Positions 1 through 46,635 of a DNA stretch of 46,635 nt are shown here, one piece after another; position 1 is the stretch's first letter; the number at the start of each line of letters is the position of its first letter. This DNA is from Cryomorphaceae bacterium (GTDB lineage Bacteria; Bacteroidota; Bacteroidia; Flavobacteriales_D; Sanyastnellaceae), in assembly GCA_016124575.1 (NCBI GenBank), contig WGNM01000048.1:1-46635 (forward strand), given 5' to 3'. A program made the translations under genes and the position numbers. The notes under the pieces were generated by a model. That model saw only the letters and a program-made list of their open reading frames with translations, was not told the origin of the DNA and did no database searches.

Positions 1-135
1 AGCTAAGGTTTACAAACAAGCAGCCTAGAAATGAACAAAAACACTAAGTTATGAGTCTCCCCCAAACCCCCTCATTACTATGGTTTTAACTGTTATATTT
101 GTATATAAGATCTTGTCCAAACAATCCCGACCACT

Positions 136-639
136 TCAGTCGTCCCAGCGATAGCAATCCATATCTCTCATTTTCTTTATCCAAAAAACAGCTTTATCCA
201 AGTCTGGTTCAGTTCCTTCTCCCATAATATATTGAACCGCCACATTGTTCATGCCAGAGCAATTACCACCTTGAGCACTTTTGAGTTCGAGGTCAAACGC
301 TTTTTTTAGATTGACCTCAACACCACATCCTTCATAATACATCATTGCTAGCAATGTTTGAGCACCAGCATGACCCTGTGTAGAACTTTGAGTTAACCAA
401 TAAACTCTCTCTTTAGCTTCTGCAGTTGGACATTCCCTAACAACACATCCACAAAGGCTAAAACCCACTTGGTATTGAGCTTCAGCGTTACCGTTTTTTG
501 CAGCTTTCATAACTGCAGGGGATACTTGGGATAAATATTCGTGGGTATTGAAGAATAATAGGAAGAAAAAGATGAATCTCAGAAAACAACTCCAAAACAA
601 ACGCTTCTCAATCCGAACAAAATCTTGTTTAATTTTCAT
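136..639 (-). CDS. Sel1-repeat secreted or membrane-anchored protein
   Basis: A 167-residue protein made of Sel1-like (SEL1/TPR-type) helical repeats, a scaffold normally used for protein-protein contacts. A hydrophobic stretch at about residues 15-38 is a signal peptide or a single anchor. Repeats follow from about residue 48: GNAEAQYQVGFSLC, then GHAGAQTLLAMMYYEGCGV with KKAFDLELKSAQGG, then GMNNVAVQYIMGEG with DKAVFWIKKM. These are the A-x-x-L/V-G...G-x-G...A-x-x-W/L patterns of Sel1. Several cysteines (CGCVVREC) sit in the first repeat and could form disulfides outside the cytoplasm. It lies alone, more than 430 bases from the next gene on the same strand. No specific partner can be named. 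Fold is fairly sure; role unknown. Confidence 0.7.
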   Translation of the reverse strand: MKIKQDFVRIEKRLFWSCFLRFIFFFLLFFNTHEYLSQVSPAVMKAAKNGNAEAQYQVGFSLCGCVVRECPTAEAKERVYWLTQSSTQGHAGAQTLLAMMYYEGCGVEVNLKKAFDLELKSAQGGNCSGMNNVAVQYIMGEGTEPDLDKAVFWIKKMRDMDCYRWDD

Positions 640-1029
640 AGTTGCCTTTTTGTGATTAAAGAAATTACCTCATATCATAACCAGAAAGGTTTGAAAGCAG
701 AGTTAAGACGAATGAAACCTTCATTTAAATTCAAAATTCGTACATAGTTAGTTTTGCATGGAAATACGAATTCAAAATAGAAAGACTTCTGAATTTTTCT
801 ACTCACAAATCAAACGCAAATGTATGAAAAAACAAGGATAATACCCTTCTAATAAGACAGCTAAATGTGCTGAGCTTCGACACACTTCCGTGATATGGGA
901 AAACTATATATAAATGGCAAATGGTATTTGTGATGATTTGAGCATGCTTATCGGAAATCCTAAAACGAGATTATAAATAATGTTGAATGTCTATCTAATG
1001 GTTAATAAAGATAGAAAGTGACAATCGTT
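640..1029. other. Gene-free A+T-rich stretch
   Basis: About 400 bases between the Sel1 gene and the hairpin after the TIGR04255 cassette. I see no convincing coding frame, tRNA or tandem repeat. It should contain the promoter of the Sel1 gene, but I found no clear TAnnTTTG element. Confidence 0.5.
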
Positions 1030-1073
1030 AGATTCTCCCTAATTCTTTGTTTAAGGCAATTAAAGGAGAATCT
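1030..1073 (-). terminator. Imperfect hairpin at the end of the TIGR04255 cassette
   Basis: Inverted repeat AGATTCTCC (1030-1038) and GGAGAATCT (1065-1073), with an inner TAATT/AATTA pair, just at the stop codon of the last cassette gene. It may end or stabilise the cassette transcript. There is no T-run after it in the reverse direction, so it is not a standard intrinsic terminator. Confidence 0.35.
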
Positions 1074-1630
1074 CAAGCAAGCTCCTCAACTGGGAAAATT
1101 AACTCTTTGAATACCTGAATCAATTTCTTTCTATATTCTTTTCTTAAATGGGTTTTATAAAATTTACCATCGAAATGAATACGTGTTTCTTTCTTCGCCC
1201 ATTGGTTATGTGAGTAAACTTCATCAAAAATCAATTCGTCATGAAGAGTTAGTCGGTGACGAATGTTTATTTGAGTATGGGAATAATCGCAAGGGTTTGG
1301 GGCATGTTCTAGAACACAAGTGATATGGTGCACGCCTAAATCATTTCCTTCATTTTTTTCTTTTAAGATTTCAATTTTAGTAATGTCTTCGATTAACGCC
1401 TTTCTGCAATTGTCTCCTATTGACGGGACGTCTATCGTTAGAATGTGTTCCTTTTCTATTAACACATCCCATTTACATGAGTATGCGGTTAATATTGATG
1501 GGAATTCTATGTCGTTTCCAGACTTGGACACTCTGTAAAAGCCTTGACCTTTTTCAAATTCACTTTCATTGAATACTTTTTTGTCATTCCATTGAAGATA
1601 TTCAGGAACACCCGCACGATCACAATTCAT
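1073..1630 (-). CDS. Uncharacterised protein, third gene of the TIGR04255 cassette
   Basis: A soluble 185-residue protein with no signal peptide or membrane segment. I do not recognise a named domain. It is mixed alpha/beta: beta-rich in the first 140 residues and ending in a basic amphipathic helix (HLRKEYRKKLIQVFKELIF). The segment HAPNPCDYSHTQI at about residues 108-120 recalls the NPaHa-I-like motif I associate from memory with short proteins encoded beside TIGR04255 genes; this is unverified. It starts 5 bases after the stop of the preceding gene, so co-transcription and probably a joint function with the two genes upstream are expected. Reading frame is convincing from length and cassette spacing; function unknown. 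Confidence 0.65.
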   Translation of the reverse strand: MNCDRAGVPEYLQWNDKKVFNESEFEKGQGFYRVSKSGNDIEFPSILTAYSCKWDVLIEKEHILTIDVPSIGDNCRKALIEDITKIEILKEKNEGNDLGVHHITCVLEHAPNPCDYSHTQINIRHRLTLHDELIFDEVYSHNQWAKKETRIHFDGKFYKTHLRKEYRKKLIQVFKELIFPVEELA

Positions 1631-1635
1631 TCAAA

Positions 1636-2190
1636 CTACAGCTTACTGGTTAACGAAAAAGTATCAAAATTCTCATCGAAAGGAAATATTTCATTGTATG
1701 TATCCTCTCTTTTTTCGGTGATGTGGAGAAATTCAATGTCACCATCTTCGTCCAATATCAAATTCTTGAACTCACGACCATTTTTTATATAAAACGCTAT
1801 TTCATCTTCCCCAGTACGAATAATTTGAACGCTGAACTTGCCTTGTGCTGCAAGGTCTCTAATTATTTCAGAGCCTATTTTGAATATAACATCATTCTCA
1901 AAAGCCAACTCTTCAATCAGAGAACGAAGTTTTTGTATCTTATCCCAAATAAAGGTGATACTGGAGGGATATATAACGCTTTCTGAACTTCCCGTCGAAC
2001 TTATAGAATTCATTCCCCATGTTGTTATTGTTCGAGAAGCTGATGCGTCTTTTTTGACTTCAACCGTATAACTCTTAATTGGGTTAGCTTTTTTATTGTA
2101 GGCAGACTCAGATGCTTGACGAGTTAAATATGAACTTTCTCGCAAGCGAGTTGTGACGGCACTATCTGGAATTAATACATTTTCTGTCAT
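1636..2190 (-). CDS. Uncharacterised protein, second gene of the TIGR04255 cassette
   Basis: A soluble 184-residue protein without signal peptide. The first 80 residues are polar and Ser/Thr-rich, including ITTWGMNSISSTGSS. Then comes a helical segment (about 84-118, FIWDKIQKLRSLIEEL) and a C-terminal beta-rich segment with EIAFYIKNGREFKNLI and LDEDGDIEFLHI. I do not recognise a named family. The shape, a helical region followed by a strand pattern ending in an acidic D-x-DGD-x-EF motif, is like small proteins I recall next to TIGR04255 genes, but I cannot verify that. It lies 12 bases after the TIGR04255 gene and 5 bases before the third gene, so all three very probably form one transcript. 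Confidence 0.65.
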   Translation of the reverse strand: MTENVLIPDSAVTTRLRESSYLTRQASESAYNKKANPIKSYTVEVKKDASASRTITTWGMNSISSTGSSESVIYPSSITFIWDKIQKLRSLIEELAFENDVIFKIGSEIIRDLAAQGKFSVQIIRTGEDEIAFYIKNGREFKNLILDEDGDIEFLHITEKREDTYNEIFPFDENFDTFSLTSKL

Positions 2191-2202
2191 GATTGCTTTG
2201 AG

Positions 2203-2922
2203 TTACTCTATCACACCTGCGAGTTCTTCGGTTATTAAGTTTACAAATGTATCATGCAAGTGATGATGCCCTTCTTCTAAGATAGAACTGAGTGAATCTA
2301 AATCGTGCGTTTTAATTTTTGGCTCTATGTGAGCATAGGTCAAATCGACAACTACATTCATGGCCTTTTCATTTATTTTACTGTGCAATCTTACAACAAT
2401 AAACTTATTTGTTTCTAAGGGAATCTCTAAGGTCAAATTGATCAAAGGCATCCCATAGTTCTCAGGGTGTGTTAAAGAAACATTGAAATATCTTGAAAGA
2501 TAGAAGCCATCTTGGGGCAGTTCAAAAACATTTATTGCCCTTAAATCCACCCGCTGAATAAAAGATTCTTTCATTGAAGCCATCAAGCTTTGGTATGCAA
2601 AATCAATGTCTTGTTTGAAAGACTCCCATCTATCATATGCTCTTAATTGATGAATTGCAATATTATTATTATGCAGCTGAATCAGTTTTTCCCCATTGTC
2701 ATTCATGAACTTCATGGCGCTTGTCAATGAAGGGTTCATACCTTGTGTTGGGCTAGAAAGATTGAAGTTCACGGCTGAAGCATTTTCTTTCTGAGTAAAT
2801 ACTCCTTTAGGTGATATTGCATCCCAGTAAACTCCAAAGATTGTATTGTCATCAATTGGGTCAAAAATGATTTGACATAGAGCTTCAACAAGCTTGTTGT
2901 TCTCAAATATTTTCCTATCCAT
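2203..2922 (-). CDS. TIGR04255 family protein, first gene of a three-gene cassette
   Basis: About 239 residues from the ATG at 2920-2922. The open frame extends 31 codons further (to 3015), but that part is unlike the family start and I prefer the internal ATG. The N-terminus carries the family signature: NNKLVEALCQIIFDP, matching the usual hydrophobic-VEA-x-C-x-I-x-F pattern. The C-terminus ends with LHDTFVNLITEEL, again typical of these 250-residue proteins, where a helix before an F-x-x-L-x-T-x-E motif closes the chain. The family is sporadically distributed and has no established function. No membrane segment is present. It leads two tightly spaced small genes. Together with the toxin-antitoxin-like module and phage debris beside it, this suggests an accessory, perhaps defensive, cassette; that role is inference. 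Confidence 0.7.
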   Translation of the reverse strand: MDRKIFENNKLVEALCQIIFDPIDDNTIFGVYWDAISPKGVFTQKENASAVNFNLSSPTQGMNPSLTSAMKFMNDNGEKLIQLHNNNIAIHQLRAYDRWESFKQDIDFAYQSLMASMKESFIQRVDLRAINVFELPQDGFYLSRYFNVSLTHPENYGMPLINLTLEIPLETNKFIVVRLHSKINEKAMNVVVDLTYAHIEPKIKTHDLDSLSSILEEGHHHLHDTFVNLITEELAGVIE

Positions 2923-3067
2923 AGAGAATATTAAAAGTAAGATTAAGGAACATTGATACCTAATCTGCGCTCGCAAATTATACAATTTGAGAAAGCGAAT
3001 GTTACTTTTGGTCAAAATTTCCCCAATGAGGATGTTGAATTCAACCGACTGAGCAGATTTCGATCAC

Positions 3068-3230
3068 CTATTTAACATTAATCACTAGGTACATTGTTAC
3101 TCCGTGAATCTTGGCTTTTTCAGCGAGATATAATTGTTCTATTGAAAAAGTATTGATAAGTCTTGGTTACTTCATGATAAGTTGAGTATTCGATTCCATT
3201 TCTTTCGCCACCTGAATTTAAAAGCTGCCT
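3068..3230 (-). pseudogene. Frameshifted remnant of a small unknown gene
   Basis: In reverse translation one frame reads SGGERNGIEYSTYHEVTKTY and then runs into stops. The next frame, picking up at a short A/T run near 3143-3150, reads SIEQLYLAEKAKIHGVTMYL up to a stop at 3068-3070. Joined, they give a plausible C-terminal protein segment broken by one frameshift. No family is recognised. The gap between the TIGR04255 start and the next ORF (2923-3332) otherwise shows nothing clear. Evidence is only the protein-like look of the two frames. Confidence 0.3.
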
Positions 3231-3332
3231 CCTTTGCAATTATTTGTACTATTCAAACTAATGCGCTATGTCGTTTGGCCCATTCTCAATTCATCAAACT
3301 GAGCATTTAAAAATCTATTCCCGATAGAAGGT

Positions 3333-3620
3333 TCAGCCTTCCATTTTTTCTTCAGTTAGCTTGTTTGTTTCGTAAACACCTTTACCAAATATGCCACTTA
3401 ACTTTTTGTCCGGCTTTTTGCTGCAAGTCCAGACCTTTTCTGTAATATCTACAATAGTAGAAATTTTGAAGGCTTTGTAGCCTGTGTTTGCGTCGGTAAA
3501 GCCCTGATCTCTGAAAGCTCGTGAGTGATTGAGCATTTCATTAGCGAGCAAGACCGGTAACGTTTGTGTCATTCGATCGAGAGCACGATAAAGCCTATCA
3601 AAGTCGATTTACTTAGACAT
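3333..3620 (-). pseudogene. Decayed phage-like gene with early in-frame stop
   Basis: Reverse-strand frame beginning with an ATG at 3618-3620 that overlaps the stop of the preceding small gene, as in compact phage operons. Codon 4 is TAA (3609-3611), after which the same frame stays open: IDFDRLYRALDRMTQTLPVL, then LNHSRAFRDQGFTDA. This resembles the beginning of phage virion-morphogenesis or tail-completion proteins (an F-R-x-Q-G-F/W-x-D pattern); that match is from memory and weak. From about 3482 downward the protein changes character exactly where a 30-base direct repeat begins, so the tail (to the stop at 3333) looks like a chimera. An ORF of 79 codons from the ATG at 3572 could still be translated. 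Likely a dead prophage gene. Confidence 0.45.
3453..3482. repeat. 30-base direct repeat, copy 1
   Basis: Identical over 30 bases to 3902-3931 and in the same orientation, 449 bases apart. In the reverse strand this copy is read as GYKAFKISTI inside the decayed ORF, while copy 2 is read in another frame. That argues for a rearrangement rather than a conserved protein repeat. Confidence 0.9.
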
Positions 3621-3810
3621 AACTCACCTCAACACCGTCTTCGGCGTTTTGTACCGTCGAGAATTTGATTTTACGCCCCTCAGACTTGTCGATCAGCTCG
3701 AGAATACGAGCCAAACCGAGAGCCCGCAAATAGGCCATCGGGTCTTGCGCATCGGGGTGATTATTCATATACGTATTGACTTTTTCAAGTTCGGCGGGTT
3801 TCAATATCAT
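3613..3810 (-). CDS. Small phage-like protein of unknown function
   Basis: A 65-residue soluble protein, N-terminus MILKPAELEKVNTYMNN, with a helical middle (DPMAYLRALGLARILELIDK) and a short beta-like end. Its ATG overlaps the stop of the upstream fragment as ATGA (3807-3810), and its stop overlaps the ATG of the next, decayed gene. This overlapping style is typical of phage structural operons. I do not recognise the family. Since both neighbours are broken, it is probably a surviving piece of an inactive prophage. Confidence 0.45.
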   Translation of the reverse strand: MILKPAELEKVNTYMNNHPDAQDPMAYLRALGLARILELIDKSEGRKIKFSTVQNAEDGVEVSYV

Positions 3811-3947
3811 GGGTTCAAGTTTTTAATCATTTTCTCGGTCATTTCAGTGTAGATGTCGCGCAAGTCTTTGGCGAACGTTGGGAAAAAGTGAGCGAATTTA
3901 AAATAGTAGAAATTTTGAAGGCTTTGTAGCCGGGCGCTAATTAGAGT
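3807..3947 (-). pseudogene. C-terminal fragment of a phage-like gene
   Basis: An open frame without a start, ending in TGA at 3807-3809, reading QNFYYFKFAHFFPTFAKDL and then RDIYTEMTEKMIKNLNP. The helical, charged C-terminus and the ATGA coupling to the next small gene make it look like the end of a real protein. The 5' part is missing: the frame is closed by a stop upstream of 3947, close to the end of the 30-base repeat copy at 3902-3931, which probably marks the deletion or rearrangement junction. Confidence 0.35.
3902..3931. repeat. 30-base direct repeat, copy 2
   Basis: Exact copy of 3453-3482 in the same orientation. It lies at the broken 5' end of a gene fragment, which suggests that it formed at, or drove, a recombination event in decayed phage DNA. 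Confidence 0.9.
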
Positions 3948-4061
3948 TCAAGTCAGCGTGAATTACACATCCATTCTTTTGATCGAATAATTTTCAGCCC
4001 TCTCTCGCGAATTTTCTCTCTTCAATCACTCATAACAATACAGTACAAAAATGTGAGTATC

Positions 4062-4099
4062 GGTTGACATTAATTATTATTTTATTATTTTTGTCAACC
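4062..4099 (+). promoter_or_regulatory. Promoter embedded in a palindrome (likely autoregulatory operator)
   Basis: GGTTGACA (4062-4069) and TGTCAACC (4092-4099) form a perfect 8-base inverted repeat around 22 A/T bases. The left arm contains TTG at 4064-4066, a fit to the Bacteroidota -33 element. TATTTTTG at 4086-4093 is an exact TAnnTTTG -7 element overlapping the right arm, with 19 bases between them. A dimeric XRE repressor on this site would cover the whole promoter. The gene directly downstream (ATG at 4114) encodes such a regulator, so autorepression is inferred. Confidence 0.65.
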
Positions 4100-4113
4100 A
4101 ATAAACCACCACA

Positions 4114-5166
4114 ATGAACGACATTTTCGCCCAAAGACTAAAATCAGCGCGGCTAATTAAAGGTTTATCTATGGAAGAATTGGCCAATGCCGTAGGTGTA
4201 TCTAAGCAAATGATAAGCAAGTATGAAGCGGCTAAGTCGATGCCCGATAGTTCGGTATTGATCGCACTTTCGAGGGCATTGGAGCAAAAGGCTGATTACT
4301 TCTTTCGACCAAGGAAAATACAAATTGGCGAAGTAGAATTTCGAAAGAAAAGCAGTTTGAGCAGCAAAACCTCGAACGGCATTGCTGAGCAAGTTCATGT
4401 GATGCTTGAAAATTACATCGCGGTTGAAGATATTCTCTCTATTGAATCCAAGTTCGAAAATCCGCTTGAAAGGTTTGTGATTCAGAATTTAGAAGATGTT
4501 GAAATTGCAGTAAACGAGCTTAGATCAAAATGGGAAATTGGTTACGACCCTATTTTGAACATTGTTGAATTGCTTGAATACAATGAGATAAAGGTTTTGG
4601 AGATTGATTTAAACATGTCTGGTTTTGACGGCATGGCCACCCGAGTAGACGAACTATACCCGGTAGTGGTTGTCAACAAAAACTTCCCCATCGAACGAAA
4701 AAGATTCACTTTGTTGCATGAACTTGGTCATCTCCTTCTAAAGTTTACCGCCGATTTCACTCACAAAGAAATAGAGCAATTTTGCAATCGTTTCGCCGCA
4801 GCGCTTCTTCTGCCGGCAAAAGTTGCAATTGAAAAACTAGGTGAACATAGAAGTCAGTTGGCAATCAAAGAACTTGAACTTATCCAACGTCGATTTGGCA
4901 TTAGTATTCCAGCTATTGTCTATCGGCTTGCAGATTTAAAAGTGATTACCCCAACTCTACTTAGAAGGTTCTTTATTCGAATGCGAAGTGATGAGCAATT
5001 CAAGAACCAGGTGAGTGTAACTCGCTATATGGGAGAAGAAACTTCTACTCGCTATGAAGGTCTCATTCACCGTGCCCTTACTCAAGAGTTAATGTCTTTA
5101 AGCAGAGCAGCCTCATTACTAGGAGTTAGTATTTCAGAAATCCGCAAATCCTATCAACTCGTCTAG
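4114..5166 (+). CDS. XRE-family regulator fused to ImmA/IrrE-type metalloprotease
   Basis: A 350-residue cytoplasmic protein. Residues about 5-62 form an XRE helix-turn-helix (GLSMEELANAVGVSKQMIS). Residues about 150-250 form an ImmA/IrrE (DUF955) zinc-protease domain with HELGH at 202-206 and the downstream acidic helix EIEQFCNRFAAALLLP supplying a third ligand. The C-terminal 60 residues contain another helix-turn-helix-like stretch (LMSLSRAASLLGVSISEIR). Proteins of this type act as antitoxin or phage/ICE repressor whose activity is removed by self- or partner cleavage. A PIN-nuclease gene starts 3 bases after the stop, so this is most likely the antitoxin/regulator half of a toxin-antitoxin-like pair. 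The palindromic promoter in front fits autoregulation. Domain calls are strong; the antitoxin role is inferred. Confidence 0.88.
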   Translation: MNDIFAQRLKSARLIKGLSMEELANAVGVSKQMISKYEAAKSMPDSSVLIALSRALEQKADYFFRPRKIQIGEVEFRKKSSLSSKTSNGIAEQVHVMLENYIAVEDILSIESKFENPLERFVIQNLEDVEIAVNELRSKWEIGYDPILNIVELLEYNEIKVLEIDLNMSGFDGMATRVDELYPVVVVNKNFPIERKRFTLLHELGHLLLKFTADFTHKEIEQFCNRFAAALLLPAKVAIEKLGEHRSQLAIKELELIQRRFGISIPAIVYRLADLKVITPTLLRRFFIRMRSDEQFKNQVSVTRYMGEETSTRYEGLIHRALTQELMSLSRAASLLGVSISEIRKSYQLV

Positions 5167-5169
5167 ACG

Positions 5170-5703
5170 ATGGTTGTGGTTGTCAATGATACGTCGGTAC
5201 TTATTGACCTCAAAGACATGGGGCTTTTATCGACGTATACCGCCTTAGGCTGGGAATTGAGAACAACAGATTTGATCATATTAGAACTTTCAGACGACCC
5301 TGATTTTCAACAAATCGATAACATGGTTCGTTCAGGTAATTTAACAGTCGATAAGCTAGACCCGCAGTCGATGACAATTGTTGTTGAAATGAGCATTGAA
5401 CATGCCGGACTAAGCATCCAAGATTGTTCAGTATGGTACAGCGCAAAACAATTCAACGCGATTTTGATGACTGCAGACCAAAGGTTGAGGAAGAAAGTGC
5501 AAAAAGAAGGGATTAAAGTGCATGGTTGTCTTCACATTATTGAACAATTGCATTCGATAAATGCAATATCCGGAGAAGCGGCCATCCATGCACTCAAAAC
5601 ACTGAAGCAAAAAAATCAGCGCGCTCCTCTCTTTGAGATTGATAAATTAATCGATAAGCTAGAAACCACCGAGGGGTTAATAAAGGAATCTGATCCCCAC
5701 TAA
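5170..5703 (+). CDS. PIN-domain protein, probable toxin ribonuclease
   Basis: A 177-residue protein with the four acidic positions expected of a PIN nuclease: Asp7 in VVNDTSVLIDL, Glu39 in LIILEL, Asp85 in SIQDCSVWYSA and Asp103 in LMTADQRL. PIN domains of this layout cut RNA in a metal-dependent way and often serve as toxins. The gene follows the XRE/ImmA protease gene after 3 bases, the order antitoxin then toxin being common. The C-terminal 50 residues (ALKTLKQKNQRAPLFEIDKL) are helical and may contact the partner. It could instead be a housekeeping RNase, but the pairing and the position in an accessory region favour a toxin. The catalytic set looks intact. Confidence 0.82.
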   Translation: MVVVVNDTSVLIDLKDMGLLSTYTALGWELRTTDLIILELSDDPDFQQIDNMVRSGNLTVDKLDPQSMTIVVEMSIEHAGLSIQDCSVWYSAKQFNAILMTADQRLRKKVQKEGIKVHGCLHIIEQLHSINAISGEAAIHALKTLKQKNQRAPLFEIDKLIDKLETTEGLIKESDPH

Positions 5704-5835
5704 GCAGATTCCGCGTAAAAACAAGACTTTATTCAGTAGTGTGAGTCTTTCATTCAATCGCTCGACATAAAAGTGATAATAGAATTACCGACGTTTTGAT
5801 TTTCTTTGTTTTTTTTGACCTTTTTCGATTCTTTC

Positions 5836-5869
5836 AAAAAAAAGCCCCCTGAAAATTCAGAGAGCTTTT
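5836..5869 (-). terminator. Intrinsic terminator of tRNA-Arg
   Basis: Read in reverse, AAAAGC and TCTGAA pair with TTCAGG and GCTTTT around a short loop, followed by a run of T. It begins directly after the 3' end of the tRNA. Confidence 0.75.
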
Positions 5870-5870
5870 G

Positions 5871-5942
5871 TAGCCCCGCCAGGGATCGAACCTGGATTTT
5901 AGGTACCGGAAACCTACGCACTATCCATTGTACTACGGAGCC
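5871..5942 (-). tRNA. tRNA-Arg (anticodon CCG)
   Basis: A 72-base cloverleaf on the reverse strand. The acceptor GGCTCCG pairs with CGGGGCT (one G-T at the first pair), the anticodon stem is TAGGT/ACCTA with loop TTCCGGT, giving anticodon CCG for codon CGG, and the T arm is CCAGG-TTCGATC-CCTGG. The discriminator base is A and CCA is not encoded. Its 3' end faces the accessory region to the left, the usual geometry for elements that integrate into tRNA genes. Confidence 0.93.
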
Positions 5943-5952
5943 AAATGGGCGG

Positions 5953-5960
5953 CAAATATA
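5953..5960 (-). promoter_or_regulatory. Promoter -7 element of tRNA-Arg
   Basis: Reverse strand reads TATATTTG, an exact TAnnTTTG element, ending 10 bases before the first base of the tRNA. No clear TTG -33 element is visible. Confidence 0.6.
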
Positions 5961-6158
5961 TGAAACTTCTTTAGGCATTCCACCTAACATCCGCACGGGA
6001 TGTGCGATGAAAAATGACATAAATAAGGTATTGCGCAGCGCGAGTTTGGTGCCGACATTTGCGCAATGCAATCGCCCGAAACACATGCACCTTGTCTATT
6101 CCTCCAGCTTCTCGAGGCGGGGGCGCAGTTCAATAAAAAGAAGTGTTGCAAAGCACAC

Positions 6159-6188
6159 AAAAACGGACATCGTTGCAAAAAATGTCCG
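6159..6188 (-). terminator. Intrinsic terminator after the M1 peptidase gene
   Basis: Reverse strand: CGGACAT, 11-base loop, ATGTCCG, then TTTTT. The 7-base stem starts 12 bases beyond the stop codon of the peptidase gene. The rest of 5943-6200 shows only the tRNA promoter. Confidence 0.75.
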
Positions 6189-6200
6189 GGCCGCAAGTAA

Positions 6201-9200
6201 TTAATTCCCCTGATTTCTTGCCAATTTGAACGGATTCAGCGCGGCGATGTTGAATTGGAAATTGAGTACATCTTCAATTTCATTGTTCGAAGCACCCATA
6301 TAATTTCTTGAAAGAAGAGGAATATGCAAAGCAATAACGTCTTCTATCAATTTAATCGATATCCCCATGCTAAAAGCAAAGTAATCGTTACTTTGAACAT
6401 TGTCAATACTTGCATCGTAAACACCACAGCCGACAAAAACTGAAATGATCTTTACTTTTGGTATATCGGCATCAACCCTCAATGTTGACATGAGACTCTG
6501 TGCTAAAATTGGAATATGAATATCACCTTGCCCACCTGCAACTTGTCTATACAAATTATCATTATTTCCACCTCTTTGTAAAAACAGATAGTCATATCCC
6601 GGATCATTTCCATATAACCAGCCTACTCCACTAAGACGATAAACCGAATTTCTACTTACTATTCCGGAATAAAAACGCCATGAGAGATTATTTTCTCTTA
6701 AATACTTGGATCTGCCCTTGTACTCAAAATGAAGGTAATGAGCTCTTGGATGATAGTAACCTTTGTATTCTACTCCGATAAAATGGTTCACCAAACCCGA
6801 ATGCTTCGCATTGTATCGCAACCTTAATTGTCCTTCTTCACTCTTTTGATCTAAATATCGCACATCAAAAAACTGAACGAGAGGATAAGAAAACACAAAC
6901 CCTGTCGTGGCTTTGGTAGAAATTACGGCCAATTCTGCCGCAATAGAAGACTTCCATGCAGAATTAGGAGTTTTCGTGAATTCACGCACATACTCAAGAG
7001 AATTACGCAGGTACCTTTGACTAAATGAAAAGAACTGATAATATGTAGATTGCGGAAAAGGCATACTATCAAATGGTTTGTAATAGTCATTGAAACTGCT
7101 CGAGCGAAGGTGAAATGAACTTTTACCATTATAAAATGACATCCTTCCAAACCCATTCAAATTTTTCGTCGCAAAACTATAAAGCGGAGTAAATGAATAC
7201 TCAAAGTTTTTCCACGGCAGCGTCGCATTGTGAATATTCAGTCCGACCATGCCTTTGTTTTGCTCGTTCCATGCTACAACAGGTGTTACAAACACTTGGG
7301 TATAGTTCGGATTTTCGATACCTGTCAACATCCGAATCTTTAACGGCTCAACCTTTTTGAACATCCCCGTGGTGCGGGCCATGTTGTTCTCGCGCCTGTA
7401 ATCCATCATTTGATCACCACCATCAATCTTCACTTTGTCGGATTCAGATTTCAAAACGATCTTCTGCGTTTGTCTAGGCGACAGTCCTTTGAACCATTGT
7501 TGCTCCAGGGGTTTTCCATCGGCGTAGGTGGTGATTTCAAACGGACCATTGATCTGTCCTCGGTTTTTAACCTTCAGCACCGTTTCTCCATTTTTCACTT
7601 TGGCACTGCGAATGGCATAATCTACTTTCTTGGTGGTCTTGATCAAATCGTCAAAAAACCACGAAAGGTCTTCACCTGTTGATGTCTCAAGCGTGGTGCG
7701 CAAGTCATTGGGATTTGGATGCTTGAATTTCCACTGGTCGAAATACGTCTGCATGGCCTTATCAAATCGCTCTTCACCCAAATAGCCTTTCAGATAATCG
7801 AAGGCGACCGCCGTCTTTTTGTAGACGATGGTTCCGTAGTTCATATCTGTATACGCATCTGAATGGCATTGGATGGGCTGATCGACCTTACCCCGACCTG
7901 TAATCAAATATGCATATTCATCGGTGGTGCGGTATGATAGCTCTTTCGCGCCAGCAAGTTCCACTATGTTCTCCGACAGCATACCGCCCATAAAACCGAG
8001 AGAATCGCCGTACTTGGTTTGCATATACCGCGTTTCGTTAAACGAGTTGATTCCCTCATCCATCCACGCATTGTCGCGCTCGTTCGACCCCAGAATTCCG
8101 TAAAACCAATTGTGTCCAACTTCATGAACAATCACCGTTTCTAGTCCCAGCGCATTGCCCGACTCACCAATAACCGTAACATTTGGGTACTCCATGCCAC
8201 CACCTGCTGATATGGTGCCATCTATGGCCGTTACCTGATTGTATGGGTAGTCGCCATTCCACAGCGAATAATAATACGTCCCATCGTTTATGTATTCAAT
8301 AGCCCGTTGCCATAAGTCGGCACTTTCAGGCGTGTACATGGCCCATGAGGCAACAGTCTTTCCGCTGTGAGGAAGTTTTACCTCGCCTTTCATCACATGC
8401 CAGCGTTTATCGGCAAACCAGGCGAAATCATGGACATCCTTTTGGGTATATCGAATGGTTTTCATCGTTGTTGATGATGGTGGAAAAGCATTTGTTTTCG
8501 CAAGTAATCCCTGAGTTGTTTGCTCCACACGCTCATTCAAAAAAGCAATTTCGGCGGCTGATTGTAGATCACCAGTAGCTCCCACCACGTAGTTTTCAGG
8601 CAGCGTGATAGAAACATCATACGAACCGAATTCAGAATAAAACTCACCTTGATCTAAGTAGGGCATTTGGTGCCAGCCATCTCGGTCGTACACCGCTGGT
8701 TTTGGATACCATTGGGTTATCTGATATGATTCGCCAACATGTCCCAAACGTGAAATCTCACCGCTCGGAAGCTTCACTCGAAACGGCGTAGTAAGGCGAA
8801 ACGACTCGCCCGGTTGCAACACTTGAGGCAAATAGATTTTAGCGATATCAATATTCACTGCATCGTACTCCCACGCTGCTTTTTGTCCGTTCACCGTAAA
8901 ATCCAATCCATCAATAAACCCCAGCTCCTTCTCCAAAGCGTAAAACATAAAACGATCGCCATTGCGTAACTTCTGCTTCGCTAGTGCTGTTTTCGCATTT
9001 TTATAGGCATTTGGCCACAGGTGGACGTAGATAAACGGCAATGCATCGTTTGAGTTATTTTTGTATTCAAACTCCAAATTCCCATTCAACATGTGGTTCA
9101 CGTCGTCGAGTTCGACATCAATTTTATAATTGACTTCTTGCTGAAAGTACGCCTGTACATCCTGCGATTTAGCAGATAAAAAGATGAAAATAGCAGCGAG

Positions 9201-9221
9201 AGTGAACAACAAATTTTTCAT
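6201..9221 (-). CDS. M1-family zinc metallopeptidase with large C-terminal extension
   Basis: About 1006 residues from the ATG at 9219-9221, which opens a clean signal peptide (MKNLLFTLAAIFIFLSAKSQ); an ATG 5 codons earlier is possible. The N-terminal half is a gluzincin of family M1: an N-terminal beta domain, the exopeptidase-like motif GGGMEYP, HEVGH at about 366-370 and the third zinc ligand Glu389 in WMDEG, with the expected 18-residue spacing. The last 380 residues, after about 620, are rich in alternating aromatic strands (for example YYQFFSFSQRYLRNSLEYV and HFIGVEYKGYYHPRAHYL), unlike soluble aminopeptidases. They look like an outer-membrane beta-barrel. It probably trims peptides in the periplasm or at the surface. 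It is monocistronic, with a hairpin terminator; a TACCTTTC near-match to the -7 element lies upstream. Confidence 0.88.
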   Translation of the reverse strand: MKNLLFTLAAIFIFLSAKSQDVQAYFQQEVNYKIDVELDDVNHMLNGNLEFEYKNNSNDALPFIYVHLWPNAYKNAKTALAKQKLRNGDRFMFYALEKELGFIDGLDFTVNGQKAAWEYDAVNIDIAKIYLPQVLQPGESFRLTTPFRVKLPSGEISRLGHVGESYQITQWYPKPAVYDRDGWHQMPYLDQGEFYSEFGSYDVSITLPENYVVGATGDLQSAAEIAFLNERVEQTTQGLLAKTNAFPPSSTTMKTIRYTQKDVHDFAWFADKRWHVMKGEVKLPHSGKTVASWAMYTPESADLWQRAIEYINDGTYYYSLWNGDYPYNQVTAIDGTISAGGGMEYPNVTVIGESGNALGLETVIVHEVGHNWFYGILGSNERDNAWMDEGINSFNETRYMQTKYGDSLGFMGGMLSENIVELAGAKELSYRTTDEYAYLITGRGKVDQPIQCHSDAYTDMNYGTIVYKKTAVAFDYLKGYLGEERFDKAMQTYFDQWKFKHPNPNDLRTTLETSTGEDLSWFFDDLIKTTKKVDYAIRSAKVKNGETVLKVKNRGQINGPFEITTYADGKPLEQQWFKGLSPRQTQKIVLKSESDKVKIDGGDQMMDYRRENNMARTTGMFKKVEPLKIRMLTGIENPNYTQVFVTPVVAWNEQNKGMVGLNIHNATLPWKNFEYSFTPLYSFATKNLNGFGRMSFYNGKSSFHLRSSSFNDYYKPFDSMPFPQSTYYQFFSFSQRYLRNSLEYVREFTKTPNSAWKSSIAAELAVISTKATTGFVFSYPLVQFFDVRYLDQKSEEGQLRLRYNAKHSGLVNHFIGVEYKGYYHPRAHYLHFEYKGRSKYLRENNLSWRFYSGIVSRNSVYRLSGVGWLYGNDPGYDYLFLQRGGNNDNLYRQVAGGQGDIHIPILAQSLMSTLRVDADIPKVKIISVFVGCGVYDASIDNVQSNDYFAFSMGISIKLIEDVIALHIPLLSRNYMGASNNEIEDVLNFQFNIAALNPFKLARNQGN

Positions 9222-9326
9222 GATAGTATAGTTCAAGGTGTTACCGAAAGGTATTGATTTTCGAAAGAATGGATTAACTAATTTAATATTTTCTTCAATT
9301 CTAAAATAAGATTTTGTCTATGGTGC

Positions 9327-9344
9327 GCGCCAGCGGCGCGGATG
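9327..9344. repeat. 18-base GC-rich palindromic repeat, copy 1
   Basis: GCGCCAGCGGCGCGGATG, containing the inverted repeat GCGCC-AGC-GGCGC. An identical 18-base copy occurs at 15027-15044 in the same orientation. This copy is intergenic. Base composition is far more GC-rich than its surroundings. Confidence 0.85.
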
Positions 9345-9413
9345 CTGCAAAAAGCAATCGCCAGTTACTTTTTACACAGCCACTTGGTTGAAAGCCAATC
9401 TGCCAGAAAGCTT

Positions 9414-9421
9414 TAAATTTG
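9414..9421 (+). promoter_or_regulatory. Promoter of the FMN reductase gene
   Basis: TAAATTTG is an exact TAnnTTTG -7 element, with TTG at 9388-9390 as a possible -33 element 23 bases before. It overlaps an in-frame TTG at 9419 and thereby rules that codon out as the start. Confidence 0.6.
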
Positions 9422-9445
9422 GCGTTCTTGAAAAAAAAATATTCC

Positions 9446-9976
9446 ATGCACATCCTAGCCATCGGCGGAAGCAACAGCGCCAACTCTATCAACCGCCAAC
9501 TAGCGCAATTTGCCGCCTCGTTATTCGACAACAGCACAGTTACCATTTATAATTTGAGTAAAATAGATATTCCGCTGTTTAGTGTGCAATTGGAAAGCGA
9601 AATCAACATCCACCCTGCTGCTATTGACTTCGCAAATGAAATAGATCAAGCAGACCTCATTGTTATATCACTTGCAGAGAATAACGGTTCGTACAACGCT
9701 GGCTTTAAAAATTTGATAGACTGGACCTCACGCATTTCAGACAGAAAGGTTTGGAACAACAAGTCTATGCTCTTGATGGCAACATCACCCGGGGCCAGAG
9801 GAGGTGCGACGGTGCTGGAAACAGCAGCATCTTATTTTCCACGCATGGGGGCTGATCTCAAAGGCATCTTTTCCCTACCAAAATTCCATGAGACTTTCGA
9901 CCCCATTGAAGGCATTGTTGATCAAGAATTGCTTCAGACATTGAGCGTAATTGTCGAAAAAATCAATGTAAACTAG
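9446..9976 (+). CDS. NAD(P)H-dependent FMN reductase family protein
   Basis: A 176-residue flavodoxin-fold protein. The N-terminal phosphate-binding loop is ILAIGGSNSANSINRQLAQF (residues 3-22). LIVISLAENNGSYNAGFKN carries the N-G-S-Y-x-A/P-G-x-K-N segment that binds the flavin ring, and LLMATSPGARGGATVLE is the second loop. Members of this family reduce free FMN, quinones, chromate or azo dyes with NAD(P)H in the cytoplasm; the natural substrate cannot be told from sequence. I use the ATG at 9446 because the longer frame begins at a TTG that lies in the promoter. Single gene, preceded by its own promoter and followed by the two-component pair after 140 bases. Confidence 0.87.
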   Translation: MHILAIGGSNSANSINRQLAQFAASLFDNSTVTIYNLSKIDIPLFSVQLESEINIHPAAIDFANEIDQADLIVISLAENNGSYNAGFKNLIDWTSRISDRKVWNNKSMLLMATSPGARGGATVLETAASYFPRMGADLKGIFSLPKFHETFDPIEGIVDQELLQTLSVIVEKINVN

Positions 9977-10117
9977 GCGCAAAATCAAATATTTCTGGGG
10001 ATCAAATCCCATTCATCGACCAGAACGTACCATTCATCTAATTTCGACAAAACGAAATCACATCATCGATAAAAAACAACACTTCAAATCACTAATTTGG
10101 TATTAACCTTTAGTAGA

Positions 10118-12400
10118 ATGAAGCGAACACTGTTGATGGTTGCCATGCTTTTGAGCATACATTTGGCGGCTCAAAATGTGCGGGGTAGAATAGTTGATGG
10201 AGTTATCGGTAACGCATTCATTGGTGATATTGTCGTTACTGAATCATCGAGAGGATTCACAACCTTTTTAACCATATCTGCGAGCTTAGTGGGTGTTTTA
10301 ATTTCATTTCTTGCAGGGTATTACCTCTCAAAGAAAAGACATATTTCATCTTATAAAAACGACAAAAAGGCAGCAAAAACAAGTGAGTTAGAGTTAGCTC
10401 TAGATTACGAGACTGAAAAAAGAAAAGAATTAGAAAGTCTGTTGATCAGTCATGAATCTGCGCAAAAGCAAACCATCGATAAAATTGTCAAAGACCTTGC
10501 GTACTCCCAAATAATACTTGAAAACGTAATCAATACCGCGCTTGATGCCGTTGTAACAGCGAATGGTCAATCAATTGTTATTGAATGGAATAGACAAGCT
10601 GAAATAATATTTGGATACAGCAAAGATGAAGCAATCGGGAAAACACTTTCGGAATTGATAATACCGCAGCGGCATTCGTCGGCTCATCATGAAGGAGTTA
10701 AACACTACCATGCCACCCGGAAAGGTCCTGCCTTGAACCAACAAATTGAAATACAGGCAGTAAGAAAAGACGGTGTTGAAATTGATATTTCACTCTACAT
10801 CACCCCAATTCACGTAGGTGAAGAAGTCTTCTTCTCATCTTTCATACGCGATATTACTGAGAGCAAAGCACTCGCCAAGCGACTTGACCAAGAGCGCCTG
10901 TTGAACGAATCAATTCTGAATGCGTTGCCTATTAACATCACCTTGAAAAACAGAGATTTAACTTACGTTTTTGCCAATAAATTTCTGTGTGAAAGTCTGA
11001 AAATCGAAGAAGTAGATATAATCGGAAAAACCGACTTCCACATCCACCCGGAAGGGTTGGCAAAAAAATTAGAAGCAGAAGATTTACGGATTTGGGAAAC
11101 CGAACAAGTTACATTGGAAGAAGAAAAATACCTTCTCGATGGAAAAGATGTATATCTGCTAAGCGGGAAATACTTGGTGCATACAAATGTCCAAGACAAT
11201 GCCGACCGCTATTTGCTGTCATTCTCTTTCGACATCACAAAACAAAAGCGGAGTGAAGAAAAGCTGATTGAAGCACTTGCTGCGAAAGATTCTTTTCTAT
11301 CGACCATGAGTCATGAAATAAGGACACCACTTCATAGCATCATTGCGATTAGTGAAATACTGCAAAACGACAACACCCTTCAACACGATGAGAAAAGTGA
11401 ATTGGTCGGCACATTGAATGTGTCGTCAAGGCATCTTTTAGCGTTGATAAACGAGATACTTGATTTCTCGAAAATCAACTCAGGTAAATTTGAATTGGAG
11501 AAAGAAGCATTTGATTTGAACCTCTTGTTAACAGACATCAGAAAAAAATGTCAGACTCAGAAAACAGACAAAATTGAATTCCATTTTATTCAAACCCATT
11601 CGATTACCCATAAAGTTCTTGGCGACTCGCTGCGATTAACACAAGTGTTGTATAATTTGATTTCAAACGCATTCAAATTCACCACTCAGGGTAGTGTTAC
11701 ACTTCAAGTTGAGTGCGAAAAAGAAAGCGAAGAACGTATGCATTTCACTTTTTCTGTTGCCGATACAGGAATAGGGATAAAACCAGAGAACATCGCACTT
11801 ATCAATGAGGCATTTACTCAAGAAAACAGTTCTATATCGAGGAAATTTGGCGGTACCGGGCTGGGGCTGAGCATTGTGAGTAGTCTGCTCGGTTTGTGCG
11901 GCAGCAAGCTCATTATTGAAAGCAAAGAAAATGAAGGGTCAACTTTTTCGTTCAAAATGCCTTTCGATTTAGGAGAAGCCATTAATTCAGATGTTGAAAA
12001 TAGGAATCTGGATGAAAACCTGAATTTTACTGGCTTTTCGATGTTGTATGTTGAAGATATGTTACCAAATCAACTGGTAATGCAAGGGATGATAAAAAAC
12101 TGGGGAATAGACCTCACCATTGCTGATTCGGCTAAAATGGCATTTGAACTGCTTGAGCAGAAGCAATTTCATATTATACTTATGGACATTCAGATGCCGG
12201 AAATTGATGGCGTGGAGGCACTCAAAATCATTCGGAAAACCGAAAGCATCAATCAGTTCGTTCCGATAATAGCTTTTACTGCCAATGCAGAGAAAAATGA
12301 AGTAGACACCTTCCGAAAAATGGGGTTTGCGGAGGTACTTACCAAACCAATATCACCTCAAAAGTTTAAGATGTTTCTCAAAGATTTTTTTGAATTATGA
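10118..12400 (+). CDS. Hybrid sensor histidine kinase (2 PAS, HisKA, HATPase, receiver)
   Basis: A 760-residue membrane sensor from the ATG at 10118. Order: signal peptide (1-19), a 28-residue external segment, one membrane helix (about 49-71), a coiled coil (80-130), PAS1 (about 132-250, with NTALDAVVTANG and IIFGYSKDEAIGK), PAS2 (about 265-385), HisKA with His399 in STMSHEIRTPLH, HATPase with N-box NLISNAFKFT, G1 DTGIGI and G2 GGTGLGLS, and a C-terminal receiver with Asp690 in LMDIQMPEIDG and the Lys of TKPIS. It autophosphorylates His399 and passes phosphate to Asp690. The next gene encodes an Hpt protein overlapping by 4 bases, so the relay continues in trans. No response regulator with an output domain is nearby. 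The external segment RGRIVDGVIGNAFIGDIVV looks like the start of a carboxypeptidase-regulatory-like domain cut short. Confidence 0.92.
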   Translation: MKRTLLMVAMLLSIHLAAQNVRGRIVDGVIGNAFIGDIVVTESSRGFTTFLTISASLVGVLISFLAGYYLSKKRHISSYKNDKKAAKTSELELALDYETEKRKELESLLISHESAQKQTIDKIVKDLAYSQIILENVINTALDAVVTANGQSIVIEWNRQAEIIFGYSKDEAIGKTLSELIIPQRHSSAHHEGVKHYHATRKGPALNQQIEIQAVRKDGVEIDISLYITPIHVGEEVFFSSFIRDITESKALAKRLDQERLLNESILNALPINITLKNRDLTYVFANKFLCESLKIEEVDIIGKTDFHIHPEGLAKKLEAEDLRIWETEQVTLEEEKYLLDGKDVYLLSGKYLVHTNVQDNADRYLLSFSFDITKQKRSEEKLIEALAAKDSFLSTMSHEIRTPLHSIIAISEILQNDNTLQHDEKSELVGTLNVSSRHLLALINEILDFSKINSGKFELEKEAFDLNLLLTDIRKKCQTQKTDKIEFHFIQTHSITHKVLGDSLRLTQVLYNLISNAFKFTTQGSVTLQVECEKESEERMHFTFSVADTGIGIKPENIALINEAFTQENSSISRKFGGTGLGLSIVSSLLGLCGSKLIIESKENEGSTFSFKMPFDLGEAINSDVENRNLDENLNFTGFSMLYVEDMLPNQLVMQGMIKNWGIDLTIADSAKMAFELLEQKQFHIILMDIQMPEIDGVEALKIIRKTESINQFVPIIAFTANAEKNEVDTFRKMGFAEVLTKPISPQKFKMFLKDFFEL

Positions 12401-12750
12401 AGACATTCAGTATTGAAGTCGAAATGGAGTTTGAATCGACGCGGAAGATAATCGAAGAGAATGTTGCATACCTGCAATACCTAAATACATGTGTGGTAGA
12501 ATTTGAAAAAGGTTTCAACGAGTTGCTTTCAGCCATTGAAGTCAATGATTTTGAAACCGTTGCAGAAACTCGCCACAAACTATACCCCATTTTCAAGCTT
12601 TTTAGTTTGGATAGCCTCTGTGTGGAATTGAAGAATATAGACAACTACATAAATGCTTATGACAGCCAGCATCACCAAATAATAAAGAATTCTTTTGCAA
12701 TGATTTTGCGTCTAATCAACGATGAAATCGTCCGCATTTCAAACCAATAA
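12397..12750 (+). CDS. Histidine phosphotransfer (Hpt) protein
   Basis: A 117-residue all-helical protein of Hpt length. His60 in AETRHKLYPIFKLF matches the phospho-accepting H-x-L-K/Y segment of Hpt domains, although the usual glycine after it is replaced, so the match is imperfect. Its ATG overlaps the stop of the hybrid kinase gene (ATGA), indicating translational coupling and a shared phosphorelay. It should take phosphate from the receiver domain of that kinase (Asp690) and give it to a response regulator encoded elsewhere. No signal peptide. Confidence 0.78.
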   Translation: MKTFSIEVEMEFESTRKIIEENVAYLQYLNTCVVEFEKGFNELLSAIEVNDFETVAETRHKLYPIFKLFSLDSLCVELKNIDNYINAYDSQHHQIIKNSFAMILRLINDEIVRISNQ

Positions 12751-12837
12751 AAAATCCAATTCCAGCTGCAACTTGTGTATTTTCAATTATCTTCGCTGCC
12801 GCAAAAGTTTTCAGCATTGTTTGATTTTTGCAACTTT

Positions 12838-12911
12838 GGGGGTATAGCTCAGTTGGCTAGAGTACTTGCATGGCATGCAAGGGGTCCGGGGTTCGAATCC
12901 CCGTACCTCCA
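12838..12911 (+). tRNA. tRNA-Ala (anticodon GGC)
   Basis: A 74-base cloverleaf: acceptor GGGGGTA/TACCTCC, D arm GCTC...GAGT, anticodon stem CTTGC/GCAAG with loop ATGGCAT and anticodon GGC, T arm CGGGG-TTCGAAT-CCCCG, discriminator A. CCA is not encoded. A strong hairpin terminator follows within 10 bases. Upstream, TTGATTTTTG (12821-12830) is the nearest -7-like sequence and would leave only a few leader bases. Confidence 0.95.
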
Positions 12912-12918
12912 CTACCTT

Positions 12919-12957
12919 TAAAAATGCGAGTCTGTGAATGAGACTCGCATTTTTTTT
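12919..12957 (+). terminator. Intrinsic terminator of tRNA-Ala
   Basis: A perfect 13-base stem (12921-12933 with 12941-12953), loop GTGAATG, ending in a run of eight T. Confidence 0.92.
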
Positions 12958-13049
12958 AGCTCCTACACCTATTTTAAAAACACCACACAGACTAGCACGC
13001 TATTAAACGATTTCGAAATATTTGAGTAACTCTTTGCTTAAGAAATATA

Positions 13050-13991
13050 ATGGACATAACACTACTTTCATCGCCATTGCAAGGGTTTACAGATTTCAGG
13101 TTTCGAAATGCTTTTCAAAACTATTTCGGTGGTATTGACACTTTCTATTCTCCCTACATACGCCTCAATGGCAAATTGGATATAAAGCCAGCTTATGAGC
13201 GCGATATACTGCCCAAAAACAATACAACCCTTGAAGTCATTCCGCAAATCATGACCAACGATGCCGATGAATTTCTATTCGTCGTGAAATTCATACAAAG
13301 CTTAGGCTACAAGGAGCTGAACTGGAATTTGGGTTGTCCGTACCCCATGGTTGTAAACCGCTGCATGGGCTCGGGACTTATCAATGATCCACAAAGAATT
13401 GACCACATTCTCAACCGGGTGCATAGCGAAAGTGATGTGGTGGTATCCATGAAAATGCGCATGGGATATGAACACAGCGGTGAAATTTTAGATGTGTTTC
13501 CCATCCTCGACAAGTACCCGCTAAAAAACATCGCCATTCATGCGCGCATCGGAAAGCAGTTGTACAAAGGCGGTGTCGATTTGAAATCGTTCGAACGCTG
13601 CCTCGAAAGCACACGACACAAGATTTACTACAACGGCGATATCACCACGGTACAAGGTTTTTGGGAGATGCAAGACCGCTTCCCTTCTATTGACCACTGG
13701 ATGATCGGACGAGGATTGATTGCTGATCCGTTTTTGCCGATGATGATCAAAAACAATAGCGCCGAATACCCAGAAAACAGGATGATCATTTTCGGTAAAT
13801 TCATCGATACGCTGTACCATGAATACTCAGAAGCACTATCTGGCGAAAGTCATGTACTGATGAAAATGACGAGCTATTGGGAGTATTTCAGCAACGCCTT
13901 CGACAACCCGCACAAGACGTTGAAGAAAATCAAAAAAGCAAAACGCATTGAGGCTTATGAGCGCGCTGTAAGTGAAATATTGTCTGAGTAA
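13050..13991 (+). CDS. dus: tRNA-dihydrouridine synthase family protein
   Basis: A 313-residue TIM-barrel flavoenzyme that reduces uridine in tRNA D-loops with FMN and NADPH. Seen motifs: SPLQGFTDFRFR at the N-terminus (FMN contact), ELNWNLGCPYPMV (the N-x-G-C-P signature), VSMKMRMGY with the conserved Lys and Arg, AIHARIG, YYNGDI and WMIGRGLIADPFL for phosphate binding. Length is normal for a Dus of the compact type. Which uridine is modified (DusA, B or C type) cannot be decided here. It stands alone between tRNA-Ala and the convergent DUF4097-like gene, which ends 8 bases away. Confidence 0.9.
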   Translation: MDITLLSSPLQGFTDFRFRNAFQNYFGGIDTFYSPYIRLNGKLDIKPAYERDILPKNNTTLEVIPQIMTNDADEFLFVVKFIQSLGYKELNWNLGCPYPMVVNRCMGSGLINDPQRIDHILNRVHSESDVVVSMKMRMGYEHSGEILDVFPILDKYPLKNIAIHARIGKQLYKGGVDLKSFERCLESTRHKIYYNGDITTVQGFWEMQDRFPSIDHWMIGRGLIADPFLPMMIKNNSAEYPENRMIIFGKFIDTLYHEYSEALSGESHVLMKMTSYWEYFSNAFDNPHKTLKKIKKAKRIEAYERAVSEILSE

Positions 13992-13999
13992 GTTTGGGT

Positions 14000-15088
14000 T
14001 TAAGCGCCTCCAAGTCTGACATAACACACTTTCAACATGAGCGATATAGTTGCTCCTGACTCCTTGCCTATCACGCCTGAATACCCTCTTGTTCTATCTA
14101 CACCACGTTCACTGATAACTTTATACCCTGGCACGTCTGCATGATAGTTTTTCACCATTTCAAAATCGAAGTCGAATGCGCCGTTGTAGTTAGGTGAAAA
14201 ATCTAAAACCACATCTGTTCCTGAGGCAATGACGTTGATTTTCTTGCATGTTGCTTCTACCCTATTCACTCGTATCTCTCCCAATTTACCATTCAAATCA
14301 AGGTATCCAGTCAAGCGATTTATGGCCATATCGGTCAGAAAAACTGCCCCATTCAATTTTCCGAGATTCTCAATATGATAGTCGTCGTGTTTCGAATCCA
14401 CACGTAAGACATCTACTATGTCGATTTCAATTTCCGAGTTGCTCGAAGAAATAAATACTTCTCCACAACGTCGAATCTCTACCAGTTCCATAAAATCGAA
14501 ATCTAGCAATCGCCCATATCCTATCTCGTTCACCTTCACACGTCCGTAAGAAGCTACCAACCTCCGCACCTGCTGCAAATTATGAGCGCGCAGATTTCCG
14601 TGTGCCAGATCTAGCTCAAACTCGCCTTTGAAGTCGTCTAACAGCACATCGCCAAACTTATTTTTGATCGACACCGCCCTGTTTGATGGCATATACACGA
14701 CCATATTGATGTTGATATGCTGGTTGCTCCCCATCGATTTCTTCAGGTCGTACATCCCTTTTCGAATAAAGTTCACCCCTTCGTTCCAAAAGGTTTCTAC
14801 CACTACATCGCCGCCCACACGTTGCATTCTCACGCTAATATCGCTCAGCATCTGCGTAATGGTTGAATTATCAGCAGCTACGGCGCGAATTGTAGCTTGC
14901 ACACTTACCGAATCTTTATCCCACGTGAAAATCTCGACATCTCCATACATGTTTGTCAGGTCTACCCTGGCGTCTTTGCTCAAGGCGAAGGTCTTCGAAA
15001 TCACGCGCTGATCTTCCCCCATTTCAGCGCCAGCGGCGCGGATGATGGAAGTAAGTGCCAGCAATAAAAGTAAGTACTTATACTTCAT
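14000..15088 (-). CDS. DUF4097-like secreted beta-solenoid protein, last gene of the ECF operon
   Basis: About 362 residues. The signal peptide MKYKYLLLLLALTSIIRAAGA is followed by a beta-rich body with repeated strand-turn units such as VDLTNMYGDVEIFTWD, VSIKNKFGDVLLDDFKG and LDLNGKLGEIRVNRV, the G-[DE]-[VI] ladder pattern of DUF4097 or putative adhesin solenoids. It should sit in the periplasm or be surface-linked. The ATG at 15086-15088 (or one 3 codons upstream) overlaps the anti-sigma gene, so it is translationally coupled to it and probably part of the same regulon. The end of the signal peptide (IRAAGA) is encoded by a GC-rich 18-base repeat that also occurs in intergenic DNA at 9327. 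Molecular function unknown. Confidence 0.72.
   Translation of the reverse strand: MKYKYLLLLLALTSIIRAAGAEMGEDQRVISKTFALSKDARVDLTNMYGDVEIFTWDKDSVSVQATIRAVAADNSTITQMLSDISVRMQRVGGDVVVETFWNEGVNFIRKGMYDLKKSMGSNQHININMVVYMPSNRAVSIKNKFGDVLLDDFKGEFELDLAHGNLRAHNLQQVRRLVASYGRVKVNEIGYGRLLDFDFMELVEIRRCGEVFISSSNSEIEIDIVDVLRVDSKHDDYHIENLGKLNGAVFLTDMAINRLTGYLDLNGKLGEIRVNRVEATCKKINVIASGTDVVLDFSPNYNGAFDFDFEMVKNYHADVPGYKVISERGVDRTRGYSGVIGKESGATISLMLKVCYVRLGGA
15027..15044. repeat. 18-base GC-rich palindromic repeat, copy 2 (inside a gene)
   Basis: Identical to 9327-9344. On the coding (reverse) strand it supplies codons for the signal-peptide end of the DUF4097-like protein, in frame, so the insertion did not break the gene. 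Confidence 0.85.
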
Positions 15089-15635
15089 AGCTTGCATCCT
15101 CCGTTTCGTTGTGCCACTTGCGCAGTTCTTCTAGCATTTCTTCCAATATCTCCAATCGCATGCGGTAATTCTGTATCATGGCTTCAATGATTTTTCCGCG
15201 ATCGGCGCCTCTACCGAGCTCGATGCACAGACTTTCATATTCCGATCGCAATTCTTCCACTGCCGTGAGGTATTCTTCACCTTCAGGGAATTTCTTCATT
15301 TCGTCTATTCTCTCATTCACTTCTGCGAGGTAATAGGCCTCTACCTCAGCCATCTCCTCGCTCACATTCGACAGTCGGAACATGGGCTGTCCGCTTTCGG
15401 CCACCTGCACCTCTTCGGGCTGATTCATCGTATATACATAGGCACCGAGCAATAGCACCACCATCGCTGCGGCAGCTCCCAAGGTCCATAACCAACGGAT
15501 AGGAACAAATCGTCCGCGGTCATGCGGCAGCGCTTCTTCAATTTGATCCCAAACCTTCGGGCTTGGCATCTCATCGTCGAAGGCGTCTCTATTATCCTCG
15601 ATAAATGATTTTATTTTATCCTTTTTCATTTCCAT
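15078..15635 (-). CDS. Probable anti-sigma factor, single-pass membrane protein
   Basis: A 185-residue protein with a cytoplasmic N-terminus of about 45 residues (IKSFIEDNRDAFDDEMPSPKVWDQIEEAL), one membrane helix (about 47-69, LWTLGAAAAMVVLLLGAYVY) and a helical, acidic C-terminal part outside the membrane. It overlaps the ECF sigma gene by 20 bases and follows it, the standard order for a sigma/anti-sigma pair. It lacks the zinc H-x-x-x-C-x-x-C anti-sigma motif, so the call rests on topology, the F-D-D-E-x-P-x-x-x-W-D-x-I segment common in Bacteroidota anti-sigma-like proteins, and position. The external coiled-coil-like helices (EVNERIDEMKKFPEGEEYL) may sense envelope state. Confidence 0.72.
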   Translation of the reverse strand: MEMKKDKIKSFIEDNRDAFDDEMPSPKVWDQIEEALPHDRGRFVPIRWLWTLGAAAAMVVLLLGAYVYTMNQPEEVQVAESGQPMFRLSNVSEEMAEVEAYYLAEVNERIDEMKKFPEGEEYLTAVEELRSEYESLCIELGRGADRGKIIEAMIQNYRMRLEILEEMLEELRKWHNETEDASYEV

Positions 15636-16170
15636 TCGTTATTAGCCATTCCGCCACTCGTTTTCTAGCGCGGTTGAGCTGTGACTTCGATGTCGACTCA
15701 GAAATCCCAAGTGCTTCACCAATTTCTTTGTGCGAGTAATCTTCGAAAACATAGAGTGTAAACACTGTCCGGTAGCCATCAGACAGTTCCTTCACAGCGC
15801 GTTTTACGTCATCTATTGTGTATTCATGCGTCTCTACATACGGCCCATCGTCCTCTATTTCTAGTCGATCTTCATCGATTGTATCAAAATGCAGTCGACG
15901 TTTCTTCAAACTGTTTATAGATGCGTTAACAACAATGCGTTTAAGCCAGCTGCCAACGCTTGCATCACCCCGAAAGGTAGACATGCTGCTGAATGCTTTT
16001 AAAAACGATTCTTGCAGCACGTCTTCAGCTTCTTCTCTGCTTTGCAGGATGCGAAATGCCGCGTTGTACATTGCCTTGGCGTAACTTTCGTAAAAGGCAC
16101 GCTGCGCCGCACGATCGCCTAACAGACATCGTTCAACCAGTTCATTTCGTACGTCGAGCGCTTGTTCCAC
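15616..16170 (-). CDS. ECF-type RNA polymerase sigma factor
   Basis: A 184-residue group IV sigma-70 factor. Region 2 (about 22-92) contains YNAAFRILQSREEAEDVLQE and SVGSWLKRIVVNASINSLKK for core binding and -10 recognition. Region 4 (about 125-176) contains ELSDGYRTVFTLYVFEDYSH and the helix-turn-helix IGEALGISESTSKSQLNRAR for -35 recognition. Regions 1 and 3 are absent, as expected. It is followed by an overlapping anti-sigma-like gene and preceded, 8 bases upstream, by an outer-membrane protein gene. The operon around it is likely its own target, in response to an envelope signal (inference). Confidence 0.93.
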   Translation of the reverse strand: MEQALDVRNELVERCLLGDRAAQRAFYESYAKAMYNAAFRILQSREEAEDVLQESFLKAFSSMSTFRGDASVGSWLKRIVVNASINSLKKRRLHFDTIDEDRLEIEDDGPYVETHEYTIDDVKRAVKELSDGYRTVFTLYVFEDYSHKEIGEALGISESTSKSQLNRARKRVAEWLITNGNEKG

Positions 16171-16178
16171 AAAAAGAT

Positions 16179-16817
16179 TTAGAATAGTCCAACCCGCAAG
16201 CCCATATTCACTCCCAATCCCGACATGTTAGCGTCGTTCAAGTTTGGCAAATCTACGTCGTAAACAAATCGGTAGCTAGCACCTGCGTAAATGCGGACGT
16301 AGTTTACCAAGTTAAGTTCGACATTCAATCCGGGTTCAGCGTAGAAGAAGAAATCCGTCCGATAAAATCCTGGGAAATCTTCGTAGTCTGAATTGTCGCC
16401 ATCTACCAGCGGGTAACGGCTCTCACCAACACCACCGCCACCAAGCAAAATTGGAACGGTAAAGTGGACAGCCTTCTCGCTAAAAAAGACGGGTTCTAGG
16501 GTCAATCCACCGTAACCCACATTGTAATACAGCGACTTTCCAAATTCATCGAAATTTGGAGAGGTGGTTTCAGTTACCAATCCATACCCGTGAAATCCGA
16601 GGTTCATCCCTCTTCCCAAAACCATGTTCAGCTCACCGCCAAGCATCAGCCCTCCTTGTTTGTTAAAGGTTGTCATCTTACCTCCAAAACCTATGAAGCC
16701 GCCGAGCGAAGGAGAATCTCCCAACAACGTCTGAATTGGCTCTTGACTATTTTGTGCCGAAGCGTTCAACATCCCTGCTGCTAGCAGGAAAGCAAAAAAG
16801 AATTTTACTTTTCTCAT
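16179..16817 (-). CDS. Small outer-membrane beta-barrel protein
   Basis: A 212-residue exported protein with signal peptide MRKVKFFFAFLLAAGMLNASA and, after residue 30, alternating hydrophobic strands rich in Gly and aromatic residues (for example GGLMLGGELNMVLGRGMNL and YNVGYGGLTLEPVFF), ending in LGVNMGLRVGLF. The final aromatic residue and strand pattern fit an 8-stranded-type barrel. Function unknown. Its ATG overlaps the stop of the head-GIN lipoprotein gene by one base (TAATG), and the sigma factor gene starts 8 bases after its stop, so it belongs to the sigma operon. Confidence 0.72.
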   Translation of the reverse strand: MRKVKFFFAFLLAAGMLNASAQNSQEPIQTLLGDSPSLGGFIGFGGKMTTFNKQGGLMLGGELNMVLGRGMNLGFHGYGLVTETTSPNFDEFGKSLYYNVGYGGLTLEPVFFSEKAVHFTVPILLGGGGVGESRYPLVDGDNSDYEDFPGFYRTDFFFYAEPGLNVELNLVNYVRIYAGASYRFVYDVDLPNLNDANMSGLGVNMGLRVGLF

Positions 16818-17521
16818 TATTCCATATCTATTACTTGTCCACTACCTGAAATATCTACATCCACATCATTCGGATTGCCCCAATAAAACACATCACCACT
16901 GCCGTCGATGTTGACGTTTAAGTACGATGAGGCATTTACGCGGACATTCCCGCTGCCGCTGATGTTGACTGTGCTTGTAACAACGGGCAAATACCTTGCA
17001 TCAACATCGCCACTGCCACTAATGCGCGCATTGAAAGCATTGGCCGACCCTGAAATTCGTGCATTTCCTGAACCATCAATCTCCAAATCCAATCCAACTA
17101 GCGCGCTGTACTGCAAGTCGATGTCGCCACTGCCATTCAATGTAACATCTGGGTGCGAGGCGATTAAATTCGCGGCATCAATACTCCCACTGCCATCAAG
17201 GGTGATATCATTCAAATAACTTTTTGAAATGTAAACCCGCACAGAAGTGTTGTTCTTGATGTGATTCTTCTCTTCGTATATCTCCAAGTAATCATTAAAA
17301 ACACGCGTCCGTATGTAAGGCAAGTGGTTCTCACCGGCCTCTACTTTGAGGGTAAAAGAATCATCTTGCAAGACGATCAGTTTGATATCTCCATCTACCG
17401 ATACCGCCGAATACGACGTATCAATGTCTCTGTATTCTGTAGTGAGCGCTCCTGGATCTTCTCTAAAAGCATTGCATGAAAACAAGAGGGGTGTTAGCCA
17501 AAGAAAATGAATGTACTTCAT
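16817..17521 (-). CDS. Head-GIN domain (DUF2807) lipoprotein, first gene of the ECF operon
   Basis: A 234-residue protein with a lipoprotein signal: FLWLTPLLFSC, the Cys at residue 16 being the likely lipidation site. The body is a putative auto-transporter adhesin head-GIN domain: at least seven [DNS]-G-S-G turns spaced about 20 residues (DGSGSIDAA, NGSGDIDL, DGSGNARI, SGSGDVDA, SGSGNVRV, DGSGDVFY, SGSGQVID), describing a right-handed beta-solenoid ladder. It should be anchored in a membrane facing the periplasm or surface. It leads the five-gene reverse-strand operon ending in the DUF4097-like gene, which has a similar fold, so both may bind the same envelope component. No sigma-dependent promoter could be assigned. 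Confidence 0.83.
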   Translation of the reverse strand: MKYIHFLWLTPLLFSCNAFREDPGALTTEYRDIDTSYSAVSVDGDIKLIVLQDDSFTLKVEAGENHLPYIRTRVFNDYLEIYEEKNHIKNNTSVRVYISKSYLNDITLDGSGSIDAANLIASHPDVTLNGSGDIDLQYSALVGLDLEIDGSGNARISGSANAFNARISGSGDVDARYLPVVTSTVNISGSGNVRVNASSYLNVNIDGSGDVFYWGNPNDVDVDISGSGQVIDME

Positions 17522-17629
17522 GGTAAAATTTTAACTGTTACACCACAATGACAGTTAGGATTTCAAAAGTTGCACGCATTGGAAATAAATTGTTGAAAAA
17601 AGGAACATTAAGACTAGGTTAAATTTCAC

Positions 17630-17637
17630 TACATTTG
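17630..17637 (+). promoter_or_regulatory. Possible promoter of the small RNA candidate
   Basis: TACATTTG is an exact TAnnTTTG -7 element. It is followed after 4 bases by the first hairpin of the RNA candidate. No good -33 element was found at normal spacing. Confidence 0.4.
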
Positions 17638-17640
17638 ATA

Positions 17641-17740
17641 CGTCGTGAGAACGACAGCTAGTAGTTAGTTATATCGTAGTGAATAATTACGGATAATTTG
17701 GTTAGATCGGACAGTCTTTAGGCTGTCCTTTCTTTTTTCT
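17641..17740 (+). ncRNA. Candidate small RNA with three hairpins
   Basis: A roughly 100-base unit between the head-GIN gene and dapF with no open frame. It starts just after a -7 element and holds three stems: GTCGT/ACGAC closed by a GAGA loop (17642-17655), TATCGTA/TACGGATA with one bulge (17672-17695), and GGACAGTC/GGCTGTCC with a TTTA loop (17709-17728), followed by the T-rich TTTCTTTTTTC. This is the layout of an independently terminated small RNA. Alternatively the last hairpin ends some other forward transcript. No known RNA family was recognised. Confidence 0.45.
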
Positions 17741-17781
17741 TATCCATTTTAAATCTTGTTTTTTACTTTAAATGAGGGTTG

Positions 17782-17789
17782 TACCTTTG
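17782..17789 (+). promoter_or_regulatory. dapF operon promoter (-7 element)
   Basis: TACCTTTG is an exact TAnnTTTG match, with TTG at 17756-17758 as a possible -33 element. Only four bases separate it from the GTG start of dapF, so the transcript would be leaderless or nearly so. Confidence 0.65.
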
Positions 17790-17793
17790 AACT

Positions 17794-18567
17794 GTGAAAC
17801 TTGAGTTTACCAAATACCACGGCACAGGTAACGACTTCATCATGGTCGATAACCGCCAATTGCGTTGGGTTCCAACTGCTGAGACAATAAAGATCATTTG
17901 CGATCGTCATTTTGGCATTGGCGCTGATGGTCTTATCTTGATAGAAACCTCTGCCGACAGTGATTTTCATATGAATTACTACAATTCAGATGGCAGTCAA
18001 TCGTTCTGTGGAAATGGCAGTCGGTGTGCGGTGCATTTCGCTAAAATGCTTGGCCTAGGTGAACAGACAGTAACATTCACAGCCATAGACGGAGAGCACA
18101 ACGCGCGGTGGGAAGGCGAAGAAGTTGCCATTCACATGAAAGACACCGCTTCGGTTGAGCACCTGCGCCCCCATCATTTTGCAAACACCGGTTCTCCGCA
18201 TGTTGTGAAATATGTTGACGACGTCAACGATGTCGAAGTCGTTCATGAAGGACGCTTGATTCGTTTCAGTGAGCGATGGAAAAAACTTGGGACAAACGTC
18301 AACTTCGTCGAAAAAACCGATGAATGTCTGATGGTTCGCACCTACGAGCGCGGTGTTGAAGACGAAACACTCTCATGCGGAACCGGCGTAACGGCAGTAG
18401 CATTGGTAGACTTCGACGTTTATGGAGGCGAAAACCAGCGCACAATTGAAACACCCGGTGGTTTCCTTCGTGTGATGTTTCAACCCAATGGAAAAGCGTT
18501 TACCGACATCTGGTTGATTGGGCCGGCAAAGAATGTTTTTACAGGCAGCATCGATATCGACCAATGA
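17794..18567 (+). CDS. dapF: Diaminopimelate epimerase
   Basis: A 257-residue cytoplasmic enzyme that converts LL- to meso-diaminopimelate for lysine and peptidoglycan synthesis. Motifs: FTKYHGTGNDFIMVDNR at the N-terminus, FCGNGSRCAVHFA with the first catalytic Cys, NTGSPHVV for substrate binding, and TLSCGTGVTAVAL with the second catalytic Cys. Length is typical. The start is GTG at 17794. It heads a long run of forward genes that overlap or nearly abut (to 26750), most concerned with the cell envelope. The next gene overlaps by 4 bases. Confidence 0.96.
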   Translation: MKLEFTKYHGTGNDFIMVDNRQLRWVPTAETIKIICDRHFGIGADGLILIETSADSDFHMNYYNSDGSQSFCGNGSRCAVHFAKMLGLGEQTVTFTAIDGEHNARWEGEEVAIHMKDTASVEHLRPHHFANTGSPHVVKYVDDVNDVEVVHEGRLIRFSERWKKLGTNVNFVEKTDECLMVRTYERGVEDETLSCGTGVTAVALVDFDVYGGENQRTIETPGGFLRVMFQPNGKAFTDIWLIGPAKNVFTGSIDIDQ

Positions 18568-19391
18568 TTCTCATCGCTGACAGCGGAAGCACAAAAACCG
18601 ACTGGCGACTGATACATGCGTCAGGACAAATAGAACAGTTCACTTCCATTGGTTTGAATCCGTTTCACCTTGCTGATGAAATGATTTTGGCGACGGTACG
18701 TGCCATTGCGGCTGACTGCCAACTCAACGTTCAAGAGCTATTTTTCTATGGTGCCGGCGTTGGGAGTAAAATTCAACACGCGCGGCTTTCAGAAATCCTT
18801 AAAACCGTTTTTAGCAACGCCAAAATCATCGTTGAACACGACCTATTGGGCGCTGCTCGAGCCGCTTGTGGCAAACAAAGCGGCCTGGCAGTAATACTCG
18901 GCACAGGAACAAATTCTTGTCTGTACGATGGCACTAAAATTACCGAACACATTCCCTCTGTCGGTTACATTTTGGGCGACTACGGTAGCGGTGCCGACTT
19001 GGGAAAAAGTTGGGCAAATGCTTGTCTGACCAGCTCCGCCGATGCCGCGTTGATCCAATCCTTTTACTCAGACTTCAACCTCGATGCTGACAAAATACTG
19101 CAAGGCGTTTACGCAGATAAACGTGCTCAGGCATTTCTGGCATCTTTCGCCCCATTTTTGGCTCAAAACCGCCACCACCCGTTTGTAGCAAATCTGGTTA
19201 CGGATGCATTCAACGAATTGTTTGAGCAGACACTAACCAAATACAGTTGGCACAAGCAGATTAACGTTTGCGGGTCAATCGGTCATATATTTAGAAACGA
19301 ATTGGCGCGAGCAGCAGAATTGCATGGTTGTGTTTTAGGCAACGTCATCCAATCGCCTATCGCCGCGCTTACTTTATATCACAGCGAATGA
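18564..19391 (+). CDS. BadF/BadG-type ATPase, N-acetylglucosamine kinase-like
   Basis: A 275-residue ASKHA-fold sugar kinase. The phosphate-1 loop is LIADSGSTKTDWRLI (residues 2-16), the phosphate-2/adenosine region includes LAVILGTGTNSCLYDG, and GYILGDYGSGADLGK fits the conserved G-D-x-G-S-G-x-x-[IL]-G segment of eukaryote-like GlcNAc kinases. Probable role: phosphorylation of N-acetylglucosamine released from peptidoglycan or chitin. It overlaps dapF by 4 bases and the next gene by 4 bases, so it is translationally coupled with peptidoglycan genes, which supports a cell-wall recycling role (inference). The exact sugar is unproven. Confidence 0.83.
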   Translation: MILIADSGSTKTDWRLIHASGQIEQFTSIGLNPFHLADEMILATVRAIAADCQLNVQELFFYGAGVGSKIQHARLSEILKTVFSNAKIIVEHDLLGAARAACGKQSGLAVILGTGTNSCLYDGTKITEHIPSVGYILGDYGSGADLGKSWANACLTSSADAALIQSFYSDFNLDADKILQGVYADKRAQAFLASFAPFLAQNRHHPFVANLVTDAFNELFEQTLTKYSWHKQINVCGSIGHIFRNELARAAELHGCVLGNVIQSPIAALTLYHSE

Positions 19392-20554
19392 AAAACACAT
19401 TCACGCTTGTATTTGCGATTTTTACCTTGGCTTCGAGTGCTCACCTCTTAACCAACGACGCATACATCTCCATCCTCACGTGTGAGCCAGGCGAAGAGCT
19501 GTATTCAGTTTTTGGTCACAACGCAATTCGCATTTACGAACCCGGTCAGTTCGACATCGTTTACAACTACGGCACATTTGAATTCAGCGACGACTTCTAT
19601 TTGCAGTTCGCCCAAGGGAAGTTGAACTACAAACTTTCTCGTTCAGGATTTCCCGATTTCAACTACGAATACCTCATGACCAATCGCGCGGTGGATGAGC
19701 AAATTCTCGCCCTCGATAGCTTAGACAAACAACGCTTGTTTGATTTGCTTGAAGAAAACTACTTGCCCGAGAACCGTTATTATTTGTACGACTTCTTTTA
19801 CGACAACTGCGCCACACGCATTCGCGACATGCTGGAAAAGGCTCTTGGAGATCGCTTGGAATGGCATTCTGAATTCCCTGAGAATGAGATTACATTCAGA
19901 GACATGATTCAACGCTACCTGGGCAACATGCACTGGGGCGATTTCGGAATCGATTTGGCACTTGGTATGCCTTGCGACAAACTTATGACGGCTAAGCAAA
20001 ACATGTTTCTGCCTGATGAGGTGATGTTCGAGGCTGATTTAGCAACACTTGACGGACATCCGCTAGTGCATGAAAAAAACGAATTGCTACTCAGTCAAGA
20101 CGATCTAAAAATGCCAAAAGGCACCAATTGGCCCCTCATATTGTCTATGATTGTTGCTTTGATAGCCCTTTTGGATCTCTTGCTTTTCAAATTGGGGAAG
20201 GTCAATACACTTTTCATCCCGCGCACCATACTCCTCATTTTCGGATTGTTGGGAGTTGCAGTTTTCTTGTTGTGGTTTGCAACCGATCACGTAACTACAA
20301 AAAACAACCTCAACCTCATTTGGGCTTCACCCTTGTATTTGCTTTTCCTCTATCGCCTTCGGGCAGCGCAAAACCAGCTTGCTTGGCAACACTGGTACTT
20401 TAAAATCACTGCGATAGTGCTCGCTTTGATGATCGTAACAGGTTGGTTTTGGCCACAATCTTTTCATCCGTCGTTTTACTTTTTAGCCGCTGCACCACTG
20501 TTTGTTGCAATTAGAATTGGCTGGGGAACAAAAAGTAAGGGAAAAACGATGTAA
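19388..20554 (+). CDS. DUF4105 (Lnb-type) membrane protein, probable lipoprotein N-acylation enzyme
   Basis: About 388 residues from the ATG at 19388, which overlaps the previous stop as ATGA; the longer frame starting at 19328 is unlikely. It has a signal-like N-terminus, then a periplasmic domain of about 240 residues with the DUF4105 motif ILTCEPGEELYSVFGHNAIR (Cys and His of the putative active site), YNYGTFEF and YDNCATRIRDM. The last 140 residues contain about five membrane helices. This architecture matches the Bacteroidota family recently linked to N-acylation of lipoproteins (Lnb), where Lnt is missing. Position in an envelope operon, directly before a lipoprotein gene, fits. Family call good; enzymatic role from knowledge of the family. 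Confidence 0.8.
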   Translation: MKNTFTLVFAIFTLASSAHLLTNDAYISILTCEPGEELYSVFGHNAIRIYEPGQFDIVYNYGTFEFSDDFYLQFAQGKLNYKLSRSGFPDFNYEYLMTNRAVDEQILALDSLDKQRLFDLLEENYLPENRYYLYDFFYDNCATRIRDMLEKALGDRLEWHSEFPENEITFRDMIQRYLGNMHWGDFGIDLALGMPCDKLMTAKQNMFLPDEVMFEADLATLDGHPLVHEKNELLLSQDDLKMPKGTNWPLILSMIVALIALLDLLLFKLGKVNTLFIPRTILLIFGLLGVAVFLLWFATDHVTTKNNLNLIWASPLYLLFLYRLRAAQNQLAWQHWYFKITAIVLALMIVTGWFWPQSFHPSFYFLAAAPLFVAIRIGWGTKSKGKTM

Positions 20555-20569
20555 AATTGTATCATCAGC

Positions 20570-22126
20570 ATGAAGAGCACCTCGACGATCGTTTTTATTG
20601 CCTTACTACTTGCCTTAGGTTGCAAACGCGAAGAACCAACAAGTTGGGATATCGACGCGCGGGTGCCCTTGTTGCGAGGCAGTTTGGGCTGGGAAGATCT
20701 GATTACTGACTCATTGCTTTCTACCGATGAAAACGGACTGTTGCACCTGCAATATGTGACTTCACTCATAAATTTGAATCCTGACACATTGGTTGCATTG
20801 TCTGACACAACCATCAAACGCGGATTTGTCCCACCATTTAGCGGCACCATTCCCATCCCTCCTGGCCAATCGGTATTCAGCCAGCAACAAAACATGGTGT
20901 TGGGTATTAACACCGCACAAATCAAAGAACTGATCATCGAGTCGGGAACCATGCAATATGAGCTAATGAGCAAGGTAAACGGGCCACTCGACCTATTCTA
21001 CGGCATTCCAGGTGCTACCATTGGCGGGACACCGTTTTCGCTTTCAACCACCACCGGTCCGGGAACTGTTGCCAATCCGTATTTCGAATCGGGCACCATC
21101 GACCTTTCAGGCTATACGTTCGATTTGACGGGCACAACAGGTGGTTCTAGCAACCGATTGGCCTTTTCTCTGCAAGCAGATATTTCAAGCACAGCGGCTG
21201 GAAACATCTCTGTAAGTGCGAACGACAGCCTGACCGTCAGACTGCGCTTTACCGATTTAAAGGTGGCATATGCACGTGGTTATTTCGGTAACATTTTGAG
21301 CGATATCAACCAACAAATAGACATCGCACCGCTCTCGGCCATCGCCGGAGGAAATTTGAATTTGCAAGAACTATCTTTCGATCTGGAGATTGAAAACTAC
21401 GTAGGTGCCGATATCCAATTGAAAATCGATGCCTTAAAAGGCGTCCGTGGAAACAATTTTGTGTCGCTCAACCACCAAGTCATTGGCTCAACAATAAACA
21501 TCACCCGCGCCATTGATTTGGGAAATTCCATTCAAGAAAGCACTCATGCTTATCAAATAAATCAGAACAATTCAAATGTTGTTGAATTATTCAATTTGCT
21601 TCCTGAAGCGCTCGACATTGCAGGATCAATTGAACTCAACCCACTCGGAGATGTTTCTGGCGGCAACGATTTTATCTACCCCGCTCAACCTATAAAAGCG
21701 GCTATCAACCTCGATATCCCTCTTTGTGTTGGTGTGAACGGTGTCGTTTTTCTTGATACCCTCGAAACTCAACCCATCGACATCCCTTCAACATCAGGCA
21801 CGCTGTTTTTACTCGCAGAAAATGGATTCCCGATGTCGGTATCGCTATCTTTTTCATTTTTGACAACCAACGGAGAAGAGATTGTCTTGGCATCCAATCA
21901 AAGCATATTCAGCGCTGAAACCGATGTGTTTGGATACAGTCAAACACCTACTACAATAAATCTTGGCATCAACCTCACCAACGAACAGATTGAGAGCATA
22001 AAAGAGGGTGGACAAATCATTATCAAGGCCACGGCCAATTCATCAGGCATTGTGAAATTCAACGGGTCAGAGCGACTTGACATTCGCATCCTCGCTGCAG
22101 CGAGAACGGAAATAAGCTACGAATGA
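20570..22126 (+). CDS. Large lipoprotein of unknown function
   Basis: A 518-residue exported lipoprotein with signal STIVFIALLLALGC, Cys18 being the likely lipidation site, followed by KREEPTSWDIDARVPLL. The body is beta-rich, with many Ile/Leu/Asn/Gly strands and no membrane helix. I do not recognise a named domain. It is probably held at the outer membrane. It starts 15 bases after the Lnb-like gene, and the DUF5723 gene downstream overlaps its stop by 4 bases (ATGA). The tight pairing of a surface lipoprotein with a predicted outer-membrane protein suggests the two act as one complex (inference). Confidence 0.72.
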   Translation: MKSTSTIVFIALLLALGCKREEPTSWDIDARVPLLRGSLGWEDLITDSLLSTDENGLLHLQYVTSLINLNPDTLVALSDTTIKRGFVPPFSGTIPIPPGQSVFSQQQNMVLGINTAQIKELIIESGTMQYELMSKVNGPLDLFYGIPGATIGGTPFSLSTTTGPGTVANPYFESGTIDLSGYTFDLTGTTGGSSNRLAFSLQADISSTAAGNISVSANDSLTVRLRFTDLKVAYARGYFGNILSDINQQIDIAPLSAIAGGNLNLQELSFDLEIENYVGADIQLKIDALKGVRGNNFVSLNHQVIGSTINITRAIDLGNSIQESTHAYQINQNNSNVVELFNLLPEALDIAGSIELNPLGDVSGGNDFIYPAQPIKAAINLDIPLCVGVNGVVFLDTLETQPIDIPSTSGTLFLLAENGFPMSVSLSFSFLTTNGEEIVLASNQSIFSAETDVFGYSQTPTTINLGINLTNEQIESIKEGGQIIIKATANSSGIVKFNGSERLDIRILAAARTEISYE

Positions 22127-23352
22127 GGATCTTTTTAATCATCGGAATCTGTCTGACGTCCGTCGGATTGAACGCTCAAAAACTACTTTTGATGGGTGCC
22201 GATTCTTCATTTCGATCGGCTGCTGTTATGATCACTCTGGATGGCGATGGCGAAATCCGCTCGAACACCATTCAGAATGCCTTTATGGATAAATTGGTTT
22301 TCGGCGGACACATCGATCGGGGATTGATCGATGCCCAAGAAAAGCACATGAACGATGTGAACATGCTCGGAGGAAATTTCAGAGGAAATTTAACCATGAG
22401 GCTGATGTCTGACAGTTTGTTCCGCAACCCAAATTGGAGTTGGCAAGTCACCATGGGCTCGCGCACATTACTTGAAACAACCTTTTCTAAAGACCTCTTT
22501 CACCTCGCTTTTACGGGGAATGCTGATTTCTTAGACGAGTATGCCTTTCTAAGTAGCACCGGCTTATTGCTCACCAATTACCAAAAATTGGGCGCTGGTA
22601 TTTTCCACAAAGAATCGCTGAGTGGGTTTACTGTAAGTGTAGTAAACGGACAATCATACGACGCATTCAATCTCGAATTGGGGAAACTTTTCACATCCGC
22701 CGAAGGCGATTCTTTGGCATTTAGCTACCTTACTTCGTCTACCAGATCAGACACCAGCGTTAGTGGGTTGGGGTCAGGACCGGGCATTGGGGTGGCCTTC
22801 GACGGCGTTTTGAACTTCAAACAAGGTGAGTCTGGATACATTCAACTTGCACTGCACGACTTTGGTTTCGTTTCATGGAACAACGCTACACTCGTTGGCA
22901 ACAATGAGGGAACTATGAATTGGACAGGCCTGGAGCTCACCGATATTCTGAACGACGACAGCACGCTACCGTCTTTTACCGACTCGCTGACAATTAACGA
23001 AAAACCAGGATCGACAAAACGTTGGTTACCAGGTAGTTTCGATGCACGCATCATGCGGAAAATCGGACAATCGGCATTTTATGAAATTGGATTTGCCATT
23101 CGACCTGTAATCGCATACAACCCCATGTTATTCGCTGGTTACCATCACAACTTCAATGAAAAAACTTTGGTTGGTGCTACTGGTACTTACGGGGGGTACG
23201 GCAGACTGAGATTTGGTTTGTCGGTGGAACACCTTTTTGGAAAATCTGTATACCTCGCCATTGGAACATCCGATGTTTACGGCGCTGCATCTGGCAAAGG
23301 ATACGGAAGAGACGCTTATTTGAAAGTCAACTATTCGATATTTAGAAAATGA
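22123..23352 (+). CDS. DUF5723-like outer-membrane protein
   Basis: A 409-residue exported protein (signal MRIFLIIGICLTSVGLNAQ). The mature part matches the DUF5723 pattern common in Bacteroidota: LLMGADSSFRSAAVMITLDG near the N-terminus, then a beta-barrel-like series of strands with an LNFKQGESGYIQLALHDFGF segment, SWNNAT, and a C-terminal stretch ending YLKVNYSIFRK. Function unknown, expected in the outer membrane. It overlaps the preceding lipoprotein gene by 4 bases and kdsA by 4 bases, so translation of the three is coupled. Related genes are frequently found in T9SS-bearing bacteria, but no specific role is established. Confidence 0.7.
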   Translation: MRIFLIIGICLTSVGLNAQKLLLMGADSSFRSAAVMITLDGDGEIRSNTIQNAFMDKLVFGGHIDRGLIDAQEKHMNDVNMLGGNFRGNLTMRLMSDSLFRNPNWSWQVTMGSRTLLETTFSKDLFHLAFTGNADFLDEYAFLSSTGLLLTNYQKLGAGIFHKESLSGFTVSVVNGQSYDAFNLELGKLFTSAEGDSLAFSYLTSSTRSDTSVSGLGSGPGIGVAFDGVLNFKQGESGYIQLALHDFGFVSWNNATLVGNNEGTMNWTGLELTDILNDDSTLPSFTDSLTINEKPGSTKRWLPGSFDARIMRKIGQSAFYEIGFAIRPVIAYNPMLFAGYHHNFNEKTLVGATGTYGGYGRLRFGLSVEHLFGKSVYLAIGTSDVYGAASGKGYGRDAYLKVNYSIFRK

Positions 23353-24161
23353 GAAATCTACTACCTATAATAACTTCCGACAACGCAGATGCGTTTGTGC
23401 TCATCGCTGGTCCGTGTGCTATTGAAGGACATCAGATGGCCATCGACATTGCCGGAACGATCAAAGAATTGTGTGCGGAATTTGAAATCCCGTATGTGTT
23501 CAAAGGCTCGTACCGCAAAGCAAATCGCTCACGCATCGATAGTTTTACAGGTATTGGAGATCAAAAAGCACTCGAAGTCCTCGCCGATGTCCGACGTACC
23601 TTTCACGTTCCCGTTACGACCGACATTCACGACCGTACCGAAGCAGCCATGGCAGCCAACTACGTTGATGTCTTGCAAATACCCGCTTTTTTATGCCGAC
23701 AAACCGATCTTTTGGTCGCAGCGGCAGCAACAGGGAAGGTGGTCAATGTGAAGAAAGGACAATTTGTGAGTCCCGAAGCCATGCAGTTTGCCGTTGGAAA
23801 GATTAAAGAAAGCGGCAACGACAAGGTGTGGTTGACTGAGCGGGGAACGACCTTCGGATATGGCGACTTGGTTGTAGATTTCAGAGGCATACCTACCATG
23901 CAGCAGTACGCTCCAGTAGTAATGGATGTTACCCACAGCTTGCAGCAGCCAAACCAAGCATCTGGGGTAACGGGCGGACGGCCAGCGTTGATTTCTACCA
24001 TCGCTAAAGCTGCCATTGCTGTAGGTGCCGACGGTATTTTTATTGAAACACACCCTGATCCTGCGAATGCAAAATCAGACGGTGCCAACATGCTTCCTCT
24101 CTCTCAATTGCGCGATCTTCTCGAACAACTGATGAACATACGATATGCAATACGCAAGTAA
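23349..24161 (+). CDS. kdsA: 3-deoxy-8-phosphooctulonate synthase (KDO-8-P synthase)
   Basis: A 270-residue TIM-barrel aldolase that condenses phosphoenolpyruvate and arabinose 5-phosphate, the first committed step of Kdo for lipopolysaccharide. Motifs: IAGPCAIEG (Cys23), YVFKGSYRKANRSRIDSF, DVLQIPAFLCRQTDLL, VNVKKGQFVSPEAM, TERGTTFGYGDLVVD, VMDVTHSLQQPN and IETHPDPANAKSDGAN. Cys in GPC, together with the later His, Glu and Asp, marks the metal-dependent class; the metal-free enterobacterial enzyme has Asn there. Overlaps its upstream neighbour by 4 bases and the downstream T9SS gene by 17 bases, an unusually deep overlap. Confidence 0.96.
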   Translation: MRNLLPIITSDNADAFVLIAGPCAIEGHQMAIDIAGTIKELCAEFEIPYVFKGSYRKANRSRIDSFTGIGDQKALEVLADVRRTFHVPVTTDIHDRTEAAMAANYVDVLQIPAFLCRQTDLLVAAAATGKVVNVKKGQFVSPEAMQFAVGKIKESGNDKVWLTERGTTFGYGDLVVDFRGIPTMQQYAPVVMDVTHSLQQPNQASGVTGGRPALISTIAKAAIAVGADGIFIETHPDPANAKSDGANMLPLSQLRDLLEQLMNIRYAIRK

Positions 24162-25566
24162 AATAGCGTTTTATACCTTGTTTCTTTTCTGCTCACTCGC
24201 AGGATGGGCGCAAATTGCAGAGGTGCGCACCTACGGGGGCGACGACTACGATGAAGCGCGTAAAACCATTCAAACAGCTGATGGCTATATCTTGGTAGGT
24301 ACAACTTCAAGTGCTCTGAATGGCAATAGCGATGTCCTTGTGCAATTCGTTCTCAACAACCTCGACCCATACATTGAAGTTGTGTTGGGCGGTGTGGGCG
24401 CTGAGCAAGGTCGGGCCATTGTGCAGAATGAAGACGGCACACTGCTCGTTTTGGCACAAACAGCGAACGGTCCGTTTGGTGGTTACGACGCTGTGATTTA
24501 CAAGCTCACAGCCGATGGAAATCTTCTTTGGGAAAAATATTACGGCACTGCAGATTGGGATTTGCCCGTTGACCTTGTGGTTGGCGATGGTAAAATCTAC
24601 CTCGGCATGACAAGCTATGGCACAGGAACAAACACATCGAACCAACGCATCATAGTTATCAATGAAGATGGTGCTCTGGATGGTATTGTTGACTTCGACC
24701 AAGCCTACGACGGTGAGCTATCTGATATCGACTGGTACAGCGGATCTCTTTACACCATTGGCACTGTGACCATGAGCGATGGCAATCAATATGGTATCGG
24801 ACGAAAATTAAGCGGCAGCTTGGATGTTCAATGGTCGCGATACGAGGCTGGCGAAAATATTTTTGGAAGAACGGTTTCTGGCAGTCCGTTCGGAGCCACC
24901 TTTGGGTTCGACTATGCCGACCCATCCGACAATAATAAATTCGACAACCGCCTGGTGCAATACGATTTTGAAGGCGATCTCGAATGGAGAAAAGACTTCG
25001 ACCAGCCTGGTAATCAGCGCATTCGATCTACTGCTTGGTCTGGGGCCGTGGTCATATATGCTTCAGAAACAGACGTGTTGGGTGCCGGTGGACTAGGTGC
25101 TATAGTGGTTAAAGTGTTCTATACAGGCGGTTACCTTTCATCTGCAGTTTTCGGAGGTGATGTAGATGATTCTCCATACCACATTCTCGTTGATGCAGAT
25201 AGCAACTACCTCATCTGTGGTCGATCAAACAGCTACAGCACAGGTGATCAAGATTTTTACCTTGTCCGTACCTTCGATAACACCATCGTCAGCGACTTTG
25301 AGTTAGACTTCGTCGACTTCGCTTCCGACTTCTACATAGGCATACCTGAATTGAATCCGAACAACAATTTCGCGTATCCTGTTCCCACATCAAACCAACT
25401 GACACTGACAACTTATTGCAATTGGGAGATGTTTGATTTAATGGGGCGCTCAGTTCTTTCGGGACAATCGACGTACATCGATGTCAGCGCCGTGGCTGCC
25501 GGTCATTACATTTTGAGAAACAACGACGCTCCATCATGGCAGCAGCAGGTGATTATACAACATTGA
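24145..25566 (+). CDS. T9SS cargo protein with beta-propeller-like repeats
   Basis: A 473-residue secreted protein: signal peptide KIAFYTLFLFCSLAGWAQ, then blade-like repeats of the type D-G-Y-I-L-V-G-T-T ... D-V-L-V-Q (residues 30-400; for example TADGYILVGTTSSALNGNSD, IYKLTADGNLLWEKYYG, LVDADSNYLICGRSNSYSTG), similar to repeats of delta-60 or SBBP type. The last 75 residues form a type A T9SS sorting domain: FAYPVPTSNQLTLTT, WEMFDLMGRSVLSGQ, VAAGHYILR. It would be exported, cut and attached to the surface. It overlaps kdsA by 17 bases and the next, membrane glycosyltransferase gene by 31 bases. Cargo function unknown. Confidence 0.83.
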   Translation: MQYASKIAFYTLFLFCSLAGWAQIAEVRTYGGDDYDEARKTIQTADGYILVGTTSSALNGNSDVLVQFVLNNLDPYIEVVLGGVGAEQGRAIVQNEDGTLLVLAQTANGPFGGYDAVIYKLTADGNLLWEKYYGTADWDLPVDLVVGDGKIYLGMTSYGTGTNTSNQRIIVINEDGALDGIVDFDQAYDGELSDIDWYSGSLYTIGTVTMSDGNQYGIGRKLSGSLDVQWSRYEAGENIFGRTVSGSPFGATFGFDYADPSDNNKFDNRLVQYDFEGDLEWRKDFDQPGNQRIRSTAWSGAVVIYASETDVLGAGGLGAIVVKVFYTGGYLSSAVFGGDVDDSPYHILVDADSNYLICGRSNSYSTGDQDFYLVRTFDNTIVSDFELDFVDFASDFYIGIPELNPNNNFAYPVPTSNQLTLTTYCNWEMFDLMGRSVLSGQSTYIDVSAVAAGHYILRNNDAPSWQQQVIIQH

Positions 25567-26750
25567 GGTGGAAAGATTCCTTTTTTCACGCCTTTTGGCC
25601 AACGTGGGTTTTGGCCGGTATGGTGGTCATTTGGAGCGAGATAAGCAACAACCCCATTGAGATGTCTTCGTCGTACTTCGACGTTGAACATTATCTGGAG
25701 ATCAGTAAAAATGGCTATTCGCAAACTTTTTTAACTGCCTTTTTCCCTGGCTTTCCCGGCCTCCTTTTTCTCCTTCAATCGAATATTCTTGCTGCCTCAA
25801 TAGTTAACTACGCGATTTGGGTTTGCAGTGCATCGTTGCTTTTGCGGCATAAACTCATCACACCTGCAACTTCTATGATTGCAGCAGTTGTCCCTTCTGC
25901 CCTGTTCTATTACCTGCCGTATAGCGAATCTATGTTTTACTTCGCAATCACTTTGATAGTCATCGGATTGAAGAAAGACGCAGACAAATGGCTAATCGCC
26001 GGAATCATACTTGCTTCCATTTCACGTCCTACCGCCGTAGTCATTCTCCCCGCCCTAATATTAGCACGTTACTTAAAAGGGTACGGCATTCAATCAGCTA
26101 TCAAACGCACTCTTCCAGAAATCCTTGTTTCTGCCTTAACGGTGGTGTGCGTCTTCACGTTACAATCTATATTCACGGGTAGTTTCACATCTTTTTTCGC
26201 TGCCCAGGCAGGATGGGGAAACGGCGCTCATTTAGCAACCTTGCCTTTCCATTCATTTGGAGGCAATTTGATTTTCTTTTATGATAGTGCAGCCATGCTT
26301 GTGGGGTTCATCTCGTTGGCTATTGTTGTTCACTTATTCCGATCGAAACACCCGGTATCGTCGCCCCATGCTTTTGGTCTCTCGGCACTTGCCATCACAG
26401 CACTTTTGATTCTCTTTTCTCGTGGGGGTGGTATATTCAGTCTGAACAGGTTCATATTTGCTACTGCCTTTTTCCCGCTTGCGTTGGAGGTTTTCCGCGC
26501 TGTTCAGATTCCGAAAAAATCAATTCTCATTGCACTCGCAGTAGCCATTGCTTTGGGGCCTGTTTTTGCTGCACACGTTCATATAAAATCAGCCCTTATG
26601 TACCTGCTGACTTTGGGATTGATAACAGCCTATTTCTGGTTTTTACGTCACAAAAGCACAACCATACGAACGGGATTTGCTGTGATGCTAATTGCCATTC
26701 AGGCCTGGTTTTTCGTCCATTACGTGCTTCAGGGAAATTGGATTGCCTAA
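25536..26750 (+). CDS. PIG-V-like GT-C family membrane glycosyltransferase
   Basis: A 404-residue protein with about ten membrane helices. Near the N-terminus it has the GT-C signature of the PIG-V/mannosyltransferase type: SSYFDVEHYLEISKNGY (acidic D-x-x-H), FFPGFPGLLFLL and later YYLPYSESMFYF. Such enzymes transfer a sugar from a polyprenyl-phosphate sugar donor to a lipid or protein on the outer side of the membrane. The start chosen lies 31 bases inside the previous gene; a later ATG is possible. It ends next to the convergent FkbM gene with no gap. Linked to a T9SS cargo and to a methyltransferase, it may glycosylate surface material (inference). Confidence 0.75.
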   Translation: MAAAGDYTTLRWKDSFFHAFWPTWVLAGMVVIWSEISNNPIEMSSSYFDVEHYLEISKNGYSQTFLTAFFPGFPGLLFLLQSNILAASIVNYAIWVCSASLLLRHKLITPATSMIAAVVPSALFYYLPYSESMFYFAITLIVIGLKKDADKWLIAGIILASISRPTAVVILPALILARYLKGYGIQSAIKRTLPEILVSALTVVCVFTLQSIFTGSFTSFFAAQAGWGNGAHLATLPFHSFGGNLIFFYDSAAMLVGFISLAIVVHLFRSKHPVSSPHAFGLSALAITALLILFSRGGGIFSLNRFIFATAFFPLALEVFRAVQIPKKSILIALAVAIALGPVFAAHVHIKSALMYLLTLGLITAYFWFLRHKSTTIRTGFAVMLIAIQAWFFVHYVLQGNWIA

Positions 26751-27473
26751 CTAGGCGAAGGCTACAAAATAGTAATTCAGTCGTTCGTAAAACTGTTTGC
26801 AGAATTCCTCGCGCGACAGCGACGGTGCCTTCTCAACGAAACGATCCAAGAGATTTATATGCATGTCACATTCAGCAAAAAAATCGAATACCATTTCGGG
26901 GGTTGTTCCGTAATGATCTGACGCACCCAATCCGTTTTCGAAAACCACAACCGGCTTCCATTTCTGAATGGTTTTTCTTGCGCCTAGCATCACCTGATAT
27001 TCCGCCCCTTCAACATCGATCTTGATCAAATCAATCTTTACATCTGAAGGAATGGCATCATCCAGACGCCCCTGTTTCACGCGGATTTTTGAAACTTCTT
27101 CCGCACCTGCGTATGTCCTGCGCCGAATACCTGAATAAGCAGGATTGGTAACCACGTGGTGAAATTCAATCTCGCCTGAATCGTCAGACAATGCAGTTTG
27201 ATGAACGTCTACCCGATCACCGAAACGATCTTTTAGCTCGTGGTACAGTCCAGGCAGGGGTTCAAAGGCAAAATGACGTCCGTTTGGTGCCACATGCAGC
27301 ATATCTTCAAGCACCTCTCCTCGGTGGCAACCGATGTCGATGCAGTTCGAATCATCATGCAAAACCAGCTTCAGCAACTTCCTGGTCCATGCATCATACC
27401 GCTGATTTTGCGTTATGTGCAGCCCCATTGACGAAAGCGCCTTTTTGGTGAGGTTTTTGATTTTTCTTTTCAT
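26751..27473 (-). CDS. FkbM-family methyltransferase
   Basis: A 240-residue cytoplasmic SAM-dependent methyltransferase. Motif I is NCIDIGCHRGEVLEDML (about residues 43-59), followed by FAFEPLPGL, VDLHQTAL-type segment DVHQTALSDDSGEIEF and the family motif IDLIKIDVEGAEYQVMLGA. FkbM enzymes usually O-methylate sugars or polyketides. I use the ATG at 27471-27473: the GTG three codons upstream overlaps a TACTTTTG promoter element at 27482-27489. The gene stands convergent to the GT-C glycosyltransferase, ending at the next base, and could modify its glycan product (inference). The target is not evident. Confidence 0.87.
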   Translation of the reverse strand: MKRKIKNLTKKALSSMGLHITQNQRYDAWTRKLLKLVLHDDSNCIDIGCHRGEVLEDMLHVAPNGRHFAFEPLPGLYHELKDRFGDRVDVHQTALSDDSGEIEFHHVVTNPAYSGIRRRTYAGAEEVSKIRVKQGRLDDAIPSDVKIDLIKIDVEGAEYQVMLGARKTIQKWKPVVVFENGLGASDHYGTTPEMVFDFFAECDMHINLLDRFVEKAPSLSREEFCKQFYERLNYYFVAFA

Positions 27474-27481
27474 CGAGGGCA

Positions 27482-27489
27482 CAAAAGTA
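27482..27489 (-). promoter_or_regulatory. Promoter -7 element of the FkbM gene
   Basis: Reverse strand reads TACTTTTG, an exact TAnnTTTG match, 8 bases before the chosen ATG, so the 5' leader would be only a few bases. Confidence 0.55.
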
Positions 27490-27531
27490 CATCGAATCTG
27501 TCTTATTGAATAAAACTTCTACCTTAGAGTT

Positions 27532-28041
27532 ATGACTAAAAGCACAATCATATTCACATTTCTGCTTTTCACAGCTACCCTCTTTTCATGTGGCAATGCG
27601 AAAAAGCAACAGGATTCAACGGATATCAAAGAGTTCAATATCAAATCGATAACATCGCAAGATGTTTACCCAGGAGTGCATTCAAATCTCCGAAAAACAC
27701 GAACGTACAAATTGGTTATGAGCGCAAAAATGCAAGACGAACATAAGTTTATTGCACTTTTGGTCGATTCTGTTCAACTGCCTTTGGAATTCATTCGTGC
27801 CGATGGCTCGGCGATAACAACGGAGGGCTATGGCTTTCAAGGACAATTCGACGAACTCGTGATTTCCGTTTCACGTCACTTTTTTCAGCAATATGCGCCA
27901 GACATGGTTGCTGAGGTGATGTATGAGCTGAGCGGATTTCAATTGAGTGATAGCGCAAAACTCATGATCAGCGGTCCGTTGGGCATTGAATACATCAATT
28001 TAGGAATTGTGCAACGGCAAGACAATATCTATGCTCCCTGA
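27532..28041 (+). CDS. Small lipoprotein of unknown function
   Basis: A 169-residue exported protein with lipoprotein signal IFTFLLFTATLFSC (Cys20) followed by a charged linker (GNAKKQQDSTDIKEF). The mature part is a compact alpha/beta domain with TRTYKLVMSAKMQDEHKF, VDSVQLPLEFIRADG and VAEVMYELSGFQLSD, and no known motif. A TACCTTAG sequence at 27519-27526 is a near-match to the -7 element. It stands alone on the forward strand before the E1 dehydrogenase gene, which has its own promoter. Function not recognised. Confidence 0.72.
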   Translation: MTKSTIIFTFLLFTATLFSCGNAKKQQDSTDIKEFNIKSITSQDVYPGVHSNLRKTRTYKLVMSAKMQDEHKFIALLVDSVQLPLEFIRADGSAITTEGYGFQGQFDELVISVSRHFFQQYAPDMVAEVMYELSGFQLSDSAKLMISGPLGIEYINLGIVQRQDNIYAP

Positions 28042-28052
28042 TTCAATCTTTG

Positions 28053-28060
28053 TACCTTTG
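28053..28060 (+). promoter_or_regulatory. Promoter -7 element of the E1 dehydrogenase gene
   Basis: TACCTTTG, exact TAnnTTTG, 20 bases before the ATG at 28081. No obvious -33 element at normal spacing. Confidence 0.55.
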
Positions 28061-28080
28061 CCGCTGAAAAATAGTCCCGA

Positions 28081-30159
28081 ATGGCAGTCTCGGAAACCAC
28101 AGTGAAGCCCAAACATACCCAATCAATATCGACAGACACCTTGTTAAAAGCCTTTCGGCTGATGGCAACCGCTCGCGCAATGTCTGATTTATACGAAGCC
28201 AACGCAAAATTCACCGCGAAGTATGTCCATGCCACATCCCGCGGACATGAAGCCATTCAGCTTGCTACTGGTTTGCAGTTGACCGAACACGACTTTTTGA
28301 GCGCATACTACCGCGACGATAGTATTTTATTGGCCATAGGCATGACGCCTTACGAGCTCATGTTGCAGCTCATGGCAAAACGCGACGACCCGTTTTCAGG
28401 CGGTAGAACCTATTATTCGCACCCAAGCTTAAACCGCAAAGGGATGCCGAAAATTCCCCATCAATCATCTGCCACGGGCATGCAAGCCATACCTGCAACA
28501 GGCGTTGCGATGGGAATACAATACCTCGAAAACCAGGGCATTCAACCGTGGGGCGACGAACACCCCGTTATGGTTTGTTCCATTGGCGACGCCGCCATGA
28601 CAGAGGGTGAAGTTGCAGAAGCTTTCCATATGGCTGCCCTGAAGCAGTATCCCATTGTGTATCTAGTCCAAGATAACGAGTGGGACATCTCAGCAAATGC
28701 CAAAGAGATACGTTTTGGTGACGCAACAATATTCGCCAAAGCATTTCCTGGAATTGAGGTTCGCTCAATAGACGGTGCCGATTTCATGAAATCTCACAGC
28801 ACCATGCAAGAGGTGTTGCATTTGGCGCGAACTGAAAGACGTCCGTTCATGGTGCATGCATCGGTGCCGCTGCTCGGACATCACACCAGCGGTGTACGAA
28901 GAGAATGGTACCGCGACGACCTAGAAGAGCATCAGACAAGGGATCCGTACCCGCGGTTTAAGAATGACCTTGTCGACTTGGGGATTTCAAAATCTGAAAT
29001 CGAAAACATAGAAAATGAAGCGCGCGCCTTTGTTTTGGCAGAGTACGACAAAGCCTCCGACGCCGAAGATCCACGCCCGGAAGACCTCCTGACCCACCGT
29101 TGGGCTCCTACCCCAATAACCGAAGAAACAGGTGAACGCGCTCCTGCAAGAAACCAGCAAACCTTGATGGTAGACTGCGCCTTGTTTGCTGTGAAAGAGA
29201 TTATGGAAGAATATCCGGAGAGCTTGCTTTACGGACAAGACGTAGGAGGGCGACTTGGAGGCGTATTTAGAGAAGCAGCAACCCTTGCTCAGCGATTCGG
29301 AGATAGCCGTGTGTTCAACACACCCATTCAGGAAGCTTTCATCATCGGAAGTACCGTTGGTATGAGCGCTGCTGGCTGCAAACCGATTGTAGAAGTGCAG
29401 TTTGCTGACTACATCTGGCCAGGATTGAATCAATTGTTTACTGAGGCCAGCAGAAGTTATTACCTCTCCAACGGACAATGGCCAGTAAACGCTGTCATTC
29501 GCGTGCCGATTGGAGCGTATGGCAGCGGAGGTCCGTATCACAGTTCAAGCGTTGAATCTGTGCTTGCGAACATACGAGGAGTGAAAGTGTGCTACCCGAG
29601 TACCGGAGCCGATTTGAAAGGATTGATGAAAGCCGCTTATCACGACCCAAACCCCGTTGTGATGCTCGAACACAAAGGATTGTACTGGTCTAAAATCCCA
29701 GGAACAGAAGATGCACGTTCAATAGAACCTTCTTCCGATTATATCGTACCATTGGGTAAGGCAAGAACTGTTTTGTCGGCCAATGAAGATGTATCTGTTG
29801 CAGTAATCACTTATGGAATGGGTGTTTACTGGACTAAAACCGCTGCAAAATCATTGCCTGGCCAAATAGAACTTGTCGATTTAAGAACCATAACACCTTT
29901 GGATGAAGAAACAGTTTTCAACGCAGTGAAGAAATGCGGACGATGTTTGGTAGTTACCGAAGAGCCGGCGAACAACAGTTTCGCACAAGCCCTTGCCGGC
30001 AGCATCAGCGAACATTGTTTTAAATGGCTTGACGCCCCAGTGATGACCATTGGAGCCATCGAAACACCAGCCATTCCGCTCAATACTGTTTTAGAAGCTA
30101 CCCTTTTGCCAAATGCAGATAAGGTTCTTGTGAAGTTGAATGAATTACTAAAATTTTAA
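28081..30159 (+). CDS. Fused alpha/beta E1 component of a 2-oxoacid dehydrogenase (branched-chain type)
   Basis: A 692-residue thiamine-diphosphate enzyme combining both E1 subunits. Residues about 20-330 are E1-alpha: TSRGHEAIQLATGLQL, SAYYRDDSILLAIG, FSGGRTYYSHPS, and the cofactor motif CSIGDAAMTEGEV ... VQDNEWDIS. Residues about 365-690 are E1-beta: YGQDVGGRLGGVF, FNTPIQEAFIIGSTVGMSAA, VEVQFADYIWPGLNQL, RVPIGAYGSGGPYHSSS. It decarboxylates a 2-oxoacid and transfers the acyl group to E2 lipoate. The fused form is common in Bacteroidota and usually assigned to branched-chain 2-oxoacid dehydrogenase; pyruvate cannot be excluded. GDG of the cofactor motif is GDA here. E2 and E3 are not nearby. 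An own promoter precedes it. Confidence 0.9.
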   Translation: MAVSETTVKPKHTQSISTDTLLKAFRLMATARAMSDLYEANAKFTAKYVHATSRGHEAIQLATGLQLTEHDFLSAYYRDDSILLAIGMTPYELMLQLMAKRDDPFSGGRTYYSHPSLNRKGMPKIPHQSSATGMQAIPATGVAMGIQYLENQGIQPWGDEHPVMVCSIGDAAMTEGEVAEAFHMAALKQYPIVYLVQDNEWDISANAKEIRFGDATIFAKAFPGIEVRSIDGADFMKSHSTMQEVLHLARTERRPFMVHASVPLLGHHTSGVRREWYRDDLEEHQTRDPYPRFKNDLVDLGISKSEIENIENEARAFVLAEYDKASDAEDPRPEDLLTHRWAPTPITEETGERAPARNQQTLMVDCALFAVKEIMEEYPESLLYGQDVGGRLGGVFREAATLAQRFGDSRVFNTPIQEAFIIGSTVGMSAAGCKPIVEVQFADYIWPGLNQLFTEASRSYYLSNGQWPVNAVIRVPIGAYGSGGPYHSSSVESVLANIRGVKVCYPSTGADLKGLMKAAYHDPNPVVMLEHKGLYWSKIPGTEDARSIEPSSDYIVPLGKARTVLSANEDVSVAVITYGMGVYWTKTAAKSLPGQIELVDLRTITPLDEETVFNAVKKCGRCLVVTEEPANNSFAQALAGSISEHCFKWLDAPVMTIGAIETPAIPLNTVLEATLLPNADKVLVKLNELLKF

Positions 30160-30186
30160 TTCGTCACTTTTAAAAACGAATCAACG

Positions 30187-30789
30187 ATGACACCCATGAG
30201 ACAACTTGTTCTTGGCTTTTTGATTTCGCTGTCGTTCACGACAATTGCGCAAACACCTTTCATTGGAACAGTCAAATACGCCATTACCGATGCCAATGGC
30301 AACGATAACGGTGTTGTTACCATACACAGCGACGGTACCAATTTTCATTGTCAAGAGTTGGTTGGAGAGTTTTCTCTAGCCACCCTTGAGCTTCCTGAGC
30401 AGCGCTCTGAATTCATGCTCGTGACATTTCTTGGCAGACAATTGGCATTGGCTACGCCAGCAGATAAATTCCACATCCGTTCAATTCCAGAATCAATGCA
30501 CACAGCTTCGGCTGGTGATGTTTTGGGATTAAAGTGCATGCAAACGGTTTGCGCAGAGGGTGTTGTAACTTACAGTCCAGACTATTTGCTTAACTATCGC
30601 CTCCTACCTGCAGTTCCTGGATTGCCCGTTGAATTCGAGTTCAACTCGGAATTAGGCAAACGCAAATACAAACTCACCGATATCAACCACACAGCGCCTG
30701 ATCCGTCTGTTTTTCACATCCCAGAAGGGTTCACCATTGTGGGCAGCGACGAGTTGATGACCATCTTCGACGGGCTGACTGCAGAATGA
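30187..30789 (+). CDS. DUF4412-like secreted protein
   Basis: A 200-residue exported protein. The signal peptide ends at about TTIAQ; the start may be the ATG at 30187 or the one at 30196. The mature part begins FIGTVKYAITDANG, the usual first strand of DUF4412-type proteins, and ends with GLPVEFEFNSELGKRKYKL and FHIPEGFTIV, where these proteins describe a metal- or ligand-binding beta sandwich related to LolA/LolB folds. No catalytic motif is visible. It is followed after one base by a thioredoxin-like gene, so the two may work together in the periplasm. Function unknown. Confidence 0.72.
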   Translation: MTPMRQLVLGFLISLSFTTIAQTPFIGTVKYAITDANGNDNGVVTIHSDGTNFHCQELVGEFSLATLELPEQRSEFMLVTFLGRQLALATPADKFHIRSIPESMHTASAGDVLGLKCMQTVCAEGVVTYSPDYLLNYRLLPAVPGLPVEFEFNSELGKRKYKLTDINHTAPDPSVFHIPEGFTIVGSDELMTIFDGLTAE

Positions 30790-30790
30790 T

Positions 30791-31261
30791 ATGAAAAAGT
30801 GGTCGACATTACTCATTCTTTTGGCGCTGGCGCTCTTCTATTTTTGGCGCTATCGGGTAACACCTGGCATGTCGGCAAATGAAATTTCTGTTATCACTGA
30901 TGCAGCCCACCCCATAAACGAATTATTCTCCGGTCCACTGCTGGTTAACTTCTATGCCGCTTGGTGCGGAGAATGCTTGGCTGAAATGGATGCTCTTGAA
31001 GCAGCTTCGAAAAAAGCACCATTCCAGATTATCTGCGTTACTGATGATAATCATGATCGCATAGCAGCCATTAAGCAGCGTTTTTCAATTACCTTTCCGC
31101 TTTTAAAACTGGAAAAATCGATTAAAGACTACGGTATACACTCCATACCAACAACATTTCTATTCAATGGCGATGGAGAATTGGTGGAATCGTGGATTGG
31201 CGGACAACCCTGGAATGATGATGCTTTCTTGAACAAATTATCTTCTGAATTGTCTAAGTAG
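30791..31261 (+). CDS. TlpA/ResA-like thioredoxin-fold protein
   Basis: A 156-residue protein with an N-terminal membrane anchor or signal (LLILLALALFYFWRY) and a thioredoxin domain: LLVNFYAAWCGECLAEMDAL with the active-site CGEC, FQIICVTDD, and the cis-proline segment YGIHSIPTTFLFNGDGELV. It should be a periplasm-facing disulfide reductase of the TlpA/ResA kind, active in cytochrome c maturation or protein repair. The gene follows the DUF4412-like gene by one base and precedes the flavin reductase by 20 bases, so three genes probably share one transcript. The specific target is unknown. Confidence 0.85.
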   Translation: MKKWSTLLILLALALFYFWRYRVTPGMSANEISVITDAAHPINELFSGPLLVNFYAAWCGECLAEMDALEAASKKAPFQIICVTDDNHDRIAAIKQRFSITFPLLKLEKSIKDYGIHSIPTTFLFNGDGELVESWIGGQPWNDDAFLNKLSSELSK

Positions 31262-31280
31262 TCTTGCAACCTGCTCTTAC

Positions 31281-32351
31281 ATGAAAATTCTTGACCTCAA
31301 ACTGGCTAAAATTGATCGGCTAACGTCCGACAGTGTTAAACTTTCATTCGACACCCAGCTCATGCCTGAGTTCGCCTACCAGGCCGGACAATACGTGACA
31401 CTTTGCTTCAACATAAAAGGTGAAGAAGTACGACGAGCGTATAGCATTTGCAGCACTCCAGGTGATCAATACCTGTCTGTTGCCGTCAAAGAAGTCAAGC
31501 ACGGTTTGGTTTCAACACATATCAACCGCAGCGTAATGCCGGGTGACCACATTCGTGTGATGGTTCCACAAGGACATTTCACATTTGCACCTGACGCATC
31601 GAAAGAGCGCCACATCGTTCTTTTTGGAGCTGGAAGTGGAATTACCCCGTTGATCTCAATTTTAAAAACGACCCTGGCACAAGAGCCCAAGTCACGCGTA
31701 ACCCTTTTCTATGGCAACAGAAGAAAAGACAGCATCATGTTCTACGATGAGATAGAAAGTTTGGGAACCAATCCCAATGTGAACATCTACCACATCCTGT
31801 CGGAAGACAGCGGTCAACAGCCGCTTTTTGCCGGACGAATCAACTTTGGGAAGACATTGGAATTGGTGTATAATTTTGCCAACGACAATCTTGAAAAGAC
31901 ATATTATATCTGCGGACCAGGTGAAATGATGATTTCTACCAAAGATGCCCTGATCGACAGTGGCGTTGATGCGAAGAGCATTCACATGGAGTACTTCGAA
32001 AACCCAGATATCAAAGGAAAAGTTAGTGAGCCCATCGCTGTTGCTGCTCCTGCTCCTGTGCCTTCAAACGGCATGAGCGAAGTGCATGTGCACCTCGATG
32101 GAAACGACTACACCTTTAGCCTAGCTTCAAAAGGGAAAACATTGCTCGAAGCTGCCATTTCAAATGGCGCTGATGCCCCTTTCTCATGCCGCGGAGGTGT
32201 GTGCACAACTTGCCGTGCTCAAATCAAAGAGGGCACCGTAAGCATGGATTCAAATCTCAGCTTGACTGACGACGAGATAGAAGAAGGTTATATTCTTACC
32301 TGCCAAAGTCATCCAACCTCGGCGGTAGTGCGCATCAGTTACGACGACTAA
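31281..32351 (+). CDS. PaaE-like ferredoxin reductase (FAD, NAD(P)H, 2Fe-2S)
   Basis: A 356-residue three-domain electron-transfer protein. The FAD domain (about 1-105) has RRAYSICSTPGDQYLSVAVK. The NAD(P)H domain (about 105-235) has IVLFGAGSGITPLISILKTT and TYYICGPGEMM. The C-terminal plant-type ferredoxin domain (about 265-356) has APFSCRGGVCTTCRAQI and a fourth Cys in ILTCQSHP. This matches phenylacetyl-CoA oxygenase subunit PaaE and related flavodoxin/ferredoxin reductases. No other paa genes are present, so the true partner oxygenase or reductase is unknown and the PaaE name is only a similarity. It ends overlapping the convergent queE gene by 4 bases. Confidence 0.9.
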   Translation: MKILDLKLAKIDRLTSDSVKLSFDTQLMPEFAYQAGQYVTLCFNIKGEEVRRAYSICSTPGDQYLSVAVKEVKHGLVSTHINRSVMPGDHIRVMVPQGHFTFAPDASKERHIVLFGAGSGITPLISILKTTLAQEPKSRVTLFYGNRRKDSIMFYDEIESLGTNPNVNIYHILSEDSGQQPLFAGRINFGKTLELVYNFANDNLEKTYYICGPGEMMISTKDALIDSGVDAKSIHMEYFENPDIKGKVSEPIAVAAPAPVPSNGMSEVHVHLDGNDYTFSLASKGKTLLEAAISNGADAPFSCRGGVCTTCRAQIKEGTVSMDSNLSLTDDEIEEGYILTCQSHPTSAVVRISYDD

Positions 32352-32953
32352 GGAATACCGATGTATTTATGTGTTTGAAGCGACAACCTCCAACTTGGCG
32401 TTTCACGGATGTGATTGAGGATCATGGGTAAGTTATCTTCCCTCTCCTCCCATTCTGGCTGCAAAAAACACAACGTTTTCTTTGCATCTACGGCCTTGCG
32501 ATGTCCCTCAGCCCATTCCAAATCGTGCCGGTTGTAAACAATAACCTTCAGCTCATCTGCCAAAGGATAGAAATCTACACGCACGGGTTTGAACTTCTTC
32601 GGCGACAAACATATCCAATCCCATTCGCCTGTCAGCGGATGCACGCCTGATGTTTCCAAGTGCGTTCGTATTCCTCGCTCTCTGAGTCTTTTTGTGAGTT
32701 CAGTAAGATTGTGCATGCACGGCTCACCGCCCGTGATAACAGCTATTGGTGATCCCGAAGCAACCGCATCTGCTACCAGATCCTCTACTGATATTTTTGG
32801 GTGTGCTGCCGCATCCCAACTGTCTTTTACATCACACCAAAAACAACCCACATCGCACCCGCCTAGGCGAATAAACCAAGCGGGAGAACCTGTAAAGGCA
32901 CCCTCACCTTGGATGGTGTAAAACTGTTCCATGACTGGCAGGAGCTGACTCAA
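32348..32953 (-). CDS. queE: 7-carboxy-7-deazaguanine synthase (radical SAM)
   Basis: A 201-residue radical SAM enzyme making 7-carboxy-7-deazaguanine for queuosine. Seen: FYTIQGEGAFTGSPAWFIRL then GGCDVGCFWCDVKDSWD with the cluster cysteines spaced C-x3-C-x2-C, AVITGGEPCMHN (SAM binding), HLETSGVHPL and WICLSPKKFKP. The start shown is a TTG, supported because LPVMEQFYTIQGEG homology extends before the ATG at 32932; the ATG is the alternative. Promoter TACCTTTG lies 20 bases upstream of the TTG. It is convergent with the PaaE-like gene. Other queuosine genes are not in the window. Confidence 0.9.
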   Translation of the reverse strand: MSQLLPVMEQFYTIQGEGAFTGSPAWFIRLGGCDVGCFWCDVKDSWDAAAHPKISVEDLVADAVASGSPIAVITGGEPCMHNLTELTKRLRERGIRTHLETSGVHPLTGEWDWICLSPKKFKPVRVDFYPLADELKVIVYNRHDLEWAEGHRKAVDAKKTLCFLQPEWEEREDNLPMILNHIRETPSWRLSLQTHKYIGIP

Positions 32954-32972
32954 TGCGATTTTTTTTGGACTG

Positions 32973-32980
32973 CAAAGGTA
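32973..32980 (-). promoter_or_regulatory. queE promoter (-7 element)
   Basis: Reverse strand reads TACCTTTG, exact TAnnTTTG, 19 bases before the first queE codon. Confidence 0.55.
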
Positions 32981-33310
32981 GTCAAAGCAATGGGGAAAAA
33001 AGAAGCACCGCTACAATGAAAACGACGTGGACATGGATGGAAATCTTGTGGTGTTCTTTTTCCGAAGCGTTGCAAGCATATTTCATACCTGTCAACTATT
33101 AACCTTCGCCAACGGAGGCATCACCTCTGTTAGAAAAAACCTAAGTTCCTTCTCTGCGTTTTCACCTTCACGGTGCTTGATTTTGACAACCTTTATGATT
33201 GAATGATCTAAAGTTGGGAGATGTACACGACAAATCCAATCATTTGATCATGAGGTTTTTAACATCGTTTCAACCGTAGTTTTCAACAAATGTTTACAAC
33301 CCATGCTGTA
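32981..33310. other. Gene-free stretch between queE and the Kir partner gene
   Basis: No supported gene. A frame of 28 codons from the ATG at 33017 is too short and has no supporting context. AACGGAGG/CCTCTGTT (33111-33131) can form a hairpin, but it is followed by A rather than T, so it is not called a terminator. Confidence 0.45.
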
Positions 33311-33841
33311 TTATTTCGAGCTTGATTCTCCAACAAAGTAGTCGTTCTTCGATTTAAAGAGGACATTGAAAGATGTTAGCGATCCATAAACACGCGTGAT
33401 ATATTGCTGCATGTGCACCTTTTCTTCATCGGTTAATTTCTCATGGCTGTTGATGTTTTGTTCCAACACGCGCAAACGATCACGCAGCATCACAATCTTA
33501 TGGAAAAATGTTTCAATCGGCATTTCTTTGCCTTTTAACGACATATCTGCTGGTTGCAGAATCAACGTTCCACCATCCCACTTATCGCCAAGATCCACTA
33601 TGTCTGTCACTTCGTGATACTGGTCAAACACATTCTGCACTGCATCTACCACGTCTTCAAGCGTAATCTTTCCACCGTCAAGCGACGATGCTTCAAGAAG
33701 GGTGTAACCGGTGAAAGACTTCCCCAATTCTTTTTCACCAATTTCTTTGAAATACACCCGCCAAGCATTTTCTGTTTCTGAGAAAATTACCCCTTCTCCA
33801 AAAGAGGGGTGTTCAACGCGGGCTCCAATTGCTAAGTTCAT
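33311..33841 (-). CDS. Conserved-looking protein of unknown function, co-transcribed with Kir channel
   Basis: A soluble 176-residue protein. The N-terminal 45 residues contain IGARVEHPSFGEGVIF and WRVYFKEIGEKEL, a small SH3/tudor-like barrel pattern of the kind seen at the C-terminus of UvrD-type helicases (V-x-H-x-x-F-G-x-G-x-V). The rest is helical, with LRDRLRVLEQNINSHEKL forming a likely coiled coil. I do not recognise a family function. It begins 3 bases after the stop of the potassium channel gene, so the two are certainly on one transcript, and it could be a soluble partner. No signal peptide. Confidence 0.72.
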   Translation of the reverse strand: MNLAIGARVEHPSFGEGVIFSETENAWRVYFKEIGEKELGKSFTGYTLLEASSLDGGKITLEDVVDAVQNVFDQYHEVTDIVDLGDKWDGGTLILQPADMSLKGKEMPIETFFHKIVMLRDRLRVLEQNINSHEKLTDEEKVHMQQYITRVYGSLTSFNVLFKSKNDYFVGESSSK

Positions 33842-33844
33842 ATG

Positions 33845-34762
33845 TTATAGTTTTTCGTATTCGTGCAAGTCATCCATCTTCATTTGTATCACTCCATCTT
33901 TGTCTACGGAGTAAGGCATTTTAAACCGCGCTCCAAATACAAATTCATCGAAGGTGTAGCTATGTCGTGAATGCACCACCTGATTGAATGTATCATCGAA
34001 CCCGGTGATGAGGATGAGCAGCTCTGCCTCCAATTTTTTGAGTTCGTCGATGGTGTACTTTCGTATCGGACTGTCGCCATTGATAGCATGCACGATGGTC
34101 CAGCTCAGAGGCAAAAAATGAATCTTTTCAACTTCTGGACTGAGCTGATAATACGACCTGCGATGCGGCTCATTCGGGTCGTCTTTCACCATCAGTATCA
34201 ACCGCGCCTCCATGTCCATAAGCACATTTGTCCGTTTATTCGAAATACGAAACATTATCGCATCTGAATCACCATGTGGCGCAACGAGTGCATTCTTGCT
34301 GAACATCAATCGCGAATGTGGTTTTGAAAATCGACCATACAACAAGCCGGTTGCCAATGCGAAAGCCAACAAGCCACACAGTGCTTCGAATGATGCAACC
34401 AAATTGGTCGCAGTGCCCAATGGAGAAAGGGCTCCATATCCCACTGTAGTAAATGTTTGGGTACTGAAGTAAAAACAAGTCAAAAAATCTTCCCATTTGC
34501 TACCACCAACAGCACCCTGAATATGCTCGATACCTATCGCATAATAAATCGAAGCGAAAAGGGTGTTGAATGAGATGTAGGTAGCGAGGACAAGGAATAA
34601 AAAACGCGATAACGACATCGATACCAGTTCTTTGTACAAACTGCGTATACCTGTTTCAGCACCTATATGGTGGACGTTAAAGCTGCCGTCTTTATTGATA
34701 ATACGCTTGGTACGACCACTGTACTTCGCACCGAATCCAGGATCGTTTATTCGCTTGCTCAT
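33845..34762 (-). CDS. Inward-rectifier potassium channel (KirBac-type)
   Basis: A 305-residue membrane channel. The N-terminus has the Kir slide-helix region NDPGFGAKYSGRTKRIINKDG; TM1 is about 53-75, the pore filter TVGYG is at 106-110 in TQTFTTVGYGALSPLG, and TM2 is about 122-144. The C-terminal 150 residues form the cytoplasmic immunoglobulin-like domain (FRISNKRTNVLMDMEARLIL, YTFDEFVFGARF). Conducts K+ as a tetramer in the inner membrane. TAGTTTTG at 34767-34774 places transcription start at or near the ATG. The unknown 176-residue partner follows after 3 bases. Gene start fits the conserved N-terminus. Confidence 0.93.
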   Translation of the reverse strand: MSKRINDPGFGAKYSGRTKRIINKDGSFNVHHIGAETGIRSLYKELVSMSLSRFLFLVLATYISFNTLFASIYYAIGIEHIQGAVGGSKWEDFLTCFYFSTQTFTTVGYGALSPLGTATNLVASFEALCGLLAFALATGLLYGRFSKPHSRLMFSKNALVAPHGDSDAIMFRISNKRTNVLMDMEARLILMVKDDPNEPHRRSYYQLSPEVEKIHFLPLSWTIVHAINGDSPIRKYTIDELKKLEAELLILITGFDDTFNQVVHSRHSYTFDEFVFGARFKMPYSVDKDGVIQMKMDDLHEYEKL

Positions 34763-34766
34763 GGCG

Positions 34767-34774
34767 CAAAACTA
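34767..34774 (-). promoter_or_regulatory. Promoter -7 element of the Kir channel gene
   Basis: Reverse strand reads TAGTTTTG, exact TAnnTTTG, then four bases, then the ATG. The transcript would be leaderless or nearly so. Confidence 0.5.
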
Positions 34775-34853
34775 ACTGAAATGACCTTTGCAATCACTTT
34801 CGTCTGAGCGAAAAAAATAAGGTCTTTCCTACAAATTTAACATTCTATTTACC

Positions 34854-34861
34854 TATCTTTG
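34854..34861 (+). promoter_or_regulatory. Promoter -7 element of the T9SS protein gene
   Basis: TATCTTTG, exact TAnnTTTG. An ATG at 34864 lies only two bases behind it and is rejected as start; the ATG at 34900 is used. Confidence 0.6.
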
Positions 34862-34899
34862 AGATGCTTGATGGTTTTCAGGCACCTTTAACCTTCGCT

Positions 34900-36183
34900 A
34901 TGCTTCGCCAATTGTACCGCGTTTTTTTAGCTTGCATCGTTTTTTGTCTGCCGTTATTCTCGGTAGGACAAGTATTCAATGGAATAGTGGTGCGAGAGGT
35001 CCCTATCACACTACCGGCCGATCTTGCAGCCATACAAACCGCAGGAGGCTTTGCTGGTGTAGCGCGTTGCTGGAGGGTTTATGTCTGCATTCAAGACCTC
35101 AACTATGAACTACAAGCTGTTGCTGGTGGAGAACTAACACCTGGAAACCTTTATCCATGGACTTTGGATTGTCCGGGCTGTACTGGCACTTCAAAATTCT
35201 ATCAAACACCCGCGTTCACACAATTTATAGGAGATGCAATAAATCCTGCCCTTTGGCCTTTTGTTCCTGGATCTCAATTTGATTCATGGTGGTTCATTGG
35301 CGATCCGGTTTTCCCTGGAGGATTGGCTGGGGTTATATGGACACCCAACCCAGCTCCAAACCCTCAAGTTGCCTTTGAGTTAGGAGGTGCCTTCAATGAA
35401 ACCAGTATTACCGGTTCTGTGCTAGGAGGTTTTTGGGCACCACCATCAGTTCAAGGAAAAGCCGATGCTGAAAATAAAGTTCTGATAGGCCAATTTACCA
35501 CAGACGGTATATTCTCAGGCACCATCAACTTACAGTTCCGCAGATTAAATCCAGACAATACGGTATTCATTCCTGTAACAACTGAATTGGTAACGGGCAT
35601 TCAAATCACAAACGACCCATCGATTTTCGTAACCGATTGTCCGCAGATATTCGCCCCTCTCGACTTGTTGTCGTTCAATGCTGCAGCGTCAGACGACCGC
35701 GTAAACCTCATGTTTACCACCTTGAATGAAGACAATGTAGATCACTACATTGTAGAACGCTCAATGGACCTTGAGAACTGGTCAGATGTCGGCACCTTGC
35801 CAGCCAAAGGCGGTGATGGCATCGAAGCAGAGTATTTCCTTGTTGACCACAAACCTAACAACGGTGTCAATTACTACCGCCTGTCTGAGAAGACCTACAA
35901 CGGCGAAATAAGCCACATCGATACCCGCAGCGTATTGTTTGAGGCTCGCCAATTTGAGGTCTATCCTAACCCTGCGAGAGATCGTATATGGTTTAAAGGA
36001 GACTTGTCTCTTGTGAAAGAGATACGCATTATCTCCATGACCGGACAAGTCGTTTTGAGTCAGGCTGGAGGTGCCGATCCGATACGTGAAATGGATGTCC
36101 AGAAACTCGCCACAGGCATGTACCTCGTCGAGTTTAACTTCCCTGAATCAGGAATATCTCGCATCAAATTAGAAGTTAACTAA
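34900..36183 (+). CDS. T9SS type A cargo protein
   Basis: About 427 residues from the ATG at 34900, which opens a good signal peptide (QLYRVFLACIVFCLPLFSVGQ). The first 270 residues are a secreted domain with paired cysteines (GGFAGVARCWRVYVCIQDL, LDCPGCTGTSKFYQ) that I do not recognise. From about 285 comes a fibronectin-III-like stretch (LDLLSFNAAASDDRVNLMF, YIVERSMDLENW) and then the sorting domain FEVYPNPARDRIWF, KEIRIISMTGQVVLS, LATGMYLVEF. Exported by T9SS and attached or released at the surface. Its end overlaps the convergent rimO gene by 8 bases. Cargo role unknown. Confidence 0.85.
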   Translation: MLRQLYRVFLACIVFCLPLFSVGQVFNGIVVREVPITLPADLAAIQTAGGFAGVARCWRVYVCIQDLNYELQAVAGGELTPGNLYPWTLDCPGCTGTSKFYQTPAFTQFIGDAINPALWPFVPGSQFDSWWFIGDPVFPGGLAGVIWTPNPAPNPQVAFELGGAFNETSITGSVLGGFWAPPSVQGKADAENKVLIGQFTTDGIFSGTINLQFRRLNPDNTVFIPVTTELVTGIQITNDPSIFVTDCPQIFAPLDLLSFNAAASDDRVNLMFTTLNEDNVDHYIVERSMDLENWSDVGTLPAKGGDGIEAEYFLVDHKPNNGVNYYRLSEKTYNGEISHIDTRSVLFEARQFEVYPNPARDRIWFKGDLSLVKEIRIISMTGQVVLSQAGGADPIREMDVQKLATGMYLVEFNFPESGISRIKLEVN

Positions 36184-37492
36184 GCAGCGTTCCGTGTAAG
36201 TCGTAATGGTCGGCGCTATCAATGCGTACCATTGCATAATCACCAAGGCGGATGTGTTGCTCATCGGTTATTTTAACCAGCACTTCATTGTCTACATCGG
36301 GTGAATCGAACTCCGTTCTTCCAACGGCAAAGCCACCTTCGTAGCGATCAAAAAGCACCTTGTACTCTTTACCTACTTTGGCTTCGTTCATCTCCAAGCT
36401 TATTTGGCTTTGAATCTCCATGATGGCTTCGGTGCGTTGTTTCTTCACTTCTGCCGGCACATCATCTTCAAAATTGAATGCATGCGTTTGTTCCTCGTGA
36501 GAGTATTCGAAGCATCCGAGACGATCGAAGCGCATCTCAGCTACCCAATCGCACATCTCTTGAAAGTCTTCTTCTGTTTCACCCGGATAGCCACAAATAA
36601 GTGTTGTACGGATAGCGATACCCGGCACACGTTCACGAATCTGGCGTATAAGTTCAGTAGTCTTCTCACGAGTAGTACCGCGGCGCATCGCCTTCAACAT
36701 CCGCGTGGAAGCGTGTTGTAAAGGCATATCGAGGTAATTGCACACATTTGGTTTGTCAACCATTACATCCAGCACCTCCATTGGGAAACCCGTTGGAAAG
36801 GCATAATGCAAGCGTATCCATTCAATGCCTTCTACCTCGCTGAGTTTTGTTACCAATTCAGCCAACTTACGCTCTTTGTAAAGATCAAGTCCGTAGTAGG
36901 TTAAATCCTGCGCTATCAGCATCAACTCCTTAACCCCTTGTGCGGCTAGCGACTTCGCTTGGCTCACCAAATCTTCCATAGGCGTGCTCAAGTGCTTCCC
37001 GCGCATAAGCGGAATGGCGCAGAACGAGCACGGACGATCGCAACCCTCAGCAATTTTGAAATAAGCGTAGTGAGAAGGGGTGGTCAGCAAACGCTCCCCC
37101 ACCAATTCCTTCTTATAATCGGCCTTTAAAGTCTTCAACAACCGCGGCAGCTCGCGCGTACCAAAGTACCCATCTACCTCCGGAATATCTGCTTCAAGCT
37201 CATCGCGGTATCGCTCGCTCAAACAACCCGTCACGTAAACTTTGTCTACGAGACCATTCGCTTTGGCCTCTGCGTATTGCAATATCGTGTTGATTGATTC
37301 TTCCTTTGCATTATCGATAAACCCGCAGGTATTGATCACCACGATAGCCGCGTCGCTATTGGCTTCTTCGTGTTTCACATCGTAGTCGTTCGCACGCAAC
37401 TGTGCCATCAGCACTTCGCTATCGAAGATATTCTTCGAGCATCCCAAAGTCACTACATTGACCTTGTTTTGTTTGAGGGTCCTTGCTCTCAC
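36176..37492 (-). CDS. rimO: Ribosomal protein S12 methylthiotransferase
   Basis: A 438-residue radical SAM enzyme that adds a methylthio group to an aspartate of ribosomal protein S12. Domains: UPF0004 (about 10-115, VNVVTLGCSKNIFDSEVLM and VINTCGFIDNAKEESI with cluster cysteines), radical SAM (about 140-370, AEGCDRPCSFCAIPLMRGKH with C-x3-C-x2-C), and a TRAM RNA-binding tail (LFDRYEGGFAVGRTEFDSPD). Start is GTG at 37490-37492, one base beyond the ftsY stop; the two genes are coupled. The Asp-containing DSPDVDNEV tail distinguishes RimO from MiaB. Confidence 0.95.
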   Translation of the reverse strand: MRARTLKQNKVNVVTLGCSKNIFDSEVLMAQLRANDYDVKHEEANSDAAIVVINTCGFIDNAKEESINTILQYAEAKANGLVDKVYVTGCLSERYRDELEADIPEVDGYFGTRELPRLLKTLKADYKKELVGERLLTTPSHYAYFKIAEGCDRPCSFCAIPLMRGKHLSTPMEDLVSQAKSLAAQGVKELMLIAQDLTYYGLDLYKERKLAELVTKLSEVEGIEWIRLHYAFPTGFPMEVLDVMVDKPNVCNYLDMPLQHASTRMLKAMRRGTTREKTTELIRQIRERVPGIAIRTTLICGYPGETEEDFQEMCDWVAEMRFDRLGCFEYSHEEQTHAFNFEDDVPAEVKKQRTEAIMEIQSQISLEMNEAKVGKEYKVLFDRYEGGFAVGRTEFDSPDVDNEVLVKITDEQHIRLGDYAMVRIDSADHYDLHGTLLS

Positions 37493-37493
37493 C

Positions 37494-38447
37494 TTAGTTG
37501 AATAAAGAATCTACGAATTCATATTTATTGAAAACCTGGAGGTCTTCCATGCCTTCACCCACACCGATATATTTCACAGGAATTTTTAGTTCATCCGAGA
37601 TACCGATTACCACACCACCTTTTGCAGTGCCATCAATCTTGGTCAACGCCAGCGACGATACTTCCGTAGCTTTCGTAAACTGCCGTGCTTGTTCTACCGC
37701 GTTTTGTCCGGTTGAACCATCAAGCACCAGCATCACCTCATGGGGAGCATCAGGAATCACCTTCGCCATAACATTGCGTATTTTCGAAAGTTCATTCATC
37801 AGGTTGACCTTGTTGTGCAAACGTCCGGCGGTATCAATAAGCACCACATCAATGTTTTGTGCTATTGCCGACTGTAGCGTATCGAAAGCTACCGACGCGG
37901 GGTCGGCGTTCATTCCTTGAGAAACGATGGGCACACCAGCGCGTTCACTCCAGATTTTGAGTTGATCTACAGCCGCCGCTCTGAAGGTATCGGCAGCGCC
38001 CAGCATCACCTTTTTACCTTGCTTTCTCAGTTGGTAGGCCAGCTTCCCGATGGTTGTTGTTTTCCCTACACCATTCACTCCAACAACCATGATCACATAG
38101 GGGACATTCATGGCAGGGATATTTATTTCTGAGTCGTTGCCGCTGTTTGAATCTTCAAGCAAGGCTACGATTTCTTCTTTCAGGATGCCGTTGAGTTCGT
38201 CGGTTCCCAGGTATTTATCGCGAGAAACCCTTTCTTCAATGCGCTCAATAATTTTTATTGTTGTTGCCACACCCACATCACTCGAAACAAGAACTTCTTC
38301 GAGGTTATCGAGCACTTCAGCATCTACCCTGCTTTTCCCTGCGATTGCTTTTGTAAGCTTAGAGAAAACACTTGTCTTCGTTTTTTCTAGTCCACGATCA
38401 AGTGTTTCTTTCTTTTCTTTTGAGAATATACGTTTAAAAAAACTCAT
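37494..38447 (-). CDS. ftsY: Signal recognition particle receptor FtsY
   Basis: A 317-residue SRP-type GTPase that docks ribosome-SRP complexes at the inner membrane. The N domain (about 20-85) is followed by the G domain: VVGVNGVGKTTTIGKLA (G1), ADTFRAAAVDQL (G2), VDVVLIDTAGRL-type IDTAGRLHNK (G3), LTKIDGTAKGG (G4) and KYIGVGEGMEDL. I use the ATG at 38445-38447 (MSFFKRIFSKEKKE), the amphipathic start usual for short FtsY; the frame stays open 44 codons upstream, but that part is unlike the family. The rpmG-DUF4295 unit upstream is closed off by a terminator. Confidence 0.95.
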   Translation of the reverse strand: MSFFKRIFSKEKKETLDRGLEKTKTSVFSKLTKAIAGKSRVDAEVLDNLEEVLVSSDVGVATTIKIIERIEERVSRDKYLGTDELNGILKEEIVALLEDSNSGNDSEINIPAMNVPYVIMVVGVNGVGKTTTIGKLAYQLRKQGKKVMLGAADTFRAAAVDQLKIWSERAGVPIVSQGMNADPASVAFDTLQSAIAQNIDVVLIDTAGRLHNKVNLMNELSKIRNVMAKVIPDAPHEVMLVLDGSTGQNAVEQARQFTKATEVSSLALTKIDGTAKGGVVIGISDELKIPVKYIGVGEGMEDLQVFNKYEFVDSLFN

Positions 38448-38561
38448 GAGGGAGGCATTGAATTGAGCGCGCAAGTTACGAAGATATACCGCAACAGCGC
38501 GAACCACGACCAGCAGATTATAGGAAAAGCGATTATGTTGACAATCCTTATGAAATGGGAC

Positions 38562-38590
38562 AAAAAAAAAGGCTTCCACACAGGAAGCCT
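38562..38590 (-). terminator. Intrinsic terminator of the rpmG-DUF4295 unit
   Basis: Reverse strand: AGGCTTCC, loop TGTGT, GGAAGCCT, then a run of T. It lies between DUF4295 and ftsY, so ftsY needs its own promoter or read-through. Confidence 0.88.
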
Positions 38591-38610
38591 ATACCGTTTT
38601 CACCGGTGGA

Positions 38611-38763
38611 TTACTTTGAAAAGTAAGCGTCGATATTGTCGTTGTGGACAATCTCTTCACGGAAAGCGTATGCTCCAGTTTTCTCAGAGCGCACCATCTT
38701 GATTACTTTAGTATGTTGTTTACCACCACCTTTCTGTAGGGATGCTACTGTCTTCTTAGCCAT
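38611..38763 (-). CDS. DUF4295 family small protein
   Basis: A 50-residue basic protein, MAKKTVASLQKGGGKQHTKV then IKMVRSEKTGAYAF and ending NDNIDAYFSK. This is the DUF4295 family, found almost only in Bacteroidota directly after rpmG and thought to be associated with the ribosome because of that constant position. It starts 8 bases after the rpmG stop and is followed by a terminator. No function is established. Confidence 0.88.
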   Translation of the reverse strand: MAKKTVASLQKGGGKQHTKVIKMVRSEKTGAYAFREEIVHNDNIDAYFSK

Positions 38764-38771
38764 GGCTTATT

Positions 38772-38954
38772 TTATTTAATTTCTTTGTGTACGGTGTAAC
38801 GACGGAGAACACGGTTGTATTTCTTGATCTCCATGCGATCAGGAGTATTCTTCCTGTTCTTGGTAGTTACGTAACGAGAAGTTCCCGGCTGTCCGGTCGC
38901 TTTATGCTCTGTACATTCTAGGATGACCTGAATGCGGTTTCCTTTCTTGGCCAT
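38772..38954 (-). CDS. rpmG: Ribosomal protein L33
   Basis: A 60-residue basic protein with the L33 pattern: [18 protein letters not shown], then [20 protein letters not shown] and [13 protein letters not shown]. Only one Cys remains, so this is the zinc-free (C-minus) form. Part of the large ribosomal subunit. It is first in a two-gene unit with DUF4295. In many Bacteroidota rpmB (L28) precedes it; here the upstream position is a zinc-ribbon gene with its own promoter, so rpmB must lie elsewhere. Confidence 0.95.
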
Positions 38955-38975
38955 TATCTTTCAATTTCGGGACGG

Positions 38976-38983
38976 CAAAGATA
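38976..38983 (-). promoter_or_regulatory. rpmG promoter (-7 element)
   Basis: Reverse strand reads TATCTTTG, exact TAnnTTTG, 21 bases before the rpmG ATG. Confidence 0.6.
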
Positions 38984-39033
38984 CAAATTTTCTTTTACTG
39001 CGAAAGATTTTTCATCAATTAATACAAACCTTT

Positions 39034-39291
39034 TCAAACATTTCTCCAGCGTTCCAGTTTTGGGATTCCGCGGGTAAAAAATTTAGCTAAGAATTTCGGC
39101 AATCCGCCTTCAATTAATTTCCCAGCAACAAAAGTCTGCATTTGCTCAGCCGTCATATCTTTCTGTCTGAATTCTCCCCCTTCGTAGCACATGCTACAAA
39201 ACGACAAACTCCTACTTCCATCCGCCTCTGAGCCACCCTGAAGTGGGTCTTTCGATAGCGGCATCATACAACTCTGACACATCTTCGCCAT
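39034..39291 (-). CDS. Putative zinc-ribbon protein
   Basis: About 85 residues from the ATG at 39289-39291. CQSCMMPLSKDP and SFCSMCYEGGEF give two C-x-x-C pairs, the arrangement of the short putative zinc-ribbon family (PF12674 type), followed by a helical tail (MTAEQMQTFVAGKL, FLAKFFTRGIPKLERW). Such proteins are small, soluble and of unknown role, perhaps a metal-dependent sensor. The longer frame to 39348 crosses a promoter element and is rejected. Monocistronic. Confidence 0.78.
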   Translation of the reverse strand: MAKMCQSCMMPLSKDPLQGGSEADGSRSLSFCSMCYEGGEFRQKDMTAEQMQTFVAGKLIEGGLPKFLAKFFTRGIPKLERWRNV

Positions 39292-39313
39292 AAACCATTT
39301 AGATCTTGCGGTG

Positions 39314-39321
39314 CAAAGATA
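39314..39321 (-). promoter_or_regulatory. Promoter -7 element of the zinc-ribbon gene
   Basis: Reverse strand reads TATCTTTG, exact TAnnTTTG, 22 bases before the ATG. Confidence 0.6.
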
Positions 39322-39396
39322 CAACACTATTAAACACCCCACACCCACCTGTTAATAAGCCATGATTTAAGGCAACACAACCTTATATAGGCTCGT

Positions 39397-39404
39397 TATC
39401 TTTG
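39397..39404 (+). promoter_or_regulatory. ftsK promoter (-7 element)
   Basis: TATCTTTG, exact TAnnTTTG, 18 bases before the ATG at 39423. It overlaps an in-frame TTG at 39402, excluding that start. Confidence 0.6.
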
Positions 39405-39422
39405 TCGGTTGCAAGCGACGCC

Positions 39423-42017
39423 ATGAGCAAACAAAAAAACACCTTAAAACAAACCGAAACCAAGTCCGACCCACCACCTGTTCAAGAGAAGAAGAGCAAA
39501 GAAAAGGTGAAGGAGAAAAAATCGGTGATACCGGCATGGACAAAAGATTCGCGTGTGAAGCGCATCTTCGCCATTGTGTCGACCATGATTTCTGTCTATT
39601 TGTTTCTGGCATGTATCAGCTTCATTTTCACTGGTCATCACGATTTACGCCTCATCATCAACGATCCATCCGCGATAAGCGCAGAGAAAGAACATTATCA
39701 AAATTTGCTGGGTAAAATTGGAGCCCATGCAGCGTACTTTTTGATGAATCGATCATTCGGTTTGGGTGGTCTGTTTATACCCTTCATCATGTTCCTGTTT
39801 AGTTGGAAGATGCTGATTGGCAAGCACCTCTTACCGCCAGCAAAGACATTGCGTTTGTCGCTATTCGCCATGCTTTTCATCCCGCTCTTCATCGGTTTCT
39901 TTTTCCATGAAAAGCAAGAAGATTTGGGCAAGATTCTCATTACTTGCAACGATAACCTGGTAGGCGTTTATGGTGTCTTTGTAACGCGTTGGTGCATATT
40001 CACGCTCGGCTGGTTTGGTTCATTATTGCTCATCCTTATCATTGCCGGTTCATCGTTCATCTTCAACTTCAACCCGAAATTCGAGAATTGGAAACTACCA
40101 GCATGGATGTCGGGCATAGGCTCACTATTCAAAAAGCACGATTCGCCTCACTCGGCGGATGTTGATGGTGATTTTGAAATCGAAGAGCCCGTGATAAACG
40201 AACCTGAGGAGGCGATTGAGGAATACATTGAAGACGAAGAAACACCATTCGAGATCGATCGAGCGGATGCCGCCTTGGATGAATTGATTTCGTCTACCAA
40301 ATCAGCCGTGGTCCCTACACCCCCTGTTATCGAATTTAAAGCAGAAGAGATTGAAGCAGAAGCAGATGATGCCTTTGAGTTCGAAGTAGGTGCTGAAGAA
40401 AAGCCAGTTGCAGTATCTCCGGTTGACGACGAAGAAGAGTTGATTATTGAAGCCACAGCCAAAGAAGAGCTATTGACTGAAGATGAGATTGATAGCAAAG
40501 TGCAGGAGTTTGGTGAATACGATCCGAAGCTCGACTTGTCGCGATATGAATTGCCGAATATCGACCTGTTAGAGCAGCATGGCAATGGCACCGTTGAGAT
40601 CAATAAAGACGAGTTGGAGGCCAACAAGAATCGAATTGTAGACACCCTCAACAACTACAACATCGAGATCAGCAAGATCAAAGCTACCGTAGGTCCGACT
40701 GTTACCTTGTACGAAATCATACCTGCTCCTGGGGTGCGTATTTCGAAGATTAAAAACCTCGAAGACGATATAGCATTGAGTTTAGCAGCGCTAGGCATAC
40801 GTATTATAGCGCCAATACCGGGCAAAGGAACCATTGGTATTGAAGTGCCAAATTCAAAATCTGAGATTGTCTCTATGCGATCATTGATTGCATCAGACAA
40901 GTTTCAGAATTCAGATGCCGAGCTGCCTATCGTGATGGGTAAAACCATCACCAACGAAACCTTTGTATTCGACTTGGCCAAAATGCCGCACTTGTTGATG
41001 GCAGGAGCTACCGGACAAGGTAAATCGGTAGGATTGAACGCCATATTGGTGAGCTTGTTGTATCGCAAACACCCATCGCAGTTGAAGTTTGTATTGGTCG
41101 ACCCCAAGAAAGTTGAGCTTACCTTGTTTAACAAGATCGAGCGTCACTTTCTTGCCAAACTGCCTGATACCGATGAAGCCATCATCACCGATACCAGCAA
41201 AGTGGTTACCACATTGAATTCGCTTTGTGTAGAGATGGATCAACGTTATGAGTTGTTGAAAGAAGCCCAGTGTCGGAACATCAAAGAATACAACCATAAG
41301 TTTATAAACCGCAGGTTGAATCCAGAGCTCGGACATAGGTATATGCCATATATCGTTCTGGTAGTCGATGAGTTCGCCGATTTGATCATGACAGCCGGCA
41401 AAGAAGTGGAGACACCCATTGCGCGATTGGCGCAGTTGGCGAGAGCCATTGGCATCCACCTCATCATCGCCACACAACGTCCATCGGTGAACATCATTAC
41501 CGGTACCATCAAAGCCAACTTCCCTGCGCGTATTGCTTTCCGGGTAACTTCAAAGATTGATTCGCGCACCATTTTAGATGCAGGAGGAGCTGATCAGTTG
41601 ATAGGAAGGGGAGATATGTTGTTTTCGACTGGAAACGATTTGACGCGTATCCAATGCGGATTTGTAGACACCCCAGAAGTAGAAAAAGTGACTGAATTCA
41701 TTGGTTCACAGCAAGGCTATCCGAGTGCGTTCTTGTTACCAGAATTTATAGATGAAAATGCTGGTGAAATTGGTAATTTAGCCGACGAAGATCGCGACGA
41801 CCTGTTTGCCGATGCCGCTCGCATCATCGTCTTGCACCAGCAAGGATCAGCATCCTTGTTGCAGCGGAAATTAAAATTGGGCTATAACAGAGCAGGCAGG
41901 TTGATAGATCAGTTGGAAGCCGCAGGGATAATCGGACCATTCGAAGGAAGTAAGGCTCGCAAAGTTTTAATTTCCGACGAGTATAGTTTGGAACAGTTCT
42001 TGAATAGCGGCGCATAA
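39423..42017 (+). CDS. ftsK: DNA translocase FtsK
   Basis: An 864-residue septal DNA pump. After a charged N-terminal tail come four membrane helices (about 47-215, starting IFAIVSTMISVYLFLACISF and ending SLLLILIIAGSSFIF), an acidic linker of about 150 residues rich in Glu/Asp, then the motor: alpha domain (LEANKNRIVDTLNNYNIEI), Walker A GATGQGKSVGLNAIL, Walker B YIVLVVDEFADLIM, and the C-terminal gamma winged helix (IIVLHQQGSASLLQRKLKLG, RAGRLIDQLEAAGIIGP) that reads oriented KOPS-like sites. It clears chromosome ends from the septum and helps dimer resolution. lolA follows after 13 bases. Confidence 0.96.
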   Translation: MSKQKNTLKQTETKSDPPPVQEKKSKEKVKEKKSVIPAWTKDSRVKRIFAIVSTMISVYLFLACISFIFTGHHDLRLIINDPSAISAEKEHYQNLLGKIGAHAAYFLMNRSFGLGGLFIPFIMFLFSWKMLIGKHLLPPAKTLRLSLFAMLFIPLFIGFFFHEKQEDLGKILITCNDNLVGVYGVFVTRWCIFTLGWFGSLLLILIIAGSSFIFNFNPKFENWKLPAWMSGIGSLFKKHDSPHSADVDGDFEIEEPVINEPEEAIEEYIEDEETPFEIDRADAALDELISSTKSAVVPTPPVIEFKAEEIEAEADDAFEFEVGAEEKPVAVSPVDDEEELIIEATAKEELLTEDEIDSKVQEFGEYDPKLDLSRYELPNIDLLEQHGNGTVEINKDELEANKNRIVDTLNNYNIEISKIKATVGPTVTLYEIIPAPGVRISKIKNLEDDIALSLAALGIRIIAPIPGKGTIGIEVPNSKSEIVSMRSLIASDKFQNSDAELPIVMGKTITNETFVFDLAKMPHLLMAGATGQGKSVGLNAILVSLLYRKHPSQLKFVLVDPKKVELTLFNKIERHFLAKLPDTDEAIITDTSKVVTTLNSLCVEMDQRYELLKEAQCRNIKEYNHKFINRRLNPELGHRYMPYIVLVVDEFADLIMTAGKEVETPIARLAQLARAIGIHLIIATQRPSVNIITGTIKANFPARIAFRVTSKIDSRTILDAGGADQLIGRGDMLFSTGNDLTRIQCGFVDTPEVEKVTEFIGSQQGYPSAFLLPEFIDENAGEIGNLADEDRDDLFADAARIIVLHQQGSASLLQRKLKLGYNRAGRLIDQLEAAGIIGPFEGSKARKVLISDEYSLEQFLNSGA

Positions 42018-42030
42018 CGAAACAAAAAGT

Positions 42031-42681
42031 ATGAAAAATTTCATCTACACCCTCAGCACAATGGCCGTTATGGTTTTGGCTATTGGCGCACAGGCACAAG
42101 ACAGTGCAAAGATTTTGAACGAGTTAAGTGCGAAGGCAAAGAAATACACCACCGTATATGCCGAGTACAGTTCACGTTTGATCGACAAGAAGAACAACAT
42201 CGATTTAAAGCAAGAAGGCAAAGTTTACATTCAGGGAGAGAAGTACAACTTAGAGTTGGGCGATTATAACCTCATCACCGATGGGGAAACGCATTGGACC
42301 TATGAAAAAGCCACCAACGATTGTTATATCGATTATTTGGAAGACATGGAAGGAGAAGCTTTTTCGCCATCTGACATGTTTACCATTTGGGAGAAAGATT
42401 TCAGACATGAGTTGAGAGAGACGGTTACAGAAGGCGGAAAAGAGTTCTTTTTAATCTACCTCTTTCCCTTGAAGCCATCTGAAAAAGCGTTTCACACCAT
42501 TCAGTTGTACGTTGATAAATCGAAGATGGAAATTTCGAAGTTCATTGTAAAAGGACGAGAAGGCAACGACATCATTTACACATTGAAGTCGTTTAAACCG
42601 AATGCGACATTGCCTGCAAACATATTTAAGTTCAGTCCGTCGGCCCATCCGGGATCGAAGATGATTGACAACAGAATATAA
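42031..42681 (+). CDS. lolA: LolA-like outer-membrane lipoprotein carrier
   Basis: A 216-residue periplasmic protein with signal peptide MKNFIYTLSTMAVMVLAIGA. The mature part shows the LolA half-barrel pattern: KYTTVYAEYSSRLIDKKNNI, QEGKVYIQGEKYNLELGDYN, LITDGETHWTYEKATND, then a helix and YTLKSFKPNATLPANIFKF at the end. It ferries lipoproteins from the inner to the outer membrane. Position after ftsK is common in Bacteroidota. It ends before a bidirectional terminator. Confidence 0.87.
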   Translation: MKNFIYTLSTMAVMVLAIGAQAQDSAKILNELSAKAKKYTTVYAEYSSRLIDKKNNIDLKQEGKVYIQGEKYNLELGDYNLITDGETHWTYEKATNDCYIDYLEDMEGEAFSPSDMFTIWEKDFRHELRETVTEGGKEFFLIYLFPLKPSEKAFHTIQLYVDKSKMEISKFIVKGREGNDIIYTLKSFKPNATLPANIFKFSPSAHPGSKMIDNRI

Positions 42682-42699
42682 CACGAAAATACAATAAAA

Positions 42700-42726
42700 G
42701 AAAGCCGGCATGTCCGGCTTTTTTAT
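42700..42726. terminator. Bidirectional terminator between lolA and the giant T9SS gene
   Basis: AAGCCGG, loop CATGT, CCGGCTT followed by a run of T on the forward strand and T-rich sequence on the reverse strand. The stop of the reverse gene lies within its tail. Confidence 0.85.
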
Positions 42727-45700
42727 TTCACTAAGTGTAAAGATCCATGTACAAATTGGTGCGCTGGTATGCATGGAAGCGAGTAAACAAGCTCATAAAA
42801 GTACACTCCTTCAGTGAGGATACCATTTGACGTAGTTCCATTCCACTCTACAGGGGCGTTCAGCGCTTCATGAATCAAGCTTCCCCACCTGTTGTATACT
42901 CTAAAAGCCAAAACAACCATTTCTTCGAAGCCTTCTTTGGGAATCAGCCGGAAGGTATCATTGATCCCATCGAATTGCGGACTAAAAATGGTCGGAATGT
43001 CAAAAGGTGTAAACGGCAGCTTTTCAGGAATATCAAATACGTAGCTTGCCGAATCAGAAGTTTCACAATCATCGTTCTGAACTGTGTAACTCAGTTGATA
43101 TTCACCGCTAGTCAGCACCTCATCAGAAAAGGACAAATTATTTGAAACCAAAGCACCATTTACATACCAATTGATTGAACTAATTCCAGTGCCACTTAAT
43201 TCAGCCTCTACCCAAGAAGGTTCGCAAGTTTCACTCAATGCTAAATCACTTGAGAATTGAGTGCTTAAGGTTTCATAAAAATGCAATTCTACCGACTCAA
43301 TTGAGACAGAATCGCAAACAGCATCGGTTGCCACGAGGTTGACTATAAAAACTCCCTCCTCAATTACTTCAAATGTAAAGTCTTCAGATTCACTCACCGT
43401 TTGCCCGTCCATTAACCACTCAACATGGGTAGCTTCACTGCCTGTAAATTCAAAAATTACTTCCTGCGGTAGCAGGCAAGAATCAGACATTTGATAGCTA
43501 AACGTATTCTCTAAGGTCGAAAAAACAGGAGGAAGTGAGATATTTATGGAAGCTGTGTCTGTAACGTTACATGTGGACGTATCTGTAATGATCAACTGCA
43601 CCGCCTGTGAAGTTCCTGTGGGAAAGCAAATTGAAAATTCAGGTATTGTTGTTATTTGTGTTCCGGCAGAAGTTTGCCACTGATATGCCTCGCCCAGGGT
43701 GTTTGAACCGAATAAAACCTCTGTTTGAGTACATGTAGCTTGAACAACCAAAGACTCCAAGTTGGCCTGAACCCAACCGCTCGGCATATCTGAAAAATCG
43801 TAGTTAATAATGTAAGGGCCATTGGTAAAATCTGGTGTAGGCCAACTGCTAGCAAAGGCCCCATCTGTCGCCATTTGAGCGGTAAAACCACTTGTGTTAT
43901 CGAGTTCTCCAGCTTGAGCTAGAACTACAATGTGGTTAGATTCAGTTAATCCAAACAAAATATAATTGGAGTTTGCTGAATTATCTCCATTCAACAACGT
44001 GCTGTATTGAATAACGTCACTCTGGGTATTTATTACAACTATGTAAGCGTTCCCAGTTTCTTGCATTGAGTTGGCGGAAGTAGGCAAACCTACCAGGCCA
44101 AGGCAGCCCATAAAGCACAAGGCAAATTCGGTGGAATATAGATAGTAAAAGCCGCAATCGTCTACTTCGAAACCTTTTGGGATCAAATCATCAATTCCAA
44201 TGATGGGATCCTCTTCCCAACCAATGCGATGATGTGAAAGGAGATTGGAAAGACTCCCATCGAATTCAGCAACCCAGAGCCTTCCATTTCCAATATCAAG
44301 TTGAGCAGGTGGATAATTCTGTTCAGAATTTGTTTTACCAAATACCGCAACACCACTGGCAGTTTCGTGCAGCAACCAAGCCTGATCCTTCCCTGTTCCA
44401 CCGAAATAAGTCATGTGTTTTAGGTTTCCCGTAGCCGAATCGAAAATGGCAACATACGCTTCTTCTTGCCCTTCAAACGTAGCATCAAAAGCTCCTTCTG
44501 TGATTGGCAGAGACCCAACACGAGCATTGCCGCATACCGCTATATCTCCATTGGATAAACAAATCAAATCATTCATCCCCATGGGAGCCCAAGAAGGACC
44601 GGGTGGTGAAAAGGCAGTGGCCCAATTCAGTTGGGATAAGCTAAGATCCATAGAGCATAGCACGCAGCCATGGCTGCCATTCGTTCCTGTATTTTGGGTG
44701 AACGAATAATCGTCCATACCCGAAATGAAATTCCAGCTGAAATAAAGAGATTGACCATCCGTTTCAAAGCCTCTTCGATACTGTATCTGATCCGCCGGAA
44801 ATGTGACACTGAAGCTCGATGTCCACATTCCACCAACGACCTCATAAGGTATATAACTTGATGCTAACAGTTCTGAACCATCTGCAGATAACGCACATAC
44901 AATACCCGGTGCGTTATCAGAAGTGTAAGTTTCCATATAGCTACCGGGAGTTGTTGGAAAACCTGGTGCTGTTAGGGTGCCTATCGCAAATATCGTATTC
45001 GTAAGTGTATCTACTGTCACGTTTTCAAACCGATTAAGCAAGTTGGCCAAGGTAGAGTCACCACCAAGAACAGCGATCCACAGAACAGATGTTCCATCCG
45101 CTTCAAAGGCCGCCACGCTGCATGCGCCGTACAATGAAGCCCCCAAAACAACACCTTCTCCCGTGTCAGGTATTTCAGCGCCGCCCCAATAATACCCGGT
45201 ACCTCCGGTAAGTATTCTTCCATCCGAATAGAGGTAGCCACATGTCCCACCGAATGGTCCACCGACATGGGTAATCCACTCCACCTCAGGATCTATTACA
45301 AGGTCTTTGCTTCTATCGAAGTCTTCAGTTCTCAAAGAAACTACTCCATCACACAGGTCAAAACAGACGGCTATTTCATTCGATTCCTGATGGGCTACAG
45401 GTGCACTATCCCGAACTTGCCCCAAGGAAGATGAAATCAACAAATCACCTTCCTTTATTTCAACGGTACTCGCACCGCGGTAGCTCCAGTGAATATCATG
45501 AGGATTGGCACCAGGATGAACAACAAAGTCGTACTTCAACCCCATCTTATTCGAGTAAACAACCAAGTCTATTCCATCATATAGATCTTTGTAAATAACC
45601 TGATCTACACCATGCACATCTGTTTTCCAATTTTCACTGTTATTCCCTAAATAATAATGAAATCGCGTTTTCGTTTCAGACGACCTAGCATGAGCTATTT

Positions 45701-45974
45701 GCGGCATCTGTGTGTCTAAAAAGTGCATTTCCCAACACCAGCCAACGGTGTCTTTTGGGCCAATCTTAGTTAAGTCTTCAAACGCTTCTGGGATCAATGA
45801 CGTGAAACGTATACTATTGTTTTTCAATTCAATGCTACCACCGGAAGTTGTTGCCTTGTATAGCACATCGTCTGCAAACTGTCCCTCGTTGATAACAAAA
45901 ACAACTTGGGATGCAGAAGCTAAAGGCAACAACATCAAGGTTAAAATCAAAATTACTAAAAAGTAATTTTTCAC
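42723..45974 (-). CDS. Giant T9SS type B surface protein (gliding-motility-associated C-terminal domain)
   Basis: A 1083-residue exported protein; start is GTG at 45972-45974, with signal peptide LVILILTLMLLPLASA. The first 230 residues resemble the DUF7948 type domain (FVINEGQFADDVLYKA, FHYYLGNNSENWKTDVHGVD, LYDGIDLVVYSNKMGLKYDF). The middle is SBBP/propeller-like (VDTLTNTIFAIGTL, GGTGKDQAW). Two or three PKD-like domains follow (about 770-980). The last 95 residues are the type B sorting domain: FDIPTIFSPQFDGINDTF, FRVYNRWGSLIHE, TSNGILTEGVYFYEL. Sorted by T9SS to the cell surface, probably an adhesin. It is the only large gene near the transposase edge and stands alone. Confidence 0.88.
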   Translation of the reverse strand: MKNYFLVILILTLMLLPLASASQVVFVINEGQFADDVLYKATTSGGSIELKNNSIRFTSLIPEAFEDLTKIGPKDTVGWCWEMHFLDTQMPQIAHARSSETKTRFHYYLGNNSENWKTDVHGVDQVIYKDLYDGIDLVVYSNKMGLKYDFVVHPGANPHDIHWSYRGASTVEIKEGDLLISSSLGQVRDSAPVAHQESNEIAVCFDLCDGVVSLRTEDFDRSKDLVIDPEVEWITHVGGPFGGTCGYLYSDGRILTGGTGYYWGGAEIPDTGEGVVLGASLYGACSVAAFEADGTSVLWIAVLGGDSTLANLLNRFENVTVDTLTNTIFAIGTLTAPGFPTTPGSYMETYTSDNAPGIVCALSADGSELLASSYIPYEVVGGMWTSSFSVTFPADQIQYRRGFETDGQSLYFSWNFISGMDDYSFTQNTGTNGSHGCVLCSMDLSLSQLNWATAFSPPGPSWAPMGMNDLICLSNGDIAVCGNARVGSLPITEGAFDATFEGQEEAYVAIFDSATGNLKHMTYFGGTGKDQAWLLHETASGVAVFGKTNSEQNYPPAQLDIGNGRLWVAEFDGSLSNLLSHHRIGWEEDPIIGIDDLIPKGFEVDDCGFYYLYSTEFALCFMGCLGLVGLPTSANSMQETGNAYIVVINTQSDVIQYSTLLNGDNSANSNYILFGLTESNHIVVLAQAGELDNTSGFTAQMATDGAFASSWPTPDFTNGPYIINYDFSDMPSGWVQANLESLVVQATCTQTEVLFGSNTLGEAYQWQTSAGTQITTIPEFSICFPTGTSQAVQLIITDTSTCNVTDTASINISLPPVFSTLENTFSYQMSDSCLLPQEVIFEFTGSEATHVEWLMDGQTVSESEDFTFEVIEEGVFIVNLVATDAVCDSVSIESVELHFYETLSTQFSSDLALSETCEPSWVEAELSGTGISSINWYVNGALVSNNLSFSDEVLTSGEYQLSYTVQNDDCETSDSASYVFDIPEKLPFTPFDIPTIFSPQFDGINDTFRLIPKEGFEEMVVLAFRVYNRWGSLIHEALNAPVEWNGTTSNGILTEGVYFYELVYSLPCIPAHQFVHGSLHLVK

Positions 45975-46042
45975 TTTCTATAAATTTTCTTTGCAAGAAA
46001 GAAAAAAAAAATGATATTGCTACAATATTAAATCATTAACCA

Positions 46043-46513
46043 ATGAAAAAACTAATGCTACTTGCTTCGGTAATGGTTGTGTTTTACGCACAAACACAGG
46101 CCCAATCCTCCTTGTTTCAGCTTACTAATGTACACTTTGACTATTCAAATGGCACGGTAACAACCGCCGCTTTGGTCTACGGCAATCCCATATTCGTTCT
46201 CAATGAAGCGCCCAACGGAGGAGGAATAGTAATGCCTGATTCAGAGGGTAAGGTCTACAATCATTACACCCAACTACCTTTGTCTTCAGAGGGATTAACA
46301 CGTTGGTTATTTTACCCGTCGCAATCCTGGAGTGTGCATCACTTTCAAAATGAATATTTAATCGTTGAAAACGACATTGAACTTACCTTCCCCTCTGATT
46401 GCTATAGCGCATGTGATGGTTCAATTTGCGCTCTAGTTCCTTTTTCCATTGACAATGTTGCATCAACGTTAGAGATCAATGGTAATTACTGTATTAACGC
46501 GTTGTGCTATTAA
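46043..46513 (+). CDS. Small secreted protein of unknown function
   Basis: A 156-residue exported protein with signal MKKLMLLASVMVVFYAQTQA. The mature part is beta-rich (FQLTNVHFDYSNGTVTTAAL, GLTRWLFYPSQSWSVHHF) and ends with a cysteine-rich segment (SDCYSACDGSICAL ... NYCINALCY). No sorting domain is visible and no family is recognised. It is divergent from the giant T9SS gene. Its stop overlaps, by four bases, the stop of a partial transposase on the other strand, so the last codons may have been reshaped by the insertion. Confidence 0.65.
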   Translation: MKKLMLLASVMVVFYAQTQAQSSLFQLTNVHFDYSNGTVTTAALVYGNPIFVLNEAPNGGGIVMPDSEGKVYNHYTQLPLSSEGLTRWLFYPSQSWSVHHFQNEYLIVENDIELTFPSDCYSACDGSICALVPFSIDNVASTLEINGNYCINALCY

Positions 46514-46635
46514 CTCCAAGCATGCTTGATGTGGTTTAAAGGCCTTCCTTTCTCGATGTTAACTTTCTGAAGCACAGCAATGGCGGCGAGTTTTGACGCC
46601 ATTCTTACGAGGAATCCACCAAATGTTTTTGCGTA
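46510..46635 (-). mobile_element. C-terminal end of a transposase, cut by the window edge (IS982-like)
   Basis: An open reverse frame running off the right edge, about 41 codons before a stop at 46510-46512. It reads KTFGGFLVRMASKLAAIAVL, then QKVNIEKGRPLNHIKHAW. The F-x-x-R-x-x-x-K-x-x-A...N...R-P-x-x-x-I-K pattern is that of the IS982-type transposase C-terminus, recalled from memory. Too short for certainty; IS4/IS5-like relatives are possible. Inverted repeats were not located. Confidence 0.5.

Follow-up and report, generated by a model that had tools for sequence, protein, structure and literature searches.

A recurring three-gene cassette headed by a TIGR04255 gene, with exchangeable partner genes, as a probable conflict system in a Cryomorphaceae bacterium

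Introduction

What is the role of a TIGR04255 gene that is followed, at a distance of a few nucleotides, by two genes without assigned function? The question is raised by three co-directional open reading frames (ORFs), here termed A, B and C, which lie on the minus strand of the 46,635-nucleotide contig WGNM01000048.1 of a Cryomorphaceae bacterium. The whole contig is referred to below as the window. A literature search for TIGR04255 returned no paper with that name, and hence no function or partners in print. An initial annotation, made from the letters of the DNA alone, had suggested that the three genes, if they are a constant set of proteins, would be a new system, possibly for defence or conflict. 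Here we examine how far such a set recurs behind other TIGR04255 genes, which of its components are exchanged, and what these exchanges imply for the function of the locus. The reading that we favour, with moderate confidence, is that the locus is a conflict module of three genes, toxin-antitoxin-like and assembled from exchangeable parts, in which C would be the effector, B a neutraliser of two parts, and A a constant partner or sensor. If this reading is true, it provides a testable role for an uncharacterised and sporadic protein family.

Gene content of the locus

The locus has the layout of a type II toxin-antitoxin system, with small co-directional genes that overlap or adjoin. A and B are separated by 12 nt, and B and C by 5 nt, confirming the strand and spacing originally described. 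Gene A (positions 2203..2922, minus strand), the constant first component, starts with ATG and encodes a protein of 239 amino acids (aa) that matches the NCBIfam subfamily model TIGR04255, named sporadTIGR04255, with an E-value of 6.8e-27 and 94.9 bits, above the curated cut-off of 30, and is therefore a member of this family. It is the sole TIGR04255 match in its own genome. Searches with A against Pfam returned no family at E <= 1, and a search against PHROGs yielded one PHROG of unknown function (E 0.001).

The middle protein, encoded by gene B (1636..2190, minus strand; 184 aa), is considered here a putative adaptor or antitoxin, and presented a sub-threshold Pfam match (0.15) and a PHROG match (0.18) at E <= 1. 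For the product of gene C (1073..1630, minus strand; 185 aa), the proposed effector, a PHROG match (0.23) was the only one obtained at this threshold. Neither B nor C matched NCBIfam or PADLOC models at E <= 1, no PADLOC model matched A, and C returned none of the Pfam or NCBIfam families of known toxins (MazF, HEPN, PIN and zeta). No ordinary known function for the three proteins arose from these profile searches.

Recurrence of the cassette

A sample of 395 genomes of the phylum contained 22 with a TIGR04255 protein above the cut-off. For two other classes the counts were 15 of 244 and 20 of 245 genomes, and for a further draw 11 of 195; these counts are not additive since the draws overlap. 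The sporadic distribution attributed to the family is borne out by the count for the phylum. Relatives of window B were detected at E <= 0.01 in six of 395 genomes of the class, the window's own genome included, and two weak ones with internal stops (G720 and G634) were left out. Full A-B-C orthologues are present in two class-mates, at loci L055 (genome G719) and L056 (genome G510), with respective identities to the window of 35 and 30% for A, 28 and 27% for B, and 27 and 29% for C. In both loci the B ortholog is adjacent to A (9e-18 in L055 and 5e-13 in L056), and a weaker relative of B lies next to A in locus L026 (2e-5). The exact trio is clear solely in the window, L055 and L056, and the same two partners do therefore co-occur with TIGR04255 outside the window.

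Partner-like genes were also found behind TIGR04255 genes across cellular and plasmid loci. An ORF starts within 35 nt behind A, or overlaps it, in 48 of the 51 usable loci, and two such ORFs are present in 43. These 51 loci correspond to 61 with a match to A, after removal of the near-copies L030, L037 and L047 and of seven loci in which A is broken or truncated or the contig ends (L038, L071, L073, L085, L086, L090 and L091); L048 and L072, in which no A was detected, fall outside the count. Under a like rule for ORFs of at least 60 aa, two tight co-directional downstream ORFs were observed at 43 of 51 TIGR04255 loci and behind 21 of 68 control ORFs, which were 180-350 aa long and came from 14 of the genomes (15 stretches in all). 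The tight three-gene arrangement exceeds chance, and the initial annotation was right in viewing it as a recurring three-gene system.

Exchange of the third gene

Known toxin families occupy the third position in several of these cassettes. Among 52 third genes, Pfam searches (E <= 0.01) identified PemK/MazF in three, HEPN in three, PIN in two and zeta in one, and NCBIfam VapC models also matched third genes. Classification by motif of the same 52 genes yielded 25 of type I, 12 of type II, five of type V, four HEPN, three MazF, two PIN and one zeta, where the labels I, II and V are our own, assigned by motif and by eye with a pattern that missed some type-I members. The zeta gene is annotated on a Vibrio parahaemolyticus plasmid, and the third slot of a Thermus brockianus plasmid locus contains an unannotated ORF that appears HEPN-like from a motif recognised by eye. 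A search of 98 genomes of the phylum with the MazF of locus L033 returned that protein only, and a search of plasmids for the type-I C of locus L031 yielded none.

MazF, HEPN, PIN and zeta proteins are classical toxins that require neutralisation, and epsilon-zeta, MazEF/PemK, HEPN and VapBC systems are normally two-gene modules. TIGR04255 cassettes are like these systems in that the same toxins fill their third slot, but differ from them by the addition of A and, in the zeta case, by a longer B. The presence of toxin families in the third slot, together with the sporadic occurrence in 22 of 395 phylum genomes and the carriage on plasmids and viral contigs described below, makes it very improbable that the locus is a housekeeping or regulatory operon and no conflict module, even if such an operon would be in keeping with B and C of the window being without assigned function and with a fold of A that is only loosely like TBP and guanidino-kinase domains.

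The C protein of the window can be tentatively placed in type I, as a divergent member. Its motif HAPNPCDYSHTQI (1268..1306, minus strand) would correspond to the H.P...N.aH..I of other third genes of type I, as judged from sequence, hhalign and the motif list, and the placement also draws on the L055 and L056 orthologues. Comparison of window-type with phage-type C profiles using hhalign returned a probability of 83 and an E-value of 9e-6; a three-sequence version returned 70.5 and 3.9e-5, and a third profile version 35.3 and 4e-4. Type I is a loose family, in which seven of the ten pairs among five groups passed a filter of probability > 20 or E < 0.01 (probabilities between 7 and 94). Three pairs, window-HANIxGWP, window-Ie and M32B-Ie, fell below the filter, and good linkage of window-type C is limited to the phage-type group. 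Type II, with the motif QGD...CD, is looser, with one subgroup pair at 98, the other reported links below 15 and one subgroup weakly linked to MazF (11.8), and may lump unrelated families. Together with type V, recognised by the motif LARxI, it comprises 17 of the 52 third genes, which are without known function.

We regard the locus as a type-I form of a modular cassette. Under the favoured reading, replacement logic would turn the third-gene families of type I (with PDC-M32B), II and V into candidate toxins or phage-defence effectors, and the exchange pattern would offer a route to new toxins, by inspection of the third slot behind TIGR04255. In type-I loci, C could instead be a regulator or an antitoxin.

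A is constant and B follows C

A quick tree of 60 A proteins, in which 22 of 57 inner branches lie under 80 and several branches are long, requires at least 12 changes of third-gene type (the minimum for seven types being six). Well-supported branches alone force at least four changes for type I, three for type II and two for type V. The same near-copies and broken loci were left out of this tree, together with L094, L098 and L103-L105. The types are clustered on the tree, with 12 changes versus a mean of 22.8 in shuffles, and a number as low was reached in 0 of 200 shuffles. Exchange of the third gene has therefore been repeated, but not free.

BLAST comparisons among B proteins outline a different pattern. 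At E <= 1e-3, 112 B-B pairs were obtained, of which 107 could be labelled, and all 107 of these fall within one third-gene type (label shuffles gave a mean of 32.6 and a maximum of 64 such pairs). In contrast, 377 of 566 A-A pairs cross third-gene types, a difference that arises partly because A is better conserved and detectable over longer distances; still, no B pair crosses types. These sequence comparisons suggest that B and C, which appear to move as a unit, do so behind a common A. The notion of a constant three-gene set is thereby modified: partner-like genes do recur with TIGR04255, as had been proposed, but the set itself is not constant, since A stays while B and C change together.

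A two-part organisation of B

The A-B-zeta locus of the V. parahaemolyticus plasmid provides evidence on the organisation of B. In its 215-aa B protein, the segment from residue 107 or 121 to residue 213 matches the zeta-partner proteins of Rhodococcus, encoded by genes of 127 and 125 aa that directly precede zeta homologues on plasmids pLPS8 and pR8L1. The partners align from residue 22 or 32 to residue 125, with 35-36% identity and E-values of 8e-17 (127 aa) and 2e-17 (125 aa), and no TIGR04255 protein was detectable within 2.5 kb on either side of the Rhodococcus zeta pairs. When read from its first ATG, the B protein of the zeta locus spans 215 aa, and the annotated form has 179 aa. Its N-terminal excess over the partners amounts to approximately 50 to 90 residues, depending on the start chosen, in a comparison that comprises one locus and two Rhodococcus records among 499 matching plasmid records. 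For the B of a MazF locus, no significant match was observed to a Roseomonas partner, from the one record examined out of eight.

A second line of evidence comes from two Hymenobacter plasmids, which are all the matches found, where a DUF4209 gene occupies A's place before B and a type-I C ORF. No TIGR04255 protein was detectable at these two loci, and the Hymenobacter B proteins resemble other B proteins only from about residue 50-90 onward. A survey of the HEPN superfamily includes DUF4209 in a family for which catalytic activity is predicted and which has been noted in operons related to R-M systems (PMC3710099).

On account of the zeta and Hymenobacter cases, we read B as a protein of two parts, of which the N-terminal one would fit the first gene and the C-terminal one the third gene. 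The same two comparisons underlie the role proposed for B residues 1-74 in the window (1969..2190, minus strand), a less conserved N-terminal part that may represent an A-binding extension. Residues 75-184 (1639..1968, minus strand), the conserved part with DEDGD, are proposed as the C-binding, or antitoxin, part. The BLAST alignment between the B proteins of the window and L055 starts at residue 75 (75-184), and the match to L056 extends back to residue 29.

The occurrence of B-C-like pairs in the absence of A, both as zeta pairs on the two Rhodococcus plasmids and as type-I pairs behind DUF4209 on the two Hymenobacter plasmids, would also be expected if B and C were by themselves a two-gene toxin-antitoxin system and the working unit, with A as a passenger or enhancer travelling along, for instance an immunity or mobility gene. 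PADLOC, which has PDC-M32A and PDC-M32B models but none matching window A, points in the same direction. We consider a passenger role rather unlikely, given that A directly precedes B, with the start of B within 35 nt or overlapping in 48 of 51 loci, and that in the zeta case the B found beside A is N-terminally longer than the partners that lack it.

Predicted structure of A and comparison with TAC systems

The AF2 model of A, based on 14 sequences, is a confident one, with a pLDDT of 85.5 and a pTM of 0.83, and consists roughly of two strand-helix-sheet-helix halves. Foldseek identified the AdoMetDC prozyme as the best PDB match (1.2e-4), followed by TBP entries with probabilities of 0.91-0.99 and TM values of about 0.24-0.42. 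VIA-align comparisons with guanidino kinases reached Z values up to 9.1, little above the level that its notes call common, and giant-virus TBPs recurred in a viral-model search with A. On the basis of this model, A may be described as TBP-like in arrangement, and no claim of homology is made. Searches by sequence with the A profile returned no PDB chain at E <= 10, and those with phage-type C and B likewise returned nothing useful. The AF2 model of window C was too poor for use (pLDDT 53). The proposal that A is a SecB-like chaperone was dropped, as no sequence match was obtained in Pfam or the PDB and no SecB was present among the structural matches listed, an absence that in itself proves nothing.

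TIGR04255 cassettes resemble TAC systems in encompassing three genes and in combining a dedicated third component with unrelated toxin families. In TAC systems, an extra region of the antitoxin (ChAD) is described as tying the antitoxin to this third component and as being transferable between toxin-antitoxin families (PMC5105189). The locus in the window differs from these systems in that A has no SecB model, returning no Pfam family at E <= 1 and no PDB chain at E <= 10, and in its predicted fold of two halves. A further difference lies in the position of the extra part of B, which is N-terminal in the zeta case and C-terminal for ChAD in TAC; according to the same source, ChAD grafted N-terminally also acted on model proteins (PMC5105189).

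Plasmids, viral contigs and links to phage defence

Plasmid carriage of the cassette was observed in Thermus, Crinalium, Methylocystis, Rhodococcus and Vibrio. In addition, relatives of TIGR04255 were identified in 11 distinct IMG/VR contigs, with two genes following A in ten of them and the contig ending in the eleventh. The cassette of viral contig L113 lies between a terminase-large-subunit-like gene and a portal-like gene, and that of viral contig L097 precedes a gene 30% identical to an annotated major head protein. Queries with window A and with a single phage-type A found no TIGR04255 protein in annotated phage genomes; viral scans with alignments A3 and A11 detected no relative, and A12 yielded short matches only.

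The best PADLOC model for B, PDC-M32A, matches the B protein of 11 of 54 TIGR04255 loci (best 5.3e-9), and PDC-M32B matches the C protein of three of 52 (best 1.8e-6). Two other third genes among these 52 match PDC-M05B, and two match HEPN_IX. The B-C pair of some relatives hence resembles, at the sequence level, the listed phage-defence candidate PDC-M32. For the window this link is indirect, because neither its B nor its C matches PADLOC at E <= 1, and L088 alone matched PDC-M32B among ten third genes run singly. A single paper naming PDC-M32 was found; where it mentions the candidate, it lists it for prophages of Sinorhizobium, with no functional assay (PMC12429752). The cassette is therefore like PDC-M32 in that B and C of some relatives match its models, but differs from it in that A, B and C of the window match none. 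Given these results, and the lack of SecB-like sequence in A, A is filed under TIGR04255, and the window is placed neither under PDC-M32 nor under TAC.

The 118 ORFs neighbouring A at 15 loci matched 157 PADLOC models, compared with 106 for 117 control ORFs (1e-12), the control covering 117 of 152 candidate ORFs and 11 of 15 stretches. No enrichment in defence genes around A is claimed, since helicases dominate among the best 25 control models listed and model counts do not give the number of ORFs with matches.

Carriage in viral contigs, and the occurrence of the cassette with many different effector types, could also be accounted for by a defence switch that is no addiction module, in which A would be a sensor, B a signal relay and C an enzyme that the complex activates. 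We judge this improbable, as MazF, HEPN, PIN and zeta are toxins of the classical kind that need to be neutralised, and zeta genes elsewhere are preceded by a homologue of the B found in the zeta locus. A precedent for such sensing has been described in CmdTAC, an anti-phage system in which the TAC chaperone CmdC senses a capsid protein (PMC11618068).

The suggestion of a role in defence or conflict, put forward in the initial annotation, gains support from the known toxin families in the third slot elsewhere, from the PDC-M32 matches of relatives, and from the viral contigs that carry the cassette. Overall, the cassette is probably a conflict system, and we rate it as a variant of the tripartite toxin-antitoxin kind.

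Proposed mode of action

As a toxin-antitoxin-like module, the locus could operate as follows. C would act as the effector and would probably harm either the cell or a phage infecting it, and B would neutralise C through a C-terminal part fitted to the particular C. The N-terminal part of B would couple B to A, and neutralisation would thereby become conditional, in the manner of SecB-like chaperones acting through ChAD (PMC5105189). A, as a putative TBP-like saddle protein, would either be needed by B to hold C, or would sense a trigger such as a phage product or stress. Once the trigger is sensed, A would let B go and C would be released, with a possible benefit for defence. If this is correct, the TAC principle, whereby an antitoxin becomes conditional on an extra protein, would have arisen two or more times in evolution, and with different proteins.

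A broader proposal, which we put forward as a conjecture somewhat short of even probability, is that TIGR04255 constitutes the constant platform of an undescribed class of tripartite anti-phage or addiction systems. Its TBP-like saddle would dock the N-terminal parts of interchangeable antitoxins, bringing MazF, HEPN, PIN and zeta under one trigger, along with three or more unknown families of effectors, that of window C included. The platform would itself be exchangeable for a DUF4209 protein, and both ends of the cassette would then be plug-in parts around B.

Features downstream and in the vicinity of the cassette

A stem-loop extends from the stop codon of C (1030..1073, minus strand) and may represent a 3' end, with no T run visible. 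The hairpin had been considered unusual, an assessment that we reject: its stem is long, yet 16 of 200 shuffles fold as well or better (z -1.39). Scans for promoters and terminators gave counts similar to those of shuffles. A search of window positions 1-6500 against Rfam identified nothing besides a tRNA, and the tRNA reported near the cassette is indeed present, as a tRNA-Arg at 5870-5942. The region also contains small ORFs at 3333-3810, the putative phage debris of the initial annotation, and an XRE/IrrE-type gene with a weakly PIN-like gene at 4114-5703.

Composition of related cassettes

Beyond type I, the loose, motif-defined third-gene family that includes C of the window, other forms were identified in the third position. 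In the Thermus brockianus pTB1 locus (L059), the TIGR04255 gene and B are followed by an unannotated ORF carrying a HEPN-like RAYYAAF motif (5303-5692). A subgroup of loci (L061, 4788-5660; also L064, L066 and L076) presents an HTH-like region within B and a third gene of roughly the pattern '..GD..HPC/SHxCD..', which in its Rhodococcus plasmid member is short and precedes a transposase gene. Variation also extends to the first gene: in two Hymenobacter plasmid loci (L135, 2405 to ~3340; L136, 2474 to ~3420), the position held by TIGR04255 in other loci is occupied by a DUF4209 gene, followed by a type-I B and then by a C ORF lacking annotation.

A type I A-B-C cassette was also detected on a viral contig (L113, 1018-2813), placed between the terminase and portal genes. 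Three further viral contigs, related to one another and presumably Campylobacter-like (L103, L104 and L105), carry two small genes behind a highly divergent TIGR04255-like gene (~3900-5500); these aligned poorly and were excluded from the counts.

Genomic neighborhood

PglZ-like and restriction-type genes, read by eye, lie near two TIGR04255 loci (L042, 2851-12343; L028, 1163-6803), and PADLOC defence-gene models among the neighbors of TIGR04255 loci include type I methyltransferase, DpdF and mad2. Comparison of PADLOC models did not show enrichment of defence genes among these neighbors.

In the window, a plus-strand XRE/IrrE-type regulator (4114-5166; Pfam HTH_3 and Peptidase_M78; top PADLOC model RmrA, 1.4e-48) lies immediately upstream of a gene with weak PIN similarity on the same strand (5170-5703; Pfam PIN, 0.01; PADLOC model PDC-S70, 5.7e-5). 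Lying 1.2 kb from the A-B-C cassette on the opposite strand, these genes form a second toxin-antitoxin- or defence-like pair. Downstream of the cassette, the minus strand encodes a Sel1-repeat protein (136-639; Pfam, 7e-10) with no evident link to it.
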